A DNA stretch of 64,000 bases from Nitrospira sp. (GCA_024330925.1 JANDJK010000001.1:26645-90644), one strand, 5' to 3'. Shown: positions 1 to 64,000, numbered from the stretch's first letter. Program-made: numbers and translations. The notes: generated by a model not told the origin, from the sequence alone.

Positions 1-36
1 GGAAAATTAGGTGACAAGGCATCAAGGACGATCTGA
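1..36 (+). CDS. C-terminal end of an upstream gene (partial)
   Basis: Frame 1 is open from the window edge and ends at TGA (34-36), giving GKLGDKASRTI. The other two plus frames stop within the first 12 bases. A gene ending here, about 60 bp before rapZ, is plausible because rapZ usually sits downstream of hprK, PTS genes or rpoN/hpf. Eleven residues are too few to name the product. Confidence 0.25.
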   Translation, partial: GKLGDKASRTI

Positions 37-96
37 GCCTGGATCAGAGGCTGGCCGCGACGAAGGAGACGATCGTGCACCAGAAGGGACGATCAA

Positions 97-999
97 GTGG
101 CTGTGCCCATTGCATCGGTTGGTAGGGAAAATGTGGCAGAACTCAACGTCATCGTGATCAGCGGCCTCTCGGGGTCGGGCAAGTCTCTCGCACTAAAATC
201 GTTTGAGGATATTGGCTATTTTTGTGTTGATAACCTTCCGCCCGCGTTGTTACCCACCTTTGTCGAGCTCTGTAGCCAGCAAAAGGAAGCGATTACCAAT
301 GTGGCATTGGGGATCGATATTCGCGAGCGGAGTTTCCTCGCTGACCTGATAGGTGTTCTTGAGCAAATTCGGAATCTTGGACATACCGTTCACCTGTTGT
401 TTTTTGAAGCACGAGAAGAGGTGTTGGTGCGACGTTTTTCGGAGTCACGTCGCCCACATCCGTTGCTGCCTCAGGTTCCCGTTCTAGAGGGAGTGCGATT
501 CGAAAAGGAGCGGCTGGCGGAACTCCGCCGGTATGCGGACCGTGTGATCGATACCTCTGACCTAACGGTGCACGAACTGCGCAGTTTACTGACCAAGCAG
601 TTCCGCTCGGGGTCGGATGGAAGCAGGCTGGCGATTTCTCTACTGACATTCGGATACAAATTTGGCGTCCCGTACGACATCGATTTGCTATTTGACGTGC
701 GGTTCCTGAAAAATCCCTACTTCGTGCCGGAGTTGAAGCCGTTGGCAGGGGATGATCCACGAGTCAAGGCCTTTGTCTTAGCTGATCCTCATGCCCAAGT
801 TCTCGTAGAACGCCTCGAGGAATTTCTCCGGTTTCTGATTCCCTGTTATGAACGGGAACCTCGCAGTTATCTCACTATTGCTATCGGGTGCACGGGGGGG
901 CGACATCGCTCTGTCGCCATTGCCAGCCACCTTTATGAACGCCTTACCTTGATGGGACACGAGATCACCCTCATACATCGGGACATTCACAAGTTGTAA
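97..999 (+). CDS. rapZ: RapZ/YvcJ-family nucleotide-binding RNase adapter
   Basis: This is a 300-residue protein of the RapZ (YvcJ/UPF0042) family, P-loop proteins that bind nucleotides. In enterobacteria RapZ steers RNase E to the small RNA GlmZ and so tunes amino-sugar synthesis; here the RNA target is unknown. A Walker A motif, GLSGSGKS, lies at about residues 23-30, followed by the family DNLP motif, and the conserved C-terminal GCTGGRHRSV is present. Start is GTG at 97 behind GAAGGGA. It is about 15 residues longer at the N-terminus than most members, so a downstream start is possible. The downstream neighbour is a promoter and then the pil cluster, so it probably ends its own transcript. 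Confidence 0.93.
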   Translation: MAVPIASVGRENVAELNVIVISGLSGSGKSLALKSFEDIGYFCVDNLPPALLPTFVELCSQQKEAITNVALGIDIRERSFLADLIGVLEQIRNLGHTVHLLFFEAREEVLVRRFSESRRPHPLLPQVPVLEGVRFEKERLAELRRYADRVIDTSDLTVHELRSLLTKQFRSGSDGSRLAISLLTFGYKFGVPYDIDLLFDVRFLKNPYFVPELKPLAGDDPRVKAFVLADPHAQVLVERLEEFLRFLIPCYEREPRSYLTIAIGCTGGRHRSVAIASHLYERLTLMGHEITLIHRDIHKL

Positions 1000-1066
1000 C
1001 CGGTTTGGCGGTCACTTTTTACGCTGTCATCCCTCCCTCCATTTCATTCTCATTTCTTTGCATTTC

Positions 1067-1094
1067 TTGACAGGCAAGAGGGTGAGTCTATACT
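1067..1094 (+). promoter_or_regulatory. Sigma-70-type promoter upstream of the pil cluster
   Basis: TTGACA at 1067-1072 and TATACT at 1089-1094 are separated by 16 bases, close to the vegetative consensus. Transcription would start near 1101, just before a good Shine-Dalgarno (AAGGAG). It is the best promoter-like sequence I found in the window and would drive the tiny ORF and pilMNOPQ. Confidence 0.7.
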
Positions 1095-1120
1095 TCCCAC
1101 TGTGAGAAGGAGACACAAGA

Positions 1121-1198
1121 ATGACCAAGGGTTGTCGTCTGCGGGACAAGGCGTCACGTCTACGGCGCGGCGTCCAAATGATGTGGTTCGGTCAATAG
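1121..1198 (+). CDS. Possible 25-residue leader peptide or small protein
   Basis: An ATG at 1121 follows AGAAGGAG by 8 bases, and the frame runs 25 codons to TAG at 1196-1198. The peptide is basic (starts MTKGCRLRDKASRLRRG). It is too short for the ORF track. The strong promoter and Shine-Dalgarno directly in front argue that it is translated. About 145 bases with alternative hairpins separate it from pilM, so a leader-peptide role is possible, but I do not recognise the peptide. Confidence 0.4.
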   Translation: MTKGCRLRDKASRLRRGVQMMWFGQ

Positions 1199-1254
1199 AA
1201 GAGAGTCTTGCTGTGTTCTTGTGAAGAAACTTGGATAGGCAGATCGATCATTTG

Positions 1255-1310
1255 GCAAGCACCCGGCAACGGAGACGGCCCGCTTGCTTGAGGCACCTAA
1301 TAAAAGCGGG
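1255..1310 (+). promoter_or_regulatory. Mutually exclusive hairpins in the pilM leader
   Basis: GCAAGC (1255-1260) can pair with GCTTGC (1282-1287). Alternatively CCCGCTT (1279-1285) can pair with AAGCGGG (1304-1310). The two stems share bases 1282-1285, so they exclude each other, as in attenuators and riboswitches. I compared by eye with the GEMM (cyclic-di-GMP) consensus and saw no match. No T-run follows the second stem. Confidence 0.3.
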
Positions 1311-1343
1311 ATGAAGGTGGAATAACGAGAGGAGCGATATACA

Positions 1344-2489
1344 GTGGCAATGGCGCCGATATCGTTCGCATGGCCTGGGATTTTCAAGGGTGATTCCTTT
1401 AAACGGCTGTTGGAGACGGATCTTATCTCGATGTTGACTCCCCGCCGTCAATTGGTGGGGCTAGATATCGGATCGAGCGCCATCAAACTGGTTCAGTTAA
1501 AGCACAGCAAGGGACGCTACAGTCTACAGAAATTTGGTGTCAAGCCTCTTGATCCGGAAGTGATCGTGGATGGGGCGGTGATGGATGAAGAGCGCGTCGT
1601 GTCTTCCCTCCGCGAGCTCGTGGAGGAGACCGGCGTGAAAAATAAACAGGTTGCCATTTCCATCTCCGGGCATGCCGTTATTGTTAAAAAGATTGTGCTG
1701 CCTCCGATGTCGGAAGAGGAATTGCCGGATCAGGTGAAGTTGGCGGCCGAGCAATATATTCCGTTCGACATTAATGAGGTCAATCTTGACTTTCATGTGG
1801 TGCCACCGGCTTCACCGGAAGAGACACAGGCGGAGATGACGATTATTCTGGTGGCGGCCAAGAAAGACAGAATCAACGAATTGACAGAATTGGTCAAGGC
1901 TGCCGGTCTTGTTCCGATGGTGATGGATGTTGATGCGTTTGCGATCGAGAACATGCATACTGTCAGCTATCCCATGGGACAGGATGAGGTGACCGCACTC
2001 GTCAACATCGGGGCTAGTGTGATGAACGTGAATATCGTCTGCCGAGGAGCCTCTCTCTTTACTCGAGACATCCCGTTGGGAGGAAATCGATATACGGAGG
2101 CAATTCAACGCGAAATGGGGGTCTCGTACGAAGAGGCGGAAGAAATCAAAAAAAGCGGAGGGGAGAACGAATCCTGGATTGCTCCCCTCGGTCACGTCAT
2201 GGACGAAATCAATGCGGAGGTGGCTGCGGAGTTGGCAAGGACGGTGGACTATTTTCGGGCGTCGGTCACCGGTATTGAGCTTGATCGAGTGCTGCTATGC
2301 GGAGGAGTAGCGAAAACCAAGGGCTTAGTTCAGCATTTGCAGGATCGACTGCAGGTGCCCGTGGAAATAGCCGATCCGTTCGGGGAAATCGATCTCACCA
2401 GATGTGAGATCGACCCCAGCGTGCTGGCCGAATATGGGCCATCAGCGGCGGTCGGTGTGGGATTGGCGTTACGCACGACAGGTGACTGA
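1344..2489 (+). CDS. pilM: Type IV pilus assembly ATPase-like protein PilM
   Basis: PilM is the actin-like cytoplasmic protein that binds the N-terminus of PilN and docks the pilus inner-membrane alignment complex. The fold signature LVGLDIGSSAIKLVQL begins near residue 37, and the later glycine-rich ATP-binding segment LLCGGVAKTKGL fits the PilM/FtsA superfamily. Start is GTG 1344, nine bases after GAGAGGAG. An in-frame ATG at 1431 would give a more typical N-terminus but has no Shine-Dalgarno. The stop overlaps the pilN start (TGATG), so the genes are translationally coupled. It is first in pilMNOPQ, which is in the usual order. Confidence 0.93.
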   Translation: MAMAPISFAWPGIFKGDSFKRLLETDLISMLTPRRQLVGLDIGSSAIKLVQLKHSKGRYSLQKFGVKPLDPEVIVDGAVMDEERVVSSLRELVEETGVKNKQVAISISGHAVIVKKIVLPPMSEEELPDQVKLAAEQYIPFDINEVNLDFHVVPPASPEETQAEMTIILVAAKKDRINELTELVKAAGLVPMVMDVDAFAIENMHTVSYPMGQDEVTALVNIGASVMNVNIVCRGASLFTRDIPLGGNRYTEAIQREMGVSYEEAEEIKKSGGENESWIAPLGHVMDEINAEVAAELARTVDYFRASVTGIELDRVLLCGGVAKTKGLVQHLQDRLQVPVEIADPFGEIDLTRCEIDPSVLAEYGPSAAVGVGLALRTTGD

Positions 2490-3043
2490 TGATTACAATC
2501 AATCTGTTGGCTTCCGGGCCACGACGATTCAAAGCCAAACCCAAGTACGATATTCGGGCCCAGATCCTGCTAAGTGTGGGAGTCGTGCTTATCGCACTCG
2601 CTGGATGCTGGTGGTACGCCACGGCGTTGGAGCGGGAAATCGAGGCCTTGACGGAGGAAAAGCAGAACAAGGAGAAGCAAGTTGCCCAATTAAAGGAACA
2701 GGTCAAGCAAGTTCAAGACTTTGAGCAGAAAAAGAAATTGCTTGAGGAGAAAAACCGGGTGATTGATCAACTTGAGCAAACCAGAGGTGGGCCTGTCAAA
2801 GTGCTTGACTATGTGAGCCGGAGCGTCGACCCGTTGAACATTTGGCTCACCAGGTTGGGAATCTCAACCGATACGGTCGAGCTGGAGGGCAAGGCCCTGA
2901 CCAATGACGATGTTGTAGCGTTTGCCAACAACCTCAAGGGAACAGATTATTTCACCGCGATCACTCTTCAGGAAAGCAAAGCAGCAACCGAAAATAAAGT
3001 CAACCTGTATCAGTTTCGGTTGACCGTTCGCCTGAAAGGATAA
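2489..3043 (+). CDS. pilN: Type IV pilus inner-membrane protein PilN
   Basis: This 184-residue bitopic membrane protein forms the inner-membrane alignment subcomplex with PilO. The N-terminus MITINLLASGPRR matches the conserved INLLP-like motif that contacts PilM. One transmembrane helix follows at about residues 27-46 and then a charged coiled coil (EALTEEKQNKEKQVAQLKE) and a ferredoxin-like periplasmic domain. Its ATG overlaps the pilM stop, and pilO starts seven bases after its own stop. Nothing suggests inactivation. Confidence 0.9.
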   Translation: MITINLLASGPRRFKAKPKYDIRAQILLSVGVVLIALAGCWWYATALEREIEALTEEKQNKEKQVAQLKEQVKQVQDFEQKKKLLEEKNRVIDQLEQTRGGPVKVLDYVSRSVDPLNIWLTRLGISTDTVELEGKALTNDDVVAFANNLKGTDYFTAITLQESKAATENKVNLYQFRLTVRLKG

Positions 3044-3050
3044 AGTCGTC

Positions 3051-3698
3051 ATGGAATCGCTGACGATGAGTTTCGGCTCACTGCGCAATGTGCCGGTCGC
3101 CCAGAAAGCGGCGTTGTTGTTTCTCGTTGTCGGCGGCATTATTGCGGGCTTTTATTTCTATGTGGCTGAGCCCAAGTCGGAGAGTATTGCTGCGTTGGAG
3201 GCTGAAAACGGGCGGTTGGACACCGAAATTCAGACACTCATGATTAAGGTCAAGCACCTCGATGAGCTGATTGCGGCGAGCAAACAACTAGAGATTGAGT
3301 TGGACAAGAAAAAAGAGCGGCTCCCTCCAGCGGAGGAAGCCATTATGCTGCTCAAACAGGTATCGGATCTTGCTGTCCGATTGGGGCTTGAGATCAAACT
3401 TTGGAAACCGGGAGCCCCGTCGGAAGATGCGTCAAAACTGTTTGTTAAGCTGCCGGTCAGTGTCGAAGTAACCGGGGGCTATCATACAGCCGCCCTGTTT
3501 TTTGATCGGATCAACAAGTTGCCCCGAATCGTGACAGTGGCAGGATTAAAAATAGGCTCTCCCAAGGTTGAAGTGGGACGAGTTATGACGCAGACGAGTT
3601 TTGAACTCATCGCGTATGCGGCTCCGCAGGAAAAGCCGCTCGTAGCAGCCGCTGCTCCCGTGGCCAAAGAGGGACCGTCGATTCAAACACATCGATAA
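3051..3698 (+). CDS. pilO: Type IV pilus inner-membrane protein PilO
   Basis: The 215-residue product has a short cytoplasmic tail, one transmembrane helix (about residues 20-38, ALLFLVVGGIIAGFYFYV), a coiled coil and a C-terminal ferredoxin-like domain containing the PilO-type segment PVSVEVTGGYHTAALFFDRI. PilO pairs with PilN in the periplasm and contacts PilP. An Ala/Pro-rich tail of about 25 residues follows the domain. The start at 3051 is the first ATG after pilN; ATG 3066 is an alternative. Confidence 0.92.
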   Translation: MESLTMSFGSLRNVPVAQKAALLFLVVGGIIAGFYFYVAEPKSESIAALEAENGRLDTEIQTLMIKVKHLDELIAASKQLEIELDKKKERLPPAEEAIMLLKQVSDLAVRLGLEIKLWKPGAPSEDASKLFVKLPVSVEVTGGYHTAALFFDRINKLPRIVTVAGLKIGSPKVEVGRVMTQTSFELIAYAAPQEKPLVAAAAPVAKEGPSIQTHR

Positions 3699-3717
3699 GA
3701 TCCGTGGGGAGTGAGAC

Positions 3718-4341
3718 ATGCAAAGGCTGAACAGGGTAGAGCAGCAGGAACGATGGCATGTCATTCCCCTCGTGCAATCGATTCTCGTAGCTGCGGCGGT
3801 GGTCATGTGGGCTAGGCCCCTGTATGCGGACATTGACCAGTCTCTCGTTGTGCATAGGGAGGCGATGAGGGCTGAGTCCATTCCGCACAGTCATAAGACG
3901 GCCCCAATCCGGCAGGAGTTGGAAACGCTCGAAGAGACGAAGGAGGACGATCAGGTACCTCTGCCATCTTTCCTTGAAGAAGGGGGGCAGGCTATCGGCT
4001 ATGATCCGGCTGGTCGGCGTGATCCTTTTATGCCGGTCATTCAAGATGTGCAATCGGAAAAAGTTGATGAAAACCTTCCTCCGTTACAGCGAGTGTCGTT
4101 GACCGAACTGAGTCTCATTGCCATTGTGTGGGGGGCACATGGCTATGTGGCGATGGTGCAGACTCCCGATGGACATGGATACACGATCAAGCGGGGGACT
4201 CGCATCGGCCAAAACAACGGTGTGGTCAGCGCGATTACGGAACGAGGAATCATTGTTCAAGAGCGGATGACCGATGTATATGGCAGAAAGCAAGAGCGGG
4301 AAATTGTAAAGCTGCTTCATCCGAAAGAAGGACTCGAATGA
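3718..4341 (+). CDS. pilP: Type IV pilus protein PilP
   Basis: PilP links the PilNO inner-membrane complex to the PilQ secretin. The marker YDPAGRRDPFMP at about residues 94-105 is the conserved PilP entry motif, and the following beta-rich domain (LSLIAIVWGAHGYVAMVQTP) fits the PilP homology region. The N-terminus has a hydrophobic segment (LVQSILVAAAVVMW) but no lipobox cysteine, so it would be anchored by a helix or cleaved, unlike the lipoprotein PilP of Proteobacteria. Its stop overlaps the pilQ start (ATGA), so PilQ synthesis is probably coupled. Confidence 0.9.
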   Translation: MQRLNRVEQQERWHVIPLVQSILVAAAVVMWARPLYADIDQSLVVHREAMRAESIPHSHKTAPIRQELETLEETKEDDQVPLPSFLEEGGQAIGYDPAGRRDPFMPVIQDVQSEKVDENLPPLQRVSLTELSLIAIVWGAHGYVAMVQTPDGHGYTIKRGTRIGQNNGVVSAITERGIIVQERMTDVYGRKQEREIVKLLHPKEGLE

Positions 4342-6383
4342 AACGATTAGTCGTCAGCGCGTGTGCGCAAAATTCTACGAGACGGTTGGGCCTCATGGGA
4401 GGCATGGGACTCTGGATTCTGATTGTTATGCAGCCCGGGGCGGCGGTTTCATGGGGAGAGTCTCTGGAGCAAGGACCACAAGTAAACGGTCGCGCAACGC
4501 CGCAGCAAAAAGTCTCGCCTTACCCTGTCGTCTTCGCCTCTGCTGTCACCGATATTCAGATCCATCCTGATGGCGAGCAGGTCCGTGTCACCGTTTGGGG
4601 CGACGGTCCGCTCTATCCTGACGCCCGGCAACTTGACGAGGCGCGGTTGATAGTTGATCTGCCCGGTACTATTCCGGCGGTGGGGAAATGGGTAGTGCCC
4701 AGCGACCATCCACTTCTGAAACGAATCAGACTTGGGCAGCATGCCGATAAAGTCCGATTGGTGTTTGATGTGCTCGATCATCCGATCTTTACGCTCGCTA
4801 GAGAGGACACCAATTTTTCTGTCACGCTCAGACCCCGAGAGTCTTGGTCGTTGGATCAAGGAAGCCGCCGCTCATGGGAGGGAAAAGATGATCAAGGTGT
4901 CCGTCCTCGTGTTCCCTTTCGACAAGAGGAGAAACACCTGAGTCAGAACGTCCATGCGATGGTCGAGGGGATGCGAGAGCACGGGGCCATCGCTCCACTT
5001 GCCAAGAGAGTGGGGCGGTTTCCGGTGTGGACCGTTCAAATGGCATCCGATGGCAATGCAACGGAGAAAGAAGGACGGCTGGGTGACGTGGAGGTGGGGG
5101 GCACTCGCTATGTGGGCCGTCGTATCTCCATGGATTTTCAGCAGGCAGAGATTACGAATATTCTCAGGTTGATTGCCGAGGTCAGTGGCTTCAATATCGT
5201 GGTGGGCGAAGGGGTCAAGGGGAAGGTCACGATGAAGTTGGTGGGAGTCCCATGGGACCAAGCCCTAGACATGCTCTTGAAAATGAATGGTCTGGGGATG
5301 ATTCGGCAAGGAACGATCGTGTGGGTCGATACGTTGGCCAATCTCTCCAAGCAACAGGAAGAAGAGGCGCGATCCAAAGAATCCAAGACCAAAGCTGAGG
5401 ATTTGGTCGAACGCTTGTTCTATTTGAGAAATGTGCCCGCTCAAGAGATGATGACCGCGCTACGTCCAGTGCTGAGCTCACGAGGGATGATTCAATTCAA
5501 TCAAACGACGAATGCGTTGGTCGTCAAAGACACTGCAACGAAACTCCAAGCGTTAGAACGACTGATCAATGGACTGGATCAAGAAGTACCGCAAGTACAG
5601 ATCGAAGCCCGCATCGTGCAGGCTGACACGGTCTATGCGCGAGGCATGGGAATTCAATGGGGCATTAAGGATTCGCAGTTTACTCCAAGCCATTACCACC
5701 TTGTAGGCAATGTCACCGGATCGTTTGCCTCTGCTGCCGGAACGGCGTCGAGTGCCTCAACGACGGGGATTACGCCGGATTTTCTGGTCAATCTGCCTGC
5801 TCAGGTTGGGGGGCTACCTGCTGTTCCGACAATCGGGTGGACATTTGGCAGGTTGGCAGACGGATTTGCATTGGATATGCGATTGTCCGCCGGTGAATTG
5901 TTAGGGTTGACCAAGGTCATCGCGGCGCCCAAGATCACGACCATGGATAGGCGGGAAGCCAAGATCTCGCAAGGAGAATCAATTCCCTTTCAGACGACAT
6001 CGTTACAGGGAACCCAAACGACGTTTGTGGACGCAAATTTGGAACTCAATGTCACGCCGACGATCATTTCTCGTGATCCCAATGAGCCTGCCAAACGGAT
6101 TCAATTGCGGGTCCGGGCAACGCGGAATGCTGTTGGGGCGCGAAGCAATCCGGCTGGTCCTAGCATTGATCGCCGGGAGGCTACGACGCAAGTCAACGTG
6201 CGTGACGGGGAAACCATGGTCATCGGTGGCGTGTTTGTCGATGTCCAAGGTAACAACATTCAGGGCGTTCCCTATCTGTCTCGCTTCCCCGTTCTCGGCT
6301 GGTTGTTCAAAAACAAGTCCGAGTCGGTATCCAAACAAGAACTGCTCATTTTCCTGACGCCAACGATAGTGAAAACTTCGTGA
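4338..6383 (+). CDS. pilQ: Type IV pilus secretin PilQ
   Basis: The 681-residue outer-membrane secretin has a signal peptide or anchor (LGLMGGMGLWILIVMQPGAAVSW), an AMIN domain at about 62-150, an STN/N0 domain at about 263-325, a secretin N1-type domain at about 355-430 and a C-terminal secretin barrel ending VSKQELLIFLTPTIV. The ORF track gives an upstream start inside pilP, but ATG 4338 overlaps the pilP stop and is followed by the signal sequence. There is one AMIN domain where several are common. No pilin or PilB/PilT/PilC gene is in the window, so the rest of the machine must lie elsewhere. Confidence 0.95.
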   Translation: MKRLVVSACAQNSTRRLGLMGGMGLWILIVMQPGAAVSWGESLEQGPQVNGRATPQQKVSPYPVVFASAVTDIQIHPDGEQVRVTVWGDGPLYPDARQLDEARLIVDLPGTIPAVGKWVVPSDHPLLKRIRLGQHADKVRLVFDVLDHPIFTLAREDTNFSVTLRPRESWSLDQGSRRSWEGKDDQGVRPRVPFRQEEKHLSQNVHAMVEGMREHGAIAPLAKRVGRFPVWTVQMASDGNATEKEGRLGDVEVGGTRYVGRRISMDFQQAEITNILRLIAEVSGFNIVVGEGVKGKVTMKLVGVPWDQALDMLLKMNGLGMIRQGTIVWVDTLANLSKQQEEEARSKESKTKAEDLVERLFYLRNVPAQEMMTALRPVLSSRGMIQFNQTTNALVVKDTATKLQALERLINGLDQEVPQVQIEARIVQADTVYARGMGIQWGIKDSQFTPSHYHLVGNVTGSFASAAGTASSASTTGITPDFLVNLPAQVGGLPAVPTIGWTFGRLADGFALDMRLSAGELLGLTKVIAAPKITTMDRREAKISQGESIPFQTTSLQGTQTTFVDANLELNVTPTIISRDPNEPAKRIQLRVRATRNAVGARSNPAGPSIDRREATTQVNVRDGETMVIGGVFVDVQGNNIQGVPYLSRFPVLGWLFKNKSESVSKQELLIFLTPTIVKTS

Positions 6384-6472
6384 CCTCCTCTGCTTGCATG
6401 AATGGAAAAGTAGGGGAGATGGGAACATACGTGCTTCCTACCCTGTTCATCTTTTCTTGTCGCACTATCCTG

Positions 6473-6481
6473 TGTTACGAT
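6473..6481 (+). promoter_or_regulatory. Possible extended -10 promoter for aroB
   Basis: TGTTACGAT forms an extended -10 element (TG-N-TACGAT) about 70 bases before the proposed aroB start; no convincing -35 lies at the right distance. The same TACGAT -10 word precedes recG and the 35471 gene in this window, which gives it slight support. Confidence 0.3.
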
Positions 6482-6549
6482 CTCCCGCTGTTTCCTGGAC
6501 ATGCGGTTGTGAACAACGTCTCCGTGACAAGTGGGGGAAAAGAGACGGC

Positions 6550-7704
6550 GTGGCTAGCCTGTCAACGGTATCGGTTTCGCTGGGCGAGCGCAGCTATGAG
6601 ATCGTGATACAACCGGGCCTCCTTAATCGGCTCGCCACCCGAGTGCGTGAGCTAGGAGTCAAAGGAAAGGCGGCGGTCGTCACCGATCGCCATGTTGCCA
6701 GATATTATCTGGCTCCCGTGTTACGGGCACTCAGCTCATGTGCAGTGAAGGCGGTTCCTATCGTCCTCCCGCCAGGGGAACAATTCAAAACACTCACCAC
6801 TGTTAAAAAGATCCTGGATGTCCTAGCAAGGTGCCGTTTGGAACGATCCTCGTTTGTGTTTGCGCTGGGCGGAGGGGTGATCGGCGATCTTGCCGGATTC
6901 ACGGCGGCGGTTTATCAGCGAGGTATTCCGTTTGTCCAGATTCCGACGACCCTGATCGCTCAATCTGATTCCAGCGTGGGCGGGAAGACCGGGGTTGACC
7001 ATCGGCTGGGGAAGAACTTGATCGGTGCCTTCTATCAGCCGAAAGCTGTGTGGATTGATCCTTTGACGCTCCGCACGCTGCCGAAGCGGCAATGGGTGGC
7101 CGGACTTGCAGAGGTGATCAAGTACGGTGTTATTGCTGATGAGCGATTGCTGTCTTATGTGGAACGACATGTGTCTGGTTTGTTGAAACGACAACCGTTG
7201 GCGATGGCGGTCGTGATCAAGCGATCCTGTGAGATCAAGGCTGAGATTGTGATGGCGGATGAGCGGGAATCTGACCGGCGGCGAGTTTTGAACTTTGGCC
7301 ATACGATCGGCCATGCCCTGGAAACGTTGGGGGGATATCGGTCTCTGATCCATGGGGAAGCTGTCGGCATTGGAATGGTGGAGGAGGCCGATTTAGCTTG
7401 TTTTTTGGGGATCTGTGAGCGGAGTCTTGTGGAAAGGATCCGGAGAGTCGTCCGAGCGGTTGGCCTGCCCGATCGCATGCCCCGCTGGTCCTCGGCCAAG
7501 GTGTGGAACGCTATGTTGCACGACAAAAAGGTGTCCGGGGGACAGGTCGTTGGTGTTTGGCCGGTCTCCATTGGACAGGTGCGGATTCTGCCTATCGATG
7601 AGCCGACGTTTCATCGATGGTACCGGGACGCTCATCGGCATGGGATTGCTGGTCGCAAGGAAGCAAGAGAAGGACGGTTCGCGGTGGCGCGTCGCTTTGT
7701 CTGA
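6550..7704 (+). CDS. aroB: 3-dehydroquinate synthase
   Basis: AroB converts DAHP to 3-dehydroquinate, step two of the shikimate pathway, using NAD and a divalent metal. The NAD-binding segment FALGGGVIGDLAGFTAAVYQRG, the IPTTLIAQSDSSVGGKTGV motif and the metal ligand region NFGHTIGHALE are intact. The track ORF begins at 6394, but its first 52 codons are unlike the family. I place the start at GTG 6550 (MASLSTVSVSLGER after initiation), giving 384 residues against about 360 usual. The excess is a basic C-terminal tail. Its stop overlaps the nadE start by one base. aroC lies at 61 kb and is not linked. Confidence 0.93.
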   Translation: MASLSTVSVSLGERSYEIVIQPGLLNRLATRVRELGVKGKAAVVTDRHVARYYLAPVLRALSSCAVKAVPIVLPPGEQFKTLTTVKKILDVLARCRLERSSFVFALGGGVIGDLAGFTAAVYQRGIPFVQIPTTLIAQSDSSVGGKTGVDHRLGKNLIGAFYQPKAVWIDPLTLRTLPKRQWVAGLAEVIKYGVIADERLLSYVERHVSGLLKRQPLAMAVVIKRSCEIKAEIVMADERESDRRRVLNFGHTIGHALETLGGYRSLIHGEAVGIGMVEEADLACFLGICERSLVERIRRVVRAVGLPDRMPRWSSAKVWNAMLHDKKVSGGQVVGVWPVSIGQVRILPIDEPTFHRWYRDAHRHGIAGRKEAREGRFAVARRFV

Positions 7705-9479
7705 TGGGCACTATTCGAATTGCGTTAGCGCAGGTCAATGTTGTGGTTGGAGATCTGGAGGGAAATGCCAGGGTCCTTTGCTCTATGATCGACCGGGCTC
7801 GTGAGGCACAGGCCGACGTGGTGGTCTTTCCAGAACTGGCTGTGACGGGGGCTCCTCCTGAAGACCTCCTGCGCAAGCGGTGGTTCCTCGATGAGACCTG
7901 CAAAGCGATGGTCGAGGTGGCACGGTCCTGCGTCGGTCTGGTGGCAGTGGTTGGCTATGTGGAACAAGGACTGTCAGGCAGGCGAATGACACGGTCCTCG
8001 TCAGTTCTGGACCGATTGGAGTTGTACAACGCGGCTGCGATCGCCGCGAATGGCCAGTGTCTGGCCTCATATCGAAAACAGGTGCTCAACACTGAAAATG
8101 GGCGCGAGGAAGAGCGGTATTTCCTCGCAGGGCGAAGTGGGCTGGTGATCGAGCTCCAAGGCCTAACAATTGGTGTATCGATTGGTGATGAACTGTGGTG
8201 TCCGCCAGGGCCTGTCCCGGCCCTCCTCGAAGCTCATGCAGACATGATTGTCAATATCAGCGCCATCCCTTTTGTAAGAGGCGGACGTCTGCAGCGCGAA
8301 CAGGCACTCGTGAATAGTGCCTTACGATACAACGCCATGGTGGCTCATGTGAATTTAGTGGGAGGGCAGGATGGGCTGGTCTTCGACGGCGGCAGCCTGG
8401 TGGTTGATCGAAATGGCGAGATCGTGGCGCGCGCCAAGGCCTTTGAGGACGACTTACTGATAGCGGACCTTCATTTCGAGCGGCGGGTAGATGAGAATGT
8501 GTGCCAAAGCCCATCAAAAAACAGGCATGAGCACCAACACGAAGGGCAATGGCAGCAAATCACCATCTCGATGCCACGGCGTGTGGCCCCCCTTCCCCCA
8601 ATCGTTCCTCGTGTAGAACCAAGGGGTGACGATCTTGAGGAAACGTACCAGGCGTTGGTGCGGGGGGTGAAAGATTATGCTGCGAAGAACGGCTTTGTCA
8701 ATGTCGTGCTTGGGTTGAGTGGCGGGATCGATTCGGCCTTGACCGCTGCTGTGGCTGTGGATGCATTGGGGGCGGAGCATGTGGTGGGCCTCTGTATGCC
8801 TTCACCATACACATCAGTGGAAAGTGCAGAAAACGCTGTGGAGCTAGCGCGTCGATTGGCCATGAAGTGTCTGACGATTCCCATCACACCGTTGTTTGAA
8901 GCCTTTCGCCATTCGCTGGCGCAAGCGTTTCAGGAAGCGCCGGTGGGTCAAACCGAAGAGAATTTGCAGGCCAGGATCCGGGGGATGATTCTGATGGCCT
9001 TCTCTAACCAGTTCGGACATCTCGTCTTAACGACGGGCAATAAGAGCGAGATGAGTGTGGGGTATGCCACGTTGTATGGTGATACGGCTGGGGGGTTTGC
9101 GGTCCTCAAGGATGTTCCGAAAACCATGGTGTATGAGTTGGCTCGTCTCCGTAACAGGCAGGGCCCTGTGCCTGTGATTCCCCAGCGCATTCTGGATCGA
9201 CCGCCGACTGCTGAGTTGCGGCCCAACCAGAAAGACGAAGACAGTCTGCCACCCTATTCGATCCTTGATTCCATTTTAAAAGCTTATGTGGAAGAAGATC
9301 GGTCGATAGAAGAAATCGCCGCCCAGGGGTTTGACTATGAGATGGTTACGCATGTCGCCGGCCTGGTTGATCGAAGCGAATATAAGCGGCGGCAGGCTCC
9401 TGCTGGCGTAACAATCACTCGCCGCGGATTCGGCCAAGAATGGCGAATGCCTATCACCAACGGGCATCGTCATGGCTGA
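7704..9479 (+). CDS. nadE: NAD synthetase with degenerate glutaminase domain
   Basis: This 591-residue protein has the two-domain layout of glutamine-dependent NAD+ synthetase: an N-terminal nitrilase-like amidase domain (1-260) and a C-terminal ATP pyrophosphatase synthetase domain (about 310-575, with SGGIDSAL near 339). It makes NAD from deamido-NAD. In the amidase triad Glu44 and Lys125 are present. The catalytic cysteine, normally in an ICED-W motif, is Gly161 here (IGVSIGDELW), and the usual KQxLPNY is KQVLNTE. The nearest cysteine is Cys166. I infer that it cannot hydrolyse glutamine and uses free ammonia. It overlaps aroB by one base and precedes glnB. Confidence 0.9.
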   Translation: MGTIRIALAQVNVVVGDLEGNARVLCSMIDRAREAQADVVVFPELAVTGAPPEDLLRKRWFLDETCKAMVEVARSCVGLVAVVGYVEQGLSGRRMTRSSSVLDRLELYNAAAIAANGQCLASYRKQVLNTENGREEERYFLAGRSGLVIELQGLTIGVSIGDELWCPPGPVPALLEAHADMIVNISAIPFVRGGRLQREQALVNSALRYNAMVAHVNLVGGQDGLVFDGGSLVVDRNGEIVARAKAFEDDLLIADLHFERRVDENVCQSPSKNRHEHQHEGQWQQITISMPRRVAPLPPIVPRVEPRGDDLEETYQALVRGVKDYAAKNGFVNVVLGLSGGIDSALTAAVAVDALGAEHVVGLCMPSPYTSVESAENAVELARRLAMKCLTIPITPLFEAFRHSLAQAFQEAPVGQTEENLQARIRGMILMAFSNQFGHLVLTTGNKSEMSVGYATLYGDTAGGFAVLKDVPKTMVYELARLRNRQGPVPVIPQRILDRPPTAELRPNQKDEDSLPPYSILDSILKAYVEEDRSIEEIAAQGFDYEMVTHVAGLVDRSEYKRRQAPAGVTITRRGFGQEWRMPITNGHRHG

Positions 9480-10193
<714 letters not shown>

Positions 10194-10236
10194 GCGATGA
10201 ATCCCTCTCGTTCGTCCTCTCAGTGGGCGGGATCAT

Positions 10237-10270
10237 CACCCATGCAATGTTGTTTCGTGATGGGTGTTTT
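10237..10270 (+). terminator. Possible terminator or attenuator between glnB and glnA
   Basis: CACCCAT (10237-10243) pairs with ATGGGTG (10260-10266) across a 16-base loop, followed by TTTT. The long loop makes it a weak terminator; it may only reduce read-through from glnB into glnA. Confidence 0.35.
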
Positions 10271-10428
10271 GCCATGATGTCGCAATAGTCTTCTGCTGGC
10301 GTTTCTTGCCATGGACGAACGCCTTGCTGTGAAGATGGGGGGATCTCGCCGGTATGATGCTCAGGAACTGGGAAGGCGCAGGTATGGGATGAACCTTGTG
10401 AGTGGTCTGTGAGCAGGAGGAAAAGGGA

Positions 10429-11838
10429 ATGAACGTGCGCGAGGTATTGGAGTTTGCCAGGAAACACAAGGTTCAGATCGTTGATCTGAAGTTTGTGGAT
10501 TTGCCCGGTGTCTGGCAACACATGAGCATTCCGGTCAGCGAATTAACGGAACAGTTGTTCAAAGACGGTTCAGGCCTAGATGGTTCGTCAATTCGCGGCT
10601 GGAAAGCCATCAATAACAGTGATTTGTTGCTGATTCCCGATCCGACCACTGCCTGCCTCGATCCCTTTATGGCGGTGCCGACGCTCAGTTTGACAGGTAA
10701 TGTGGTCGATCCGGTGTCTCGGCAAAATTATGACCGGGATCCACGGTACGTTGCGCAAAAAGCAGAGAAGTACCTCCAGAGCACCAAGATTGCTGATACG
10801 TCATACTGGGGACCAGAAGCAGAGTTTTTTATCTTCGATCACGTGCGATATGACCAGACAAGCCACTCTGGCTATTACTATCTCGATTCCGAAGAAGGGG
10901 TCTGGAATACAGGGAAGGAGGGATTTAACTTAGGGGGGAAAGTTCGGCATAAACAGGGTTATTTCCCCGTGTCGCCAGTAGATACCCAACAGGATATCCG
11001 AAGCGAAATGGTCCTTGAAATGGAAAAGGTTGGGATCGCTGTGGAAAAGCACCATCACGAGACGGCAACCGCCGGACAGGCGGAAATTGACATCCGATTT
11101 GATACTCTCGTGAAAACTGCCGACAAGATGATGATGTATAAGTACATTGTTAAGAACGTCGCGCGCCGGCATGGTAAAACGGTCACCTTCATGCCTAAGC
11201 CTCTCTTCGGCGATGCGGGGTCTGGGATGCACACTCACCAGAGTCTTTGGAAAGATGGGAAGCCGTTGTTCGCGGGAAAGGAATATGCGGGCATCTCGGA
11301 AGTGTGCCTTTACTACATTGGGGGGATCCTGAAGCATGCACCAGCGTTGGCAGCCTTTACGAACCCGACAACAAACTCCTACAAACGGATTACACCGGGT
11401 TACGAAGCGCCTGTGTTACTGGCCTATTCCAGCAGGAATCGCTCTGCGGGCATTCGTATTCCAATGTATTCGCCTAGCCCAAAAGCCAAACGTATTGAGG
11501 TCCGATTCCCCGATCCCTCGTGCAACCCCTATTTAGCGTTTTCAGCTATGTTGATGGCGGGGTTGGATGGTATTCAGAACAAGATTCATCCAGGGGAACC
11601 AGCAGAAAAAGACCTGTATGATCTGGATCCCAGAGAGGCGGCCGGCATTCCCACGATGCCGGGAAGCCTGGACGAGGCAATCGCCTGTCTCGAAAAGGAC
11701 CATCAGTTTTTGCTGAAAGGTGAAGTGTTTACCGAGGACTTGATAGAGGCGTGGATCAAGTACAAACGGGAGAAAGAAATCGATCCCGTCAGGTTACGAC
11801 CGCACCCGTACGAATTTTTCCTTTATTACGATGTGTAG
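10429..11838 (+). CDS. glnA: Glutamine synthetase type I (adenylylatable)
   Basis: GlnA makes glutamine from glutamate, ammonia and ATP as a dodecamer in the cytoplasm. At 469 residues it has the type I length, with the active-site segments [11 protein letters not shown], the metal-binding [10 protein letters not shown], the ATP-binding [16 protein letters not shown] and NRSAGIRIP. Tyr397, in EKDLYDLDP, lies exactly where E. coli GS is adenylylated, which fits the GlnE-like genes nearby. I use ATG 10429, which has AGGAGG eight bases upstream, rather than the track start at 10402. Confidence 0.97.
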
Positions 11839-11844
11839 GGAGGG

Positions 11845-11897
11845 GCGAACATTGCAAGTGAGGAAGAAAGTCATGACTTGCGACAGACGATGTTCGC
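11845..11897. terminator. Bidirectional hairpin between convergent genes
   Basis: An outer stem (GCGAACAT/ATGTTCGC) and an inner stem (GCAAGT/ACTTGC) nest between glnA and the convergent Adhesin_E-like gene and overlap the last codons of the latter. There is no T-run, so this is termination by position only. Confidence 0.45.
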
Positions 11898-12290
11898 AAG
11901 TCCATGATTGATGCTTTTCGGCTCGATCCACTGCCAGTTGCCGTTTTCAATATACCCACTTCTCGATTTGCCGGTCCCCATGTTGCGAGAAAATTCCACC
12001 ACTTGCAAAATGCGAACGCGCCACTGAAGGCAGTCAAACTGCTTATGTGTTGTGGCTGAAAGGAAACGCGGAGTTGGAGATTCTCCCCTCCATTTAATGT
12101 CGGTTAGTTGCCAGATGGTCACCCAATTGCCTTCCTGACGGATCGTCTGAGGATCATAATAAACAGTTTGTTTCCCTGGCGGCTGATACCGTTTGTCAAG
12201 GGCCACCCATTCTGCGAGCGAGGGAGGGCCATAGAGTAGGAGAATGGCTAGAGTCAGCAGACTGGTGAGCCGAGCCAATCGGACATTCAT
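11871..12290 (-). CDS. Small secreted protein, Adhesin_E-like domain
   Basis: The 139-residue product begins with a signal peptide (MNVRLARLTSLLTLAILLLYGPPSLAE). The rest has the pattern of the Adhesin_E (surface-adhesin protein E) family: W-V near the start, YYDPQTI, VTIWQLTDI, FDCLQWRVRI, a Gly-rich SRNMGTGKS and a closing WQWIEP...C. Two cysteines could form a disulfide. I start at ATG 12290, where the signal peptide begins, rather than 12332. Function is unknown; many such proteins are exported stress or envelope proteins. It converges on glnA. Confidence 0.65.
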   Translation of the reverse strand: MNVRLARLTSLLTLAILLLYGPPSLAEWVALDKRYQPPGKQTVYYDPQTIRQEGNWVTIWQLTDIKWRGESPTPRFLSATTHKQFDCLQWRVRILQVVEFSRNMGTGKSRSGYIENGNWQWIEPKSINHGLANIVCRKS

Positions 12291-12402
12291 ACCTCTATAC
12301 AGAAGATGATTGGTCGAGCCATGAGCATTCACTGTGCCTGATTCCCAGAAGAGGTTGCAAGCCCATCTCCATCGAAAGATTGGTTGATTGTCGGTTTATT
12401 GC

Positions 12403-12431
12403 TTGAAAAGACGGAGCGCCATGGTTATAGC
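12403..12431 (+). promoter_or_regulatory. Sigma-70-type promoter for the CBS-domain gene
   Basis: TTGAAA (12403-12408) and TATAGC (12426-12431) are separated by 17 bases, about 80 bases upstream of the ATG at 12513. Confidence 0.55.
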
Positions 12432-12512
12432 CTCACATAACACTGAAAAACGGCTTGAGCCATCCTCCGTGCTTGAGCTAAGCTCCCCTTATCTTCAAAG
12501 AGAGGGCAAGCA

Positions 12513-13286
12513 ATGGCAAAACGGGTACGAACAGGATTGACCAGAAGAGACATTTTGGAACGATACCTTGAACGATTCAAGCGACAAATCGATAAGTTTC
12601 AGCCATTTCTTTCACGCAAGCGTGTAGCTTTGTCGATTGACGAATTCGATGAAGAGACCGAAGAGTTGATCGCGCAGGTGTTTGGAGCTGCCTCGGATCA
12701 AGTTGAGGCCTATCTTTATGCGAAGAGCGGCGAGGCTGCGCTCCTGCCGGAAGAAGCCCAAGAAACTGGTGTTCATGACATCGAGAGAGAGAGCCTTCAG
12801 CAACGGCGGCAAGTTTTGGAAAGTTGCCTGGCCGACTTGGAAATGCGATACCGCCTCCTGGCGAGACGACATGAGAATCAAAAGTCGGTCTACGCAGATC
12901 GTACCGTGGTCCAATACTATGCCTCGTATGACACGCGAAGCATTTCGTGTACGGCAACGATCCGAGAAGTGGGCAAAATGTTCCAAAAGTACCGGATTGA
13001 CGCCCTTTTGGTAGATGATGGTTCACGCTACATTGGAATCATTACTGATTCGGATTTGAGCCGGAAAGTTATTGCGAAGGGGCTTGATCCAGCCACCACC
13101 ACGGTGGCTTCCTGCATGAGCCGATCCATTGTGACCATTGAAGAAGACGAGCCACTTGCTGATGCGCTGGCCCTTATGAAAAAACACATGATCCGCCACC
13201 TTCCCGTCACAGCCGATGGAACCATCATTGGCGTCTTGTCGGCGTCGGACCTGATTCGTGCCCTAGAAGATCGGTTGGCTGTCTGA
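12513..13286 (+). CDS. CBS-domain protein with N-terminal coiled region
   Basis: This 257-residue soluble protein has two CBS motifs: residues about 140-195 (CTATIREVGKMFQKYRIDALLVDD...GIITDSDLSRKV) and about 200-255 (MSRSIVTIEEDEPLADALALM...RHLPVTADGTIIGVLSASDL). CBS pairs bind adenosine nucleotides and usually regulate a partner. The first 135 residues are charged, helical and not matched to a family I know. It stands alone with its own promoter and no partner gene is obvious. Confidence 0.75.
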   Translation: MAKRVRTGLTRRDILERYLERFKRQIDKFQPFLSRKRVALSIDEFDEETEELIAQVFGAASDQVEAYLYAKSGEAALLPEEAQETGVHDIERESLQQRRQVLESCLADLEMRYRLLARRHENQKSVYADRTVVQYYASYDTRSISCTATIREVGKMFQKYRIDALLVDDGSRYIGIITDSDLSRKVIAKGLDPATTTVASCMSRSIVTIEEDEPLADALALMKKHMIRHLPVTADGTIIGVLSASDLIRALEDRLAV

Positions 13287-14642
13287 CGAGCGGTTTATTG
13301 CTCTAGACTAACCGAAGAAAAGAGGCTGGTTTTCCTCCATCGTGGAATCGAAAATGTGGAGGCAGGAGCGCCGCACTATTTCATCTGCCTCTGTTGGAAT
13401 TTTCCTTCGATCATCTCCTGGCAAACTTTCACGAAGCCATTGATAGCCTTCCTGAACGAATCGATGTGCCGATGCCCTGTTGGGGCTCACCTGAAGAGGG
13501 GGTGAACATAAGCAGTGTAAGAAATCGGGAGATTTTCGGGCGAGACTGTTGCGAGAGGCATTCAGGGGTGCAACGAGAGGCATCCGATCGTTATCAGCGA
13601 GGGTGGCCCTCAAGAAGGCGTACATGTTTCAAGCCGGTCATCAGAGACTGTCAACAGGCCACGCAGGACTTTCGCGATGTACCTCGGGCCTATCTTCAGA
13701 TGGTCTTGTGTCATAAAGCGGTTGATTACCGTAATGATGCCTTGGTCGCTCTTCGTCTGGCTGCTGTGTCTCCTGTGCTATCAACTGATGAGTGTGGGCA
13801 TGTGCTCCACAAGGAGCATGGCTCGTGGAAGAATTGGTGAGGTTTCCTGAGGAGGTGGAAACCTATCGGTTGATTCGCGAAGAAAACCGGACTGTGGCGA
13901 TATAGCTTGTCGGCGCAGGAGGTGGACTGCCGGAAGGAGAAAGCCGCAGCTTCGATATCTGAATTGCGCCTGATCGGGCACGGTGCGTCGCACCAACTGC
14001 TTTGTATGGCGGTAGCGGTACAACGGTTGCTTGGCTTTACAGGGTGGTGGTGAAGGAGGATGTCCTTTGTCAAGCTGGCGCTTGCTGGGTGTCCCAGTCG
14101 ACCGACGTGGCGAACTCGGTCGAATAGGAGACGGTCGTGATCCTGGCATAGATCCACTTGAGGGGAGGCAAGCCGAGCAATCGTCAAAGGGGAAGGATGA
14201 TTGATAACCGCCGGTGTGCTCGCGGCGCAACGGGCTTCCGAGCTCATTCACTGCTAAAGGACATATGATGGCTGGAAAAGGCGAATGGCGCGATCGTTTC
14301 CCTCGGGATGTTGGATCAGCAGCTCCGTGTTCGTTCCCATTGGTACGATTGTGCCATACTACAATTTTTGTGGACTTGCTGAAGAGGTGCTCCTCATTGA
14401 GGAAGCGACCGTTCGATGGATTGACCTACAGGAGTCGGCACTTCTTTACAACGGTCAGTTTCGTTGACCGGAGATGGCTGGTACGATTGTACAGAGCCGT
14501 GGCTTAATCATCACAAATTGAGCGAGGTGGGTGATCCCAGCAGCGTGCGCGACAATTCCTGGCTAGCTTCTGTGATGTGTGGTCGAGGCACCCAGTGGAG
14601 AGCCCTAGCGGAGACACGCGACAGGTGGGAGACCGAAAGTCC
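13287..14642. other. Gene-poor stretch with possible decayed coding sequence
   Basis: About 1.36 kb has no ORF that reads like a protein over its full length. Short coding-like pieces occur in shifting plus frames, for example CHKAVDYRNDALVALRLAAV near 13.71 kb, VEELVRFPEEVETYRLIREEN near 13.83 kb and VPIGTIVPYYNFCGLAEEVL near 14.35 kb, broken by stops. I read this as one or more decayed genes but cannot name them. Confidence 0.35.
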
Positions 14643-14921
14643 TTAAGGAAGTGGTGGAGCTTGGCGGTCTGTGATCGGCGTAGAGACCGAAGCAGGCAAG
14701 AGCGTTGGTGAGGAAAGAGGAGAAGCCACCTGTAACTCATATTCGAAATTTCGGCGTCGCAAACAGATCGTTCCCTCTCGGCTTAACGCATCTACACTCG
14801 TGAATATCTGGCTCCAGGTTGTTTCAGGGCAGCACGTCAACAGCTCTTCCAGCGAAATGGTTCCACGTTCTTGGACGATCGCTAAGATTCTTGATGCTAT
14901 GTGTGCGGAAGGAATGCTCAT
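14643..14921 (-). CDS. Small winged-helix-like protein
   Basis: The 92-residue product opens SIPSAHIASRILAIVQERG, then SLEELLTCCPETTWSQIFTSVDALSREGTICLRR, then a beta-rich end and a disordered Pro/Ser tail. The helix-helix-helix-wing spacing resembles a small DNA-binding winged helix, but I cannot place it in a characterised family. ATG 14921 has GGAGG seven bases upstream, which is the main reason to believe this ORF; the track start (TTG 14975) lacks one. It lies between gene-poor stretches on the same strand as the CBS gene at 15175. Confidence 0.6.
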   Translation of the reverse strand: MSIPSAHIASRILAIVQERGTISLEELLTCCPETTWSQIFTSVDALSREGTICLRRRNFEYELQVASPLSSPTLLPASVSTPITDRQAPPLP

Positions 14922-15033
14922 CCACGTTCCTCCTTTATTTATTGCTACAGCGCGAGTGGTTGCTGGATCCGTCAAGCTTTATCGAGAGAAAATCATTTAC
15001 TGATGTCACTTCGAAGCTCCCTCTCAAAGTCAG

Positions 15034-15064
15034 TCAGCCTCAGGGGCTGTGCATGAGAGGCTGA
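15034..15064 (-). repeat. 8-bp inverted repeat
   Basis: TCAGCCTC (15034-15041) and GAGGCTGA (15057-15064) form a hairpin with a 15-base loop between the minus-strand CBS gene and the winged-helix gene. No T-run follows. Confidence 0.4.
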
Positions 15065-15093
15065 GAAGCTTCTGACCGGAAGGACCAGATTTT

Positions 15094-15118
15094 CTCACAG
15101 AGGTGGCGTCTCTGTGAG
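15094..15118 (-). terminator. 9-bp hairpin downstream of the CBS gene
   Basis: CTCACAGAG and CTCTGTGAG form a 9-bp stem with a 7-base loop, 57 bp past the stop of the minus-strand CBS gene. There is no T-tract, so an mRNA 3' end stabiliser is as likely as a terminator. Confidence 0.4.
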
Positions 15119-15174
15119 CACCCAACATAGGAAAATCTTCCAAGACAGGGTGCTTTATGCCGTCCACCTGTTTT

Positions 15175-15558
15175 CTAGAAGTCGTCGAGAGCTATTGGAC
15201 GAAGCAGATCTCGAACGGACAGTACCCCGACGATGGTGTCCCCTTTCCGCACCACCAGGTGCTGGATATTGTAACGGTACATGAGGTCAGCAGCTTCCGT
15301 AATGGGCCGTCGTTCATCGATATCGACCAGAGGCGTGCTCATGATCACGCCGATCGGAAATAGAGATGGCTCCTGACCCCTTCCCAATACTTTCCGCACG
15401 ATGTCCGACGTGGTCACAATGCCAACAAAATGATGGTCGTGTTCTACGAGAATGCTTCCCACCCGATGGGCTGACATGGATCTGGCAGCCTCAACAGTTG
15501 TCATCGTTCCTGGCCCTGTCACCACCTTGTGATTCACCAGTTGTCCAACTGTGACCAT
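15175..15558 (-). CDS. Two-CBS-domain protein
   Basis: The product is 127 residues and is almost entirely a Bateman pair: CBS1 about 3-60 (VTVGQLVNHKVVTGPG...HFVGIVTTSDIVRKV) and CBS2 about 70-125 (VIMSTPLVDIDERRPITEAADLMYRYNIQHLVV...GVLSVRDLL). Such stand-alone modules bind adenosine nucleotides and regulate partners. ATG 15558 has GAGGGGG upstream; the track start at 15729 adds 57 residues that do not look like protein. It is the second CBS protein within 3 kb, and the two are not close copies. Confidence 0.8.
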   Translation of the reverse strand: MVTVGQLVNHKVVTGPGTMTTVEAARSMSAHRVGSILVEHDHHFVGIVTTSDIVRKVLGRGQEPSLFPIGVIMSTPLVDIDERRPITEAADLMYRYNIQHLVVRKGDTIVGVLSVRDLLRPIALDDF

Positions 15559-16146
15559 CGAATTCCCCCTCTTATCCAAACAAACGCGAACAAACGTTGA
15601 TATCAAGAAATTTGTTTGTTCTTCTTTTCGAAGCAAACAGTATCGTCCGCGCGTTGCAGAACCATATTCACTGGGTAAAGCTTCTGTTAATCCTGCGTGT
15701 GTGGGGGACTCTTGTATGGAGAGAGACAAAAGATGCGGACGGATCGGTCAGTCTGCGCAACAATGTTCAGCTTGGCGCGGAAAGTCCAGGGATCGGGGAC
15801 TGATCTCCCGTCAAAAATCGTCCTCATGGAGGAAGCCCTGATCCCCACTTATAAGCGATCACAATGTCGGGGTCACACCGGGTATGTTTTCTGAAACGAA
15901 GACAATAAAAGCGATGATTTCACAGGACGGTCAGATAGCCATACGGGGCTTGAGATAGGTTCAAACCCATAGAGACTCCCTACCAAGAGCAAGGGCACTG
16001 CTCCTCTAGGAAAGCCGGCAGAATACAAGGGCGTTGCGTTCTCAGCTGGTTCTGCGGTGATCAGTTGGGAATCTCTGGAGGTGTCAGGTTGAAAGATTGT
16101 TTGAGCTGGCCTGCCTAGGCTGACCTCGTTGCCCCTCGTCTCTCGT
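15559..16146. other. Intergenic region, no gene seen
   Basis: About 590 bp between two minus-strand genes. The short ORFs in the track are low-complexity or overlap each other. The part next to the CBS gene is AT-rich with repeated GTTTGTT on the minus strand. A GGTTCAAACCC sequence at about 15.96 kb looks like a tRNA T-arm, but no cloverleaf surrounds it. Confidence 0.4.
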
Positions 16147-18420
16147 TTATAACTTCCCGAACATCTCGTCAAAGAATTCCCGCGTCCGGCTCATATGGTG
16201 CTTGATGTCAGTATGAAGGTGGCGGGCTCCGGCCTGCCAGTCGTCGGTCATGTAGCCGATGCGACGGGCAAGAAAGACGAATTCATCGGAGTCAGGCGGC
16301 GGAAGCACGAGGTCTCTTGTGTTGCCCCGGACCATGCGGAGGCCATCGATCAACAGGCGAAGAAAAAGATATGCCTTTCGGAGTTCCTCTCCGGTCTGAC
16401 GCGGGAGAAAGCCGCCGTCGACCAATGCGGCCAACGCCTGCAAGGTATTGGGGGTGCGTAGGCGGGGGTCCTTGTGTCCGTGCATAAGCTGCAAGTACTG
16501 GACAGCGTATTCGATCGTTACGATACCGCCATGGCTATGCTTTAAGTGTATCTGTCCCGGTTTGACCAGTTGGGCAATTTGCTGACGGCGCAGCTCCAGT
16601 GCGGCGGTCAGGTCCCAGGGAGCGCCGCTATAGACGTACCGGTCCCGGTGGGTCTCTACTTGCTGGCCTAGGGTAGCGTCGCCAGCCACAAAACGGAGCT
16701 TGATTAAGGCTTGTCGCTCAAAGGGTGCAGCCAATCCGCCAGGACTGTAATAGGAGCAGATTTCATCATATGTGTTGGCAAGCGACCCCTTTTCGCCGTG
16801 GGGCCGAAGACGCACGTCAAGGTGGAAGATGCCTTCGCGTTTGGCCTCGATCCGTTGCAGCAGTTCCTGCGCCAGCCGCTCAAAGTATTCGCTGTTGTCA
16901 AGGGACTGGTTCCCGCGCGTGCGGCCGAGACCTCCATAAACAAACAATACTTCGATGTCCGAGGCATAACCCATTTCGCGCCCGCCAAATTTGCCAGCTC
17001 CAAAAATGGCGAAGGGACACGGAGTCTTATCATCGAGTTGGGGCAACCCATAGAGGCGGTTCAGTTTGGCTTGGCAATCAAACAGCGCACGTTCAACAAT
17101 CACCTCGGCCAATTGACTAATGGCCAATGAGAAGTCGGGCAGGCTGGTTGACGGATCGACAATGTGTTTCATATCGATCCGGAACAGTTCGCGGTCTTTA
17201 AATTGATTTAAGGCAGCCTTCTTAGCCTTGTCCGTCTTTGCTTTGTTCACAGCCGCATTGAGTTCTTTCCGCAATGCCGCGAGTGGCTTGATGAGTGGTT
17301 CATCCCGGTAGTTTTGTAAAAGCGGAAGCAAGTTGTCGTATTGCCGACGAAGAAAATCTTCCCACAGAAAGTCGCTTGCGCCGAGCACACGCGCTAATAG
17401 AGGCAGGCTTTTTTTGTCGCTCACGAATGACAAGGCCTGGCGGGCCCCCTTACCTTGATTTTTGACGATGAGGTCCAGAAATTGGTCAAATGAATCCAGC
17501 GCCTTGGCCGGATTGGGTGCCCAGGTGAGGGCATGGGTAAACTGCTTGATCAAGGTGGCGGTGACGCGAAGTTGCTCCTGCTCGGCGTGGTCCAATAACT
17601 TGTGGCCGTACCGATTGCGGACAAAAAACCGGTCGTGGATTTTGTGCCCCACGTTTTCGACCTGGGCCTTGCTGACATAAATGTTACGCATAGCTAGGGC
17701 GTTGGCAAACGCGTATAGAAAGGCTGGCGTGTCGTCAGATTGAATGTCCATGACTGTATCGGTGGATGATCGGCTGTTGTCAAAGGTGATATGAATGGTG
17801 TGCAGGAGGCCACGGAACGAGCTGCGCCGTTTGCTGAGCCATTCAACCAGTTGACGGTTGACCGCTTGGCGTGTCTCCGCGAATTGGCCGGCGTCGAGCC
17901 GTCTAAGCAGATTGGTGAGTGCAGTAACGAAGCGGTGGCGCTCGTTTGATCCAAATGACACGCCAGGCTCTCGTTGCACGAGGAACACATCGACGATCTT
18001 TTTTCTCGTCAGGCCCGGTCTGGCTTTCTGATGTAGTCGGCCTTCGGCGTCGAATCGACTCCGAGGCGTCGGTGCAACTGGCCGTTCTGCGAATGTATAG
18101 ATCATCCCCTCTTTGATGTTGAGCCCAAAGGCGGACAGCAGGCCGCAGATGACAGCAAATTCGGAGAAGTAATCATAGGCAACGATCGTGACCACAATCT
18201 GGGCGCCATCTCGGTCTTCAATCGTAACTTCGCAAGGATGATCTGGAGTGAGCTGAGCGATCATGCCAATGTGACGGGCGATGGTGGACGGCTCGAAACG
18301 AAAAAAGTAGTCGGGATCCATTCGATCTAGAAAATCCTGCAGGATATCCGAAGGGATGTCTCGACAGAAAGGAAGCAGCATGGCTGAGATCTGTTGGGGG
18401 TCCGAGATGAATGGTGCCAT
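16147..18420 (-). CDS. ACT-ACT-GlnE nucleotidyltransferase-like protein
   Basis: This 757-residue protein has two ACT-like segments (about 75-150 and 206-275) ahead of one GlnE-type unit: nucleotidyltransferase motif GAGKFGGREMGYASDIEVLFVY (474-495), LDVRLRPHGEKGS (534-546) and a GlnD_UR_UTase-like helical end. Normal GlnE is about 950 residues, has two such units and no ACT domains; ACT pairs belong to GlnD. The metal-binding D-x-D is D488-I-E490, a conservative but unusual change. It most likely represents one of the two GlnE activities on glutamine synthetase, with ligand sensing added. It starts 47 bp from the divergent partner gene. Confidence 0.8.
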   Translation of the reverse strand: MAPFISDPQQISAMLLPFCRDIPSDILQDFLDRMDPDYFFRFEPSTIARHIGMIAQLTPDHPCEVTIEDRDGAQIVVTIVAYDYFSEFAVICGLLSAFGLNIKEGMIYTFAERPVAPTPRSRFDAEGRLHQKARPGLTRKKIVDVFLVQREPGVSFGSNERHRFVTALTNLLRRLDAGQFAETRQAVNRQLVEWLSKRRSSFRGLLHTIHITFDNSRSSTDTVMDIQSDDTPAFLYAFANALAMRNIYVSKAQVENVGHKIHDRFFVRNRYGHKLLDHAEQEQLRVTATLIKQFTHALTWAPNPAKALDSFDQFLDLIVKNQGKGARQALSFVSDKKSLPLLARVLGASDFLWEDFLRRQYDNLLPLLQNYRDEPLIKPLAALRKELNAAVNKAKTDKAKKAALNQFKDRELFRIDMKHIVDPSTSLPDFSLAISQLAEVIVERALFDCQAKLNRLYGLPQLDDKTPCPFAIFGAGKFGGREMGYASDIEVLFVYGGLGRTRGNQSLDNSEYFERLAQELLQRIEAKREGIFHLDVRLRPHGEKGSLANTYDEICSYYSPGGLAAPFERQALIKLRFVAGDATLGQQVETHRDRYVYSGAPWDLTAALELRRQQIAQLVKPGQIHLKHSHGGIVTIEYAVQYLQLMHGHKDPRLRTPNTLQALAALVDGGFLPRQTGEELRKAYLFLRLLIDGLRMVRGNTRDLVLPPPDSDEFVFLARRIGYMTDDWQAGARHLHTDIKHHMSRTREFFDEMFGKL

Positions 18421-18428
18421 ACTTGCCA

Positions 18429-18434
18429 GTATAC
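18429..18434 (-). promoter_or_regulatory. -10 box for the minus-strand glnE-like gene
   Basis: On the minus strand TATACT ends seven bases before the ATG at 18420. Transcription would start at or next to that ATG. No Shine-Dalgarno exists between them and no good -35 is seen. Confidence 0.45.
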
Positions 18435-18452
18435 CGGAATGGACTGGAACAG

Positions 18453-18458
18453 TATAAT
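18453..18458 (+). promoter_or_regulatory. -10 box for the plus-strand glnE-like gene
   Basis: A perfect TATAAT lies nine bases before ATG 18468 with no Shine-Dalgarno, so the mRNA would be leaderless or nearly so. A -35 match is weak. With the opposed TATACT at 18429-18434 it forms a compact divergent control region. Confidence 0.45.
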
Positions 18459-18467
18459 GTCCCTATC

Positions 18468-20231
18468 ATGCCCTCATTTTCTCCGAACAAACCCGTCGCT
18501 GTTCGAGCGGACAAGCCTGATCCTCGTTCCATTTTGCTAGCGCCTGCTCGAAGTCTTGATCGGGTACGAGCCATTCTCTCTGCCTATCGTCTGCATGATG
18601 TCGAGCGGGCCGATCGGAATTTGCAATCCATGGCGGGAGAACCGTACCACCGGCGACGGTTAGCGGAACTGTTGCCGAGCTTGTTGACGTATATCGCCAA
18701 AACGGCAGATCCCGATCAGGCGCTGAACCATTGGGAACGACTGTTCAGCAGTATGGGGAAGGGAGTTCTGCTTGAGTATCTGTTAGGGGCTCCGCGTGTG
18801 CTTGAGTTGCTCTGCACGATCTTTGGAAATAGTGATGCACTCGCCGTTACAATCCTACGTGACCCCACACTTGTCTATTGGCTGGGGGAACCAGATGTGT
18901 TAGCCAGGCCGGTTAGCCGGGCCGAAATGGAACGGTCGCTGGATGAGCAGTTGGCCAGATTGACGGTGACCGATCTCAAACTCGATGTGTTGCGTCGCTA
19001 CCGGCGACGAGAATTGTTACGCATTGGAACACGCGATCTGTTGCGATGGGCTGATGTGCTGGAGACGACCGCTGCCCTGTCCGATTTGGCGAGCGTGTTG
19101 ATCCAGGCAGCCTATGAAATCGTTGATGCGGACCTGCGGCGACAGTACGGTGTTCCTATGCATCGGAATCGAATGGGGCGGTGGGTCGAGACAGGCTTTG
19201 CTGTGATTGGCGTGGGCAAGCTTGGTGGTCACGAACTCAACTACAGTTCGGATGTCGATTTGATCTATGTCTATGCTTCGCACAAGGGAGCAACGCGGGC
19301 GCCTCGCCGCGTGTCCGGGATGTCGCCTAGTGCTGTTGGCATTTCCAATGAGGAATATTTTGAGATCCTGTCCCGCGAACTCACGAGGGTGCTGACAGAG
19401 AAGACCAAGGAGGGATCTGTGTTTCGTGTGGACCTTCGGTTGCGGGCTGAGGGAGCGGTGGGGCAATTGGCGCGATCGCTGGAAGACTATGCGGCCTATT
19501 ATCGAACGCGCGGCGCGGTGTGGGAACGGTTGGCTCTGCTTAAGGCGTGGCCGATTGCTGGATCAGTGGATGTGGGGCGGGCATTTTTGCGAATGGTCAA
19601 GCCCTTCATTCTTGGTGGGACCAAGGTGAAACCTGATTGGCAGGAGGCATTGGCCATTATAGCCGAGGTGCGGGGTGTGAAGGACATGATTGATGCCAAG
19701 ATTGCTGATCGCGGCCAGGGGCAACGCAATGTGAAGCTCGGTATTGGGGGGATCCGCGAGATCGAGTTTTTTATACAGACAATCCAGGTGATTGCGGGCA
19801 AATGGCTTCCTGGTCTGTTGGATCGGAACACGCTTCGCTCATTGGACCGCTGCGCCCACTATCGGTTGATTTCACAGCGGCAGCGAGACGACTTAGTCGC
19901 CGCTTATTTGTTTCTTCGGGATGTTGAGCACAAACTGCAGTTGGTGGATGACTTGCAGACTCATACCCTTCCTGAAGAGGAAGAGGCATTGAAGCGGTGC
20001 GCGATTCGAATGGGATACGATGCGGAGGATCCATCCCGGGGCGTCAAACAATTTCACGCCGACCATCAGCACCACCGCACAGTCGTTCGTCGGCTCTTCG
20101 CCGACTTATTCCGAGAGCCACAGACTTCGCCCCTCTTGAAGGCCGTATTACGAATTGCCGAGGCGAAACAGTTAAGAGAAGAGGAAAAAAGGAAGGGAAA
20201 AAAGAAGGCAAAGCTTCCCACGCACAATTGA
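18468..20231 (+). CDS. GlnE-like glutamine synthetase adenylyltransferase half
   Basis: The 587-residue product matches one nucleotidyltransferase-plus-helical unit of GlnE. It has GVGKLGGHELNYSSDVDLIYVY (about 248-270, intact D-x-D), DLRLRAEGAVGQLARSLEDYAAYY, and IGGIREIEFFIQTIQ, which resembles the N-terminal (deadenylylating) half of E. coli GlnE. The partner on the opposite strand resembles the other half. The C-terminus is a Lys-rich tail (EEEKRKGKKKAKLP). I start at ATG 18468 because the track's extra 19 codons overlap the divergent gene. Both halves probably act on GlnA Tyr397. Confidence 0.82.
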   Translation: MPSFSPNKPVAVRADKPDPRSILLAPARSLDRVRAILSAYRLHDVERADRNLQSMAGEPYHRRRLAELLPSLLTYIAKTADPDQALNHWERLFSSMGKGVLLEYLLGAPRVLELLCTIFGNSDALAVTILRDPTLVYWLGEPDVLARPVSRAEMERSLDEQLARLTVTDLKLDVLRRYRRRELLRIGTRDLLRWADVLETTAALSDLASVLIQAAYEIVDADLRRQYGVPMHRNRMGRWVETGFAVIGVGKLGGHELNYSSDVDLIYVYASHKGATRAPRRVSGMSPSAVGISNEEYFEILSRELTRVLTEKTKEGSVFRVDLRLRAEGAVGQLARSLEDYAAYYRTRGAVWERLALLKAWPIAGSVDVGRAFLRMVKPFILGGTKVKPDWQEALAIIAEVRGVKDMIDAKIADRGQGQRNVKLGIGGIREIEFFIQTIQVIAGKWLPGLLDRNTLRSLDRCAHYRLISQRQRDDLVAAYLFLRDVEHKLQLVDDLQTHTLPEEEEALKRCAIRMGYDAEDPSRGVKQFHADHQHHRTVVRRLFADLFREPQTSPLLKAVLRIAEAKQLREEEKRKGKKKAKLPTHN

Positions 20232-20234
20232 TGA

Positions 20235-20289
20235 AGGAGAGGAGCTATCCACCTGGTGGTGGCGACACCAGGCAGACAGCTCTTCTCCT
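20235..20289. terminator. Strong bidirectional stem between glnE-like gene and groL
   Basis: AGGAGAGGAGCT (20235-20246) pairs with AGCTCTTCTCCT (20278-20289) through 12 bp including one G-U. CCTGGTG and CACCAGG (7 bp) stack inside. The plus side is followed by a T-rich run (gcttcttctt). It sits exactly between two convergent genes. Confidence 0.75.
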
Positions 20290-20297
20290 GCTTCTTC

Positions 20298-21971
<1,674 letters not shown>

Positions 21972-22054
21972 TTAACTCTTTGGGGACCTACGGTACCGGA
22001 CAACTTGTTTGCCTGTCCGCATACGCTCGTTCGTCGAGCGAACAAAAAAGTAGC

Positions 22055-22360
22055 CTATGAGGCGTTTGTAAACACGCCCAGAATGTCTTCTTCTTTCAGG
22101 ATGAGACATTCCTCATCGTCGAGCCGGAGCTTGGTTCCGGCATACTTATCAAACAACACGTGATCACCGACTTTTACATTCTCAACCTTTTTGCCAACCG
22201 CTTGAACAATGCCGCGTTGTGGCTTTTCCTTCGCGGTGTCAGGTACGTAGATTCCCCCTGCTGTTCGTTCCATTTCCTCCGTGTACGTGACAAACACTCG
22301 CTCACCCAGGGGCTGGAATCCCTTGGCAACGTCTTTCTTTTCTTTGGTCGATGTGCTCAT
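22055..22360 (-). CDS. groS: Co-chaperonin GroES (Hsp10)
   Basis: The 101-residue cap of the GroEL cavity contains the core [28 protein letters not shown] (mobile loop) and the closing [15 protein letters not shown]. It is a few residues longer than usual because of a polar N-terminal extension ([13 protein letters not shown]). ATG 22360 follows AGAGGAGG by seven bases. It is the first gene of groSL, with a sigma-32-like promoter just upstream. Confidence 0.97.
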
Positions 22361-22409
22361 GGCAGAACCTCCTCTTCGTTTAAGTGAGTGGTGATGAAAA
22401 AGCTTACAA

Positions 22410-22443
22410 ATTTATGGGCAATGCGGGAGAGCCGAATTTCGAG
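22410..22443 (-). promoter_or_regulatory. Sigma-32-like heat-shock promoter for groSL
   Basis: On the minus strand CTCGAAA (22437-22443) and GCCCATAAAT (22410-22419) resemble the heat-shock pair CTTGAAA and CCCCAT-T, with a 17-base spacer, slightly longer than usual. It lies 50-80 bp ahead of groS, and the neighbouring gene encodes RpoH. No CIRCE (TTAGCACTC) repeat is present. Confidence 0.5.
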
Positions 22444-22446
22444 TTG

Positions 22447-22472
22447 GGTGCCGAAAGACCATCCTCGGCACC
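22447..22472. promoter_or_regulatory. 8-bp inverted repeat next to the groSL promoter
   Basis: GGTGCCGA (22447-22454) and TCGGCACC (22465-22472) with a 10-base loop lie just upstream of the -35 of the groSL promoter. There is no T-run, so an operator is more likely than a terminator. The sequence is not CIRCE or the HAIR (HspR) repeat. Confidence 0.4.
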
Positions 22473-22581
22473 TCCACACGAATACCTCAAGACGAAATGG
22501 CAGATAACGCGGTGTTTTGCCAAGTCAAGGGGGGAGAGTATGTTTTTCAATTGCTCACGATGTTCACAGGGAGAGTTGGAT

Positions 22582-22613
22582 AGCGGAGGAAGGATGACGG
22601 ATGCTCCTCCGCT
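22582..22613. terminator. 9-bp stem downstream of rpoH
   Basis: AGCGGAGGA (22582-22590) pairs with TCCTCCGCT (22605-22613), about 50-80 bp beyond the rpoH stop. On the rpoH (minus) side no T-run follows, so termination there would be weak. Confidence 0.4.
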
Positions 22614-22660
22614 GTTTCTGCTTTAAGGGGAGCGGAGAACCGCCCATGTGGCAAACCCTG

Positions 22661-23656
22661 TCAAGCTCGTAACCTATCGAAATCCTTAACGTCTTTCTTG
22701 ATATAGTCCCGTAGCCGTTTAATGATGCGGGCCTCCAATTGACGAGTTCGTTCTTTAGTGATGCCATACTTGGCTCCCAACTCGTCGAGGGTTAGTGGAT
22801 GGTCCGATAAGATTCGATTTCTCAGGATATCTTCATCCCGTTCATCCAGAGTGGTGATGAACTCCGCTAGTTTGGTACGGAAGAGTTTGCGCAATTGGTG
22901 ATCGGCCAACAGCTCATCCGTCGGCTCCTGCTGGGCAGGAAGGATGTCAAGAAGGCTGGCGTCCTGGTTTTCGCCGATCGGCTGGTCCAGCGATACTTCC
23001 CAGTTGCCAAGCCGTTGGTCCATTTCGATGACGTCCTGTTCACGGACCTGTAGACGGTCGGCCAGTAGCTTCGTGTCTGGGGCGAAGCCTTCCCGCTCTA
23101 ACTTTGCCTTTTCCTTTTTTAAGTTGTAAAACAGCTTGCGTTGGTCTTGGGTTGTTCCAATCTTGATCAATCGATAGTTGTTCAACAAGTAGCGCAAAAT
23201 ATAGGCACGGGCCCACCAGGCGGCATAGGCGTAAAAGCGAACATTTTTCGTGGGGTCGAATTTCTTGATCGCGTGGAGCAAGCCGACGTTGCCTTCTTGG
23301 ATGAGGTCCATGTGGTCCGCCCCAGTATGCAGGTATTCCGCTGCAATGGCGACCGAGACACGCAAGTTGGCCATAATCAGTTTGACTGCCGCTTCGCGAC
23401 TGCCGTGCAGCTTGTATTCTTCAAACAATCGGAGTTCCTCTTCTTTTGAAAGGTAGGGATAGCGGCGGATCTCCGCCAGATATCGTTGTAACGCTGTGGC
23501 AGGTACACCGCTTGTGGTATCGGAAGGGGGCTCACTTGATTCTGGGGGCGGTAGCAAGTCGGCAGGAAGTGTCTCGGCCTGGAGTTCTTCGTCCGAGGGG
23601 CCTGTCACCTCCGGAACTACGGCATCGCTTTCTTCGGCATGGGCAAAGTCAGTCAT
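22661..23656 (-). CDS. rpoH: RNA polymerase sigma factor RpoH (sigma-32)
   Basis: This is a 331-residue sigma-70 family protein with regions 2 (LIMANLRVSVAIAAEYLHTG...DLIQEGNVGLLHAIKKFDP), 3 and 4 (LTLDELGAKYGITKERTRQLEARIIKRLRDYI). TTQDQRKLFYNLKKEKAKL is an RpoH-box (family QRKLFFNLRK), which separates heat-shock sigma factors from RpoD and RpoS. A polar N-terminal extension of about 45 residues is unusual. ATG 23656 has no clear Shine-Dalgarno and lies 15 bases from a good -10. Adjacent groSL has a sigma-32-like promoter, so it probably transcribes its neighbour. Confidence 0.92.
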   Translation of the reverse strand: MTDFAHAEESDAVVPEVTGPSDEELQAETLPADLLPPPESSEPPSDTTSGVPATALQRYLAEIRRYPYLSKEEELRLFEEYKLHGSREAAVKLIMANLRVSVAIAAEYLHTGADHMDLIQEGNVGLLHAIKKFDPTKNVRFYAYAAWWARAYILRYLLNNYRLIKIGTTQDQRKLFYNLKKEKAKLEREGFAPDTKLLADRLQVREQDVIEMDQRLGNWEVSLDQPIGENQDASLLDILPAQQEPTDELLADHQLRKLFRTKLAEFITTLDERDEDILRNRILSDHPLTLDELGAKYGITKERTRQLEARIIKRLRDYIKKDVKDFDRLRA

Positions 23657-23671
23657 GAGAGAAAGTAACTA

Positions 23672-23699
23672 ACTATAACAGAATCACTGCCAGTGACAA
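23672..23699 (-). promoter_or_regulatory. Sigma-70-type promoter for rpoH
   Basis: On the minus strand TTGTCA (23694-23699) and TATAGT (23672-23677) are separated by 16 bases. The predicted leader is about ten bases long and lacks a Shine-Dalgarno. Confidence 0.65.
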
Positions 23700-23708
23700 T
23701 GGCTAATG

Positions 23709-23752
23709 TTCGGTGGTAGAGTGCCCACGGTAGCTGGGTGGTGCTCACCGAA
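23709..23752 (+). promoter_or_regulatory. Stem-loop in the rpoH-ribBA divergent region
   Basis: TTCGGTG (23709-23715) pairs with CACCGAA (23746-23752), with CCCA/TGGG inside. It could be part of a ribBA leader or a binding site between the divergent genes. It lacks the conserved blocks of an FMN riboswitch. Confidence 0.3.
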
Positions 23753-23801
23753 GCGGGTAGGGGCAGCAAGTAGTACCTTATAGAATTAAAATTTTTATGC
23801 A

Positions 23802-25010
23802 ATGACCTCACCATTCGACAGCATAGAGCGGGCTCTCCAAGACATTAAAGAGGGGAAATTTGTGATCTTGGTCGATGATGAAGACCGAGAAAACGAAGGA
23901 GATTTGGTTATTGCGGCGGAGAAGGTCACACCCCAGGCGATCAATTTTATGGCCAAACATGCGCGGGGGCTTATTTGCCTGGCTTTAACGCCGGAACGAG
24001 TTGAAGAGTTGCAACTGCCTCCTCAGGCGGTTGAGAACACGGCTACCTTTGGTACTGCCTTCACGGTCTCCATTGACGCCCGCAAGGGCATCACCACTGG
24101 TATTTCCGCCGCTGATCGCGCAAAGACGATTCACGTGGCCATCGATCCGAAGACCAAGCCAAGCGATCTGGCTCGTCCTGGCCACATTTTCCCTTTGAAG
24201 GCTCAGCAGGGGGGGGTGTTAAAACGGGCGGGTCAGACAGAAGGAGCTGTCGATTTGGCCCGTTTGGCCGGGCTGTATCCTGCAGGGGTCATCTGCGAGA
24301 TCATGAACGAGGATGGCACCATGGCACGTGTGCCGGAGTTGGCTGTCTTTGCGAGGACCCATGGTCTGACGATGGTGACGGTCAAGTCGCTGATCGAGTA
24401 TCGGATGCGCTATGAAACCTTTGTACGGCGCATGGCTAGCGCGAAGCTTCCGACAGCCTTCGGTGAATTTGAGGCAGTGGCATTCGAAAATCAAATCGAC
24501 GGTGTGACCCATATTGCACTGGTGAAGGGCAAAGTGGACCAAGGCAAGCCCACGCTGGTCCGGGTGCACTCCGGTTGTTTGACCGGTGATGCCCTGGGCT
24601 CGCTGCGCTGTGATTGTCGGGACCAATTGCATGCGGCTCTGCTCATGATTCAGAAGGCTGGTCGAGGGGTCCTGCTGTACTTAAACCAAGAGGGGCGGGG
24701 AATCGGTCTCCTTAATAAGATCAAGGCGTATCGGCTTCAGGATGAGGGGAGTGACACAGTTGAAGCCAATTTGCAGTTGGGATTCAAAGCCGATCTGAGA
24801 GATTACGGTGTGGGAGCACAAATTTTGGCAAACTTGGGCCTCCGTGAAATCAAACTGATCACGAACAACCCCCGCAAAATTGTCGGCATTGAGGGGTATG
24901 GGCTCAAGGTGGTGGAGCGGGTGCCGATTGAGGTGCCTCCGCGTAAAACGAATGTCCGATACCTGCGGACCAAAAAGAAGAAGCTAGGGCATCTTCTGAA
25001 AAAGGTATGA
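23802..25010 (+). CDS. ribBA: Bifunctional DHBP synthase / GTP cyclohydrolase II
   Basis: This 402-residue fusion makes the two riboflavin precursors. Residues about 1-205 are DHBP synthase (ribulose 5-phosphate to 3,4-dihydroxy-2-butanone 4-phosphate), with the acidic loop [11 protein letters not shown]. Residues about 210-400 are GTP cyclohydrolase II, with zinc ligands in [17 protein letters not shown] and the [15 protein letters not shown] motif. Both sites look intact. There is no Shine-Dalgarno before ATG 23802; an AT-rich TAGAAT box lies 15 bases upstream. ribH follows, so riboflavin genes are grouped. No FMN riboswitch was found. Confidence 0.96.
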
Positions 25011-25026
25011 AGGTATGAAGGTATGA
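25003..25026 (+). repeat. Triple tandem octamer at the ribBA stop
   Basis: GGTATGAA occurs three times in tandem at 25003-25026. The ribBA stop is the TGA of the first copy. Each copy also contains ATGAAGGTATGA, a start-Lys-Val-stop unit. Confidence 0.8.
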
Positions 25027-25119
25027 AGGAGATGTGACCGGCGTGGTGAACCCGAGAGCGCGGTCATATGCCGAGGGTGACGTTGGTGTTCAGAGGGCGG
25101 TGAAAGGCGAAAGGCTGCG

Positions 25120-25650
25120 ATGAAGCCGTCAAGGGCCCTGCGTCCTAAAAGCCAGTTTCGATTTGGCATTGTTGTTTCGCAGTTTAATCGATCGGTGACG
25201 AGCCGGTTGCTGGTCTCCTGCCTTGACCGCTTAGCGCGGCAGGGAATCAACCGGTCTGCCATTGAAGTGGTCAAGGTGCCGGGAGCCTTTGAAATTCCGG
25301 TGGTGGCCCGTGCGATGGCGGAGACGGGACGATTTGATGCCATCATTTGTCTGGGAGCCGTGATTCGAGGAGAAACTCCACATTTCGACTACATTTGTGC
25401 GGAAACCAGCAGGGGGATCAGTCAGGTTGCTTTGGAGACTGGTGTGCCGGTGATCTTTGGCGTGCTCATGACCGAGACGGCCTTGCAGGCCGTCGAGCGC
25501 GCGGATCCTTCCAAATTTGATCGGGGCGGGGCGGTGGCCAAAGCCGCCGTTCAGATGGCAAAAGTGATGAGGCGTTTGGGGACGATGACACCGGCCGAGG
25601 ATGGCCAGCCACCTTCTCGTTGGGGGAACCGGCCCTCATCAAGGCATTAA
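25120..25650 (+). CDS. ribH: 6,7-dimethyl-8-ribityllumazine synthase
   Basis: RibH condenses 5-amino-6-ribitylaminouracil with DHBP, the penultimate riboflavin step, in the cytoplasm. The 176-residue product has [10 protein letters not shown], the [11 protein letters not shown] loop and [15 protein letters not shown] with the catalytic histidine. It is about 20 residues longer at the C-terminus than most ([20 protein letters not shown]), a polar tail. nusB begins 32 bp later, the common ribH-nusB pairing. ribE (riboflavin synthase) and ribD are not here. Confidence 0.94.
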
Positions 25651-25682
25651 CGACCCACATCAGAACGTGGAACAGTGGCGGC

Positions 25683-26132
25683 ATGGGATCACGTCGTCGG
25701 GCTCGGGAGTGGGCCTTACAAATTTTATTTCAGTATGACATCCATGGCGAAAGAGGGCCCTGGTTGGAAGAGTTTTGGAAGACCCTCCCTGCTGATCCCG
25801 AGACCAGGGTCTTTACAGAACGGTTGGTAGCCGGGGTGTTGAAGCACAAGGCCGAGCTGGATCGAGTGATTGGCCACTACTCGATCAATTGGAAAGTGAA
25901 TCGGATGCCAATCATCGACCGTAATATCCTCCGGGCCGGCCTCTACGAGTTGTTTTGGATGGATGATGTCCCGGCACGGGTGACGTTGGATGAGGCGATC
26001 GAGTTGGCAAAACGATACGGGGATCACGATGCTGCCAAGTTCATTAATGGTTTGTTGGATAAAGTGTTGGCGAAGGAACCGCGACTGGGCTCAAAACGAG
26101 CCAACGTGTCGGCCGACCAAGACAAGCTCTAA
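25683..26132 (+). CDS. nusB: Transcription antitermination factor NusB
   Basis: NusB binds boxA RNA with S10 and supports rRNA antitermination. The 149-residue helical product has the family start [16 protein letters not shown] and the core [42 protein letters not shown] use ATG 25683, which follows the usual family N-terminus; the track start at 25620 would overlap ribH. It lies between ribH and purB and is probably cotranscribed with them. Confidence 0.94.
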
Positions 26133-26240
26133 ACGACCAGCGGCTGTTACGCTGCGCGACGGTAGTGATGCGAGGCGAAAGGCAGTGGAGGGCAGGCAGC
26201 GGCGGAAGCCATGCCAACGGTGCGTGGTGAGGGATGGCTC

Positions 26241-27575
26241 ATGATCGACCGTTATACCCGTCCGGCTATGAAGGCCATCTGGGATCTCAAACACAAGTAT
26301 GAGATTTGGCTTGAAGTCGAACTGCAGGCGTGTGCTGCCTTTGAAAAGGCTGGCTTGGCGCCCAAAGGGACAGCGGAAACAGTGCGTCGGCGCGCGCGGA
26401 TTAATGTTAAGCGGATCGCTGAGATCGAACAGGTCACCAAACATGATGTGATCGCGTTCCTTGAGTCGTTGGCTGATTCGGTGGGGCCTCTACATCGCTA
26501 TTTGCACATGGGGCTGACGTCCTCCGACATTGTCGATACCGCGCTGGCTATTCAGATGAGGGAAGCGCTAGATCTGATCGTGGAAGGCGTCGAGAGGTTG
26601 AGGGCGGCGTTGAAACAGCAGGCTTTCCGACACAAACGCACAGTCATGGTTGGGCGGTCTCACGGGATCCATGGTGAGCCAATCTCGTTCGGGTTGAAAA
26701 TGGCGTTGTGGTATGAAGAGTGTGGGCGGCATCTGGAGCGTCTCGGCCAAGTCCGCCGTCATATTGCGGTCGGAAAACTCTCTGGCGCAATGGGAACCTT
26801 CGCCCATCAGGGACCGCAGATTGAAGCGGACGTGTGTGCCAAGTTGGGGCTCACTCCTGATCCGATTTCCAATCAAGTGGTCCAGCGGGACCGGCATGCT
26901 GCCTATGTGACAGCGCTTGCGTTGCTTGCGGCGACGATCGAGAAAATCGCCACGGAAATCCGGCATCTCCAGCGAACCGAAGTTCTGGAGGCGGAAGAAT
27001 ACTTTTCGGAAGGACAAAAGGGCTCGTCAGCGATGCCCCATAAACGCAATCCAATTGTCTCCGAAAACCTGTGCGGCTTGGCGCGCATTGTGCGGGCCAA
27101 CAGTCTGGCCGCGATGGAAAATGTTGCGCTCTGGCACGAACGGGACATCAGCCATTCCTCCGTTGAACGTGTTATCCTTCCGGACAGCACCATTGTGGTC
27201 GATTACATGCTGGCACGGGCCACGGATCTGATTGAGCGGTTGGTCGTTTATCCTGAGCGGATGAAGCGGAACTTGGAACTGACCGGGGGACTAATCTATT
27301 CGCAGCGGCTTCTTCTTGCTCTCATCGGAAAGGGTGCTCAGCGCAAAGAATCGTATGAGGCTGTGCAGCGAAATGCTATGGCGTCGTGGCAAGGAGCTGG
27401 GGGGCTTCAAGAGTTGGTTGCGAAGGATCCCTTTATCACTCGGCACCTGAAGACACACGAGATCGCAGCCTGTTTTGATCCGGCGTATTACCTGCGGCAC
27501 GTCGATACGATCTACGATCGAGTGTTTGGCGTCTCAACGCGATCTCCGGTCCGCCAACGGAGGCGCACGGCGTAA
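26241..27575 (+). CDS. purB: Adenylosuccinate lyase
   Basis: PurB catalyses two purine steps, SAICAR to AICAR and adenylosuccinate to AMP. The 444-residue product has the fumarase/aspartase superfamily signature GSSAMPHKRNP, the catalytic loop VGRSHGIHGEP and THxDV-like segment LTSSDIVDTALA. ATG 26241 has GAGGGATGG just upstream; the track start adds ten residues. A basic tail (RSPVRQRRRTA) ends the protein. About 800 bp of non-coding or decayed sequence separates it from purC. Confidence 0.95.
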   Translation: MIDRYTRPAMKAIWDLKHKYEIWLEVELQACAAFEKAGLAPKGTAETVRRRARINVKRIAEIEQVTKHDVIAFLESLADSVGPLHRYLHMGLTSSDIVDTALAIQMREALDLIVEGVERLRAALKQQAFRHKRTVMVGRSHGIHGEPISFGLKMALWYEECGRHLERLGQVRRHIAVGKLSGAMGTFAHQGPQIEADVCAKLGLTPDPISNQVVQRDRHAAYVTALALLAATIEKIATEIRHLQRTEVLEAEEYFSEGQKGSSAMPHKRNPIVSENLCGLARIVRANSLAAMENVALWHERDISHSSVERVILPDSTIVVDYMLARATDLIERLVVYPERMKRNLELTGGLIYSQRLLLALIGKGAQRKESYEAVQRNAMASWQGAGGLQELVAKDPFITRHLKTHEIAACFDPAYYLRHVDTIYDRVFGVSTRSPVRQRRRTA

Positions 27576-28384
27576 CAGTGGGTATTCGGATGGTGATTCG
27601 ATGGGGACTTGGGATTGGGGGCTGGGTGGGAGTACCAGCTCTGGTTAATGCCGCTGATCGGGACAACCGGTTGACCGAACCGGGGAGTCTTCGGAACCTT
27701 CGCGATGTTTGTGCTGGATGACGGGTGGATGAGGCGACACCAGGCAGTGTGGATCGGTCAGTTGACCTTGTGAAAAAGGGGTGGTGGAGCAGCTCGAAAG
27801 AGGGTGGCGATCGATCACTGTTCGATGTGTGGGTTGTTGGAAAAAGCTCATGTCATGTTTCGTCTTCATGCTGCTGAGTGAAAGCCTACTCAGCAATTGC
27901 TTTTGGGGTCGGCAGAGCAGGCAACTATCTTGAAGATGTCGATCTTATGTCAGGATTGATCAAGAGGGCTGATGACGTATCGGGCTTTTCGGAGCGATGA
28001 AAGCTGACTTGTACGGGGAGCGTGATTCGGGTCCTAAACCCTTTGCGATTGTGATGCCGGTTAGAAAAAGCGCGGCGTGGTAGAGGGTGGAGGGGGGGAA
28101 CGCGCGTGGCAATGATGTAAGAGCATACGGAGGCGTCGCGACCTGAGTGCAAGACAGTGAAACAGCAACTGGATCATTGCAGCAAGCTGGATGATCTGGA
28201 TTCATTGCTTGTTTTGAAACGTTCAGGCTGGAAGGTTTTCACAGTCTGGTGCTGGCTTGGGCACAGGTCGAAGGATGTCGCTATGTGCCGCGGTTTGGCC
28301 AGCCGACTCTGATCGATGCTGTTAAGTTAGTGGATGAGGTGATCGAGGCGCTTGCCCAGGAGGATGGTTTGTGGAGGGGCGGAG
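27576..28384 (+). other. purB-purC spacer, possible decayed gene
   Basis: No intact gene is seen in about 810 bp. From about 27590 one frame gives a signal-peptide-like start (MVIRWGLGIGGWVGVPALVNAAD) and then GSLRNLRDVCAG before a stop, with further open stretches after it. At 28.2-28.4 kb another frame reads EGFHSLVLAWAQVEGCRYVPRFG and LIDAVKLVDEVIEAL without a start codon. These look like remnants of an exported protein gene, but I cannot identify it. Confidence 0.3.
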
Positions 28385-29092
28385 ATGAATACAGTCGGTC
28401 CGATGTTGTATGAAGGAAAGGCCAAGAAGATTTTTGCCGCCGCCAGGCCAGATCAGATCGTTCAGTACTTTAAAGATGATGCGACGGCGTTCAATGCCCA
28501 AAAGCGCGGTACGATTGTAGGCAAGGGAATTGTAAACAACAAGGTGTCGGCACGATTGTTTCGCTTGCTGGAAGAGCAGGGTGTTCCCACGCATTTTCTT
28601 GAACGGCTCGGCGATCGAGAGATGCTGGCCAAGAAGGTGACGATCGTGCCGGTCGAGGTTGTCATCCGGAACGTGGTAGCCGGCAGTTTGGCCAAACGGT
28701 TGGGGTTGCGTGTCGGAGATGCCATTCGACCGGCGATTGTGGAGTTGTATTATAAAAATGATGCGCTGGGCGATCCGCTAGTCAACGACGATCATCTCCG
28801 TCTTCTTAATGTGGCGACACCGGGGGTCTTGCGCGAGTTAAGGGATCTGGCCCATCGCGTGAACAATGTCTTGCAGCCGTTCCTGGCGGAGCGAAAGATC
28901 CGATTGGTTGATTGCAAGTTGGAGTTTGGGGTGTATCACAACAAACTGATCCTCGCCGATGAAATTTCGCCGGATACCTGTCGTCTGTGGGATATGGTGA
29001 CGGGTGATCCGCTAGACAAGGATCGGTTCCGGCAGGATTTGGGAAAGGTTGAAGAATCCTATCAAGAGGTGATGAGGCGGGTTTGCGATTGA
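28385..29092 (+). CDS. purC: SAICAR synthetase
   Basis: PurC joins aspartate to CAIR with ATP in purine synthesis. The 235-residue protein has the family start MLYEGKAKKIF, the EVVIRNVVAGSLAKR motif, LVDCKLEFG and the ATP/aspartate site DEISPDTCRLWD. I use ATG 28385, preceded by GGAGGGGCGGAG; ATG 28400 is possible. It begins the tight purC, small membrane gene, purS, purQ group. Confidence 0.95.
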   Translation: MNTVGPMLYEGKAKKIFAAARPDQIVQYFKDDATAFNAQKRGTIVGKGIVNNKVSARLFRLLEEQGVPTHFLERLGDREMLAKKVTIVPVEVVIRNVVAGSLAKRLGLRVGDAIRPAIVELYYKNDALGDPLVNDDHLRLLNVATPGVLRELRDLAHRVNNVLQPFLAERKIRLVDCKLEFGVYHNKLILADEISPDTCRLWDMVTGDPLDKDRFRQDLGKVEESYQEVMRRVCD

Positions 29093-29180
29093 CCGAACGG
29101 CTCTTGCCGGGAGGGTGTCGGTACCGTTGGTCGGTGCACGACCGGCGGGTTTCTATTTCTAAAGGAGATAAACGAGGGCG

Positions 29181-29396
29181 ATGCTGCGGGCCTATCTAAA
29201 TTACGGTCTCCTTGTATCGGTGGTGATTTGGGGTGCCATCGTTGCGGTGATGGCGTATCGCCTGGAGGACTCGCCATGGCGATGGGCGTTTGTCGCTCTG
29301 GTCTTTGCAGGGGGGGTGACTGTCGCCGTCATTGTGTGGATCAAAAAGTATGTGGATCAGCAGATGCAATCGTCCGAGCGGAGGCACGGGAAGTGA
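29181..29396 (+). CDS. Small two-helix membrane protein in the purine cluster
   Basis: This 71-residue protein has two predicted transmembrane helices (about 9-27, LLVSVVIWGAIVAVMAY, and 36-54, WAFVALVFAGGVTVAVIVWI) with a basic/polar tail (KKYVDQQMQSSERRHGK). It matches no family I recognise. Its TGA overlaps the purS GTG by 4 bases, so translation of purS is probably coupled to it. That, and an upstream AAAGGAG, argue that it is real. Confidence 0.7.
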   Translation: MLRAYLNYGLLVSVVIWGAIVAVMAYRLEDSPWRWAFVALVFAGGVTVAVIVWIKKYVDQQMQSSERRHGK

Positions 29397-29632
29397 AAGC
29401 TAAGATACATGTGATGCTGAAACAGGGAATTTTGGATCCGCAGGGTAAGGCTGTTGAACAAGCATTGATTGCTCTCGGGTTCAGAAATGCGGCGAATGTG
29501 CGGATCGGGAAATACATGGAGTTGGATCTGGACGAGCAAGATCGGGCCAGGGCTGAGGCCGAGGTGAAGTCGATGTGTGAGCAGTTGTTGGCCAACCCGA
29601 TCATCGAAGAGTATCGGTTTGACCTCGCGTGA
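29393..29632 (+). CDS. purS: FGAM synthase subunit PurS
   Basis: PurS is the small subunit that bridges PurQ and small PurL in phosphoribosylformylglycinamidine synthase, the ATP- and glutamine-dependent fourth purine step. The 79-residue protein reads VKAKIHVMLKQGILDPQGKAVEQALIALGF and NVRIGKYMELDLD, with the family's beta-alpha-beta pattern. Start is GTG 29393, which is in frame, has GGAGG nearby and overlaps the previous stop; the track start at 29228 is a shadow extension. Confidence 0.92.
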   Translation: MKAKIHVMLKQGILDPQGKAVEQALIALGFRNAANVRIGKYMELDLDEQDRARAEAEVKSMCEQLLANPIIEEYRFDLA

Positions 29633-29724
29633 GCCGTGACTGTGGTTGGCGGAGAAGTTCAGGAGAACGGGGCAATCTCAGGGGACAGCGTTCAATGGCA
29701 ACATAAGGGCGGAGCGATCAATCG

Positions 29725-30456
29725 ATGAATCTTGGGGTGGTTGTCTTTCCTGGTAGCAACTGTGACCGAGATTGCCAGTATGTGTTTCGGGATATCTTGG
29801 GACAGGATGTGACCATGGTCTGGCACAAGGAGCGATCCGTTGCCGGGCTAGACGCGATTGTGCTGCCAGGAGGGTTTTCCTATGGCGACTATCTACGAAC
29901 TGGTGCGATCGCACGGTTCTCACCGGTGATGGCGGCGGTCAAGGAGTTTGCCGAGGAAGGTGGGATCGTGCTCGGGATCTGCAACGGGTTTCAGATTTTG
30001 CTCGAGGCGGGGCTGCTTCCGGGGGCCATGTTGCGCAATGAGTCATTACATTTCGTCTGTCGAGACGTTTGCATCACGGTTGATAATGCGGCCACCCCCT
30101 TCACCTGCCTGTGCGAGCCTGGGCAGGTGCTCACCATTCCCATTGCTCATGCAGACGGCAGTTATTATGCCGATCCAGTCACGGTGGCCTCGCTCAAGGC
30201 CAATGCCCAAATCGTGTTTCGCTATTGCATGCCAGATGGCCGTGTGACCAGGGAGGCCAATCCCAATGGGTCGTTGGAGAACATTGCTGGTATCTGCAAC
30301 GCCGCTGGCAATGTGCTCGGTATGATGCCCCATCCGGAACGGTGTGCAGAGTCTCTGTTGGGTCATCAGGATGGAAGGGTGATTCTTGCATCGTTGGTCG
30401 AGTCGCTTGTACACCAACGCCTGCGGAAGCAAGAGCTGCTGTCGCAGCTCCCATGA
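29725..30456 (+). CDS. purQ: FGAM synthase glutaminase subunit PurQ
   Basis: PurQ is a class I glutamine amidotransferase that supplies ammonia to PurL. It has [13 protein letters not shown] at the N-terminus, the nucleophile elbow [18 protein letters not shown] with the catalytic cysteine, and the His-x-Glu region [10 protein letters not shown]. At 243 residues it is normal length. It lies 92 bp after purS. An unknown exported-protein gene and purL follow. Confidence 0.95.
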
Positions 30457-30663
30457 GCACTCAGCGATACCGTCTCTCCGGCGGTTCCCTCTACACCCTA
30501 AACGGATTCTGCTGAGGAGCGGCAGTGTCTGCGAATGCGGCAAAAGACGGATTGAAGATGAAAAGTGGATCACGGTAAAGTGATGGGGAGCTATTGTGCG
30601 CTCGGTGTCATCGTTCACAATTATCGGTAATATCTATCCATACACAGCATAAAGGAGGCTGCA

Positions 30664-30999
30664 ATGAAGGGTTTTGGTGTTGCAATGGTAATAACGGGGT
30701 TGTTGGCCGTAGTGTCGAGTGGGAATGTGTGGGCGGCGACGGATGATGGAAGCAAAATCATTATCAAGAGCCCAACCCAGGGGGAAAAGGTGGGCAGTGA
30801 TGTCGAGATCGTCTACGAGTTGATCAAAGGCAGGGAGGCGACTCATGCCCATTGTTTTGTGGACGGAGAGTATCAAAAGGGCTGGACGGGAACAGTGAAG
30901 GGGCTGTCTCGCGGAACGCATGAGATCAAAGTTGTGGCAGCGGATAAAGATCATCAGTCATTGGCCGCTGAAGCTTCTGTCATAGTAGAAGTGGAGTAA
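30664..30999 (+). CDS. Exported Ig-like protein of unknown function
   Basis: The 111-residue protein starts with a signal peptide ending near NVWAATDDG, then a beta-rich domain (SPTQGEKVGSDVEIVYELI, HAHCFVDGEYQKGW, GLSRGTHEIKVVAADKDH) with the layout of small Ig-like domains seen in DUF4399-type proteins. I do not assign a function. A strong Shine-Dalgarno (AAAGGAGG) precedes ATG 30664. It sits between purQ and purL but has no obvious purine role. Confidence 0.75.
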   Translation: MKGFGVAMVITGLLAVVSSGNVWAATDDGSKIIIKSPTQGEKVGSDVEIVYELIKGREATHAHCFVDGEYQKGWTGTVKGLSRGTHEIKVVAADKDHQSLAAEASVIVEVE

Positions 31000-31182
31000 T
31001 GACTCGGCCTCGTTGCCAGATGCCTCAAGAGGGACCGGTGGGGCATTTGCCGCCTTGCCGGTCCATTTCTTGTGTGCCACGGCGAGGGGAGGAGTTGTCC
31101 CTCGTGATGTTGGCGTGGACAGAGACGACTACCGTTCAGGTGTCCGCTTCCGCATCCTTTGTGTGATCGAAGTCGGTGTCCT

Positions 31183-33420
31183 ATGCCGCTCATCACCGAC
31201 GAGCTCATCGCCCAGCACAACCTCACCCGTGAAGAATATCAACAGATCGTCACCATCCTGGGGCGTGAGCCCACCCTGACGGAATTGGGTATGTTTTCCG
31301 TCATGTGGTCCGAACATTGTTCCTATAAAAGCTCGCGCGTTCATTTGAAGAAATTGCCCACAACTGGTCCGCGTGTGGTGCAGGGGCCGGGCGAAAATGC
31401 CGGCGCAGTGGACATCGGCGGCGGCCTGTGCCTCGTGTTTAAAATGGAATCCCACAACCATCCGTCGTTCATCGAGCCTTATCAGGGGGCTGCCACGGGA
31501 GTCGGAGGAATCTTACGCGATATCTTCACGATGGGTGCCAGGCCGATCGCGTTGCTTGATTCGCTTCGGTTTGGGGAATTGCACACGGCTCAGAATCGGC
31601 GCTTGATGAGGGGAGTGGTTGCCGGCATCGCCGGTTACGGCAATTGTATGGGGGTGCCGACGGTGGGGGGTGAGGTCGTGTTCAATGACATCTATTCTTT
31701 CAATCCCCTGGTCAACGTAATGTGCCTGGGCCTTGCCGAAAAGGATAAGCTTTTTCGTGGGACTGCGGCGGGTATTGGCAATCCGGTGATTTATGTTGGG
31801 TCGAAGACTGGACGTGATGGCATTCATGGGGCGACGATGGCCTCCGATTCGTTTGATGACGAGGCGGAGCGCAAACGTCCTACCGTGCAAGTGGGGGACC
31901 CGTTTCAAGAGAAACTGCTGCTCGAAGCCTGTCTCGAGATGATGGCGGCTGGACTGTTGACAGGGATTCAGGACATGGGCGCAGCCGGGCTCACCAGTTC
32001 ATCTTGTGAAATGGCTTCTCGGGCAGGGACGGGTATCGAGTTAGAATTGAGCCGCGTGCCGCGACGCGAACCCCACATGACCCCTTATGAAGTGATGTTG
32101 TCCGAGTCCCAAGAACGGATGTTGCTGGTGGCGAAGGCTGGCAAAGAAGCGGAGTGCCTCGCCATTTGCCGAAAATGGGATGTGGATGTCGCGGTGATCG
32201 GGCGGGTCACGGACGACGGAATCCTACGTGTCTTGGATCATGGCGCGGTGGTAGCGGAAATTCCAGCCAAAGCCCTTGCTGAGGAGGGGCCACGGTATGA
32301 TCGTCCCTTTGCGCCGCCGGCCTACCAGGAGCTCCTGACAAATTTGAATTACGACATCATTCCAGATGTCAAGGATGCCAATGCCGCGTTGTTGTCGTTG
32401 TTGGAATCGCCGACGATTGCCAGCAAACGCTGGGTCTATGAGCAGTATGATCATATGGTCCAAACCAACACGGTTGTTCGTCCAGGATCAGATGCAGCGG
32501 TGCTGCGCATTAAGGGGACTGACAAAGCGGTGGCAGCGACGATCGATTGTAATAGCCGCTACTGTTTGTTGAACCCGTATGAAGGAGCGCGGATCGCGGT
32601 AGCCGAGGCGGCTCGTAATCTGGTTTGTTCGGGAGCCGAGCCGATTGGTCTGACCGATTGTTTGAATTTCGGGAATCCCGAACGACCGGATATCATGTGG
32701 CAGTTTGTGATGGCTGTTGAAGGACTGGCGGATGCTTGCGAAGCTCTCAAGATTCCGGTCGTCAGTGGTAACGTGAGCTTTTACAATGAAACAAAGGGTC
32801 TGTCGATTTATCCGACGCCGATGGTAGGCATGGTGGGCTTGCTTGATCGGGCTGATCGAGCGATGACCCAGTGGTTCAAAGAGGAAGGCGACGATATTAT
32901 TCTGCTTGGAACGACGAGAGAAGAGCTCGGCGGGTCCGAATATTTAAAAATCCTACACAACCGAGAACAAGGGGTGCCGCCCTTTCTTAGCCTAGAGGCG
33001 GAACGAGCGCTTCATGACTGCGTATTGAATTTGATTCGTGAGGGACAGGTGCAGTCGGCACATGATTGTTCTGACGGTGGGGTGGCTGTGGCGCTAGCAG
33101 AAAGTTGTCTGTCGGGTCCTGGCCGTCGCCTTGGGGCGACGGTGCGATTGACGAGGGGGCGGTTGCGCAAGGACGCTGTCCTTTTTGGTGAGAGTCAATC
33201 CAGAGTGCTCGTCTCGGCCAAGCCGGCCCATCGGCGTGCGATTCTTGATGCGGCGGAAGCGCACGCCGTCCCTGCAGCAGTCATTGGTACGGTGGGCGGT
33301 GATCGTCTGGTGATCTCGCTTGCCGACGAACGTTCGGACGATACGGTTATTAATCTGTCCTTGTCCACGTTGTACGACCGGTGGGCCTGCTCCCTTGAAC
33401 GGCTGGTCAACCAGGCGTAG
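31183..33420 (+). CDS. purL: FGAM synthase large subunit PurL (PurS-dependent type)
   Basis: PurL (745 residues) is the small-type FGAM synthase that needs PurS and PurQ. It has [43 protein letters not shown] (ATP/metal site), GGDAILLG-like repeats and [16 protein letters not shown] in the second half. ATG 31183 starts [18 protein letters not shown], typical of the family. There is no clear Shine-Dalgarno. purF starts 27 bp after its stop. Confidence 0.96.
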
Positions 33421-33447
33421 GAGGTAGGCTGAGCAGGGGTTCCGATT

Positions 33448-34944
33448 GTGGAGAGAAGGTTACAGGTGTGTCACACCAAGAAGCCATTGCCGGTCGTGTC
33501 GTACGGCTCTTTCCGCCGCGGGACGGACGAGGGGGACAAATTGCACGACGAATGCGCCGTTTTCGGCGTATTCGGCCATGAGGAGGCTGCTAACCTTACC
33601 TATTTGGGGCTATACGCTCTTCAGCATCGCGGGCAAGAAGCGTCAGGGATCGTCTCCGGCGACGGTGAACAGTTCTTCATCCACAAGGGCTTGGGACTCG
33701 TTGCCGATCTCTACGATAAATCGATTCTGGATAAACTCCCCGGCCACATGGCGATCGGGCATAACCGCTATTCTACGGCGGGGGGCAACGATCTGAAAAA
33801 TGTCCAACCGTTAACCGTCAACTTTGCGCTGGGCAATCTGGCGCTAGCGCACAATGGCAACTTGATCAATGCGCAGATGTTGCGCAACGAGCTCGAAGCC
33901 TATGGCGCAATTTTTCAATCTACTTCCGACAGTGAGGTCATCATTCACTTAATTGCCCACTCCAAGGCCGATTCCTTCCTCGCGCGGGTTATTGATGCTC
34001 TGAGTAGAGTCCGCGGTGCCTTCTCAATTGTGTTGTTGACAGATCACGGTTTGATTGCTGCGCGTGATCCCTATGGACTGCGCCCCCTGTGTCTAGGGAG
34101 GCTTCGGAGCAGTTGGGTTGTAGCATCAGAGACCTGTGCGTTTGATCTCCTGGACGCTGATTATGTGCGGGAAATTGACCCGGGCGAGTTGATCCTGATC
34201 AGTGAGCAGGGGCTAGAAAGTTATCGACCTTTTCCGGCAGTGGAGCCGGCCATGTGTGTATTCGAATATGTGTACTTCGCCCGACCGGACAGCAGGATTT
34301 TTGGGGGGGAGACGGTGTATACCATCCGCAAGGCAATGGGACGTCAATTGGCGCAAGAATCCTGGGTGCCGGCCGATGTCGTCATCCCGGTTCCGGATTC
34401 GGGCGTTCCGGCCGCTTTGGGATACGCCGAGGGCGGGGGCATTCGCTTCGAAACAGGCCTGATTCGCAACCATTATGTTGGGCGGACCTTCATCGAGCCC
34501 GAACAGTCGATTCGACACTTTGGAGTCAAAGTCAAATTGAACGCCATTTCCGAAGTGTTGCGTGGCAAACGTGTGGTGGTGGTAGATGATTCACTGGTGC
34601 GCGGAACGACCAGCCGGAAAATTGTGAAAATGATCCGTCAGGCCGGTGCACGGGAAGTCCATATGCGGATCAGCTCTCCTCCCATCATCTCGCCTTGCTT
34701 CTATGGCATTGATACACCGACCAAGAGAGAACTGGTGGCGTCGGATCATTCGATGGAGGAAATCCGCAAATACATTACCGCCGATAGTTTGGCCTACCTA
34801 AGCATCGAAGGGATGCTCAAGGCGGTCCCAGGCAGTTCCAACCGGTACTGTACAGCCTGTTTTACGGAGCGGTATCCCATTCCGTTTACCCGTGCCGAGG
34901 AGATCCAACTGAGGCTGTTCGAAGGTTCCCACGGTTCCCGCTGA
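33448..34944 (+). CDS. purF: Amidophosphoribosyltransferase
   Basis: PurF is the committing step of purine synthesis, PRPP plus glutamine to phosphoribosylamine. It has an N-terminal Ntn glutaminase whose nucleophile cysteine is in [13 protein letters not shown] (about residue 36, implying a cleaved propeptide) and the C-terminal phosphoribosyltransferase motif [14 protein letters not shown]. Zn/Fe-type cysteines near the C-terminus ([10 protein letters not shown]) are present. Start is uncertain: GTG 33448 is the track start, but GTG 33466 has GAAGG six bases upstream. It ends the purine group; remnants of a PilZ gene follow its stop. Confidence 0.95.
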
Positions 34945-34956
34945 AGCACGATCCCA

Positions 34957-35230
34957 TTCTCGCGTTCCCGTTACAAAATGTCAGTTGTGGTGGATGGGTC
35001 TTCCGGAAAGGGGTTGCTGAGAGACCTGACCATTAGCGGTCGTGCCATGCAGAGTGTGGTTCCGTTGGCTGTAGTGATACCGCCCGCCTGCTGGAGTAAG
35101 CAACCGTTGCTCGTCCCCCAATCGTTATTTGGTGGGGCATCATCCGCTGAGAGCCAGCAAACCGATACAGAGGTGAATTCCTCCAATTCGAGGGAGATGC
35201 CAAACAGCAGCTGAAGGACTGGTTCAAGCA
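34957..35230 (+). pseudogene. Decayed PilZ-domain gene
   Basis: Frame 1 reads RSRYKMSVVVDGSSGKGLLRD and LTISGRAMQSVVPLAV, the classic PilZ pattern (R-xx-RY..V, then DLS-xx-G). It then breaks; frame 3 continues WWGIIR, a TGA, and RGEFLQFEGDAKQQLKDW, matching the PilZ end (RW-x-FGVEF). At least one frameshift near 35.1 kb and one stop (35155 region) are needed. No start codon lies close upstream. A c-di-GMP receptor gene has probably been lost here. Confidence 0.65.
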
Positions 35231-35293
35231 GTGCAATAGTTCGTTCATTCAGTGGGGGATTGATCGACCGTTTCCTCTGCAGATCTCATCCGG

Positions 35294-35323
35294 TTGCTCC
35301 CTCAAAAAATGCCATGCTACGAT
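35294..35323 (+). promoter_or_regulatory. Possible sigma-70 promoter for the 35471 gene
   Basis: TTGCTC (35294-35299) and TACGAT (35318-35323) are spaced by 18 bases. The -10 word TACGAT recurs before recG and aroB. Confidence 0.35.
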
Positions 35324-35470
35324 GCCTTGCCTGGGTGGTTGGATGGCCTGTCGTCCACGAGGGCTTCAGAAGGCTCATGCGGTGCTCCTCGATCGATTGC
35401 CCATTGGCTCGATGGCTGTGGGTAGGAGGAGGCATGCCGTACGGAGAGGTGGCGGAGGAGTACAAGACCA

Positions 35471-35740
35471 ATGAATGAGATGATAGATGAGATGGAAGAA
35501 GGGAAACGAATGTTGCTAGAAATGGTCAAAAGTATGGACGCCACCGTGCAAGTGGTGATCCCTGTTGCCCCGTCGAACAGCCGATTCCTGATTGCGTTGA
35601 CGAAAGGATTGAACCGCCAGTTTATCACCCTGTCGGAGGACGATATTTTGGATTTGCCAGCCGATGCCAAGGTTCGTGCGAACGTGACGAAGGTGCTGAA
35701 CGAGGCGATGACTGCGCTCGAGACACGGCAAAGTGGTTGA
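35471..35740 (+). CDS. Hypothetical 89-residue protein
   Basis: The protein starts MNEMIDEMEEGKRMLLEM and has a central DATVQVVIPVAPSNSRFLIALTKGLNRQF, then DILDLPADAKVRANVTKVLNEAM. It is mixed alpha/beta without a signal peptide or membrane segment. I do not recognise the family. GGAGGA upstream of ATG 35471 supports it, and it overlaps the MBL-fold gene by one base (TGATG), so the two are probably coupled. Confidence 0.65.
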   Translation: MNEMIDEMEEGKRMLLEMVKSMDATVQVVIPVAPSNSRFLIALTKGLNRQFITLSEDDILDLPADAKVRANVTKVLNEAMTALETRQSG

Positions 35741-36372
35741 TGACACCAAAAAACAAGAGTGGTTGCGCGATGAAACACCTTTTTCCCGGCATCTGGCAGT
35801 GGTCGTGGTTTTCTCAGGAGAAACAACTTGATTTTAACGGGCTGTATCTCGAGCTCGAGGGACAAGCTGTGGTGGTAGATCCGCCCCCCTTGACGGAGGA
35901 GGCGCGGGCAGTCATAGGTCGCCGGGGGACGGTCGATGCCTTGCTTATTACGAATCGCGATCATGTTCGCGAGGCTGACGCCTTCCGACGGGAATTTGGA
36001 GCTCGGCTCTTCGTTCCCGCTCATGATGCAGCCGCCATCGAGGTTACGCCCGACGCTACATACAAGGATGGTGAGAGAGTGCCTGGTGGTCTCTTTGTGG
36101 TAGGACTCTCGGATCAAAAATCACCGGGGGAATCGGCGTTCTTGCTTATGCGAGGGCGGGGGGTGCTGATTGTAGGCGATGCCCTGATCGGGAAGCCACC
36201 AGGCGGCGTCAGCATGTTGCCCGCTGACAAGTATGCTGACACAAACAAGGCCAAAGAAGGCCTTCGCCGTCTGCTCCAATACGAATTTGATAGTTTGCTG
36301 GTGGGCGATGGGGTGTCCATTCTTACCGGTGCGCAGGAGATCGTCCAGCGTTTTCTCCAAGGAACACCCTGA
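35740..36372 (+). CDS. MBL-fold-like protein without metal motif
   Basis: The 210-residue product follows a metallo-beta-lactamase fold pattern: QWSWFSQEKQLDFNGLYLELEGQAVVVDPPP, ALLITNRDHVREADAFRREFGARLFVPAHD and GRGVLIVGDALIG. The HxHxDH motif is reduced to TNRDH, so the usual zinc site is absent. It may be a non-metal member of the superfamily. Start is either ATG 35740, overlapping the upstream stop, or ATG 35770 (MKHLFPGIWQW). No partner gene explains its role. Confidence 0.65.
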   Translation: MTPKNKSGCAMKHLFPGIWQWSWFSQEKQLDFNGLYLELEGQAVVVDPPPLTEEARAVIGRRGTVDALLITNRDHVREADAFRREFGARLFVPAHDAAAIEVTPDATYKDGERVPGGLFVVGLSDQKSPGESAFLLMRGRGVLIVGDALIGKPPGGVSMLPADKYADTNKAKEGLRRLLQYEFDSLLVGDGVSILTGAQEIVQRFLQGTP

Positions 36373-36439
36373 CGGCCCTGGCGCGGATTCTCGGAACAAC
36401 TGATCTGAATAGGCGACGACCGTTTCCCCGAGGACTCTA

Positions 36440-37180
36440 TGCAGAAGCCTAGGTTTGTTATATCAAGACTCTGGAATGCGATCAGTTGAGCGGTGATCGA
36501 CGAGCCTTGGCTGCGACACTGGGCACGGGGGGAACTTCTGTGCTGTTAGCGGACGACGGGAAGCCATCCGGTTTTTGTAAAGAGGTCCTAGACCGACAAA
36601 AGACCTTTGGCGATGAGTGGGGGATCGGGATCACGCTCGCCCATTTAGGAAATTTGAAAGCCGACGCTAAAGAATAAGACCAGGCGTGTGCCTAGTATTG
36701 AGAGGCGTGGAACCTTTTTGTACAGACGGGCGATGGAGCCGCGCAAGTGGTGCTCTTGTCCGATCTCGGAGTTGTGGCGCACGAGACCAGTCGATTTGAT
36801 GAAGCCGGGCATGAACGGTGGTTGGTGATCGCCAGGTGAGTGGAAGCGGGGGAGAATAGCTGGTGCCTGGCATATGCCGGTGCGAACCTTGTCGAGCCCT
36901 CCAACGGTATGACGAGGCTATGGCCTGTTGTCGCACCAGTCAATTGATTGCCGAACGATCACAGGACGAACTCCAGGGAGAGGAGCCCGCTATGTGCTGG
37001 CCCAGTGTTACGGGGGGTGGTCGATGGAGCGAAGCTCCCTCACTGCTTGAGCAGGTCGTGGAACTGGATCGCAAATATGGGGTGCCCAGGCTGGATAAAA
37101 ATGTGCCCCGACTGGCAGCTTTGCGGGCTCGTATGGCAGAAGACGATAATCGACACTCATCCCTTGGAGCTTACTCGTAG
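36440..37180 (+). pseudogene. Decayed TPR-repeat gene
   Basis: One frame reads CYIKTLECDQLSGDRRALAA, RQKTFGDEWGIGITLAHLGNLKADAKE, then stops, EAWNLFVQTGDG and LLSDLGVVAHETSRFDEA. It then shifts frame to RYDEAMACC and LLEQVVELDRKYGVPRLDKN. This is a TPR protein sequence cut by several in-frame stops (TAG near 36450, TAA 36675, TAG, TGA) and at least one frameshift near 36.87 kb. The C-terminal ORF 36863..37180 in the track is its end. Confidence 0.7.
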
Positions 37181-37189
37181 AGCATACGT

Positions 37190-37627
37190 ATGATTGAGCA
37201 GCCGATCTCGGCTTGGACCCGATTACGCACTTCGTTGACAGAGGCTTTTCCCCAAATGTCTGAGCTGGAGGCCGGCGGTCCTCTGCTGATGGAGTTAGGC
37301 ACCGATGGCTGGTTGTTGGAGGTAAAACCAGAAGGAGCCGTAGTCTGCCAGTATGGAATTGCCATGGACGATGTGATGGCCATGATGTCTGACGGAACGG
37401 CTGAAGATCTTGCAGCCGACGAGGTAGCCAAACAAGCCAAGTACTATTTGCAGCCGGCTGTGTCGCGCGTTCGTCCACTTCTTTTGCAATCGGGGTTTGT
37501 TGAAACGACCGAAATGACCAATGAGTTTGTGGCAGTGGTGTTCACTCACATCATTGATATGAACGATCTGGCTGGGGTACAGGACCTTGTGCGATGGTGT
37601 CAGCGTCAGATCGAAGGGGTGCAGTGA
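37190..37627 (+). CDS. Hypothetical 145-residue protein
   Basis: The product (starts MIEQPISAWTRLRTSLTEAF) has a central beta segment with GTDGWLLEVKPEGAVVCQYG and a helical end. There is no signal peptide or transmembrane segment. I do not recognise it. It overlaps the methyltransferase gene start by GTGA, so the pair is probably coupled and may act together. Confidence 0.65.
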   Translation: MIEQPISAWTRLRTSLTEAFPQMSELEAGGPLLMELGTDGWLLEVKPEGAVVCQYGIAMDDVMAMMSDGTAEDLAADEVAKQAKYYLQPAVSRVRPLLLQSGFVETTEMTNEFVAVVFTHIIDMNDLAGVQDLVRWCQRQIEGVQ

Positions 37628-38694
37628 AGCTGCCAATCACCACCTTTACCGAATTTCGAGACGCAGTGTCGGCGTACCGGCTGCCGCTCGTTCTGCTGGC
37701 GGCGTTGGAGTTAGACCTCTGTACAGTAATTGGCAACCAGGCCTGGACGATTTCCGAATTAGCCAAGACGCTCAAGCTCAGTGAGCGGGGGCTCGGGATT
37801 CTCTGCCGGAATTTGGCGATGGCCGGTGTGCTGAGGAAACAGGGGGCTCGCTACCGCAACAGCAAGTTGGGAGCCACAGTCCTCAATGCCCGTCATCCCC
37901 TGTATCGGAGAGAGTATCTGGAATTGCTGCGCTATCACTGGAGCGAGTGGCTTCGTCTTCTTGAAGCAGTTAAAACAGGGAGACCGATTGAGCGTGAGAC
38001 ATCTGATGATCCGGATTGGAGAAGGTGGTTTACCTGGGCGATGTATCACCGTACCTTGGAGCTCACGCCGGCCATTGCTTCACAAGTGAAAGTAGGAAGA
38101 GCCAGGACGTTGCTGGATCTGGGTGGGGGGCCGGGGACCTATGCGCTGGCGTTTTTGGCTCGTCATCCCCGATTGCAGGCCACCGTTTGCGATCGCGAAG
38201 CTGCGTTGGAAGTCGCCAAAGCGATTGCGGCGACTCATCCGGCTGGCCGTCGACTTTCATATTTGTCGTTAGACTTTACTAAGGAGGCTATCCCTGGTCG
38301 CTATGATGTGATCTGGTACTCCAACGTCCTCCACATGTACTCGCCAGCGGACAATCAAGCAATCTTTCGCCGGGCCTTAGCGGCGCTGAGACCCGGTGGG
38401 AGACTCATCATCCAGGATGCGCTCCTTCATGATCGTGAAGGACTCTATCCGGCCGAGGCCAGTCTGTTTGCCATCTCCATGCTCTTGTGTACGGAAGCAG
38501 GCGACACCTACTCCTGTTCCGAGGTGAAGGAGTGGCTCAAAACAAGCGGATTTGTTCGTGTGAGGTTACTTCGGCTTAAGAAGGGGACACAGGATTGGGA
38601 GGGGGGATTCTGGAGGCCGTTGCTCCAGAGCTATCCCCACGAAAGACTGCCCACCGACGAGAATCAAAAGAAAATTCAGCATCCCGCTGACTAG
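37624..38694 (+). CDS. SAM-dependent methyltransferase, O-methyltransferase type
   Basis: The 356-residue product has the plant-COMT-like layout. An N-terminal dimerisation/winged-helix domain (about 10-90, ISELAKTLKLSERGLGILCRNLAMAGVLRKQG) precedes a Rossmann domain with the SAM motif LLDLGGGPGTYALAFLA near 160 and AALRPGGRLIIQDALL. The substrate cannot be read. GTG 37624 has GAAGGGG upstream and overlaps the preceding stop. Its last 129 bp are antisense to the membrane gene at 38566. Confidence 0.8.
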   Translation: MKLPITTFTEFRDAVSAYRLPLVLLAALELDLCTVIGNQAWTISELAKTLKLSERGLGILCRNLAMAGVLRKQGARYRNSKLGATVLNARHPLYRREYLELLRYHWSEWLRLLEAVKTGRPIERETSDDPDWRRWFTWAMYHRTLELTPAIASQVKVGRARTLLDLGGGPGTYALAFLARHPRLQATVCDREAALEVAKAIAATHPAGRRLSYLSLDFTKEAIPGRYDVIWYSNVLHMYSPADNQAIFRRALAALRPGGRLIIQDALLHDREGLYPAEASLFAISMLLCTEAGDTYSCSEVKEWLKTSGFVRVRLLRLKKGTQDWEGGFWRPLLQSYPHERLPTDENQKKIQHPAD

Positions 38695-38970
38695 ACTGTT
38701 CAACAGAGACCAGAGACCGCCGGCTTCCACTCCCGTCCCCGTCATATGGACCAGGGTTGAAAGATCGATCGCCAAGCCAACCGTTCCGTACATCACGCAA
38801 GCCATTGCAGCCCACCATAACCTCCACCACACCAGCAATCCAAGCCCCATTGGCGTTAGTACAAGAAAAGCTAACCATTGTGGAGTGGCCGATGTTACAG
38901 AAGCAAGCATGGCGATGCCTTGGGTGAGCCAGAGTCCAGCGAGGAGGGCAAGAAGGGGCCGTCTCTCCAT
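38566..38970 (-). CDS. Small multi-pass membrane protein
   Basis: From ATG 38970 the product is 134 residues with about four hydrophobic helices (LLALLAGLWLTQGIAML, WLAFLVLTPMGLGLLVWW, WAAMACVMYGTVGLAI, LVSGMLNFLLILVGG). No family is recognised. ATG 38970 follows TATAGT (38977-38982) by six bases with no Shine-Dalgarno, suggesting a leaderless mRNA. The track start at 39054 adds a non-membrane stretch unlike the rest. Its 3' part overlaps the methyltransferase gene in antisense. Confidence 0.6.
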   Translation of the reverse strand: MERRPLLALLAGLWLTQGIAMLASVTSATPQWLAFLVLTPMGLGLLVWWRLWWAAMACVMYGTVGLAIDLSTLVHMTGTGVEAGGLWSLLNSLVSGMLNFLLILVGGQSFVGIALEQRPPESPLPILCPLLKPK

Positions 38971-39184
38971 GGACAAACTATACAAGAATAGGGGGAGCAC
39001 TCGGCAACGGTCGATGGGGCTGGTTGCCCCTCCTGTGGGGGGGGGTGATGCCAACAGTGGGGAATAGACTGCCGGATAGCTTTGTCTTCACAATGATCGA
39101 CAATGGAGTAACCGAACTTCGCCGGTTTACCGGAGGAGCGAAAACAGGAAGGGAAGTGGTCCCTCATTGGCTTGGTTGATCGGC

Positions 39185-40018
39185 ATGGGAAAGACGGTGT
39201 GGCTTGTTGCCTTGAGTGCTCTGTTGATGATGGGGATGGAGCCCTGTCTGAGTGGTGCCGTTCTCTTGAGGGGATCAGAGGAAGGGGGGAAGGAGAATAA
39301 TCAGCAGGACACGGAGGCGGTCATCATTGCGGCGCTGGGATATGAAGATCAAGCGGGATCCATTATCACGGTCAAGGTTTATGATGCTAACTGTGGCAGG
39401 GTGTTGTCTGACAATGCCTACGAATTGATCGTCAAGGATGATCTAGATGAATCAGCCTCTGGCTGGACGGCGAGAATCTTTGCCGGGGGGACCGGAATTG
39501 AACCAGCCGATCATCGGTCGAGCATCGTTTTACGTGTCTATGATGCGGAGACGGGAGCGTTTCAATGGCTTGGCCGATTGCATGTTGATCCGCCAGCATT
39601 CGGTAATCAGGAGACGTATCCTGTTGCTGCGTCGATGCCGCGGCGCGCCAGCTTGACGAGAATAGACAATGCCGACGGGATCGGAATTGCGCAACCGTTG
39701 TTCGTGTTGCGGGCGTGGGATGTCTCCACAGGAACCTTGTTATGGGAGGATGCGTTTATTCCTGAACAACAGGTGTATCCCATTGCCAAAGGGACAGACC
39801 GTCGGAAGACCGTGCACAAGGGGGACCACAGGGGAGACAGAGTTGATTTTCGAGTTCTGATGGTCGATCAGGAGCGCAGAGAGATCGTGTGGCAGGACCA
39901 GATGGTCCAGACATGGCGGAATCGCCAATCACCTCGCTCGTTTGAAGAGTCCCCGCCAAGGTTTTCAAGGAGACTCGTCCGATTCCAGACGAGTTGGCCA
40001 CGGAATCAAGCTGATTAG
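39185..40018 (+). CDS. Hypothetical exported protein
   Basis: From ATG 39185 the 277-residue product begins with a signal peptide (MGKTVWLVALSALLMMGMEPCLSG). The mature part is beta-rich, with related segments around IITVKVYDANCGRVL, SSIVLRVYDAETGAFQWLG and PLFVLRAWDVSTGTLLWED. This suggests three imperfect repeats of a D-A/V-x-(T/C)-G unit, as in beta-propeller or Ig-like modules. I cannot assign a family. There is no strong Shine-Dalgarno at 39185; TTG 39167 is the track start. Confidence 0.6.
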   Translation: MGKTVWLVALSALLMMGMEPCLSGAVLLRGSEEGGKENNQQDTEAVIIAALGYEDQAGSIITVKVYDANCGRVLSDNAYELIVKDDLDESASGWTARIFAGGTGIEPADHRSSIVLRVYDAETGAFQWLGRLHVDPPAFGNQETYPVAASMPRRASLTRIDNADGIGIAQPLFVLRAWDVSTGTLLWEDAFIPEQQVYPIAKGTDRRKTVHKGDHRGDRVDFRVLMVDQERREIVWQDQMVQTWRNRQSPRSFEESPPRFSRRLVRFQTSWPRNQAD

Positions 40019-40230
40019 CCAGCAGCTTTCTTGGTGTTCCTCCGTGAAGAAGCGCTGCCCACGGAATAACATACCGTTCTCAGCCGATTTGTCTTCTGCT
40101 CATCGCTGATGGCCGCCGGTTGTATTTCGGCGAGAGGACAGCATCCGGCGTGCTTACGGAAGATTGGTCGATTTGGTCCTTGTTCCATCTTGATGGCCAC
40201 CGATGCCAGGTATGAACGTCATGTCAGCTC

Positions 40231-40428
40231 TTATTCCAGACGGTCGGCGGTGCGAGAGAAGTAAAGTTTCGCTTCATCACCGCGACCATGCTCTTGAATC
40301 CAACCGGCAAGTGCAACAGACAGAAATGGTTCAGAGGGTGTTGCGATGATCAAGTGACCCAGAAACTGTGGGCACAGGGCGGGATCGTGTAGTTCCCACG
40401 TGGCATGGGCAAGGTTCTTCAAGATCAT
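40231..40428 (-). pseudogene. Fragment of an unknown gene (65 residues)
   Basis: This reads like protein (LAHATWELHDPALCPQFLGH, LSVALAGWIQEHGRGDEAKLYFSRTADRLE), but there is no Shine-Dalgarno before its ATG. Open reading continues upstream only to a TAG-TGA pair. It may be the C-terminal remnant of a larger gene or a small protein without a clear start. Confidence 0.35.
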
Positions 40429-40981
40429 GGAATGAGGGGTATCGAAGGACGCGCCTCACTAGAAAAACGGAAGGGAGTCTTCCGTCCCCTGTGACCGATG
40501 TCGTTCAATGCCAAGGATGTTCCCTAATGATGGCGAGGTGGGTCCTGGTGTCCTTTTCTTGTCACGGCTCGGTGAGCGGCTGGCGGTTGGCAAGCAGGAA
40601 ACGATGAGCGCCCTGTTGTCCCGTATGACTACCAGGGTCACTTTGTAAGGAGAAGGAGCGGTGCCAATCGAAATGGCGTGCGGTAGGGGCATCTGACAGG
40701 GACGAAGGAGTTTGGGCCACGAGCGGTAGGGATGGTTCGACGGGATCTGATTCAGACAAAGAGCAATGTTTAGGGGCAATTGGTGTATGGTGAGGGAAAC
40801 AGTAAAAGGAGGACCAGGGGGCAATACTGACGATCAGAACAGGGCAAGCCAATCCATGCAACAAGGGGTGAGATAGCTCATCGAGATATGGTTGTTGAGG
40901 TAAGAAGGGGCGCACTCCTAACAGTGCCGATCCACCATCCGTCAGAAATGAGTGAACGAGCCTCGACATGCCAGCCTGTCG

Positions 40982-41010
40982 TTGAGCATCCTGCAACCCT
41001 GTGTTACGAT
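40982..41010 (+). promoter_or_regulatory. Sigma-70-type promoter for recG
   Basis: TTGAGC (40982-40987) and TACGAT (41005-41010) are separated by 17 bases. The -10 ends ten bases before ATG 41021, so the recG mRNA leader would be only a few bases. Confidence 0.6.
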
Positions 41011-41020
41011 CCGCCTGGGT

Positions 41021-43555
41021 ATGCAAATCCTGACTGAGTCAGATGCCGCGGCGAGATTGGTGGCGGGGATCGAGCGCCTAGCCCGACCCATTGAGTTTGC
41101 AATGCGGGATCGATTTGCATGTCTGGAAACGGTCAAAAATCTTGGTTCGTTCGTGTCCTCCCAAGTTCGCGCTCTCTTGGCGAGCCAGCCGCTTCCGTCC
41201 CCTCTCGAATCCCAGTTGCGAGCCTTACAGGATCTGTTCGTTGATTTCCATTCGTCGCTTGCCCAGGAGGAGCGATGCCGGCGGATAACGCAGGCGGCCG
41301 TGATGATACAAGGCCTCCGCGACATGATCCTCGGCCGTTCCGGATGGGTCGGGGACGACCACGCTATTGTACCGATCCAACCAAATGAGGGAGATCGATA
41401 CAACCTCTGGGCTGTCCCTATTCGTTTTGTGAAGGGGGTGGGACCAAAGCGGGCTCAACTGTTGCGGCGATGGAAGATCGAGACGGTTGAGGATGCACTC
41501 TGGACGGTGCCGTGGCGGTACGAGGATCGTTCCGTGGTGACGCCTCTCGGACATCTGGTCCCTGGTCGCACGGCGACGGTTTGCGGTACCGTCGAGCGCT
41601 GTCACGTTACTCGGACCAAGAATCGCGGTGTCCATGTGATCGAGCTCCAGGTGCGGGATCAGTCTGGCTTGGGGCAGGCTGTGTTTTTCAATCAGCCCTA
41701 TTTGCAAACAGTCTTCGCGGTCGGCACTCGCGTGATGATGAGCGGACGGGTGACGACTGGGAGGCATGGCTCGACAATGCCACGCTTGGAGGTGGCTCAC
41801 TACGAAGTGATCGGAGATGAAACAGAGGCCCCACTGCATGTTGGACGAATAGTGCCGATCTACCATGAAACAAAAGGGTGGTCTTCTCGTCAGATGCGAG
41901 TTTTGGAGAAGACTCTGCTCGATACCTATGCTCGAAACCTGCATGATTATCTGCCGATTTCGCTGCGGGCCCGTTGTCGTCTTCTCCCCCTTCGGCAGGC
42001 CCTCTATGAGGTTCATTTTCCCCATCCAGGTACCGATCGCCGATTGTTGGACCAAAGCCTGACGCCGGCCCATCGGCGGTTGGCGTTTGAGGAACTGTTT
42101 CTGTTGCAACTGGCGTTGGCGGTTCGGCGGAAGTCAGTCCGTGAAGAACCCAAGATGGTGCGCTTTGATCCTCACTCTCCATTGGTCGAAAAGTTGCACA
42201 CGCTCCTTCCTTTTCGTTTGACACCGTCCCAGGAAGGAGTCATCCGGGAGATTGTTGAGGACATGGTGTCGTCTCGGCCCATGAATCGCCTGGTGCAAGG
42301 TGATGTGGGGTCGGGCAAAACCGCCGTCGCGCTCTATGCGATTGCCTTGGCTTGCGGTTCGGGGTATCAGGCGGCGTTGATGGCTCCGACGGAGATGCTG
42401 GCGGAACAACATTATCGGAATCTGGCCGGCATGTTCGAGGCCTTAGGAATCAGTGCGGTGCTGGTACGTGGTGGAAGCCGGTCGTCAGTGAAGCGAAAGC
42501 AGGAAGCTGCTCTTGCGTCTGGGACTGCGCAGGTGGCGATCGGCACTCATGCGCTGATTCAAAAAAATGTCATGTTCCAGAAGTTGGGATTAGTTGTTGT
42601 GGATGAACAACACAAGTTTGGCGTGATCCAACGAAAGATGCTTGTCGAGAAAGGGTATAGGCCGGATGTCCTCGTGATGACAGCGACACCCATTCCCCGT
42701 ACTTTGGCGATGACGGTGTATGGGGATTTGGATGTGTCGATCATCGACACGTTGCCGCCGGGACGGAAACCGGTGCGGACTTTCCTCTTTGGACAGGCCC
42801 AGCGGTGGAAAGCCCTGCGCATTCTTCGTGACGAGTTATCCCATGGTCGGCAGGCGTACGTCGTCTATCCTCTGGTTGAAGAATCAGAAAAAACCGATCT
42901 GCAAGCGGCGATTCAGGGAGCTGAACGGCTCAAGCGAGAGGACCTCCCCGAATTCCGAGTGGGATTGGTGCATGGGCGACTGAAAGCTGCCGAGCGAGAA
43001 GCGGTGATGGAGGCGTTTACGACAGGGGCGATCCAGGTATTGGTTGCAACCACGGTGATCGAAGTGGGGGTCGATGTGCCCAATGCGACGGTCATAATGA
43101 TTGAACATGCCGAACGATTCGGCCTAGCACAGTTGCACCAATTGCGGGGACGTGTGGGGCGGTCCCAGCATCAATCCTATTGTGTACTGATGACGGGTGC
43201 GGTCGGTTGTGCGAATGGGGGGAGGCGAAGGGAATTGACGGAATCCGTCCAGCAACGGTCATTGGCCAGGGAGCGGTTAGAAACGCTTGTTCGATCAAAT
43301 GACGGCTTTATGATCGCCGAGGAGGATTTGCGCCTCAGAGGGCCGGGGGAATTGTTGGGGGTACGGCAATGGGGCGTGCCAGAGTTTCGAGTCGCTGATG
43401 TGGTGAGGGACGGCGACTTGCTGTCGGAAGCTCGGAGGGAGGCGGAAGCCTTATTGCACGCTGATCCGGATTTGACCGATCCAACCCATCGTGAATTGCG
43501 GGAGGCTATGGTGAGGGTGTGGGGCGAAAAGCTTGATCTGGGATTGATCGGATGA
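41021..43555 (+). CDS. recG: ATP-dependent DNA helicase RecG
   Basis: RecG remodels stalled forks and branched DNA. The product is 844 residues, longer than the 690-780 typical, because of about 120 extra N-terminal residues before the OB-fold wedge domain (about 180-280, PWRYEDRSVVTPLGHLVPGRTATVCG). Helicase motifs are intact: GDVGSGKTAVALYA (Walker A), VVDEQHKFGV (DEQH), MTATPIPRTLAMT, and the C-terminal HQLRGRVGRSQHQSYC. ATG 41021 is the first ATG after a good promoter; the track start at 40952 lies upstream of it. Confidence 0.96.
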   Translation: MQILTESDAAARLVAGIERLARPIEFAMRDRFACLETVKNLGSFVSSQVRALLASQPLPSPLESQLRALQDLFVDFHSSLAQEERCRRITQAAVMIQGLRDMILGRSGWVGDDHAIVPIQPNEGDRYNLWAVPIRFVKGVGPKRAQLLRRWKIETVEDALWTVPWRYEDRSVVTPLGHLVPGRTATVCGTVERCHVTRTKNRGVHVIELQVRDQSGLGQAVFFNQPYLQTVFAVGTRVMMSGRVTTGRHGSTMPRLEVAHYEVIGDETEAPLHVGRIVPIYHETKGWSSRQMRVLEKTLLDTYARNLHDYLPISLRARCRLLPLRQALYEVHFPHPGTDRRLLDQSLTPAHRRLAFEELFLLQLALAVRRKSVREEPKMVRFDPHSPLVEKLHTLLPFRLTPSQEGVIREIVEDMVSSRPMNRLVQGDVGSGKTAVALYAIALACGSGYQAALMAPTEMLAEQHYRNLAGMFEALGISAVLVRGGSRSSVKRKQEAALASGTAQVAIGTHALIQKNVMFQKLGLVVVDEQHKFGVIQRKMLVEKGYRPDVLVMTATPIPRTLAMTVYGDLDVSIIDTLPPGRKPVRTFLFGQAQRWKALRILRDELSHGRQAYVVYPLVEESEKTDLQAAIQGAERLKREDLPEFRVGLVHGRLKAAEREAVMEAFTTGAIQVLVATTVIEVGVDVPNATVIMIEHAERFGLAQLHQLRGRVGRSQHQSYCVLMTGAVGCANGGRRRELTESVQQRSLARERLETLVRSNDGFMIAEEDLRLRGPGELLGVRQWGVPEFRVADVVRDGDLLSEARREAEALLHADPDLTDPTHRELREAMVRVWGEKLDLGLIG

Positions 43556-43603
43556 TCCGCTCAATCTGTTCGGAAAGGAACGCAATCGCATGAGAACCTC
43601 TTT

Positions 43604-43939
43604 ATGAAGATCACCCGGGAGCTGGTTCAGCGGTTACGGCATGATCTGCGTGCCGGCCTGGCATCGCTACGATTGGGAACTGCACAAGCGGCAGGTCGGG
43701 CGTTAGAGGAGACGGAACGACTTCGTCTGCGGTTGGAAATGCAGAAAATCGATCAACGGTTGGCCGACCTCTACAAGGATATCGGTGAGCGAGCTGTGGA
43801 CATGAAAGAGCGTGGGGCGGAAGTCGATCACATCATTGAAGATGCCGACATCATTAGGCTAGTGGGAGAAGCACAGGCCCTTCAAGAGACGCGAAAACAG
43901 TTGGAGGATGAGATGGCAAGCATAGGAAGGGAAGAATGA
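43604..43939 (+). CDS. Hypothetical coiled-coil protein
   Basis: The 111-residue product is almost entirely charged helix, with long coiled-coil segments (EETERLRLRLEMQKIDQRLADLYKDIGERAVDM and LQETRKQLEDEM). It resembles no named family to me. It overlaps the ppx/gppA start by ATGA, so it may be coupled with that enzyme. The Shine-Dalgarno is unclear. Confidence 0.6.
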   Translation: MKITRELVQRLRHDLRAGLASLRLGTAQAAGRALEETERLRLRLEMQKIDQRLADLYKDIGERAVDMKERGAEVDHIIEDADIIRLVGEAQALQETRKQLEDEMASIGREE

Positions 43940-44943
43940 TGCGGTCCCCTGCTCCTGCCGTGCGACTTGCCAGCATCGATCTTGGCACATTAACTTGCCG
44001 CCTTCTCATTGCGGATCTGGCCGGTCACTGTCTCCTGCAGGAGTGCTACTCAGACCGGCGCATTCTTCGATTGGGAGAGGGCGTCGATCGCACCAAGCAG
44101 CTGAACAGTGTCGCTATGGAACGGGTGATCGACTGTCTGCGCGAATGGAGAACGGTCATCGACAGGTACGGCGTTTCGGGTTGGGCTGTGGTTGCCACCA
44201 GCGCTGTACGGGATGCGAGCAATCGTGATGAATTCTTGGATCGAGTGAAGCGCGAAACAGGTTTCGAAATTGAGGTTATCACAGGCGAAGAAGAAGCCCG
44301 TCGGACCCTGCTCGGCATGCGTGCTGGTCTCGTCCCTGGCGTGACGGATCTCTTGGCATTGGATATCGGCGGGGGAAGTACCGAGTTGATTTTCGATCGA
44401 CAGGATGGACATCTCATTGTCCGTTCGATTGACATCGGAGTGGTGCGACTCTGCGAACGGGTGCTGAAACATGATCCGCCGACGACGGAGGAAATCGAAC
44501 AGGCACAGGAGTGGGTGCAACGGGAAACTCAGGCCGCTGTTTCTGAGATGACAGGCTATCAGTCTGCGGTATTCGTGGGCACGGCTGGCACAATCACAAC
44601 CTTAGCTGCCATGGCGCAGCAACTGCCGGCATATGAGCCGGCCCGTATCCATCATTACACGCTTACCATGTCTGCAGTGCGTGAGCTTGAAGGGATGTTG
44701 CTCAGCCGTCGGACGGTTGATCGCGTCGGTTTACCTGGGCTCGAACAGAATCGCGAGGAGGTGATTGCTGCCGGAGTGCTCATTGTCCGGACCATGATGC
44801 AAACGTTGGGAATGTCCAAGTTGCTGGTCAGTGACCTGGGGCTTCGGGAGGGGGTGCTGATCGATTTGGCGATGAAGTGGTCAAAGAGGGAAGGGGCAGA
44901 TGGATTGACAAGACATGCTCACGAATATCGCTCGAAATCTTAA
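43936..44943 (+). CDS. ppx: Exopolyphosphatase / pppGpp phosphohydrolase family
   Basis: This is a 335-residue Ppx/GppA-type sugar-kinase/actin-fold phosphatase. The N-terminal phosphate loop LASIDLGTLTCRLLIADL is followed by VVATSAVRDASN, VITGEEEARRTLLGM and ALDIGGGSTELIF. It lacks the C-terminal HD-like extension of E. coli Ppx (513 residues), matching the short bacterial forms. Which activity dominates, polyP or pppGpp hydrolysis, cannot be told from sequence, so the symbol is provisional. It overlaps the preceding coiled-coil gene by ATGA. Confidence 0.85.
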   Translation: MMRSPAPAVRLASIDLGTLTCRLLIADLAGHCLLQECYSDRRILRLGEGVDRTKQLNSVAMERVIDCLREWRTVIDRYGVSGWAVVATSAVRDASNRDEFLDRVKRETGFEIEVITGEEEARRTLLGMRAGLVPGVTDLLALDIGGGSTELIFDRQDGHLIVRSIDIGVVRLCERVLKHDPPTTEEIEQAQEWVQRETQAAVSEMTGYQSAVFVGTAGTITTLAAMAQQLPAYEPARIHHYTLTMSAVRELEGMLLSRRTVDRVGLPGLEQNREEVIAAGVLIVRTMMQTLGMSKLLVSDLGLREGVLIDLAMKWSKREGADGLTRHAHEYRSKS

Positions 44944-45735
44944 GTCAGGTACCCCTCTGCCAAAGTCACCAGCGATGGCATGATAGAGGAGTGGGATAAG
45001 TCCCCCAAAACCACGGATCGTTCACCTCCGATCGGGGAGCAGCCGATTCTCCTCGGTGTTGCTCAGTGGGAGCAAGATCATTGACAAGACCCTGGGCGAG
45101 ACGAAACGGCCCTGGTGGCTTGGTTTCTGGCGGTTTATGAGTATTGGTGTGTTCCAGGACAATATGAAGACCACTATGAAGACTTGATCGAGGTTGGAGA
45201 GGTAATTGGTTGTCGAGCAAGGAACCATCACCCATGTAGAAAAGCAGCTCTACACGATCAACTGGTTACGCTGAGAGCCGATCTCGGCTTGCGAGGGGAG
45301 AATCGACTCTCTGATCACAGAGTATGTGTGCTCTTACGCAGCAGTGGCTGTAGGACTCCGACGAAACGTTGTGTAGGGGAGAGCCGTTCAGTGGCTCACG
45401 GCGTGCTGTCGTGTTGCGCGGAAAAAATTTTTCTGGGGACACCGCTCACTCTTGCGAAATCGCAAACGGGCTTCTCGACGAGGCATTGAGCGGAAAAAGC
45501 GTTCTTGGAGAGTGTGCTACACGACGATCTCATGCTCGGAAGGGAAAGACCGATCGCCCAATCGTTCCCCCACTGATGCTTGGTCCCAACTCGCTTCCCT
45601 TCCGCATCATTAGCATCCTACGGCATTATGAGGGACGTTGTGCGTCTTGTGACCACCCGTCCGTTCTTCCCCTACGTTCGTCGCGGGGCGTACTCGTTTT
45701 ATGGCGACAAGGTTTTATACAGTATGCCTACTATT

Positions 45736-45755
45736 AGTGTGATCCCAATCACACT
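45736..45755. repeat. 8-bp inverted repeat AGTGTGAT/ATCACACT
   Basis: AGTGTGAT (45736-45743) and ATCACACT (45748-45755) with a 4-base loop form a hairpin or dimer-binding site. No gene starts near it. Confidence 0.5.
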
Positions 45756-45836
45756 GAATACTACGACTGCCATTGCTAATCCCCTCCTTCAAAGCCTCTT
45801 ACCACTCTAACAGCTATCGATGAACGTTCTATGATG

Positions 45837-45862
45837 AAATCATGAAGAATTCTTCATGATTT
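45837..45862. repeat. Perfect 26-bp palindrome
   Basis: The two 13-base arms centred on GAATTC (45847-45852) are exactly complementary. It lies about 135 bp past the stop of the minus-strand methyltransferase gene. Stem AT content is high and T-runs are short, so it is a poor terminator. It could be a protein-binding site. Confidence 0.8.
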
Positions 45863-45995
45863 GGCAGGAGAGGGAGGAAGAAAGGCAAGAAGCCTGTCCA
45901 ATGTTGGCGCCCAAATTCATTCCCATGAGTGGGGAAACCATTGAAAATGGCGGAGGAAATCCGATGGTCTACCGATACAGGTTCGCGGTTGCTCG

Positions 45996-47486
45996 CTACT
46001 GGTGGGAATACCAGCGGTAGCCCTTGGCGTCAGTGAATCGTGGCTTGGAAAGTCCGCCGGGCTTTTCTAGCAAAAGGACTTTGAAGTCGAAGAGATTGAA
46101 CCAAGCTGGGTCTGCCACGGCGTGATAGTGGCAGCCCTGAAGCTTGGGGAGCATATCCCCTAAGGCCTGTCGTAACTCTGGCTCGGTGTAGGCCTTGACG
46201 GTGAAGGGTTTGTTTAGCATTTCGCAGAATCGCCGGATGGTGTATACCGCTCCGGTACAGAGCACTTTTGTGTCTGGCTTGATGGCCAGAAATTGAGGCA
46301 GCGAGAGATACTGTTCCTGAAAGCCCAGCCAGCGGATTACCTGTCGTAAGTGAGTATACTGCACTTCGTACTCCGTATGACCGGGCAGCCTGACTGGATG
46401 GGGCCACCCGCGATCGATGCCGAATTCCGAGAGAAACGCCCGTCCGCCCGGCTTGAGCACCCGCCAAAGCTCCGCAACAAAGCGGATGGGGCCCAAGTTA
46501 AAAATGACGGGGTCTGGTAGATCAGACCCTAGGGGAATGCGGGCACGCCTAATCCAGTCGAGTGCCTCCTGATGTTGCGGTGTGTTCCCTTTGCCGGACG
46601 CAAGTTCTTCGCGAGACAACAGGACCGGTGTCATGTCGGCCATGTTTTCATTGTCGATTACTAGGTCAATTGACTGGTCTGTGAACGGCAAGGCCTCGGC
46701 ATCGGCTCTGGTGCCCACCGCTATCCATCCACCTTCGGCGGCTCGGCTGATCTGCAAGTGCAGGAACGCTCTGGTCAGGTCTAACGAGATATAGCGAACC
46801 GACCGTTTTTCAAACGGTAACAGCTCCTGACCTAGGCCTTGTGCCACATATCCCAGTCCTCCGCCTATTTCCAGGATCATGCTGGGTTTGGGAGAAAACC
46901 ATCCCAGACGGCGGAGTTGCCGCATGAGGAGGCGGCCGTATGTCAAGCCTCCAAGGACCTCGCTGGGTTCACGGAACAGGTGTGATACGGTCGTTTCAAT
47001 CAGGTCAAAATGACGATCATCCTCGTGAGGGTCTCCAAGTTCATAACGATGAAAGTGATCGAGATGATCTTCCCCTTCGAATTCGTGTTGCCCCGACCAC
47101 CGATCCCGAACCCGTTGGAGTAGGAGATCCCATCGAGCCGAGTGTCGATGGCCACCTGGTGGTGCTGAGCCATAGAAACAGAGCGAATAATTGGGGGTTG
47201 CCCATCGTTCCAGGTGCCATCGTCCTAGCTGGCCGTCAGGACCGCAGACCTTGGTACCGTACTGCTCAAGCAGCGCACCGACAGTGGTATGGCCGTTCAT
47301 AGCGGAGAGCATGGCGATGCCTGTTTGGTTCAATCGAATGATGGGCAGATGGTCGTCAAGCGGCGCAACCCACACTTCGTCACGGCGATGGTGATAGGTC
47401 ACCAAGTCGGGAACGCGCCAGGCGAAGAGATGAAGCGTGTCGCCAGTCAGTGGGAGTGGTTCTGGAAGGGGGGCCACTGATTTCAT
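45996..47486 (-). CDS. Methyltransferase with possible PqqD-like N-terminal domain
   Basis: From ATG 47486 the product is 496 residues. The N-terminal part (about 25-85, VWVAPLDDHLPIIRLNQTGIAML...GALLEQYG) has the spacing of PqqD-like/RiPP-recognition folds (plDg-x-v-x-lN-xtg...il-xal). A SAM-methyltransferase domain follows at about 215-380, with ILEIGGGLGYVAQGL and LWRVLKPGGRAFLSEFGID. The C-terminal third (VYTIRRFCEMLNKPFTVKAYTE) is unassigned. I infer, without certainty, a peptide- or cofactor-linked methyltransferase. The cupredoxin gene lies upstream on the same strand. Confidence 0.7.
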   Translation of the reverse strand: MKSVAPLPEPLPLTGDTLHLFAWRVPDLVTYHHRRDEVWVAPLDDHLPIIRLNQTGIAMLSAMNGHTTVGALLEQYGTKVCGPDGQLGRWHLERWATPNYSLCFYGSAPPGGHRHSARWDLLLQRVRDRWSGQHEFEGEDHLDHFHRYELGDPHEDDRHFDLIETTVSHLFREPSEVLGGLTYGRLLMRQLRRLGWFSPKPSMILEIGGGLGYVAQGLGQELLPFEKRSVRYISLDLTRAFLHLQISRAAEGGWIAVGTRADAEALPFTDQSIDLVIDNENMADMTPVLLSREELASGKGNTPQHQEALDWIRRARIPLGSDLPDPVIFNLGPIRFVAELWRVLKPGGRAFLSEFGIDRGWPHPVRLPGHTEYEVQYTHLRQVIRWLGFQEQYLSLPQFLAIKPDTKVLCTGAVYTIRRFCEMLNKPFTVKAYTEPELRQALGDMLPKLQGCHYHAVADPAWFNLFDFKVLLLEKPGGLSKPRFTDAKGYRWYSHQ

Positions 47487-47540
47487 GATAGGCAAGGGCA
47501 GCCTACAAGAAGGTGGCCTGGGTGCGCAAGAGGGAACACT

Positions 47541-47930
47541 TTATAAATGGGATGGCTCAACTTGAGCGTCCATGACGATCACGAGACCCCTCATGATGGG
47601 ATGGATACGGCAATAGTATGGATATTGTCCGGAAGGCAAACCGGGGATAGTAAACTCTCCTCCTGGAGGAACGGGGCCGGAGTCAAACAGACAGTGTTGC
47701 TGGTCTTCCGTACAGCCGTTGTGGGTGACGGTATGGTGTGTGGGCGTGAGATTGTCCCATCTGATGGGAGTGCCGCTGGAGACCGTCGCGGAAACGGGGA
47801 TGTAGTAGGGTGAGCTGTCTTCCATCCTGATATGCATGGGGTGGGAAGCATCAGTGGGGAGCCCCCGCGACACCGTCTCCGCCATCCCAACGCCCGCTAT
47901 TACGAGGCTGACGAACCATAGCCACTTCAT
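47541..47930 (-). CDS. Secreted cupredoxin (blue copper protein)
   Basis: The 129-residue protein has a signal peptide (MKWLWFVSLVIAGVGMAET) and a plastocyanin-type domain. Copper ligands are readable: His65 or His66 in PTHHTVTH, then Cys107, His110 and Met113 in YYCRIHPIMRG. Two further cysteines (NGCTEDQQHC) could form a disulfide. It would carry electrons in the periplasm, plausible for a respiratory chain with copper redox proteins, but the partner is not in the window. ATG 47930 follows GAGGTG. Confidence 0.85.
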   Translation of the reverse strand: MKWLWFVSLVIAGVGMAETVSRGLPTDASHPMHIRMEDSSPYYIPVSATVSSGTPIRWDNLTPTHHTVTHNGCTEDQQHCLFDSGPVPPGGEFTIPGLPSGQYPYYCRIHPIMRGLVIVMDAQVEPSHL

Positions 47931-48128
47931 GCATCACCTCATTGATGATGACAACAATCACATGTCCTCAAAACGGTTTGGTATATGTTGTCGGACTCCA
48001 CAATAATAAGAGCGGAAAGGCTGGTGAAGGATTCACCGTGCGATCAACGCGAGCTGTTGTGAATCTTAACACGGACACCTTTTAAAAGAAGGATCCGTTG
48101 CTGGCAGTAGCTGGGGAAGCTAGCAGAC

Positions 48129-48287
48129 ATGGTCGCGCAGCGTATCCGTATCATGGAGCGGCCCTTAAGCATGTTTGGCAAGATTGTGCTACAGAACGGG
48201 CCGAAGAGAGAACTAGTTGCAAGGGCCTATTCGTTCATGCTAGATGGTGACCATCAATCCGTGATCCTGTCACAGGCAGGCGTATAG
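48129..48287 (+). CDS. Possible 52-residue protein upstream of the histone-like gene
   Basis: ATG 48129 follows GGAAG and runs 52 codons to TAG 48285-48287 (starts MVAQRIRIMERPLSMFGKIV, then QNGPKRELVARAYSFMLDGD). It is too short for the ORF track. It ends 28 bp before the histone-like gene, so the two could form one transcript. I do not recognise it. A TTGTGA-N18-TTTAAA pair at 48057-48086 could be its promoter. Confidence 0.4.
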   Translation: MVAQRIRIMERPLSMFGKIVLQNGPKRELVARAYSFMLDGDHQSVILSQAGV

Positions 48288-48315
48288 GGGGACGATGACA
48301 ACCAGGAGGACGACG

Positions 48316-48828
48316 ATGGCGAAGATGGTGAAGAAAAAAGCCACTCCTACGAAAGCCAGAGCAAAGAAAACCGCGGCCAAAAAGAAGGCTACTACTGTAT
48401 CTAAGAAGAGCGCGGCCCCGAAAGCGGTTAAAAAGAGTGCGGCTGTCGCGAAAAGAGTCGCTCACAAAGCAGCGACTACGAAATCCACCAAGAAATCCCC
48501 CAAGAAATCCACCAAGCGGCCTGCCAAGAAGTCTGTCCAGAAAGCTCCCGTTGAATCCGCAGCTTCCGCGGCGCCCGCAGCCAAGGAGGCGGTGACGGAG
48601 GAGCGAGCACCTCGCACAACGCCAGCCGACTCTTCGGTGGAGCCTCGGGACATTGAGCGCGAGATCGATTTGGATGACGATCTGGTCGATGAAGAGTTAG
48701 AGGATATCGAGGGTGAGCTGGATAATGAAATGGACGAAGGTCTCGGCCTTGATGATGAAGACGGCGACGAGTTCTTAGAAAAAGAAAGCCTGCTGAACGG
48801 CGATGATGATTATCGGGATGATGAGTAA
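48316..48828 (+). CDS. Histone-H1-like protein with acidic C-terminus
   Basis: The 170-residue product starts MAKMVKKKATPTKARAKK. Its first 90 residues are Lys/Ala-rich repeats (KKTAAKKK, KKSPKKSTKRPAKK) as in bacterial H1-like DNA-binding proteins. The remaining 80 are Asp/Glu-rich (ERDIDLDDDLVDEELEDIEGELDNEMDEG style). It probably binds nucleic acid, with the acidic tail as an autoregulatory or polyanion-mimic arm. I use ATG 48316, which has AGGAGG six bases upstream, rather than track ATG 48295. The extreme composition prevents finer assignment. Confidence 0.7.
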   Translation: MAKMVKKKATPTKARAKKTAAKKKATTVSKKSAAPKAVKKSAAVAKRVAHKAATTKSTKKSPKKSTKRPAKKSVQKAPVESAASAAPAAKEAVTEERAPRTTPADSSVEPRDIEREIDLDDDLVDEELEDIEGELDNEMDEGLGLDDEDGDEFLEKESLLNGDDDYRDDE

Positions 48829-49079
48829 AATGACAGGGGCCGCGATGGATGATGTCACACCCCATTAGGGCTGATTCTATGAGGTAACTGGAAGAAAGGG
48901 GTGCGTGCCTGCTTGATGAACTGGTAGGAAGAAGGCCCCTCGATTTCGTTACCGTCTCCTGCCCCCAAAATCCGCAGAGTTTTGTCCGATAATCCGAAGG
49001 TGCTTCCTGTCCTGCCAGGTCTCTAGCTGTGAAGCCGTCGCGTGTGCGAGTGTGTTTGCTCACCAGCGGGAAGTGGATC

Positions 49080-50246
49080 ATGGCAATAATGCAAGGAAGA
49101 TCGATCGTGAGCCGACGGCTCTGCTTTCTTGTGCCATTGATGGTCCGGTTGATGATTGCAATGACCGGAATGATTGGATGGCTTCTTGCAGAGCCTGCAA
49201 TGACCGGAGCCGTGCTTGCCGGAGGGACGTGCTCCGTCGAAATGTCCGAATCCGAATCATTGGGCGGAGCAGGATTTGTCAAACGATTGTCCTCAACCTG
49301 CACGCAACAAGAACGGGAGAGGGAAGTAGTTGAGGCGGCAGCCATTCTTAAAGCGATGGCCCAGGGGCTGTCGGTTGAGTTGGTCGGTGTGATTGTCCGA
49401 GGCGATCTGAGTTTGGACTATTTGCCGGTCCTACACGATTCCACTCCCGTTGCTGGTCGAGCTGGTGCCGGGCCAGGTGAGAGGCGAGGACAGGAGTCGG
49501 TGGAGAGGGTAGAGCAACGACGGGTCCGTGGCTCCCTGACTATGAAGGATTCGGTTTTAGAAGGAGCGGTCCTCCACCGCTCTACTCGTGGGATGCTGTT
49601 GTTCGAAAAGCCGGTTGATTTTCGAGGAACCGTTTTTCAAAAAGATGTCGATCTTTCGCGGTCGGTTTTTCAGGAAGAGATTCGGCTTTCGAGAGCGACG
49701 TTCAAGGGGGAGACCTATTTTGTTCAAGGGGCGTTCGTGAAGGGGATGGAGTGTCAAGAGACAACGTTCGGCCCCCGCACCCGGTTCTATCGTTCCACCT
49801 TTCGGGGGACGGTCGATTGTGCGGGAGCTCTCTTTGATGGCATGGCTGAATTGTTGGAGGTGACGTTTGAGGAAAAGAGCGTCTTTGAGCGGGCCAGGTT
49901 TGGGTCGGGGACTGGTTTTTCCGGTAGTCGGTTCTGGCGAGACGCGAATTTTCGAGATGCGATTTTTAGTCGGGACACGTATTTTACCCATTGTGACTTT
50001 GAAGGGACCACCATCTTTTCCGGCGCCCAATTTTTAGCGACAGCGGACTTTTCAGAAGCTGTATTCCGACAGCCGGATGATTTGGTCAAGGCGCGGTTTG
50101 ATGTATCGCCGGTGGTCACCGGTGCAAGGAGAATTGCAGCGCCGTCATCGGCATCAGCTTCCCAATCGGCAGTTGGCTCCTACGTCGTGACCGTTGTCTG
50201 TCTGGCATTGGCTGTGGTGCTGGTGGTCTATGCCTGGAAGCTCTAA
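49080..50246 (+). CDS. Pentapeptide-like repeat protein, membrane anchored
   Basis: From ATG 49080 (GGGAAG upstream) the product is 388 residues. An N-terminal hydrophobic segment (LCFLVPLMVRLMIAMTGMIGWLLAE) is followed by a linker (about 60-175) and about 18 repeats of roughly ten residues with Phe at a fixed place (VFQKDVDLSRSVFQEEIRLSRATFKG and on). This fits the Pentapeptide_3-type right-handed beta helix. A C-terminal transmembrane helix follows (VGSYVVTVVCLALAVVLVVYAWKL). The repeats probably sit outside the cytoplasm. No quinolone-resistance or effector role is implied by sequence. Confidence 0.75.
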   Translation: MAIMQGRSIVSRRLCFLVPLMVRLMIAMTGMIGWLLAEPAMTGAVLAGGTCSVEMSESESLGGAGFVKRLSSTCTQQEREREVVEAAAILKAMAQGLSVELVGVIVRGDLSLDYLPVLHDSTPVAGRAGAGPGERRGQESVERVEQRRVRGSLTMKDSVLEGAVLHRSTRGMLLFEKPVDFRGTVFQKDVDLSRSVFQEEIRLSRATFKGETYFVQGAFVKGMECQETTFGPRTRFYRSTFRGTVDCAGALFDGMAELLEVTFEEKSVFERARFGSGTGFSGSRFWRDANFRDAIFSRDTYFTHCDFEGTTIFSGAQFLATADFSEAVFRQPDDLVKARFDVSPVVTGARRIAAPSSASASQSAVGSYVVTVVCLALAVVLVVYAWKL

Positions 50247-50264
50247 AGTAGGCTGGCACCCGGC

Positions 50265-50293
50265 TTGCTCACTACACCGGGTGCTGGTATAAC
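50265..50293 (+). promoter_or_regulatory. Sigma-70-type promoter for scpA
   Basis: TTGCTC (50265-50270) and TATAAC (50288-50293) are separated by 17 bases. The -10 ends seven bases before ATG 50301, placing the transcription start at or beside the start codon. Confidence 0.6.
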
Positions 50294-50300
50294 GAGCGCC

Positions 50301-51095
50301 ATGAGCCGTTCGCCTGAGACCGAGCACCAGACTGAGCTGTCCTATCACGTCCGCATCGAGAATTTCGAAGGGCCGGTGGATTTGTTGCTTCACCTTATTA
50401 AAAAGAATCAAATCAACATTTACGACATTCCGATTGCGCTCATCACGAAACAGTACCTGGAATACATTGAGGCAATGAAGACATTGAACCTCACCGTGGC
50501 AGGGGATTTTTTAGTCATGGCTGCGACCTTGTTGCAGATCAAGTCCAAGATGCTGTTGCCTGTTGAAGAGAAAGAGGGCGATGAAGAGGACGGGCCTGAT
50601 CCGCGCGAAGAGTTGGTGCGACGGCTGTTGGAATACAAGGCATACAAGGAGGCGGCCTCTCACCTGAATGAACGGGAGAACATGTGGCAGGAGATGTTCG
50701 TCCGTGGGATGACGACGCCAGGGGACTCGGTGACGGAGGAGCTTGCATTGGAACAGGTTTCGCTGTTCGACTTGGTAGACGCTCTTCACAAGATTCTTGC
50801 CCGTGGTTCTGGAAAAAAGCTTATCGAGATTGTACCTGATCATCTGACGGTGCGGGATCGCATGAACAAGATCTTGGAACGGCTCGAAGCTAAAGAGTCC
50901 GTTGCGTTTGAGGAACTGTTTGAACCAGCCAGTCATCGGCTTGTCGTGATCGTCACCTTCTTGGCGTTGTTGGAACTGATCCGACTGCGGGTAGCACGGG
51001 TCTTTCAGGCGAGCCTGTTTGGACCAATTTGGGTATCGCGGGCCTTTTCGTTGATTCCGGATCCGGCCGAGATGGACACTGGCCATATCGAATAA
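50301..51095 (+). CDS. scpA: Segregation and condensation protein A
   Basis: ScpA is the kleisin subunit of the bacterial SMC condensin. The 264-residue protein has YHVRIENFEGPVDLLLHLIKKNQINIYDIPIA, the ITKQYLEYIEAM core and the C-terminal winged helix (SVAFEELFEPASHRLVVIVTFLALLELIRLR). ATG 50301 lies seven bases from the -10 and has no Shine-Dalgarno; the track start at 50265 would overlap the -35. scpB follows after 17 bp. The smc gene is not here. Confidence 0.95.
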   Translation: MSRSPETEHQTELSYHVRIENFEGPVDLLLHLIKKNQINIYDIPIALITKQYLEYIEAMKTLNLTVAGDFLVMAATLLQIKSKMLLPVEEKEGDEEDGPDPREELVRRLLEYKAYKEAASHLNERENMWQEMFVRGMTTPGDSVTEELALEQVSLFDLVDALHKILARGSGKKLIEIVPDHLTVRDRMNKILERLEAKESVAFEELFEPASHRLVVIVTFLALLELIRLRVARVFQASLFGPIWVSRAFSLIPDPAEMDTGHIE

Positions 51096-51112
51096 GAGGG
51101 AACGTTGTCGTC

Positions 51113-51988
51113 ATGATGGGTGAAATGAGTTGTGACAGACAGGGGTCGGTGGATGAGCCCAAACGTGACGTTTTGACGCCGGCGCCTCCGGTGATCGGGC
51201 AGGAGGAGTTAACGGGCATTGTGGAGGCGCTGTTGTTTGCGTCTCATGAGCCGGTGTCGCTTCAACGGTTGGTGGCGGTGATTGGGGATGTCACAAAGGC
51301 CGAAGTAGCGGAAGCGCTCAAGCGGCTAGGAGACAAGTTAGCCGGTGACGGTCGCGGAATCTGCCTCGTCGAGGTAGCCGGTGGATTTCGATTAGTCACC
51401 AAGCCGCAGTATGCCTCCTGGGTCAAACGATTGGACAAGTCGAAGGCGTCAATGAAACTTTCCCGCTCGGCGCTGGAATCGTTGGCCATCATTGCGTACA
51501 AGCAACCAATTGTGAAGGCGGAGATCGAGGAAATTCGGGGGGTAGAGACGTCCGGTGTGGTACGGACACTGTTGGAACGGAAGCTGGTGCGGATTGTCGG
51601 GCGTAAGGAGGTACCGGGGCGGCCTATCATGTATGGAACCACCAAGTATTTTCTTGAGCATTTTGGGTTGAAGGACCTTTCAGAATTACCGCCGCTGCGG
51701 GAGTTCAAAGAGTTGGGCGAGTCTGAGCAGGTGGCTCTTCCGTTGAATGGGACCGAAGCCGTTGCGGGCAACTTGGCTGAGGGGGAGAAGGTACGCAAGG
51801 TTGCCCTGTCCGTGCTGGGGGACCAGGCTGATGCCAATTTCCCCACGAGCGCTATGGGCAAAACGATCGAGAAACAATCAGAGGAAAAGAGGAGGCTGCT
51901 TACCTCTGCCGACGCCGAGGTGCGTGCAGGGTGTACGGATGAACCAGTTGAACAGGACGAGCCTGTTGAACAGCCTTTGATGAACTAG
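51113..51988 (+). CDS. scpB: Segregation and condensation protein B
   Basis: ScpB binds ScpA as a winged-helix dimer in condensin. The 291-residue product has IVEALLFASHEPVSLQRLVAVIG, LESLAIIAYKQPIVKAEIEEIRGVETSGVVRTLLERKLVRIVGRKEVPGRP and YGTTKYFLEHFGLKDLSELPPL. It is longer than usual (about 190) because of a charged C-terminal tail that ends with a repeated EPVEQ. ATG 51113 is chosen; ATG 51125 is an alternative. Confidence 0.95.
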   Translation: MMGEMSCDRQGSVDEPKRDVLTPAPPVIGQEELTGIVEALLFASHEPVSLQRLVAVIGDVTKAEVAEALKRLGDKLAGDGRGICLVEVAGGFRLVTKPQYASWVKRLDKSKASMKLSRSALESLAIIAYKQPIVKAEIEEIRGVETSGVVRTLLERKLVRIVGRKEVPGRPIMYGTTKYFLEHFGLKDLSELPPLREFKELGESEQVALPLNGTEAVAGNLAEGEKVRKVALSVLGDQADANFPTSAMGKTIEKQSEEKRRLLTSADAEVRAGCTDEPVEQDEPVEQPLMN

Positions 51989-52139
51989 CGAGGCAGAGAC
52001 AAGTCTGTGGAGGAAAGGTGCTTGCCGCGACGCTTCTTCAAGCATGGCAAGAGGTAGCTCGCACGTTTCTTGACTCTCTTTGCAGCCGTTTGTTAGATTG
52101 ACCAATCCATTTCCACGTCATTGAAACAACCCATATTCT

Positions 52140-52160
52140 CGTGAGGAGAATCTCCTCACG
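52140..52160 (+). promoter_or_regulatory. Perfect 9-bp hairpin before the NHL gene
   Basis: CGTGAGGAG and CTCCTCACG pair with a 3-base loop. The left arm contains an SD-like GAGGAG, but the gene's own GAGGTG (52167-52172) lies outside the stem. Possible roles are an mRNA stabiliser or the terminator of the preceding transcript. Confidence 0.45.
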
Positions 52161-52181
52161 TTCCATGAGGTGATCGCAGTG

Positions 52182-55163
52182 ATGAAGTGTTGGTTGTGGG
52201 ATGAATCGTTACGGTTCGGCCCCCCGCCGCTTACGATAGACAGTCTGCATAGCGAATGGGGAGGCGGGGATTCGGTGGCGGAGGAAGAGGAGCCGCCTCC
52301 TGCGCCAACGAACGTAAGGGCCATTCCAGGCAACGGCCGGGTCACGATTACGTGGGATCCTGTCCCCGATGCCCTCTATTACAACCTTTACTTTCAAACC
52401 ACCAAGGGTGTGCAGATCAAGTTTTCCGAGCTCACCCGTCCCATCGCCGGAGAGGAAGACTTCAAGACCCTTATCGGTGTCAAGAAAGAAAAGGCGACTT
52501 GTATCGAGGGAGTCACGAGTCCTTACGTGCACGATGATCTTGCCAACGGTACGTGTTATCACTATGTCGTCACGGTGGTGACACCTAAAGGAGAGAGTCC
52601 TGAGTCGCAGGAGGTGATGGCTATACCATCGCCCTATTTGCTGGCGATGGTGATTGGCAGAGAAGGAAGCGAAGACGGGGAATTCAGTTCACCGACTGGC
52701 ATTGCTCTCGACGGAGACGGCAATATTTACGTTGCCGATACGGATAACCATTCCATTCAAAAATTCGACAAAACAGGAACGTTTCTGGCCCGGTGGGGTG
52801 GCGAACCCAGTTCGGAAGAAGGGCAGTTTTACTACCCGCGCGGATTAGCGGTTGGGCCCGATGGGTTTCTCTATGTTGCGGACAGTGGCAACAACCGGGT
52901 GCAAAAGTTCGACTTGGAGGGCAATGTCCAAAAGGCCTGGGGTAAGTTTGGGTTTGCATGGCGTGGAGCCGAAATGGGCAAGTTCGATGTGCCCTGGGGA
53001 GTCACGACAGACGCAGAAGGCAATGTGTATGTTGCCGACACGAGCAATGCTCGTATCCAAAAATTCCAGTCGGATGGACAGCCCTTGCTGAAATGGGGGC
53101 GCGATGGCAGTTTCGACGGTGCGTTTTTCTTTCCGCGCGGTGTGGCGGTTGACTTTGTGGGTAATATTTATGTTGCGGATGAAGGGAACAACCGAGTTCA
53201 AAAATTCGACTCCCGTGGCAGTTTCCTGACTAAATGGGGGAGAGAAGGCAGCGGACCTGGTCAGTTCAAGGCTCCGTGGGGTATCGCATGCGACGCCTTG
53301 GGCAACGTTTACGTGGTTGACAGTGGTAACCATCGCATTCAGAAATTCGATAGCAACGGCACGTTTTTGTGTGCCTTTGGCAATCGTGGGCGAGGGGAGG
53401 GGCAATTCAATTTTCCCTATGGGATCGCCGTTGACAAAGAAGGGGCTCTCTACGTTGTCGACAGTGGAAACCATCGGGTGCTCAAGTTTCTTCCTACCGA
53501 AGAGGAACTCAACCGGGGCAAACAGGAACCGGCCCAGCCAATTGCCGAGGGGCTCCCATCTCCGCCCCGTGGCGTAGCAGCCAAGGCCGGGGATACGGAA
53601 GTGTTCATCAGTTGGCTAGAGGTGCCGGGAGCCGTGTCTTACAACCTCTATTTTGGCACGGCGCCTTATCTGACGATTCAGAGTGCAACCAAAATCGAGG
53701 GGGTGACGAATCCGTATACCCATAGTGGGCTGACCAACGATGTGCCATATTACTACGCCGTGACCGCGTTGTTTGAAGACGGGCGCGAAAGCCCATTGTC
53801 GGAGGAAGTTACGGCGACACCGGTCCTGATTGATATTACGGCGCCCCAAAATCCCTATGCGGTGATCAATCATGGCGCCTTCATGACCAATTCGCCGGAA
53901 GTGATGGTCACTATTTCCGCCAACGACGTCGATACCGGGGTAGCGGCTTATTTTATCTCTGAGAGCCCATTGACGCCGATGGCTGGCACCCCTGGCTGGG
54001 TCGAGGTGGATCCGGTTACGAGGTTCGGCGCAACGATTCCCTTTATCTTGTCTCCGGGCGATGGGCGCAAGACAATTTATGTCTGGTTTAAGGATGCGGG
54101 CAACAATATCTCCACACCGGCGAGTGCGACGATCCTGCTCAATACGTCGGGCTATGTCTGTGTGTCTGCGTGGGGAAGGCCGGGGCGAGGTGCGTCGCTG
54201 CTTCATGGCGGCGAATTCATGGCCCCCATCTATGGGCTGTGTGTCGACAAGCAAGGCTGCCTGTTTGTAGTGGATAATGGCAACAATCGCATCCAGAAAT
54301 TCGACAATGCGGGGAATTTCATCATTTTGTGGGGGAATTTTGGGTCGGCGAACGCCAACTTTCACAACCCCACCGGTATTGCTTGCGATGGCAATGGGGA
54401 TGTTTGGGTAGTAGACACGAACAATCACCGCGTTCAAAAATTCGATGGCAAGCTGGGTGGCTACGTGATGAAATTTGGCTCGCGCGGCAATGGTGAGGGA
54501 CAATTCAATGCGCCCTGGGGCATCGCGATCGACCGCGTGCGGGGATTCGTGTATGTCGTGGATAGTGCGAATTTTCGCGTGCAGAAATTTGATATGAGCG
54601 GCGAATTCATTATGGCTTGGGGAAGTTTCGGCAGCGGAGACGGCCAATTCTATTTTCCCCGCGGCGTTGCCGTAGACCAGAACGACGGATCGGTCTACGT
54701 CGTAGACATGGGAAACCATCGCATTCAAAAATTCGACACCAGCACCAACGTACTTCCCCAATTGTTGACCAAATGGGGTGGTAGCCCTGAGGCTGGCCAC
54801 GCCAGCAGCCCTGTGGCGCGGGAGGCAGGCCAGCTTCGATCGCCGTGGGGCATTGCTGTCGATCATGACGGAGCGGTGTATGTAACGGATACCGGTAATC
54901 ATCGTGTGCAAAAGTTTGATCGGGAAGGCAACTTCATTACCCAGTGGGGGGGGTTCGGCAATGGCCAGGGACAGTTTAATTTTCCCTATGGCATCGCCGT
55001 GGACGAGAAAGGTAGCATTTTTGTTGCGGATAGTGGCAACAGTCGGATTCAGCAGTTCATGCCGGCTGAGGAAGGAAGCGAACGACTTCAGGAAGAGGCC
55101 GAAGCGGCGATCGAATCGGGGTCGCTGCCCGACATTGGTGAACCGCGAGGCCGGGTGTCGTAG
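52182..55163 (+). CDS. 993-residue FN3/NHL-repeat protein
   Basis: Domain order is FN3 (about 40-155, NVRAIPGNGRVTITWDPVPDALYYNLYF), an NHL propeller of about five to six repeats (165-440), FN3 (460-545), an Ig-like domain (about 560-650, AVINHGAFMTNSPEVMVTISANDVDTGVAAYFIS) and a second NHL propeller (665-960). The repeat consensus is W-G-xx-G-xGxGQF-xxP-x-GIAVD-x-xGxVYVxDxxNxRIQKF. NHL propellers bind proteins, RNA or ligands, so function cannot be assigned. No signal peptide is visible after ATG 52182 (SD GAGGTG nine bases upstream); secretion is uncertain. Confidence 0.85.
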   Translation: MKCWLWDESLRFGPPPLTIDSLHSEWGGGDSVAEEEEPPPAPTNVRAIPGNGRVTITWDPVPDALYYNLYFQTTKGVQIKFSELTRPIAGEEDFKTLIGVKKEKATCIEGVTSPYVHDDLANGTCYHYVVTVVTPKGESPESQEVMAIPSPYLLAMVIGREGSEDGEFSSPTGIALDGDGNIYVADTDNHSIQKFDKTGTFLARWGGEPSSEEGQFYYPRGLAVGPDGFLYVADSGNNRVQKFDLEGNVQKAWGKFGFAWRGAEMGKFDVPWGVTTDAEGNVYVADTSNARIQKFQSDGQPLLKWGRDGSFDGAFFFPRGVAVDFVGNIYVADEGNNRVQKFDSRGSFLTKWGREGSGPGQFKAPWGIACDALGNVYVVDSGNHRIQKFDSNGTFLCAFGNRGRGEGQFNFPYGIAVDKEGALYVVDSGNHRVLKFLPTEEELNRGKQEPAQPIAEGLPSPPRGVAAKAGDTEVFISWLEVPGAVSYNLYFGTAPYLTIQSATKIEGVTNPYTHSGLTNDVPYYYAVTALFEDGRESPLSEEVTATPVLIDITAPQNPYAVINHGAFMTNSPEVMVTISANDVDTGVAAYFISESPLTPMAGTPGWVEVDPVTRFGATIPFILSPGDGRKTIYVWFKDAGNNISTPASATILLNTSGYVCVSAWGRPGRGASLLHGGEFMAPIYGLCVDKQGCLFVVDNGNNRIQKFDNAGNFIILWGNFGSANANFHNPTGIACDGNGDVWVVDTNNHRVQKFDGKLGGYVMKFGSRGNGEGQFNAPWGIAIDRVRGFVYVVDSANFRVQKFDMSGEFIMAWGSFGSGDGQFYFPRGVAVDQNDGSVYVVDMGNHRIQKFDTSTNVLPQLLTKWGGSPEAGHASSPVAREAGQLRSPWGIAVDHDGAVYVTDTGNHRVQKFDREGNFITQWGGFGNGQGQFNFPYGIAVDEKGSIFVADSGNSRIQQFMPAEEGSERLQEEAEAAIESGSLPDIGEPRGRVS

Positions 55164-55255
55164 CAGTGGGTCATGGGAGCGTGAGCAACGGCGGAACGCG
55201 GACCGCGCATGTCTAGCACGTCGAGCAGAAGGGGCGACCACGGAGAGGAGTCATT

Positions 55256-56728
55256 ATGCTGGACAAGGAGCCAAGGCAGGGGTTGACCTTTGACGATGTG
55301 GTGTTGGTTCCGGCCAAATCACAGATCTTGCCGAGTGAGGTTGAAACAACAACATTTGTGACCCGCCGCATCAAAATCAACATTCCGCTGGTGAGCGCCG
55401 CCATGGATACCGTCACCGAATCTCGATTGGCCATTGCGTTGGCTCGGGAAGGGGGAATTGGGATCATTCATCGAGTGCTGTCTCCTGCCGATCAGGCGAT
55501 GGAGGTTGATAAGGTCAAGAAATCCGAAAGCGGTATGATCCTCGATCCTGTCACAATTTCCCCCGATCAAACAATCCGTGACGCGCATGCACTGATGGCT
55601 AAATATCGAATCTCCGGTATCCCTGTCACCAAAGGGAAAAAGCTGGTGGGGATCCTCACCAACCGGGACCTGCGTTTTGAAACCCGAATGGACCTCAAGG
55701 TTTCGCAAGTGATGAAGCGGGAAAAACTGATCACGGCGCCGGAAGGGACCAGCCTCGAGAAGGCACGAGAAATTCTTCATGAACATCGGATTGAAAAATT
55801 ACCGGTGGTGAACGATCAGTTTGAACTCAAGGGGCTGATTACGATCAAGGACATCGAAAAACGCATCAAGTATCCAAACGCCTGCAAAGACGAGCACGGC
55901 CGGTTGCGTGTCGGCGCGGCAGTGGGAGTGGGAGCCGATGCCGAGGAGCGTGTGGCGTTGCTTAAAAAAGCAGGGGTAGATCTGATCGTAATCGATACGG
56001 CTCACGGGCACTCGCAAGCGGTCCTCGACACCGTTAAGATGATCAAAAAGCTACATCCGACGTTAGAGCTTGTCGCCGGCAATATCGGAACGGCCGAGGC
56101 GGCCAAGGATCTTCTAAAAGCCGGTGTCGATGCGGTGAAGGTAGGAGTCGGTCCCGGTTCCATTTGCACGACGCGCATTGTCTCCGGAGCTGGGATGCCA
56201 CAGTTGACCGCCATTGCAGACTGTGCGAAGGCGTTGCGGGGGACCGGTGTGCCTGTCATTGCCGATGGCGGCATCAAGTTTTCTGGTGATATTACTAAAG
56301 CTCTGGCGGCTGGAGCCTCGTCAGTGATGTTGGGTGGCCTCTTTGCCGGGACGGAAGAATCTCCGGGTGAAACCGTGCTCTATCAGGCTCGGACGTATAA
56401 AGTGTATCGAGGTATGGGCTCGATTGGGGCTATGGAGCGGGGGGGTGGAGATCGTTATGGGCAAGGCGGTCGACCGACTCAGAAGCTGGTGCCCGAAGGA
56501 ATCGAGGGGCGCGTTCCTTACAAAGGTCCGCTCGCCGCTGTAGTGTATCAATTGGTCGGCGGACTGAAGTCGGGCATGGGCTATTGTGGATGCCGAACGA
56601 TTGCGGATTTGCAGGAGCGTGCCACCTTCATTCGTCAGACGATTGCTGGTCTTCGTGAAAGCCACGTGCACGACGTGATCATTACCAAAGAGGCGCCCAA
56701 TTACCGGATGGATATGGATTGGGAGTAA
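55256..56728 (+). CDS. guaB: IMP dehydrogenase
   Basis: GuaB converts IMP to XMP with NAD, the first GMP-specific step. At 490 residues it has the (beta/alpha)8 barrel, a CBS pair inserted at about 95-210 ([24 protein letters not shown]..., [22 protein letters not shown]), the catalytic [15 protein letters not shown] with the cysteine, and the flap [12 protein letters not shown]-like [16 protein letters not shown] 55256 has GAGAGGAG upstream. guaA follows 105 bp later, the usual pairing. Confidence 0.97.
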
Positions 56729-56792
56729 CTCCCTCTCTCTCTTGCTCCCCGGACTCGTCTGCTGAGCAGGTTGGTGGCGTGCCCGAGCCGCG

Positions 56793-56808
56793 GCGTTTTA
56801 CAAAACGC
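56793..56808. promoter_or_regulatory. GCGTTTTacAAAACGC palindrome before guaA
   Basis: Seven-base arms flank a 2-base centre, 25 bases before the guaA ATG. It resembles an operator half-site pair in style. A purine repressor target is a guess only. Confidence 0.35.
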
Positions 56809-56833
56809 GTAGCCTCTTCCCCGAACACTGCCA

Positions 56834-58390
56834 ATGGAACTTTGGCACGATAGGATTCTAGTCCTCGACTTTGGTTCGCAGTATACGCAACTCATTGCTC
56901 GCCGGATTCGCGAAGCCAATGTCTATTCGCAGATTGTTCCCTGCACGGTTTCTGTGGCCACGATCTTGGCTCATCGGCCGAAAGGTTTGGTGTTATCCGG
57001 TGGCCCTGCTAGCGTCTATGAACCCAACGCTCCTCTCCTTGACCAGGCCCTGCTTGATCAGGGAATCCCGATCCTGGGCATTTGTTACGGGATGCAAGTG
57101 ATCGCCCATTTGCTGGGTGGAGAGGTGGCTAAGTCGGATCGCCGGGAGTACGGGCGTGCCGAGTTGGTGATCGAGGATACAAGCGATCTGTTCAAGGGGA
57201 TCGGGAGGGAGAGCCGAACCGTTGTCTGGATGTCGCATGGCGATCGGATCGAACGATTGCCCCCGGGATTTCGTGCGATCGCTCACACAGACAATTCGCC
57301 GATTGCGGCGATGAAAGGGGAGGATGCAGGGCGCCGAATTTATTGCCTGCAATTTCATCCGGAAGTGGCGCACACGTCAGAGGGAACGGCAATCCTCCGC
57401 AACTTCATTTTTGGGATCTGTAGGTGTCAGCCTACCTGGACGATGCAGTCGTATATTCAGTCCGCAGTGACACAGATTCGCGAGCAAGTTGGTGCGGACC
57501 GTGTCATCTGTGCGTTGAGTGGAGGAGTTGACTCCTCGGTCGCAGCGACGCTCACACACCAAGCGGTGGGGGACCAACTAACCTGTCTGTTTGTCGATAA
57601 TGGTGTGCTGCGGGAGGGAGAACGGACGCAGGTCGAGAAAACGTTTGCCTCTCATCTGCATCTGAACCTGCGCGTCATTGATGGCACCGAGCAGTTTTTG
57701 GCCTCCCTCAAAAATGTGACGGACCCCGAGCGTAAGCGAAAGATTATCGGCCGGCAATTCATCAAACAGTTCGAGGAGGCGGCGCGGAGGATCGACGGTG
57801 TAAAGTGGTTGGTCCAGGGCACGCTCTATCCCGATGTGATTGAAAGCGTGGGGTTTAAAGGGCCGTCGGCGACGATCAAAACTCATCATAATGTCGGCGG
57901 CCTCCCGGCCCGAATGAGGCTCAAGATCATCGAACCGCTCAGGGAGCTGTTCAAAGACGAGGTGCGGGTGTTAGGGAAAGCATTGGGGTTGCCGGATGAG
58001 ATTATTTGGCGGCAGCCGTTTCCAGGTCCAGGCCTTGCGATTCGTATCTTGGGTGCAGTGACGCCAGAACGGTTAGCAATTCTCAGGGCCGCTGATTTCA
58101 TCGTTGAGCAAGAAATACGAGCGGCGGGATTGTATCGCGAAATCTGGCAGGCCTTTGCTGTGTTGTTGCCCATCCGGACGGTGGGTGTCATGGGAGATCG
58201 CCGGACCTACGACTATGTGATTGCGATTCGGGCTGTCACCAGCATTGATGGAATGACCGCTGATTGGGCAAGGATGCCTGACGAGATTCTGAGCCGTCTA
58301 TCAAGCCGCATCATTAACGAAGTACCGGGTGTCAATCGAGTGGTCTACGACATCAGTTCCAAGCCGCCTTCGACGATAGAGTGGGAGTAG
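56834..58390 (+). CDS. guaA: GMP synthase (glutamine-hydrolysing)
   Basis: GuaA aminates XMP to GMP. The 518-residue enzyme has a class I glutaminase domain (1-200, nucleophile in [22 protein letters not shown]), the ATP pyrophosphatase domain (about 210-400, P-loop [12 protein letters not shown]) and the C-terminal dimerisation domain ending in the family motif KPPSTIEWE. All key residues are present, in contrast to nadE. It follows guaB. No clear Shine-Dalgarno precedes ATG 56834. Confidence 0.97.
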
Positions 58391-58459
58391 GATTGGTGCT
58401 CCGTATCGGTGTGCGATGCGCGAACGTAAACCGCTCGTGCCTGAAGCAAGGATGTGGTG

Positions 58460-59260
58460 ATGGAGAGGAGAAAAATCCGCCTTCAAAAACTCATCGCAGC
58501 AACGGGACTTGCCTCTCGGCGGAAAGCGGAGCAACTCATTGTATCTGGACGGGTGACTGTCAACGGGCAAGTGGTGACGGCGTTAGGCACGACAGCCGAT
58601 CCCACAAGGGACCATATCAAAGTTGATGGAAAACACCTTAAGGCGGCCCAGCCGTTTGTGTATCTGATGTTGAACAAGCCCAAATATGTCATGTCCACCA
58701 TGGACGATCCCGGTGGGCGACCAACCGTGAAGGACTTGATTCGGGGTGTGTCGATCCGTGTGTTTCCGGTGGGGCGCCTCGATTTTGACAGTGAAGGCCT
58801 TCTGTTGTTGACCAACGACGGGAATGTAGCCCAGACGCTTCTCCATCCCCGTTACGGTGTTGCCAAGACCTATCTGGTGAAAGTCAAAGGCATGCTGACC
58901 GACGAGGATATTCGCCTCTTGGAGCAAGGGGTGCGACTTGATGATGGGATGACGGCGCCGGCACAAGTAAAAAAAGTTGGCAAGGCCGAGCAGAATTCCT
59001 GGTTGGAAGTGACGATTCGCGAAGGGCGCAAGCACCAAGTGAAACGAATGTTGCTAGCGGTTGGGCATCCGGTGATTCGTTTAAAACGGATACGCATGGG
59101 CCCACTGTCGCTCGGAAGGCTGGAGCCAGGATCGTTCCGGTTCTTGACCGATCGAGAGGCCAATGCTCTACGGGAGTTGGTGCGCAAACGAATCCGGGTG
59201 GTCGAACCGGAAGCAACAGAAAAGGCTCGCTCAAAGGGAGCGGTGCAAGTCATACGCTAG
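58460..59260 (+). CDS. RNA pseudouridine synthase, RsuA/RluB/E/F family
   Basis: The 266-residue protein has an N-terminal S4 RNA-binding domain ([32 protein letters not shown]) and the catalytic domain with [18 protein letters not shown], whose aspartate is the nucleophile. Length and the lack of extra domains fit RluB, which modifies 23S rRNA, but RsuA/RluE/RluF cannot be excluded, so I leave the symbol blank. ATG 58460 has AAGGA at good spacing; the two GTG codons before it are less likely. aspS follows. Confidence 0.88.
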
Positions 59261-59285
59261 CGTCCACAACGAAAGAAAGTGGCTC

Positions 59286-61052
59286 ATGATGAAATGGCGA
59301 ACTCATAAGTGCGGTGAGTTAACCGCCCAGCAAGTTGGGCAATTAGTGGTGTTAAACGGGTGGATTCAACGGAGGCGGGATCACGGGGCCGTGATTTTCG
59401 TCGATCTTCGGGATCGCACCGGCATCACACAGGTGGTCTTCAACGCGGAATACAATGCCGAAGCCCATAAGACGGCCCACCACTTACGAAATGAGTATGT
59501 GGTGGCTGTCGCGGGACGTGTGATGGCCAGGCCGGAAGAGTCGCGCAATCCGCAGCTAGTAACCGGCGACATCGAGGTGTTTGCCGATCACGTAGAAATC
59601 TTAAATGAGGCCAAGACCCCGCCGTTTCTCATTGAAGACGATGCTGAGATTACCGAGGCGGTGCGTCTAAAGTATCGTTATCTTGATCTTCGTCGTCCGA
59701 AGATGCAGCGGTTGTTGGCGCTCCGGCATGCGATGGCTCAGGCGGCCAGAGGATTTTTAAATGCCCAGGGGTTTCTAGAAGTCGAAACGCCAATTTTGAC
59801 GAAGAGTACACCGGAAGGAGCACGCGACTATCTAGTGCCAAGTCGAGTCAATCCGGGCCAGTTTTTTGCTTTGCCCCAGTCCCCGCAGCTCTTCAAGCAA
59901 ATTCTGATGGTTAGTGGTATTGACCGGTACTATCAAATCGCCCGCTGCTTTCGGGATGAAGATCTGCGAAATGATCGGCAGCCGGAGTTCACCCAGATCG
60001 ATCTCGAAATGTCCTTTGTTGATCGTGAACAGGTGATGGAACTGATGGAGCGGATGATTGTCACGATATTCCGCGATGCCGGGGGTGTGGAGTTGCCGAC
60101 CCCCTTCCCCCGCCTGACCTATGCCGAGGCAATAGGACAATACGGATCGGATAAGCCGGATTTGCGGTTTGACATGCCCCTCCATGATCTAACGGCGTTT
60201 GGCAGCCAAAGCCAGTTCAAGGTATTTCGGGAGGCTGTGGCTAAGGGGGGTATAGTGAAGGCGCTGGTGGTCAAAGGAGGCGCGGCCTTGTCGCGTACCA
60301 GAATCGATGCCCTGGGCGAAACCGCCAAGAGTTTCGGCGCTAAAGGGTTAGCATGGCTAAAGGTAACGACGGATGGTCAGTTGGAATCAGTCATTGCTAA
60401 GTTTCTTGATGCATCAGCGTTCAGGGCTGCGCTACCAGAAGCCCAGCCCGGAGATCTGGTCCTATTTGGTGCAGACCAGCCGGCCATCGTGCACGAGGTG
60501 TTAGGGCGAATCAGGCTGTTGCTGGGAAAGGAACTGCGATTGATCGATACGACGGCATGGAAGCCGCTCTGGATTACGGAATTTCCCCTGCTGGACTACT
60601 CGTCGGAAGAAAAACGGTACGTGTTTATGCACAATCCTTTTGCTGCACCGATGGACGAAGATCTGACCTTGCTGGATTCCGATCCATTGAGAGTTCGGGC
60701 AAAAGCTTATGACATGGTGCTCAACGGCCATGAAATCGGTGGCGGCAGCATCCGTAATCATCGGAGTGCGATTCAACTGAAAATTTTTGAGCTCCTTGGC
60801 ATCAATAAAGACCAAGCCCAAGCCAAGTTTGGGTTTTTGCTGGAGGCGCTGGATTTTGGCGCGCCGCCTCACGGCGGGATTGCGTTTGGTCTTGATCGGT
60901 TGGTCATGTTGCTGGGCGACGCCGAGTCGATTCGCGATGTGGTGGCGTTTCCCAAAACGCAGCGCGCGCAATGTCCGTTAACCGACGCACCGTCCACCGT
61001 TAGTCAGGAACAACTGAAAGAGTTACGCCTTAAACTTGATCTCGTTGAGTGA
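59286..61052 (+). CDS. aspS: Aspartyl-tRNA synthetase
   Basis: AspRS charges tRNA-Asp in the cytoplasm. The 588-residue class II enzyme has the N-terminal OB anticodon domain ([22 protein letters not shown]), motif 2 in [25 protein letters not shown], the bacterial GAD insert (about 290-420) and motif 3 [18 protein letters not shown] 59286 matches the family start; the track ORF extends 41 residues into sequence overlapping the previous gene. Whether it also mischarges tRNA-Asn depends on gatCAB, which is not here. Confidence 0.97.
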
Positions 61053-61057
61053 TCGCC

Positions 61058-62170
61058 ATGGCCGGTAATACGTTCGGCAGACTCTTTACGGTCACCTCGT
61101 TCGGTGAAAGCCATGGGGCAGCAATCGGTTGCGTGGTGGATGGATGCCCACCGGGATTGCCATTGTCCGCTTCTGACATTCAACGGGAGTTGGACCGACG
61201 CAAACCGGGAACGTCTCGCCATGTCACACAACGCCGCGAATCGGACACTGTGGAAATCCTCTCCGGCCTGTTTGAGGACAAGACGACGGGCGCACCAATT
61301 GCGCTCCTGATCAGAAACGAAGATCAGCGGGGCCGTGATTATGATGAACTAGCCGATACCTTTCGCCCTGGTCATGCCGACTATACCTATTGGCAGAAGT
61401 ACGGCATTCGGGATCACCGGGGAGGGGGACGTGCTTCCGCAAGGGAAACTGCTGTCCGAGTTGCGGCGGGCGCGATTGCGAAAAAATGGCTAGCCCGGAC
61501 ATACGGGGTTGTCATTCGTGGCCATCTGACCCAACTCGGCCCTATCGAAATCCCTTTTCGAAGTTGGGATGTAGTATCGAATAATCCCTTCTTTGCGGCC
61601 AGTGACGAAATCGTTGGCACACTCGAATCCTTCATGGACGAATTGCGGAAAGCGGGCGATTCGGTTGGGGCGAAGATCAGGGTGGTGGCGGAACAGGTGC
61701 CAGTAGGATGGGGAGCACCAGTCTATGCGAAATTGGATGCCGACTTAGCTTCGGCTATGATGAGCATCAATGCGGTCAAGGCAGTTGAGATTGGAGACGG
61801 GTTTGCCTCTGTCACCCAGCGAGGATCTGAACATGGTGATGAACTGACGCCGGAGGGGTTTGTCACGAATCATGCTGGTGGGATCTTAGGCGGTATCTCG
61901 ACTGGCCAGGATATCATCGTCACGATTGGGCTCAAGCCGACGTCGAGTATTCGGATTCCCCGGCGCTCGATTGATAAACAAGGCAAGCCGGTAATGGTTG
62001 AAACTAAGGGCCGCCATGACCCCTGCGTCGGCATCCGCGCGACACCGATTGCGGAGGCTATGATGGCGCTCGTGTTAATGGATCATGCACTGCTGCATCG
62101 GGCGCAAAATGCGGAGGTGAAGACCGAGACCCCGAAAATCTCGGGGGTGAGCAAACAGTCTAAGGGCTAG
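61058..62170 (+). CDS. aroC: Chorismate synthase
   Basis: AroC makes chorismate from EPSP with reduced flavin, the final shikimate step. The 370-residue product has [23 protein letters not shown] at the N-terminus, [21 protein letters not shown] and [19 protein letters not shown] start at ATG 61058; GTG 61049, which overlaps the aspS stop, is an equally placed alternative adding three residues. aroB is at 6.5 kb, so the pathway is dispersed. Confidence 0.97.
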
Positions 62171-62591
62171 TTTGTTGATGCCAGAATCTCTTGCGAGTGG
62201 AGGACTGTATCCTGTTTGTGGCCTCTTTCGGCACGATTTTCAGGGACAAAGGCATTGCACCATGCTCATGTCTGTCGGATTAACCGGTGGCATCATGTGG
62301 GGGCTGTTTGGACTTTCCTATGGCCTGGTCAGTTAAGAGCAAGACTCATAGATTGTGGTCACTATGGGTGCCAACACTGTGGTGCTGATGGTAAGTAGAG
62401 GAATGACATTTTTCCCCCATGTTCTCTTCAATGGCCTGTTGGGCATGATCCGATGGGCAGGCGGAACGAGGAGAGATGACACGATGCCATCCGTTTCAGC
62501 TATGAAAGAAGGCTGAAGACATGGATGGCCTGGTATGACCTCTCTCAATCCGAATGACCTGGTCATAAACAAGTCGGTGGGCACAGCCCGG
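62171..62591 (+). other. aroC-rnhA spacer with small ORF pieces
   Basis: About 420 bp without a supported gene. A short frame near 62.3 kb (MLMSVGLTGGIMWGLFGLSYGLVS) looks like the end of a membrane protein, and ORF 62364..62519 (51 codons) is unrecognised. Both may be remnants. Confidence 0.3.
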
Positions 62592-63884
62592 ATGAAGCGT
62601 GGCATGGTCGAAGTCTACACCGATGGTGCCTGTAGTGGTAACCCTGGCCCAGGCGGGTGGGGGGCGGTCGTCCGTCAAGGCAAAACCTACATAGAGCTCA
62701 ACGGTGGAGAACCAGCCACAACCAACAATCGCATGGAGCTGCTCGCGGTGATCGAGGCATTACAGGTAGTACCTGAGCGGGTCAGCCTACGGGTGTACAC
62801 CGATTCTCGGTATGTGCAGAAGGGGATCAGCGAGTGGATTCACGAGTGGAAACAACGGCGCTGGAAAACGGCCGATAATAAACCGGTCAAAAATGAAGAC
62901 CTGTGGCGGCGGTTGGATTCCTTAGTGTCAGGGCGCGCGATCGAGTGGCGGTGGATCAAAGGGCATGACGGTCACCGAGAGAACGAGCGGGCCGATGCGT
63001 TGGCCCGCGCCGGTCTGGAATGGGCGAAGCAAGCAGGGAAACCGGTTGCTAATGTGCCTTCTCCATTGGTCACATGCCAGGACAGTGATGCGAGTCCAAC
63101 GTTCAAGCCCATTCTGGATATTCACCATGCAAAGGTCTATCGTGGCGACACCCTGGTCTTTGCTGATTTATCCTTCACTCTGCAGGACGGAGAACATGCC
63201 GCGGTGTTAGGCCCCAATGGGTCGGGTAAGACGACCCTGCTCAAACTGTTGGCCGGAGAAGTTCACCCGGTGCCGTTACCGGAGACGTCGGTTCGCTTGT
63301 TTGGCGACGATCGCCCCAACGTGTGGGACGTGCGGAGGCGGTTAGGCATGGTTTCTCATGATCTGCAGCGGGAGTACTTGACCGGCGCCAAGGGGCTCGA
63401 CGTAGTTCTGTCCGGATTCTATGCCAGCAACGACACGTATGACCATCAACGGTTCAGCGACGCGCAGGTGGCACGGGCTCGGGATGTGATGGATGAGTTG
63501 GGGGTTCTCTCGTTGGCAGACCGGCGATTCGGTCATCTCTCGGCCGGCGAACAACGGAGGTTGCTACTGGGCCGAGCTCTGGTGCATGATCCCCCCGTGT
63601 TAGTGTTTGATGAGCCGACTAGTGGCCTTGATCTCAAAGCTTGTTTTCAGTATCTGGATCTGTTACGCGGACAGATGCGAAAGGGCAAAACCGTGTTGCT
63701 CGTGACCCACCACATCCACGAGATACCTCCGGAGATTGACCGGCTTGTGTTGCTCAAGGGGGGAACGATTGTTGCCGACGGGGCGAAGGCCGAGCTGCTG
63801 ACCGATCGGCAAATCAGCGCTCTCTTTGAGTGTCCTACCAAACTTGTCCACGCTAACGGTTGGTATCAAGCCATGCCGGGGTGA
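62592..63884 (+). CDS. rnhA: RNase HI fused to an ABC-type ATPase
   Basis: One 430-residue frame encodes two complete enzymes. Residues about 1-150 are RNase [38 protein letters not shown], and RADALA hold the catalytic Asp-Glu-Asp-Asp set. Residues about 170-430 are an ABC ATPase: Walker [10 protein letters not shown], signature [16 protein letters not shown], Walker [13 protein letters not shown] and H-loop THHIHEIP, resembling ModF/PhrA-type ATPases. A Ser/Pro linker joins them. Start is uncertain (ATG 62592, 62604 or 62535). No permease gene is visible. Confidence 0.9.
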
Positions 63885-64000
63885 GCAGCGCCTTCTTCAA
63901 TCCTTTTGGTCGCCACCGCGCTTTCGGTCACGTTGGCCCCCGTGCTCATGGTGGTGCTGATCCGCGGTCGCCTCCGAGCGGAAACCAAGAATCCGCTGAA
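63885..64000 (+). pseudogene. Internal fragment of a heavy-metal RND pump gene (partial)
   Basis: Directly after the TGA of the previous gene, in the same frame, the sequence reads ILLVATALSVTLAPVLMVVL and IRGRLRAETKNPL. This matches the mid-protein LIRGR...NPLN segment of CusA/CzcA-type RND transporters. There is no start codon and the rest of the pump is absent upstream, so it is a remnant or part of a truncated gene. It runs off the window. Confidence 0.5.

Follow-up and report, generated by a model that had tools for sequence, protein, structure and literature searches.

A split GlnE with a GlnD-type ACT module on its predicted adenylylating half across the class of Nitrospira, retained after apparent loss of GlnD

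In a Nitrospira genome, GlnE is split between two adjacent genes, and the half assigned to the adenylylating (AT-C) lineage carries at its N-terminus a linker and two ACT domains homologous to the C-terminus of GlnD. This protein is referred to here as ACT-GlnE, and its stand-alone partner as GlnE-N. Both were analyzed within a window of 64,000 nucleotides of Nitrospira sp. (GCA_024330925.1, JANDJK010000001.1:26645-90644), whose relevant features are collected in Table 1. From comparative sequence analysis we consider it probable (roughly 0.6) that the pair forms a split adenylyl-transfer system for glutamine synthetase (GS) with its own ACT sensor gating the AT-C half, the ligand most likely being glutamine.

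Textbooks use the adenylylation cascade of GS to illustrate covalent regulation: glutamine is sensed by GlnD, the PII uridylyltransferase/uridylyl-removing enzyme, which stands one level above GlnE, the bifunctional GS adenylyltransferase/adenylyl-removing enzyme; in E. coli, the signal passes from glutamine to GlnD, from GlnD to PII, and from PII to GlnE. Adenylylation in enterobacteria is glutamine-dependent (PMC6316151), and the ACT pair of GlnD is regarded as the bacterial glutamine sensor (PMC3173338).

Table 1. Features of the window relevant to GS control (positions counted from the first nucleotide of the window)
Feature	Coordinates	Strand	Remarks
nadE	7617..9479	+	upstream of glnB; conserved order nadE-glnB-(glnD)-glnA
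glnB (PII)	9855..10193	+	Tyr51 in T-loop; PF00543, E 3.9e-32
glnB-glnA gap	10194..10428	+	empty here, relatives carry glnD (2.7 kb) there; gene order and sequence
glnA (type I GS)	10429..11838	+	presumed target; Tyr397 motif; TIGR00653, E 2.8e-204
ACT-GlnE	16147..18420	-	757 aa; GlnD-type linker-ACT1-ACT2 module ahead of a GlnE unit of AT-C lineage
Region colinear with GlnD C-terminus (linker, ACT1, ACT2)	17563..18363	-	residues 20-286; TIGR01693 614-842, hhalign
ACT1	17965..18243	-	about residues 60-152; ligand loop D83-Y84-F-S-E-F88
ACT2	17596..17805	-	about residues 206-275; ligand loop D230-T-P-A-F-L-Y; PF24931, dN/dS
GlnE nucleotidyltransferase domain, AT-C lineage	16654..17397	-	residues 342-589; PF03710, E 5.5e-41; tree 99/98
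Catalytic D488-I-E490	16951..16959	-	DxE replaces DxD; motif comparison of 36 ACT-side proteins
C-terminal helical domain of ACT-GlnE	16159..16554	-	residues 623-754; PF08335, E 4.1e-15
GlnE-N, stand-alone unit of AT-N lineage	18468..20231	+	587 aa; DxD intact (SDVD); PF03710, E 1.1e-57

An earlier note on this DNA had proposed that GlnE is divided between the 757- and 587-residue proteins, without specifying which half lies in which, and that the former bears a GlnD-type ACT pair; both proposals hold. To assign the halves, a maximum-likelihood tree was built from 54 units, with the full-length GlnE of E. coli and five from the phylum as references. The 21 plus-type units all grouped with the N-terminal units of full-length GlnE, and the 21 on the ACT side all grouped with its C-terminal units (99/98 in each case), which places GlnE-N in the deadenylylating AT-N lineage and ACT-GlnE in the AT-C lineage; the ACT pair is thus on AT-C. 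The reading frame of GlnE-N is open from 18411, giving 606 residues at the first possible start and 587 from the ATG at 18468; the protein matches PF08335 (E 7.9e-30) and has no ACT domain. As in E. coli GlnE (PF03710, COG1391), two nucleotidyltransferase units of both lineages are present with their catalytic acidic residues kept. Unlike that protein, a single polypeptide of about 950-1060 residues, they are encoded by two adjacent genes in the class of Nitrospira, and the AT-C half has acquired an N-terminal ACT-ACT module and a DxE motif in place of DxD. At the metal site, Glu takes the second acidic position (SD-I/V-E) in 36 of 36 ACT-side proteins, whereas each of the 12 units from the six full-length GlnEs keeps DxD, as do the 32 plus units with a captured motif. 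The acidic residues D488, E490 and D535 are retained in ACT-GlnE, the third, D535, being invariant. By fold, the GlnE part of the ACT-GlnE model matches both E. coli GlnE halves (1v4a and 3k7d), with a weak neighbour in 1kny, a kanamycin nucleotidyltransferase. Active nucleotidyltransferases such as that enzyme also have a DxE site, so that its presence in ACT-GlnE need not mean inactivity.

The N-terminal region of ACT-GlnE was compared with known families by profile searches. The best NCBIfam match was to GlnD C-termini (NF003467, E 1.1e-25), and TIGR01693 aligned residues 21-285 with GlnD 614-842 (E 2.3e-21); the full-length cut-offs of the GlnD models are missed by far, only the linker-ACT-ACT part matching. 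In a profile-profile comparison by hhalign, with a query built from 19 N-terminal regions, the match to GlnD covered 641-885 (probability 99.7, E 1.2e-25, 234 columns) and spans the linker ahead of the ACT domains as well as the two domains themselves. The ACT-like family PF24931 matches the ACT2 region at 2.4e-5, slightly under the curated cut-off, and this match is common to 23 of the 27 members of the family alignment. The profiles thus identify the module as a GlnD-derived C-terminus, colinear with GlnD residues of about 641-885. ACT-GlnE differs from GlnD in lacking the GlnD-type nucleotidyltransferase and HD hydrolase domains, in having its ACT module placed N-terminal to a GlnE nucleotidyltransferase, and in the replacement of the ligand-loop Gly.

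Two ACT folds were predicted in ACT-GlnE by AlphaFold (AF2), with pLDDT mostly 80-97, as the earlier note had anticipated. The predicted strands (E) and helices (H) run E63-69, E74-82, H87-97, E100-109, E141-150 and H158-176 for the first fold, where an insertion in ACT1 at about 112-138 is modelled at low confidence, and E210-214, E222-228, H234-244, E248-257, E260-268 and H278-300 for the second. Fold neighbours of the N-terminal part in the PDB include ACT-bearing proteins, with large glutamate dehydrogenase ranked first, together with the regulatory domain of threonine dehydratase and SerB2. These resemble ACT-GlnE in bearing ACT folds on a metabolic enzyme; large glutamate dehydrogenase, suggested by the fold ranking, was rejected as the source of the module because the sequence profiles favour GlnD. 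Across 27 diverse members, no variation is seen at the ligand-loop residues D83, Y84, F88, P232, F234 and L235. The ACT1 loop, a near-invariant D-Y-F-(S/A)-x-F, is two residues shorter than that of GlnD, and the canonical Gly of the beta1-alpha1 ligand loop (P712-G713 and G826 in GlnD) is replaced by Ser or another residue in ACT1 and, mostly by Ala, in nearly all ACT2s. The predicted folds and the homology to the proposed glutamine sensor of GlnD suggest that the ACT pair may bind a ligand directly, and with loops altered in this way the ligand could differ from that of GlnD.

The genome (2.44 Mb in 149 contigs, 90.6% complete) encodes one GlnE unit of each lineage; PF03710 matches these two ORFs and no third gene, so that no full-length two-unit glnE was found elsewhere in it. 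For the distribution of the fusion, 296 genomes of the phylum were surveyed with an N-terminal ACT-GlnE profile, 114 of them from the class of Nitrospira and 182 from other classes. The fusion is encoded in 102 of the 114 (E below 1e-57; counted manually) and in none of the 182. The scores are bimodal, the first group being followed by a gap down to about 1e-14, where proteins of GlnD length appear. The AT-N gene adjoins ACT-GlnE, divergently or convergently, in 35 of 35 class loci examined, and the split arrangement is also found in the one-contig genomes G147, G204, G110 and G055. The five GlnEs read outside the class are all full-length (1040-1062 aa). A scan of GTDB species genomes gave 221 confirmed matches; the best 80 are nearly all labelled Nitrospira or Nitrospirota, the named labels among the matches listed being Nitrospira, Nitrospiraceae, Nitrospirae and Nitrospirota, with one record of Nitrosospira. 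These counts indicate that the split GlnE with its ACT fusion is a class-wide arrangement and not a local oddity.

A search with GlnD models found no GlnD in this genome, the best matches being ACT-GlnE itself and a RelA/SpoT-type protein. The second TIGR01693 match could have been a GlnD remnant; it sits on the latter protein, assigned by reading its sequence. Gene order was compared between eight genomes with GlnD and eight without. The order in GlnD-bearing relatives is glnB-glnD-glnA, with a glnB/glnD overlap of 4 bases in several, and in the GlnD-less set (this genome and seven relatives, of which G147 and G204 are single-contig) it is glnB-glnA. We read glnB-glnD-glnA as the ancestral operon. 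An assembly gap does not account for the missing gene, since glnB adjoins glnA at the site of the relatives' glnD and the one-contig genomes are alike. By manual count, GlnD is absent from 30 of the 40 sampled genomes of the genus, this one included, and ACT-GlnE is kept in all 30. Since GlnD and ACT-GlnE coexist in most members of the class, substitution for GlnD does not explain the origin of the fusion.

When the presence or absence of GlnD is mapped onto a tree of the concatenated GlnE pair, built from these two genes and weak at some forks, a minimum of three changes is required. This genome and G218 account for one and a larger clade for another; the third is due to a single GlnD-bearing MAG, G070, which may reflect contamination. 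Apparently, glnD was lost twice within the genus, and the unlike lengths of the glnB-glnA gap (about 235 bases here, some 30-60 for most members of the larger clade) fit separate deletions. Between pairs of GlnD-less genomes, the dN/dS of ACT2 is 0.03-0.06, as tight as that of the catalytic part, and ACT1 is looser (0.14-0.33); these ratios indicate that ACT-GlnE stays under purifying selection after the loss of GlnD.

This genome encodes AmoA, and the organism is therefore most likely a complete ammonia oxidizer. GlnD is also absent from named comammox bins such as RSF12 and UW-LDO-01, and is present in N. moscoviensis. The loss is not a simple comammox trait, since in some GlnD-less genomes no amoA was seen and the amoA-bearing G167 keeps GlnD.

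The earlier note had read the divided GlnE, together with Tyr51 of PII and Tyr397 of GlnA, as pointing to a rewired sensing circuit. The rewiring gains support, to the point that even GlnD is absent, and the arrangement, which the note had suggested seeking in Nitrospirota, was seen in a single class among the genomes of the phylum that were sampled. Both tyrosines are present, the latter in the motif LYDL, but as evidence they do not serve. The T-loop with Tyr51 is almost identical in genomes with and without GlnD, and the Tyr397 motif is unchanged in every readable GlnA, including those of relatives without the GlnE pair, and thus does not co-vary with the pair; the two tyrosines are kept even where GlnD or GlnE is missing and so say nothing in favour of the circuit.

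In the proposed mechanism, GlnE-N, as the AT-N half, would remove AMP from GS, and ACT-GlnE, as the AT-C half, would add AMP to GlnA. The transplanted linker-ACT1-ACT2 module would gate the AT-C half on an amino-acid-like ligand, most likely glutamine, so that the signal would reach the adenylylating half directly and not through GlnD and PII. Such a direct input of glutamine, or of a related compound, to GS control could make GlnD dispensable and compensate for its loss. For the GlnD-less Nitrospira (this genome, G147, G204 and others), we tentatively suggest, as a reading with somewhat less than even odds, that GS control has a single tier, in which ACT-GlnE senses glutamine or a re-specified ligand without uridylylation of PII; on this view, an effector that already carried its own copy of the sensor would have allowed the cascade to collapse.

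Several alternatives to a GS-directed sensor-transferase were weighed. ACT-GlnE might be an adenylyltransferase retargeted to another protein, such as PII or an enzyme of nitrogen metabolism, with GS served by AT-N alone or not at all. The stem branch of the ACT side is long (1.37 substitutions per site vs 0.37 for AT-N), so that the substrate could have changed, and both the invariant DxE and the Tyr51 that PII keeps without GlnD would suit such a role. We nevertheless regard retargeting as rather unlikely: ACT-GlnE lies beside the AT-N gene at every locus examined, its fold still fits both halves of E. coli GlnE, and without a partner to add AMP, an AT-N unit would lack a modification to undo.

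We also think it unlikely that the ACT domains serve a structural purpose or dock PII, the AT-N partner or GS, with control exerted by PII as elsewhere. The replaced glycines, the shortened ACT1 loop and the retention of PII in all genomes checked agree with docking, but the six invariant ligand-loop residues argue against it, as does the very strong purifying selection on ACT2, although docking could account for the latter too. A fragmented and incomplete assembly might raise the suspicion that the two genes are paralogues of an ordinary GlnE or artefacts of assembly or annotation; this reading is exceedingly improbable and is ruled out by the sole PF03710 pair, the one-contig genomes and the class-wide occurrence. 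The preferred reading therefore remains a split GS adenylyl-transfer system, probably gated by its own ACT sensor.

Neither the ACT-GlnE fusion nor a split GlnE in Nitrospira was described in any open-access paper retrieved by a limited full-text search. In the part of Koch et al. 2018 that was consulted (PMC6311188), GlnD is among the genes drawn in the nitrogen-assimilation regions of Nitrospira, and no mention of GlnE was found there. The adjacent N. moscoviensis genes NITMOv2_1289/1290 have been called 'GlnEB' (PMC6131200) and may be the split pair. New in this work is the loss of glnD from an ancestral operon in part of the genus while ACT-GlnE persists under purifying selection. Throughout the class, a sensor module of the upper enzyme of the cascade appears on the predicted adenylylating half of the lower one, and subsequent loss of that upper enzyme seems to have happened on two occasions. 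The lineages that lost GlnD include likely complete ammonia oxidizers, which draw both energy and nitrogen from ammonium, and the matched relatives with and without GlnD offer a setting for testing direct sensing by an adenylyltransferase.

The entire GlnE pair has been lost in some members of the class, including G161, G245, G265, G285 and G289 among others; these genomes keep glnA, with the Tyr397 motif present wherever the sequence is readable, and GlnD is retained in most of them. In two genomes, G197 and G216, the matches to the GlnE nucleotidyltransferase domain (PF03710) are only partial. Within the GlnD-less clade of Nitrospira, a single nested genome, G070, has a GlnD match (7.6e-151; its GlnE pair lies in locus L061), which may stem from a contaminated MAG.

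In relatives, nadE stays near glnB. The linkage of nadE with PII is already known, and control of NadE by PII has been demonstrated in other bacteria (PMC7196632). The first of two CBS-domain genes is close to glnA or the GlnE pair in many relatives.

Features in the window and its source genome (G000)
Feature	Location	Coordinates
nadE-glnB-glnA gene order	window	7617-11838
CBS-domain protein, first	between glnA and GlnE pair	12513-13286
CBS-domain protein, second	between glnA and GlnE pair	15175-15729
AmoA-family matches (two, one partial)	source genome	G000:C120:523-1230 and G000:C130:3-563

Because of its two AmoA-family matches, the source genome probably represents a complete ammonia oxidiser.
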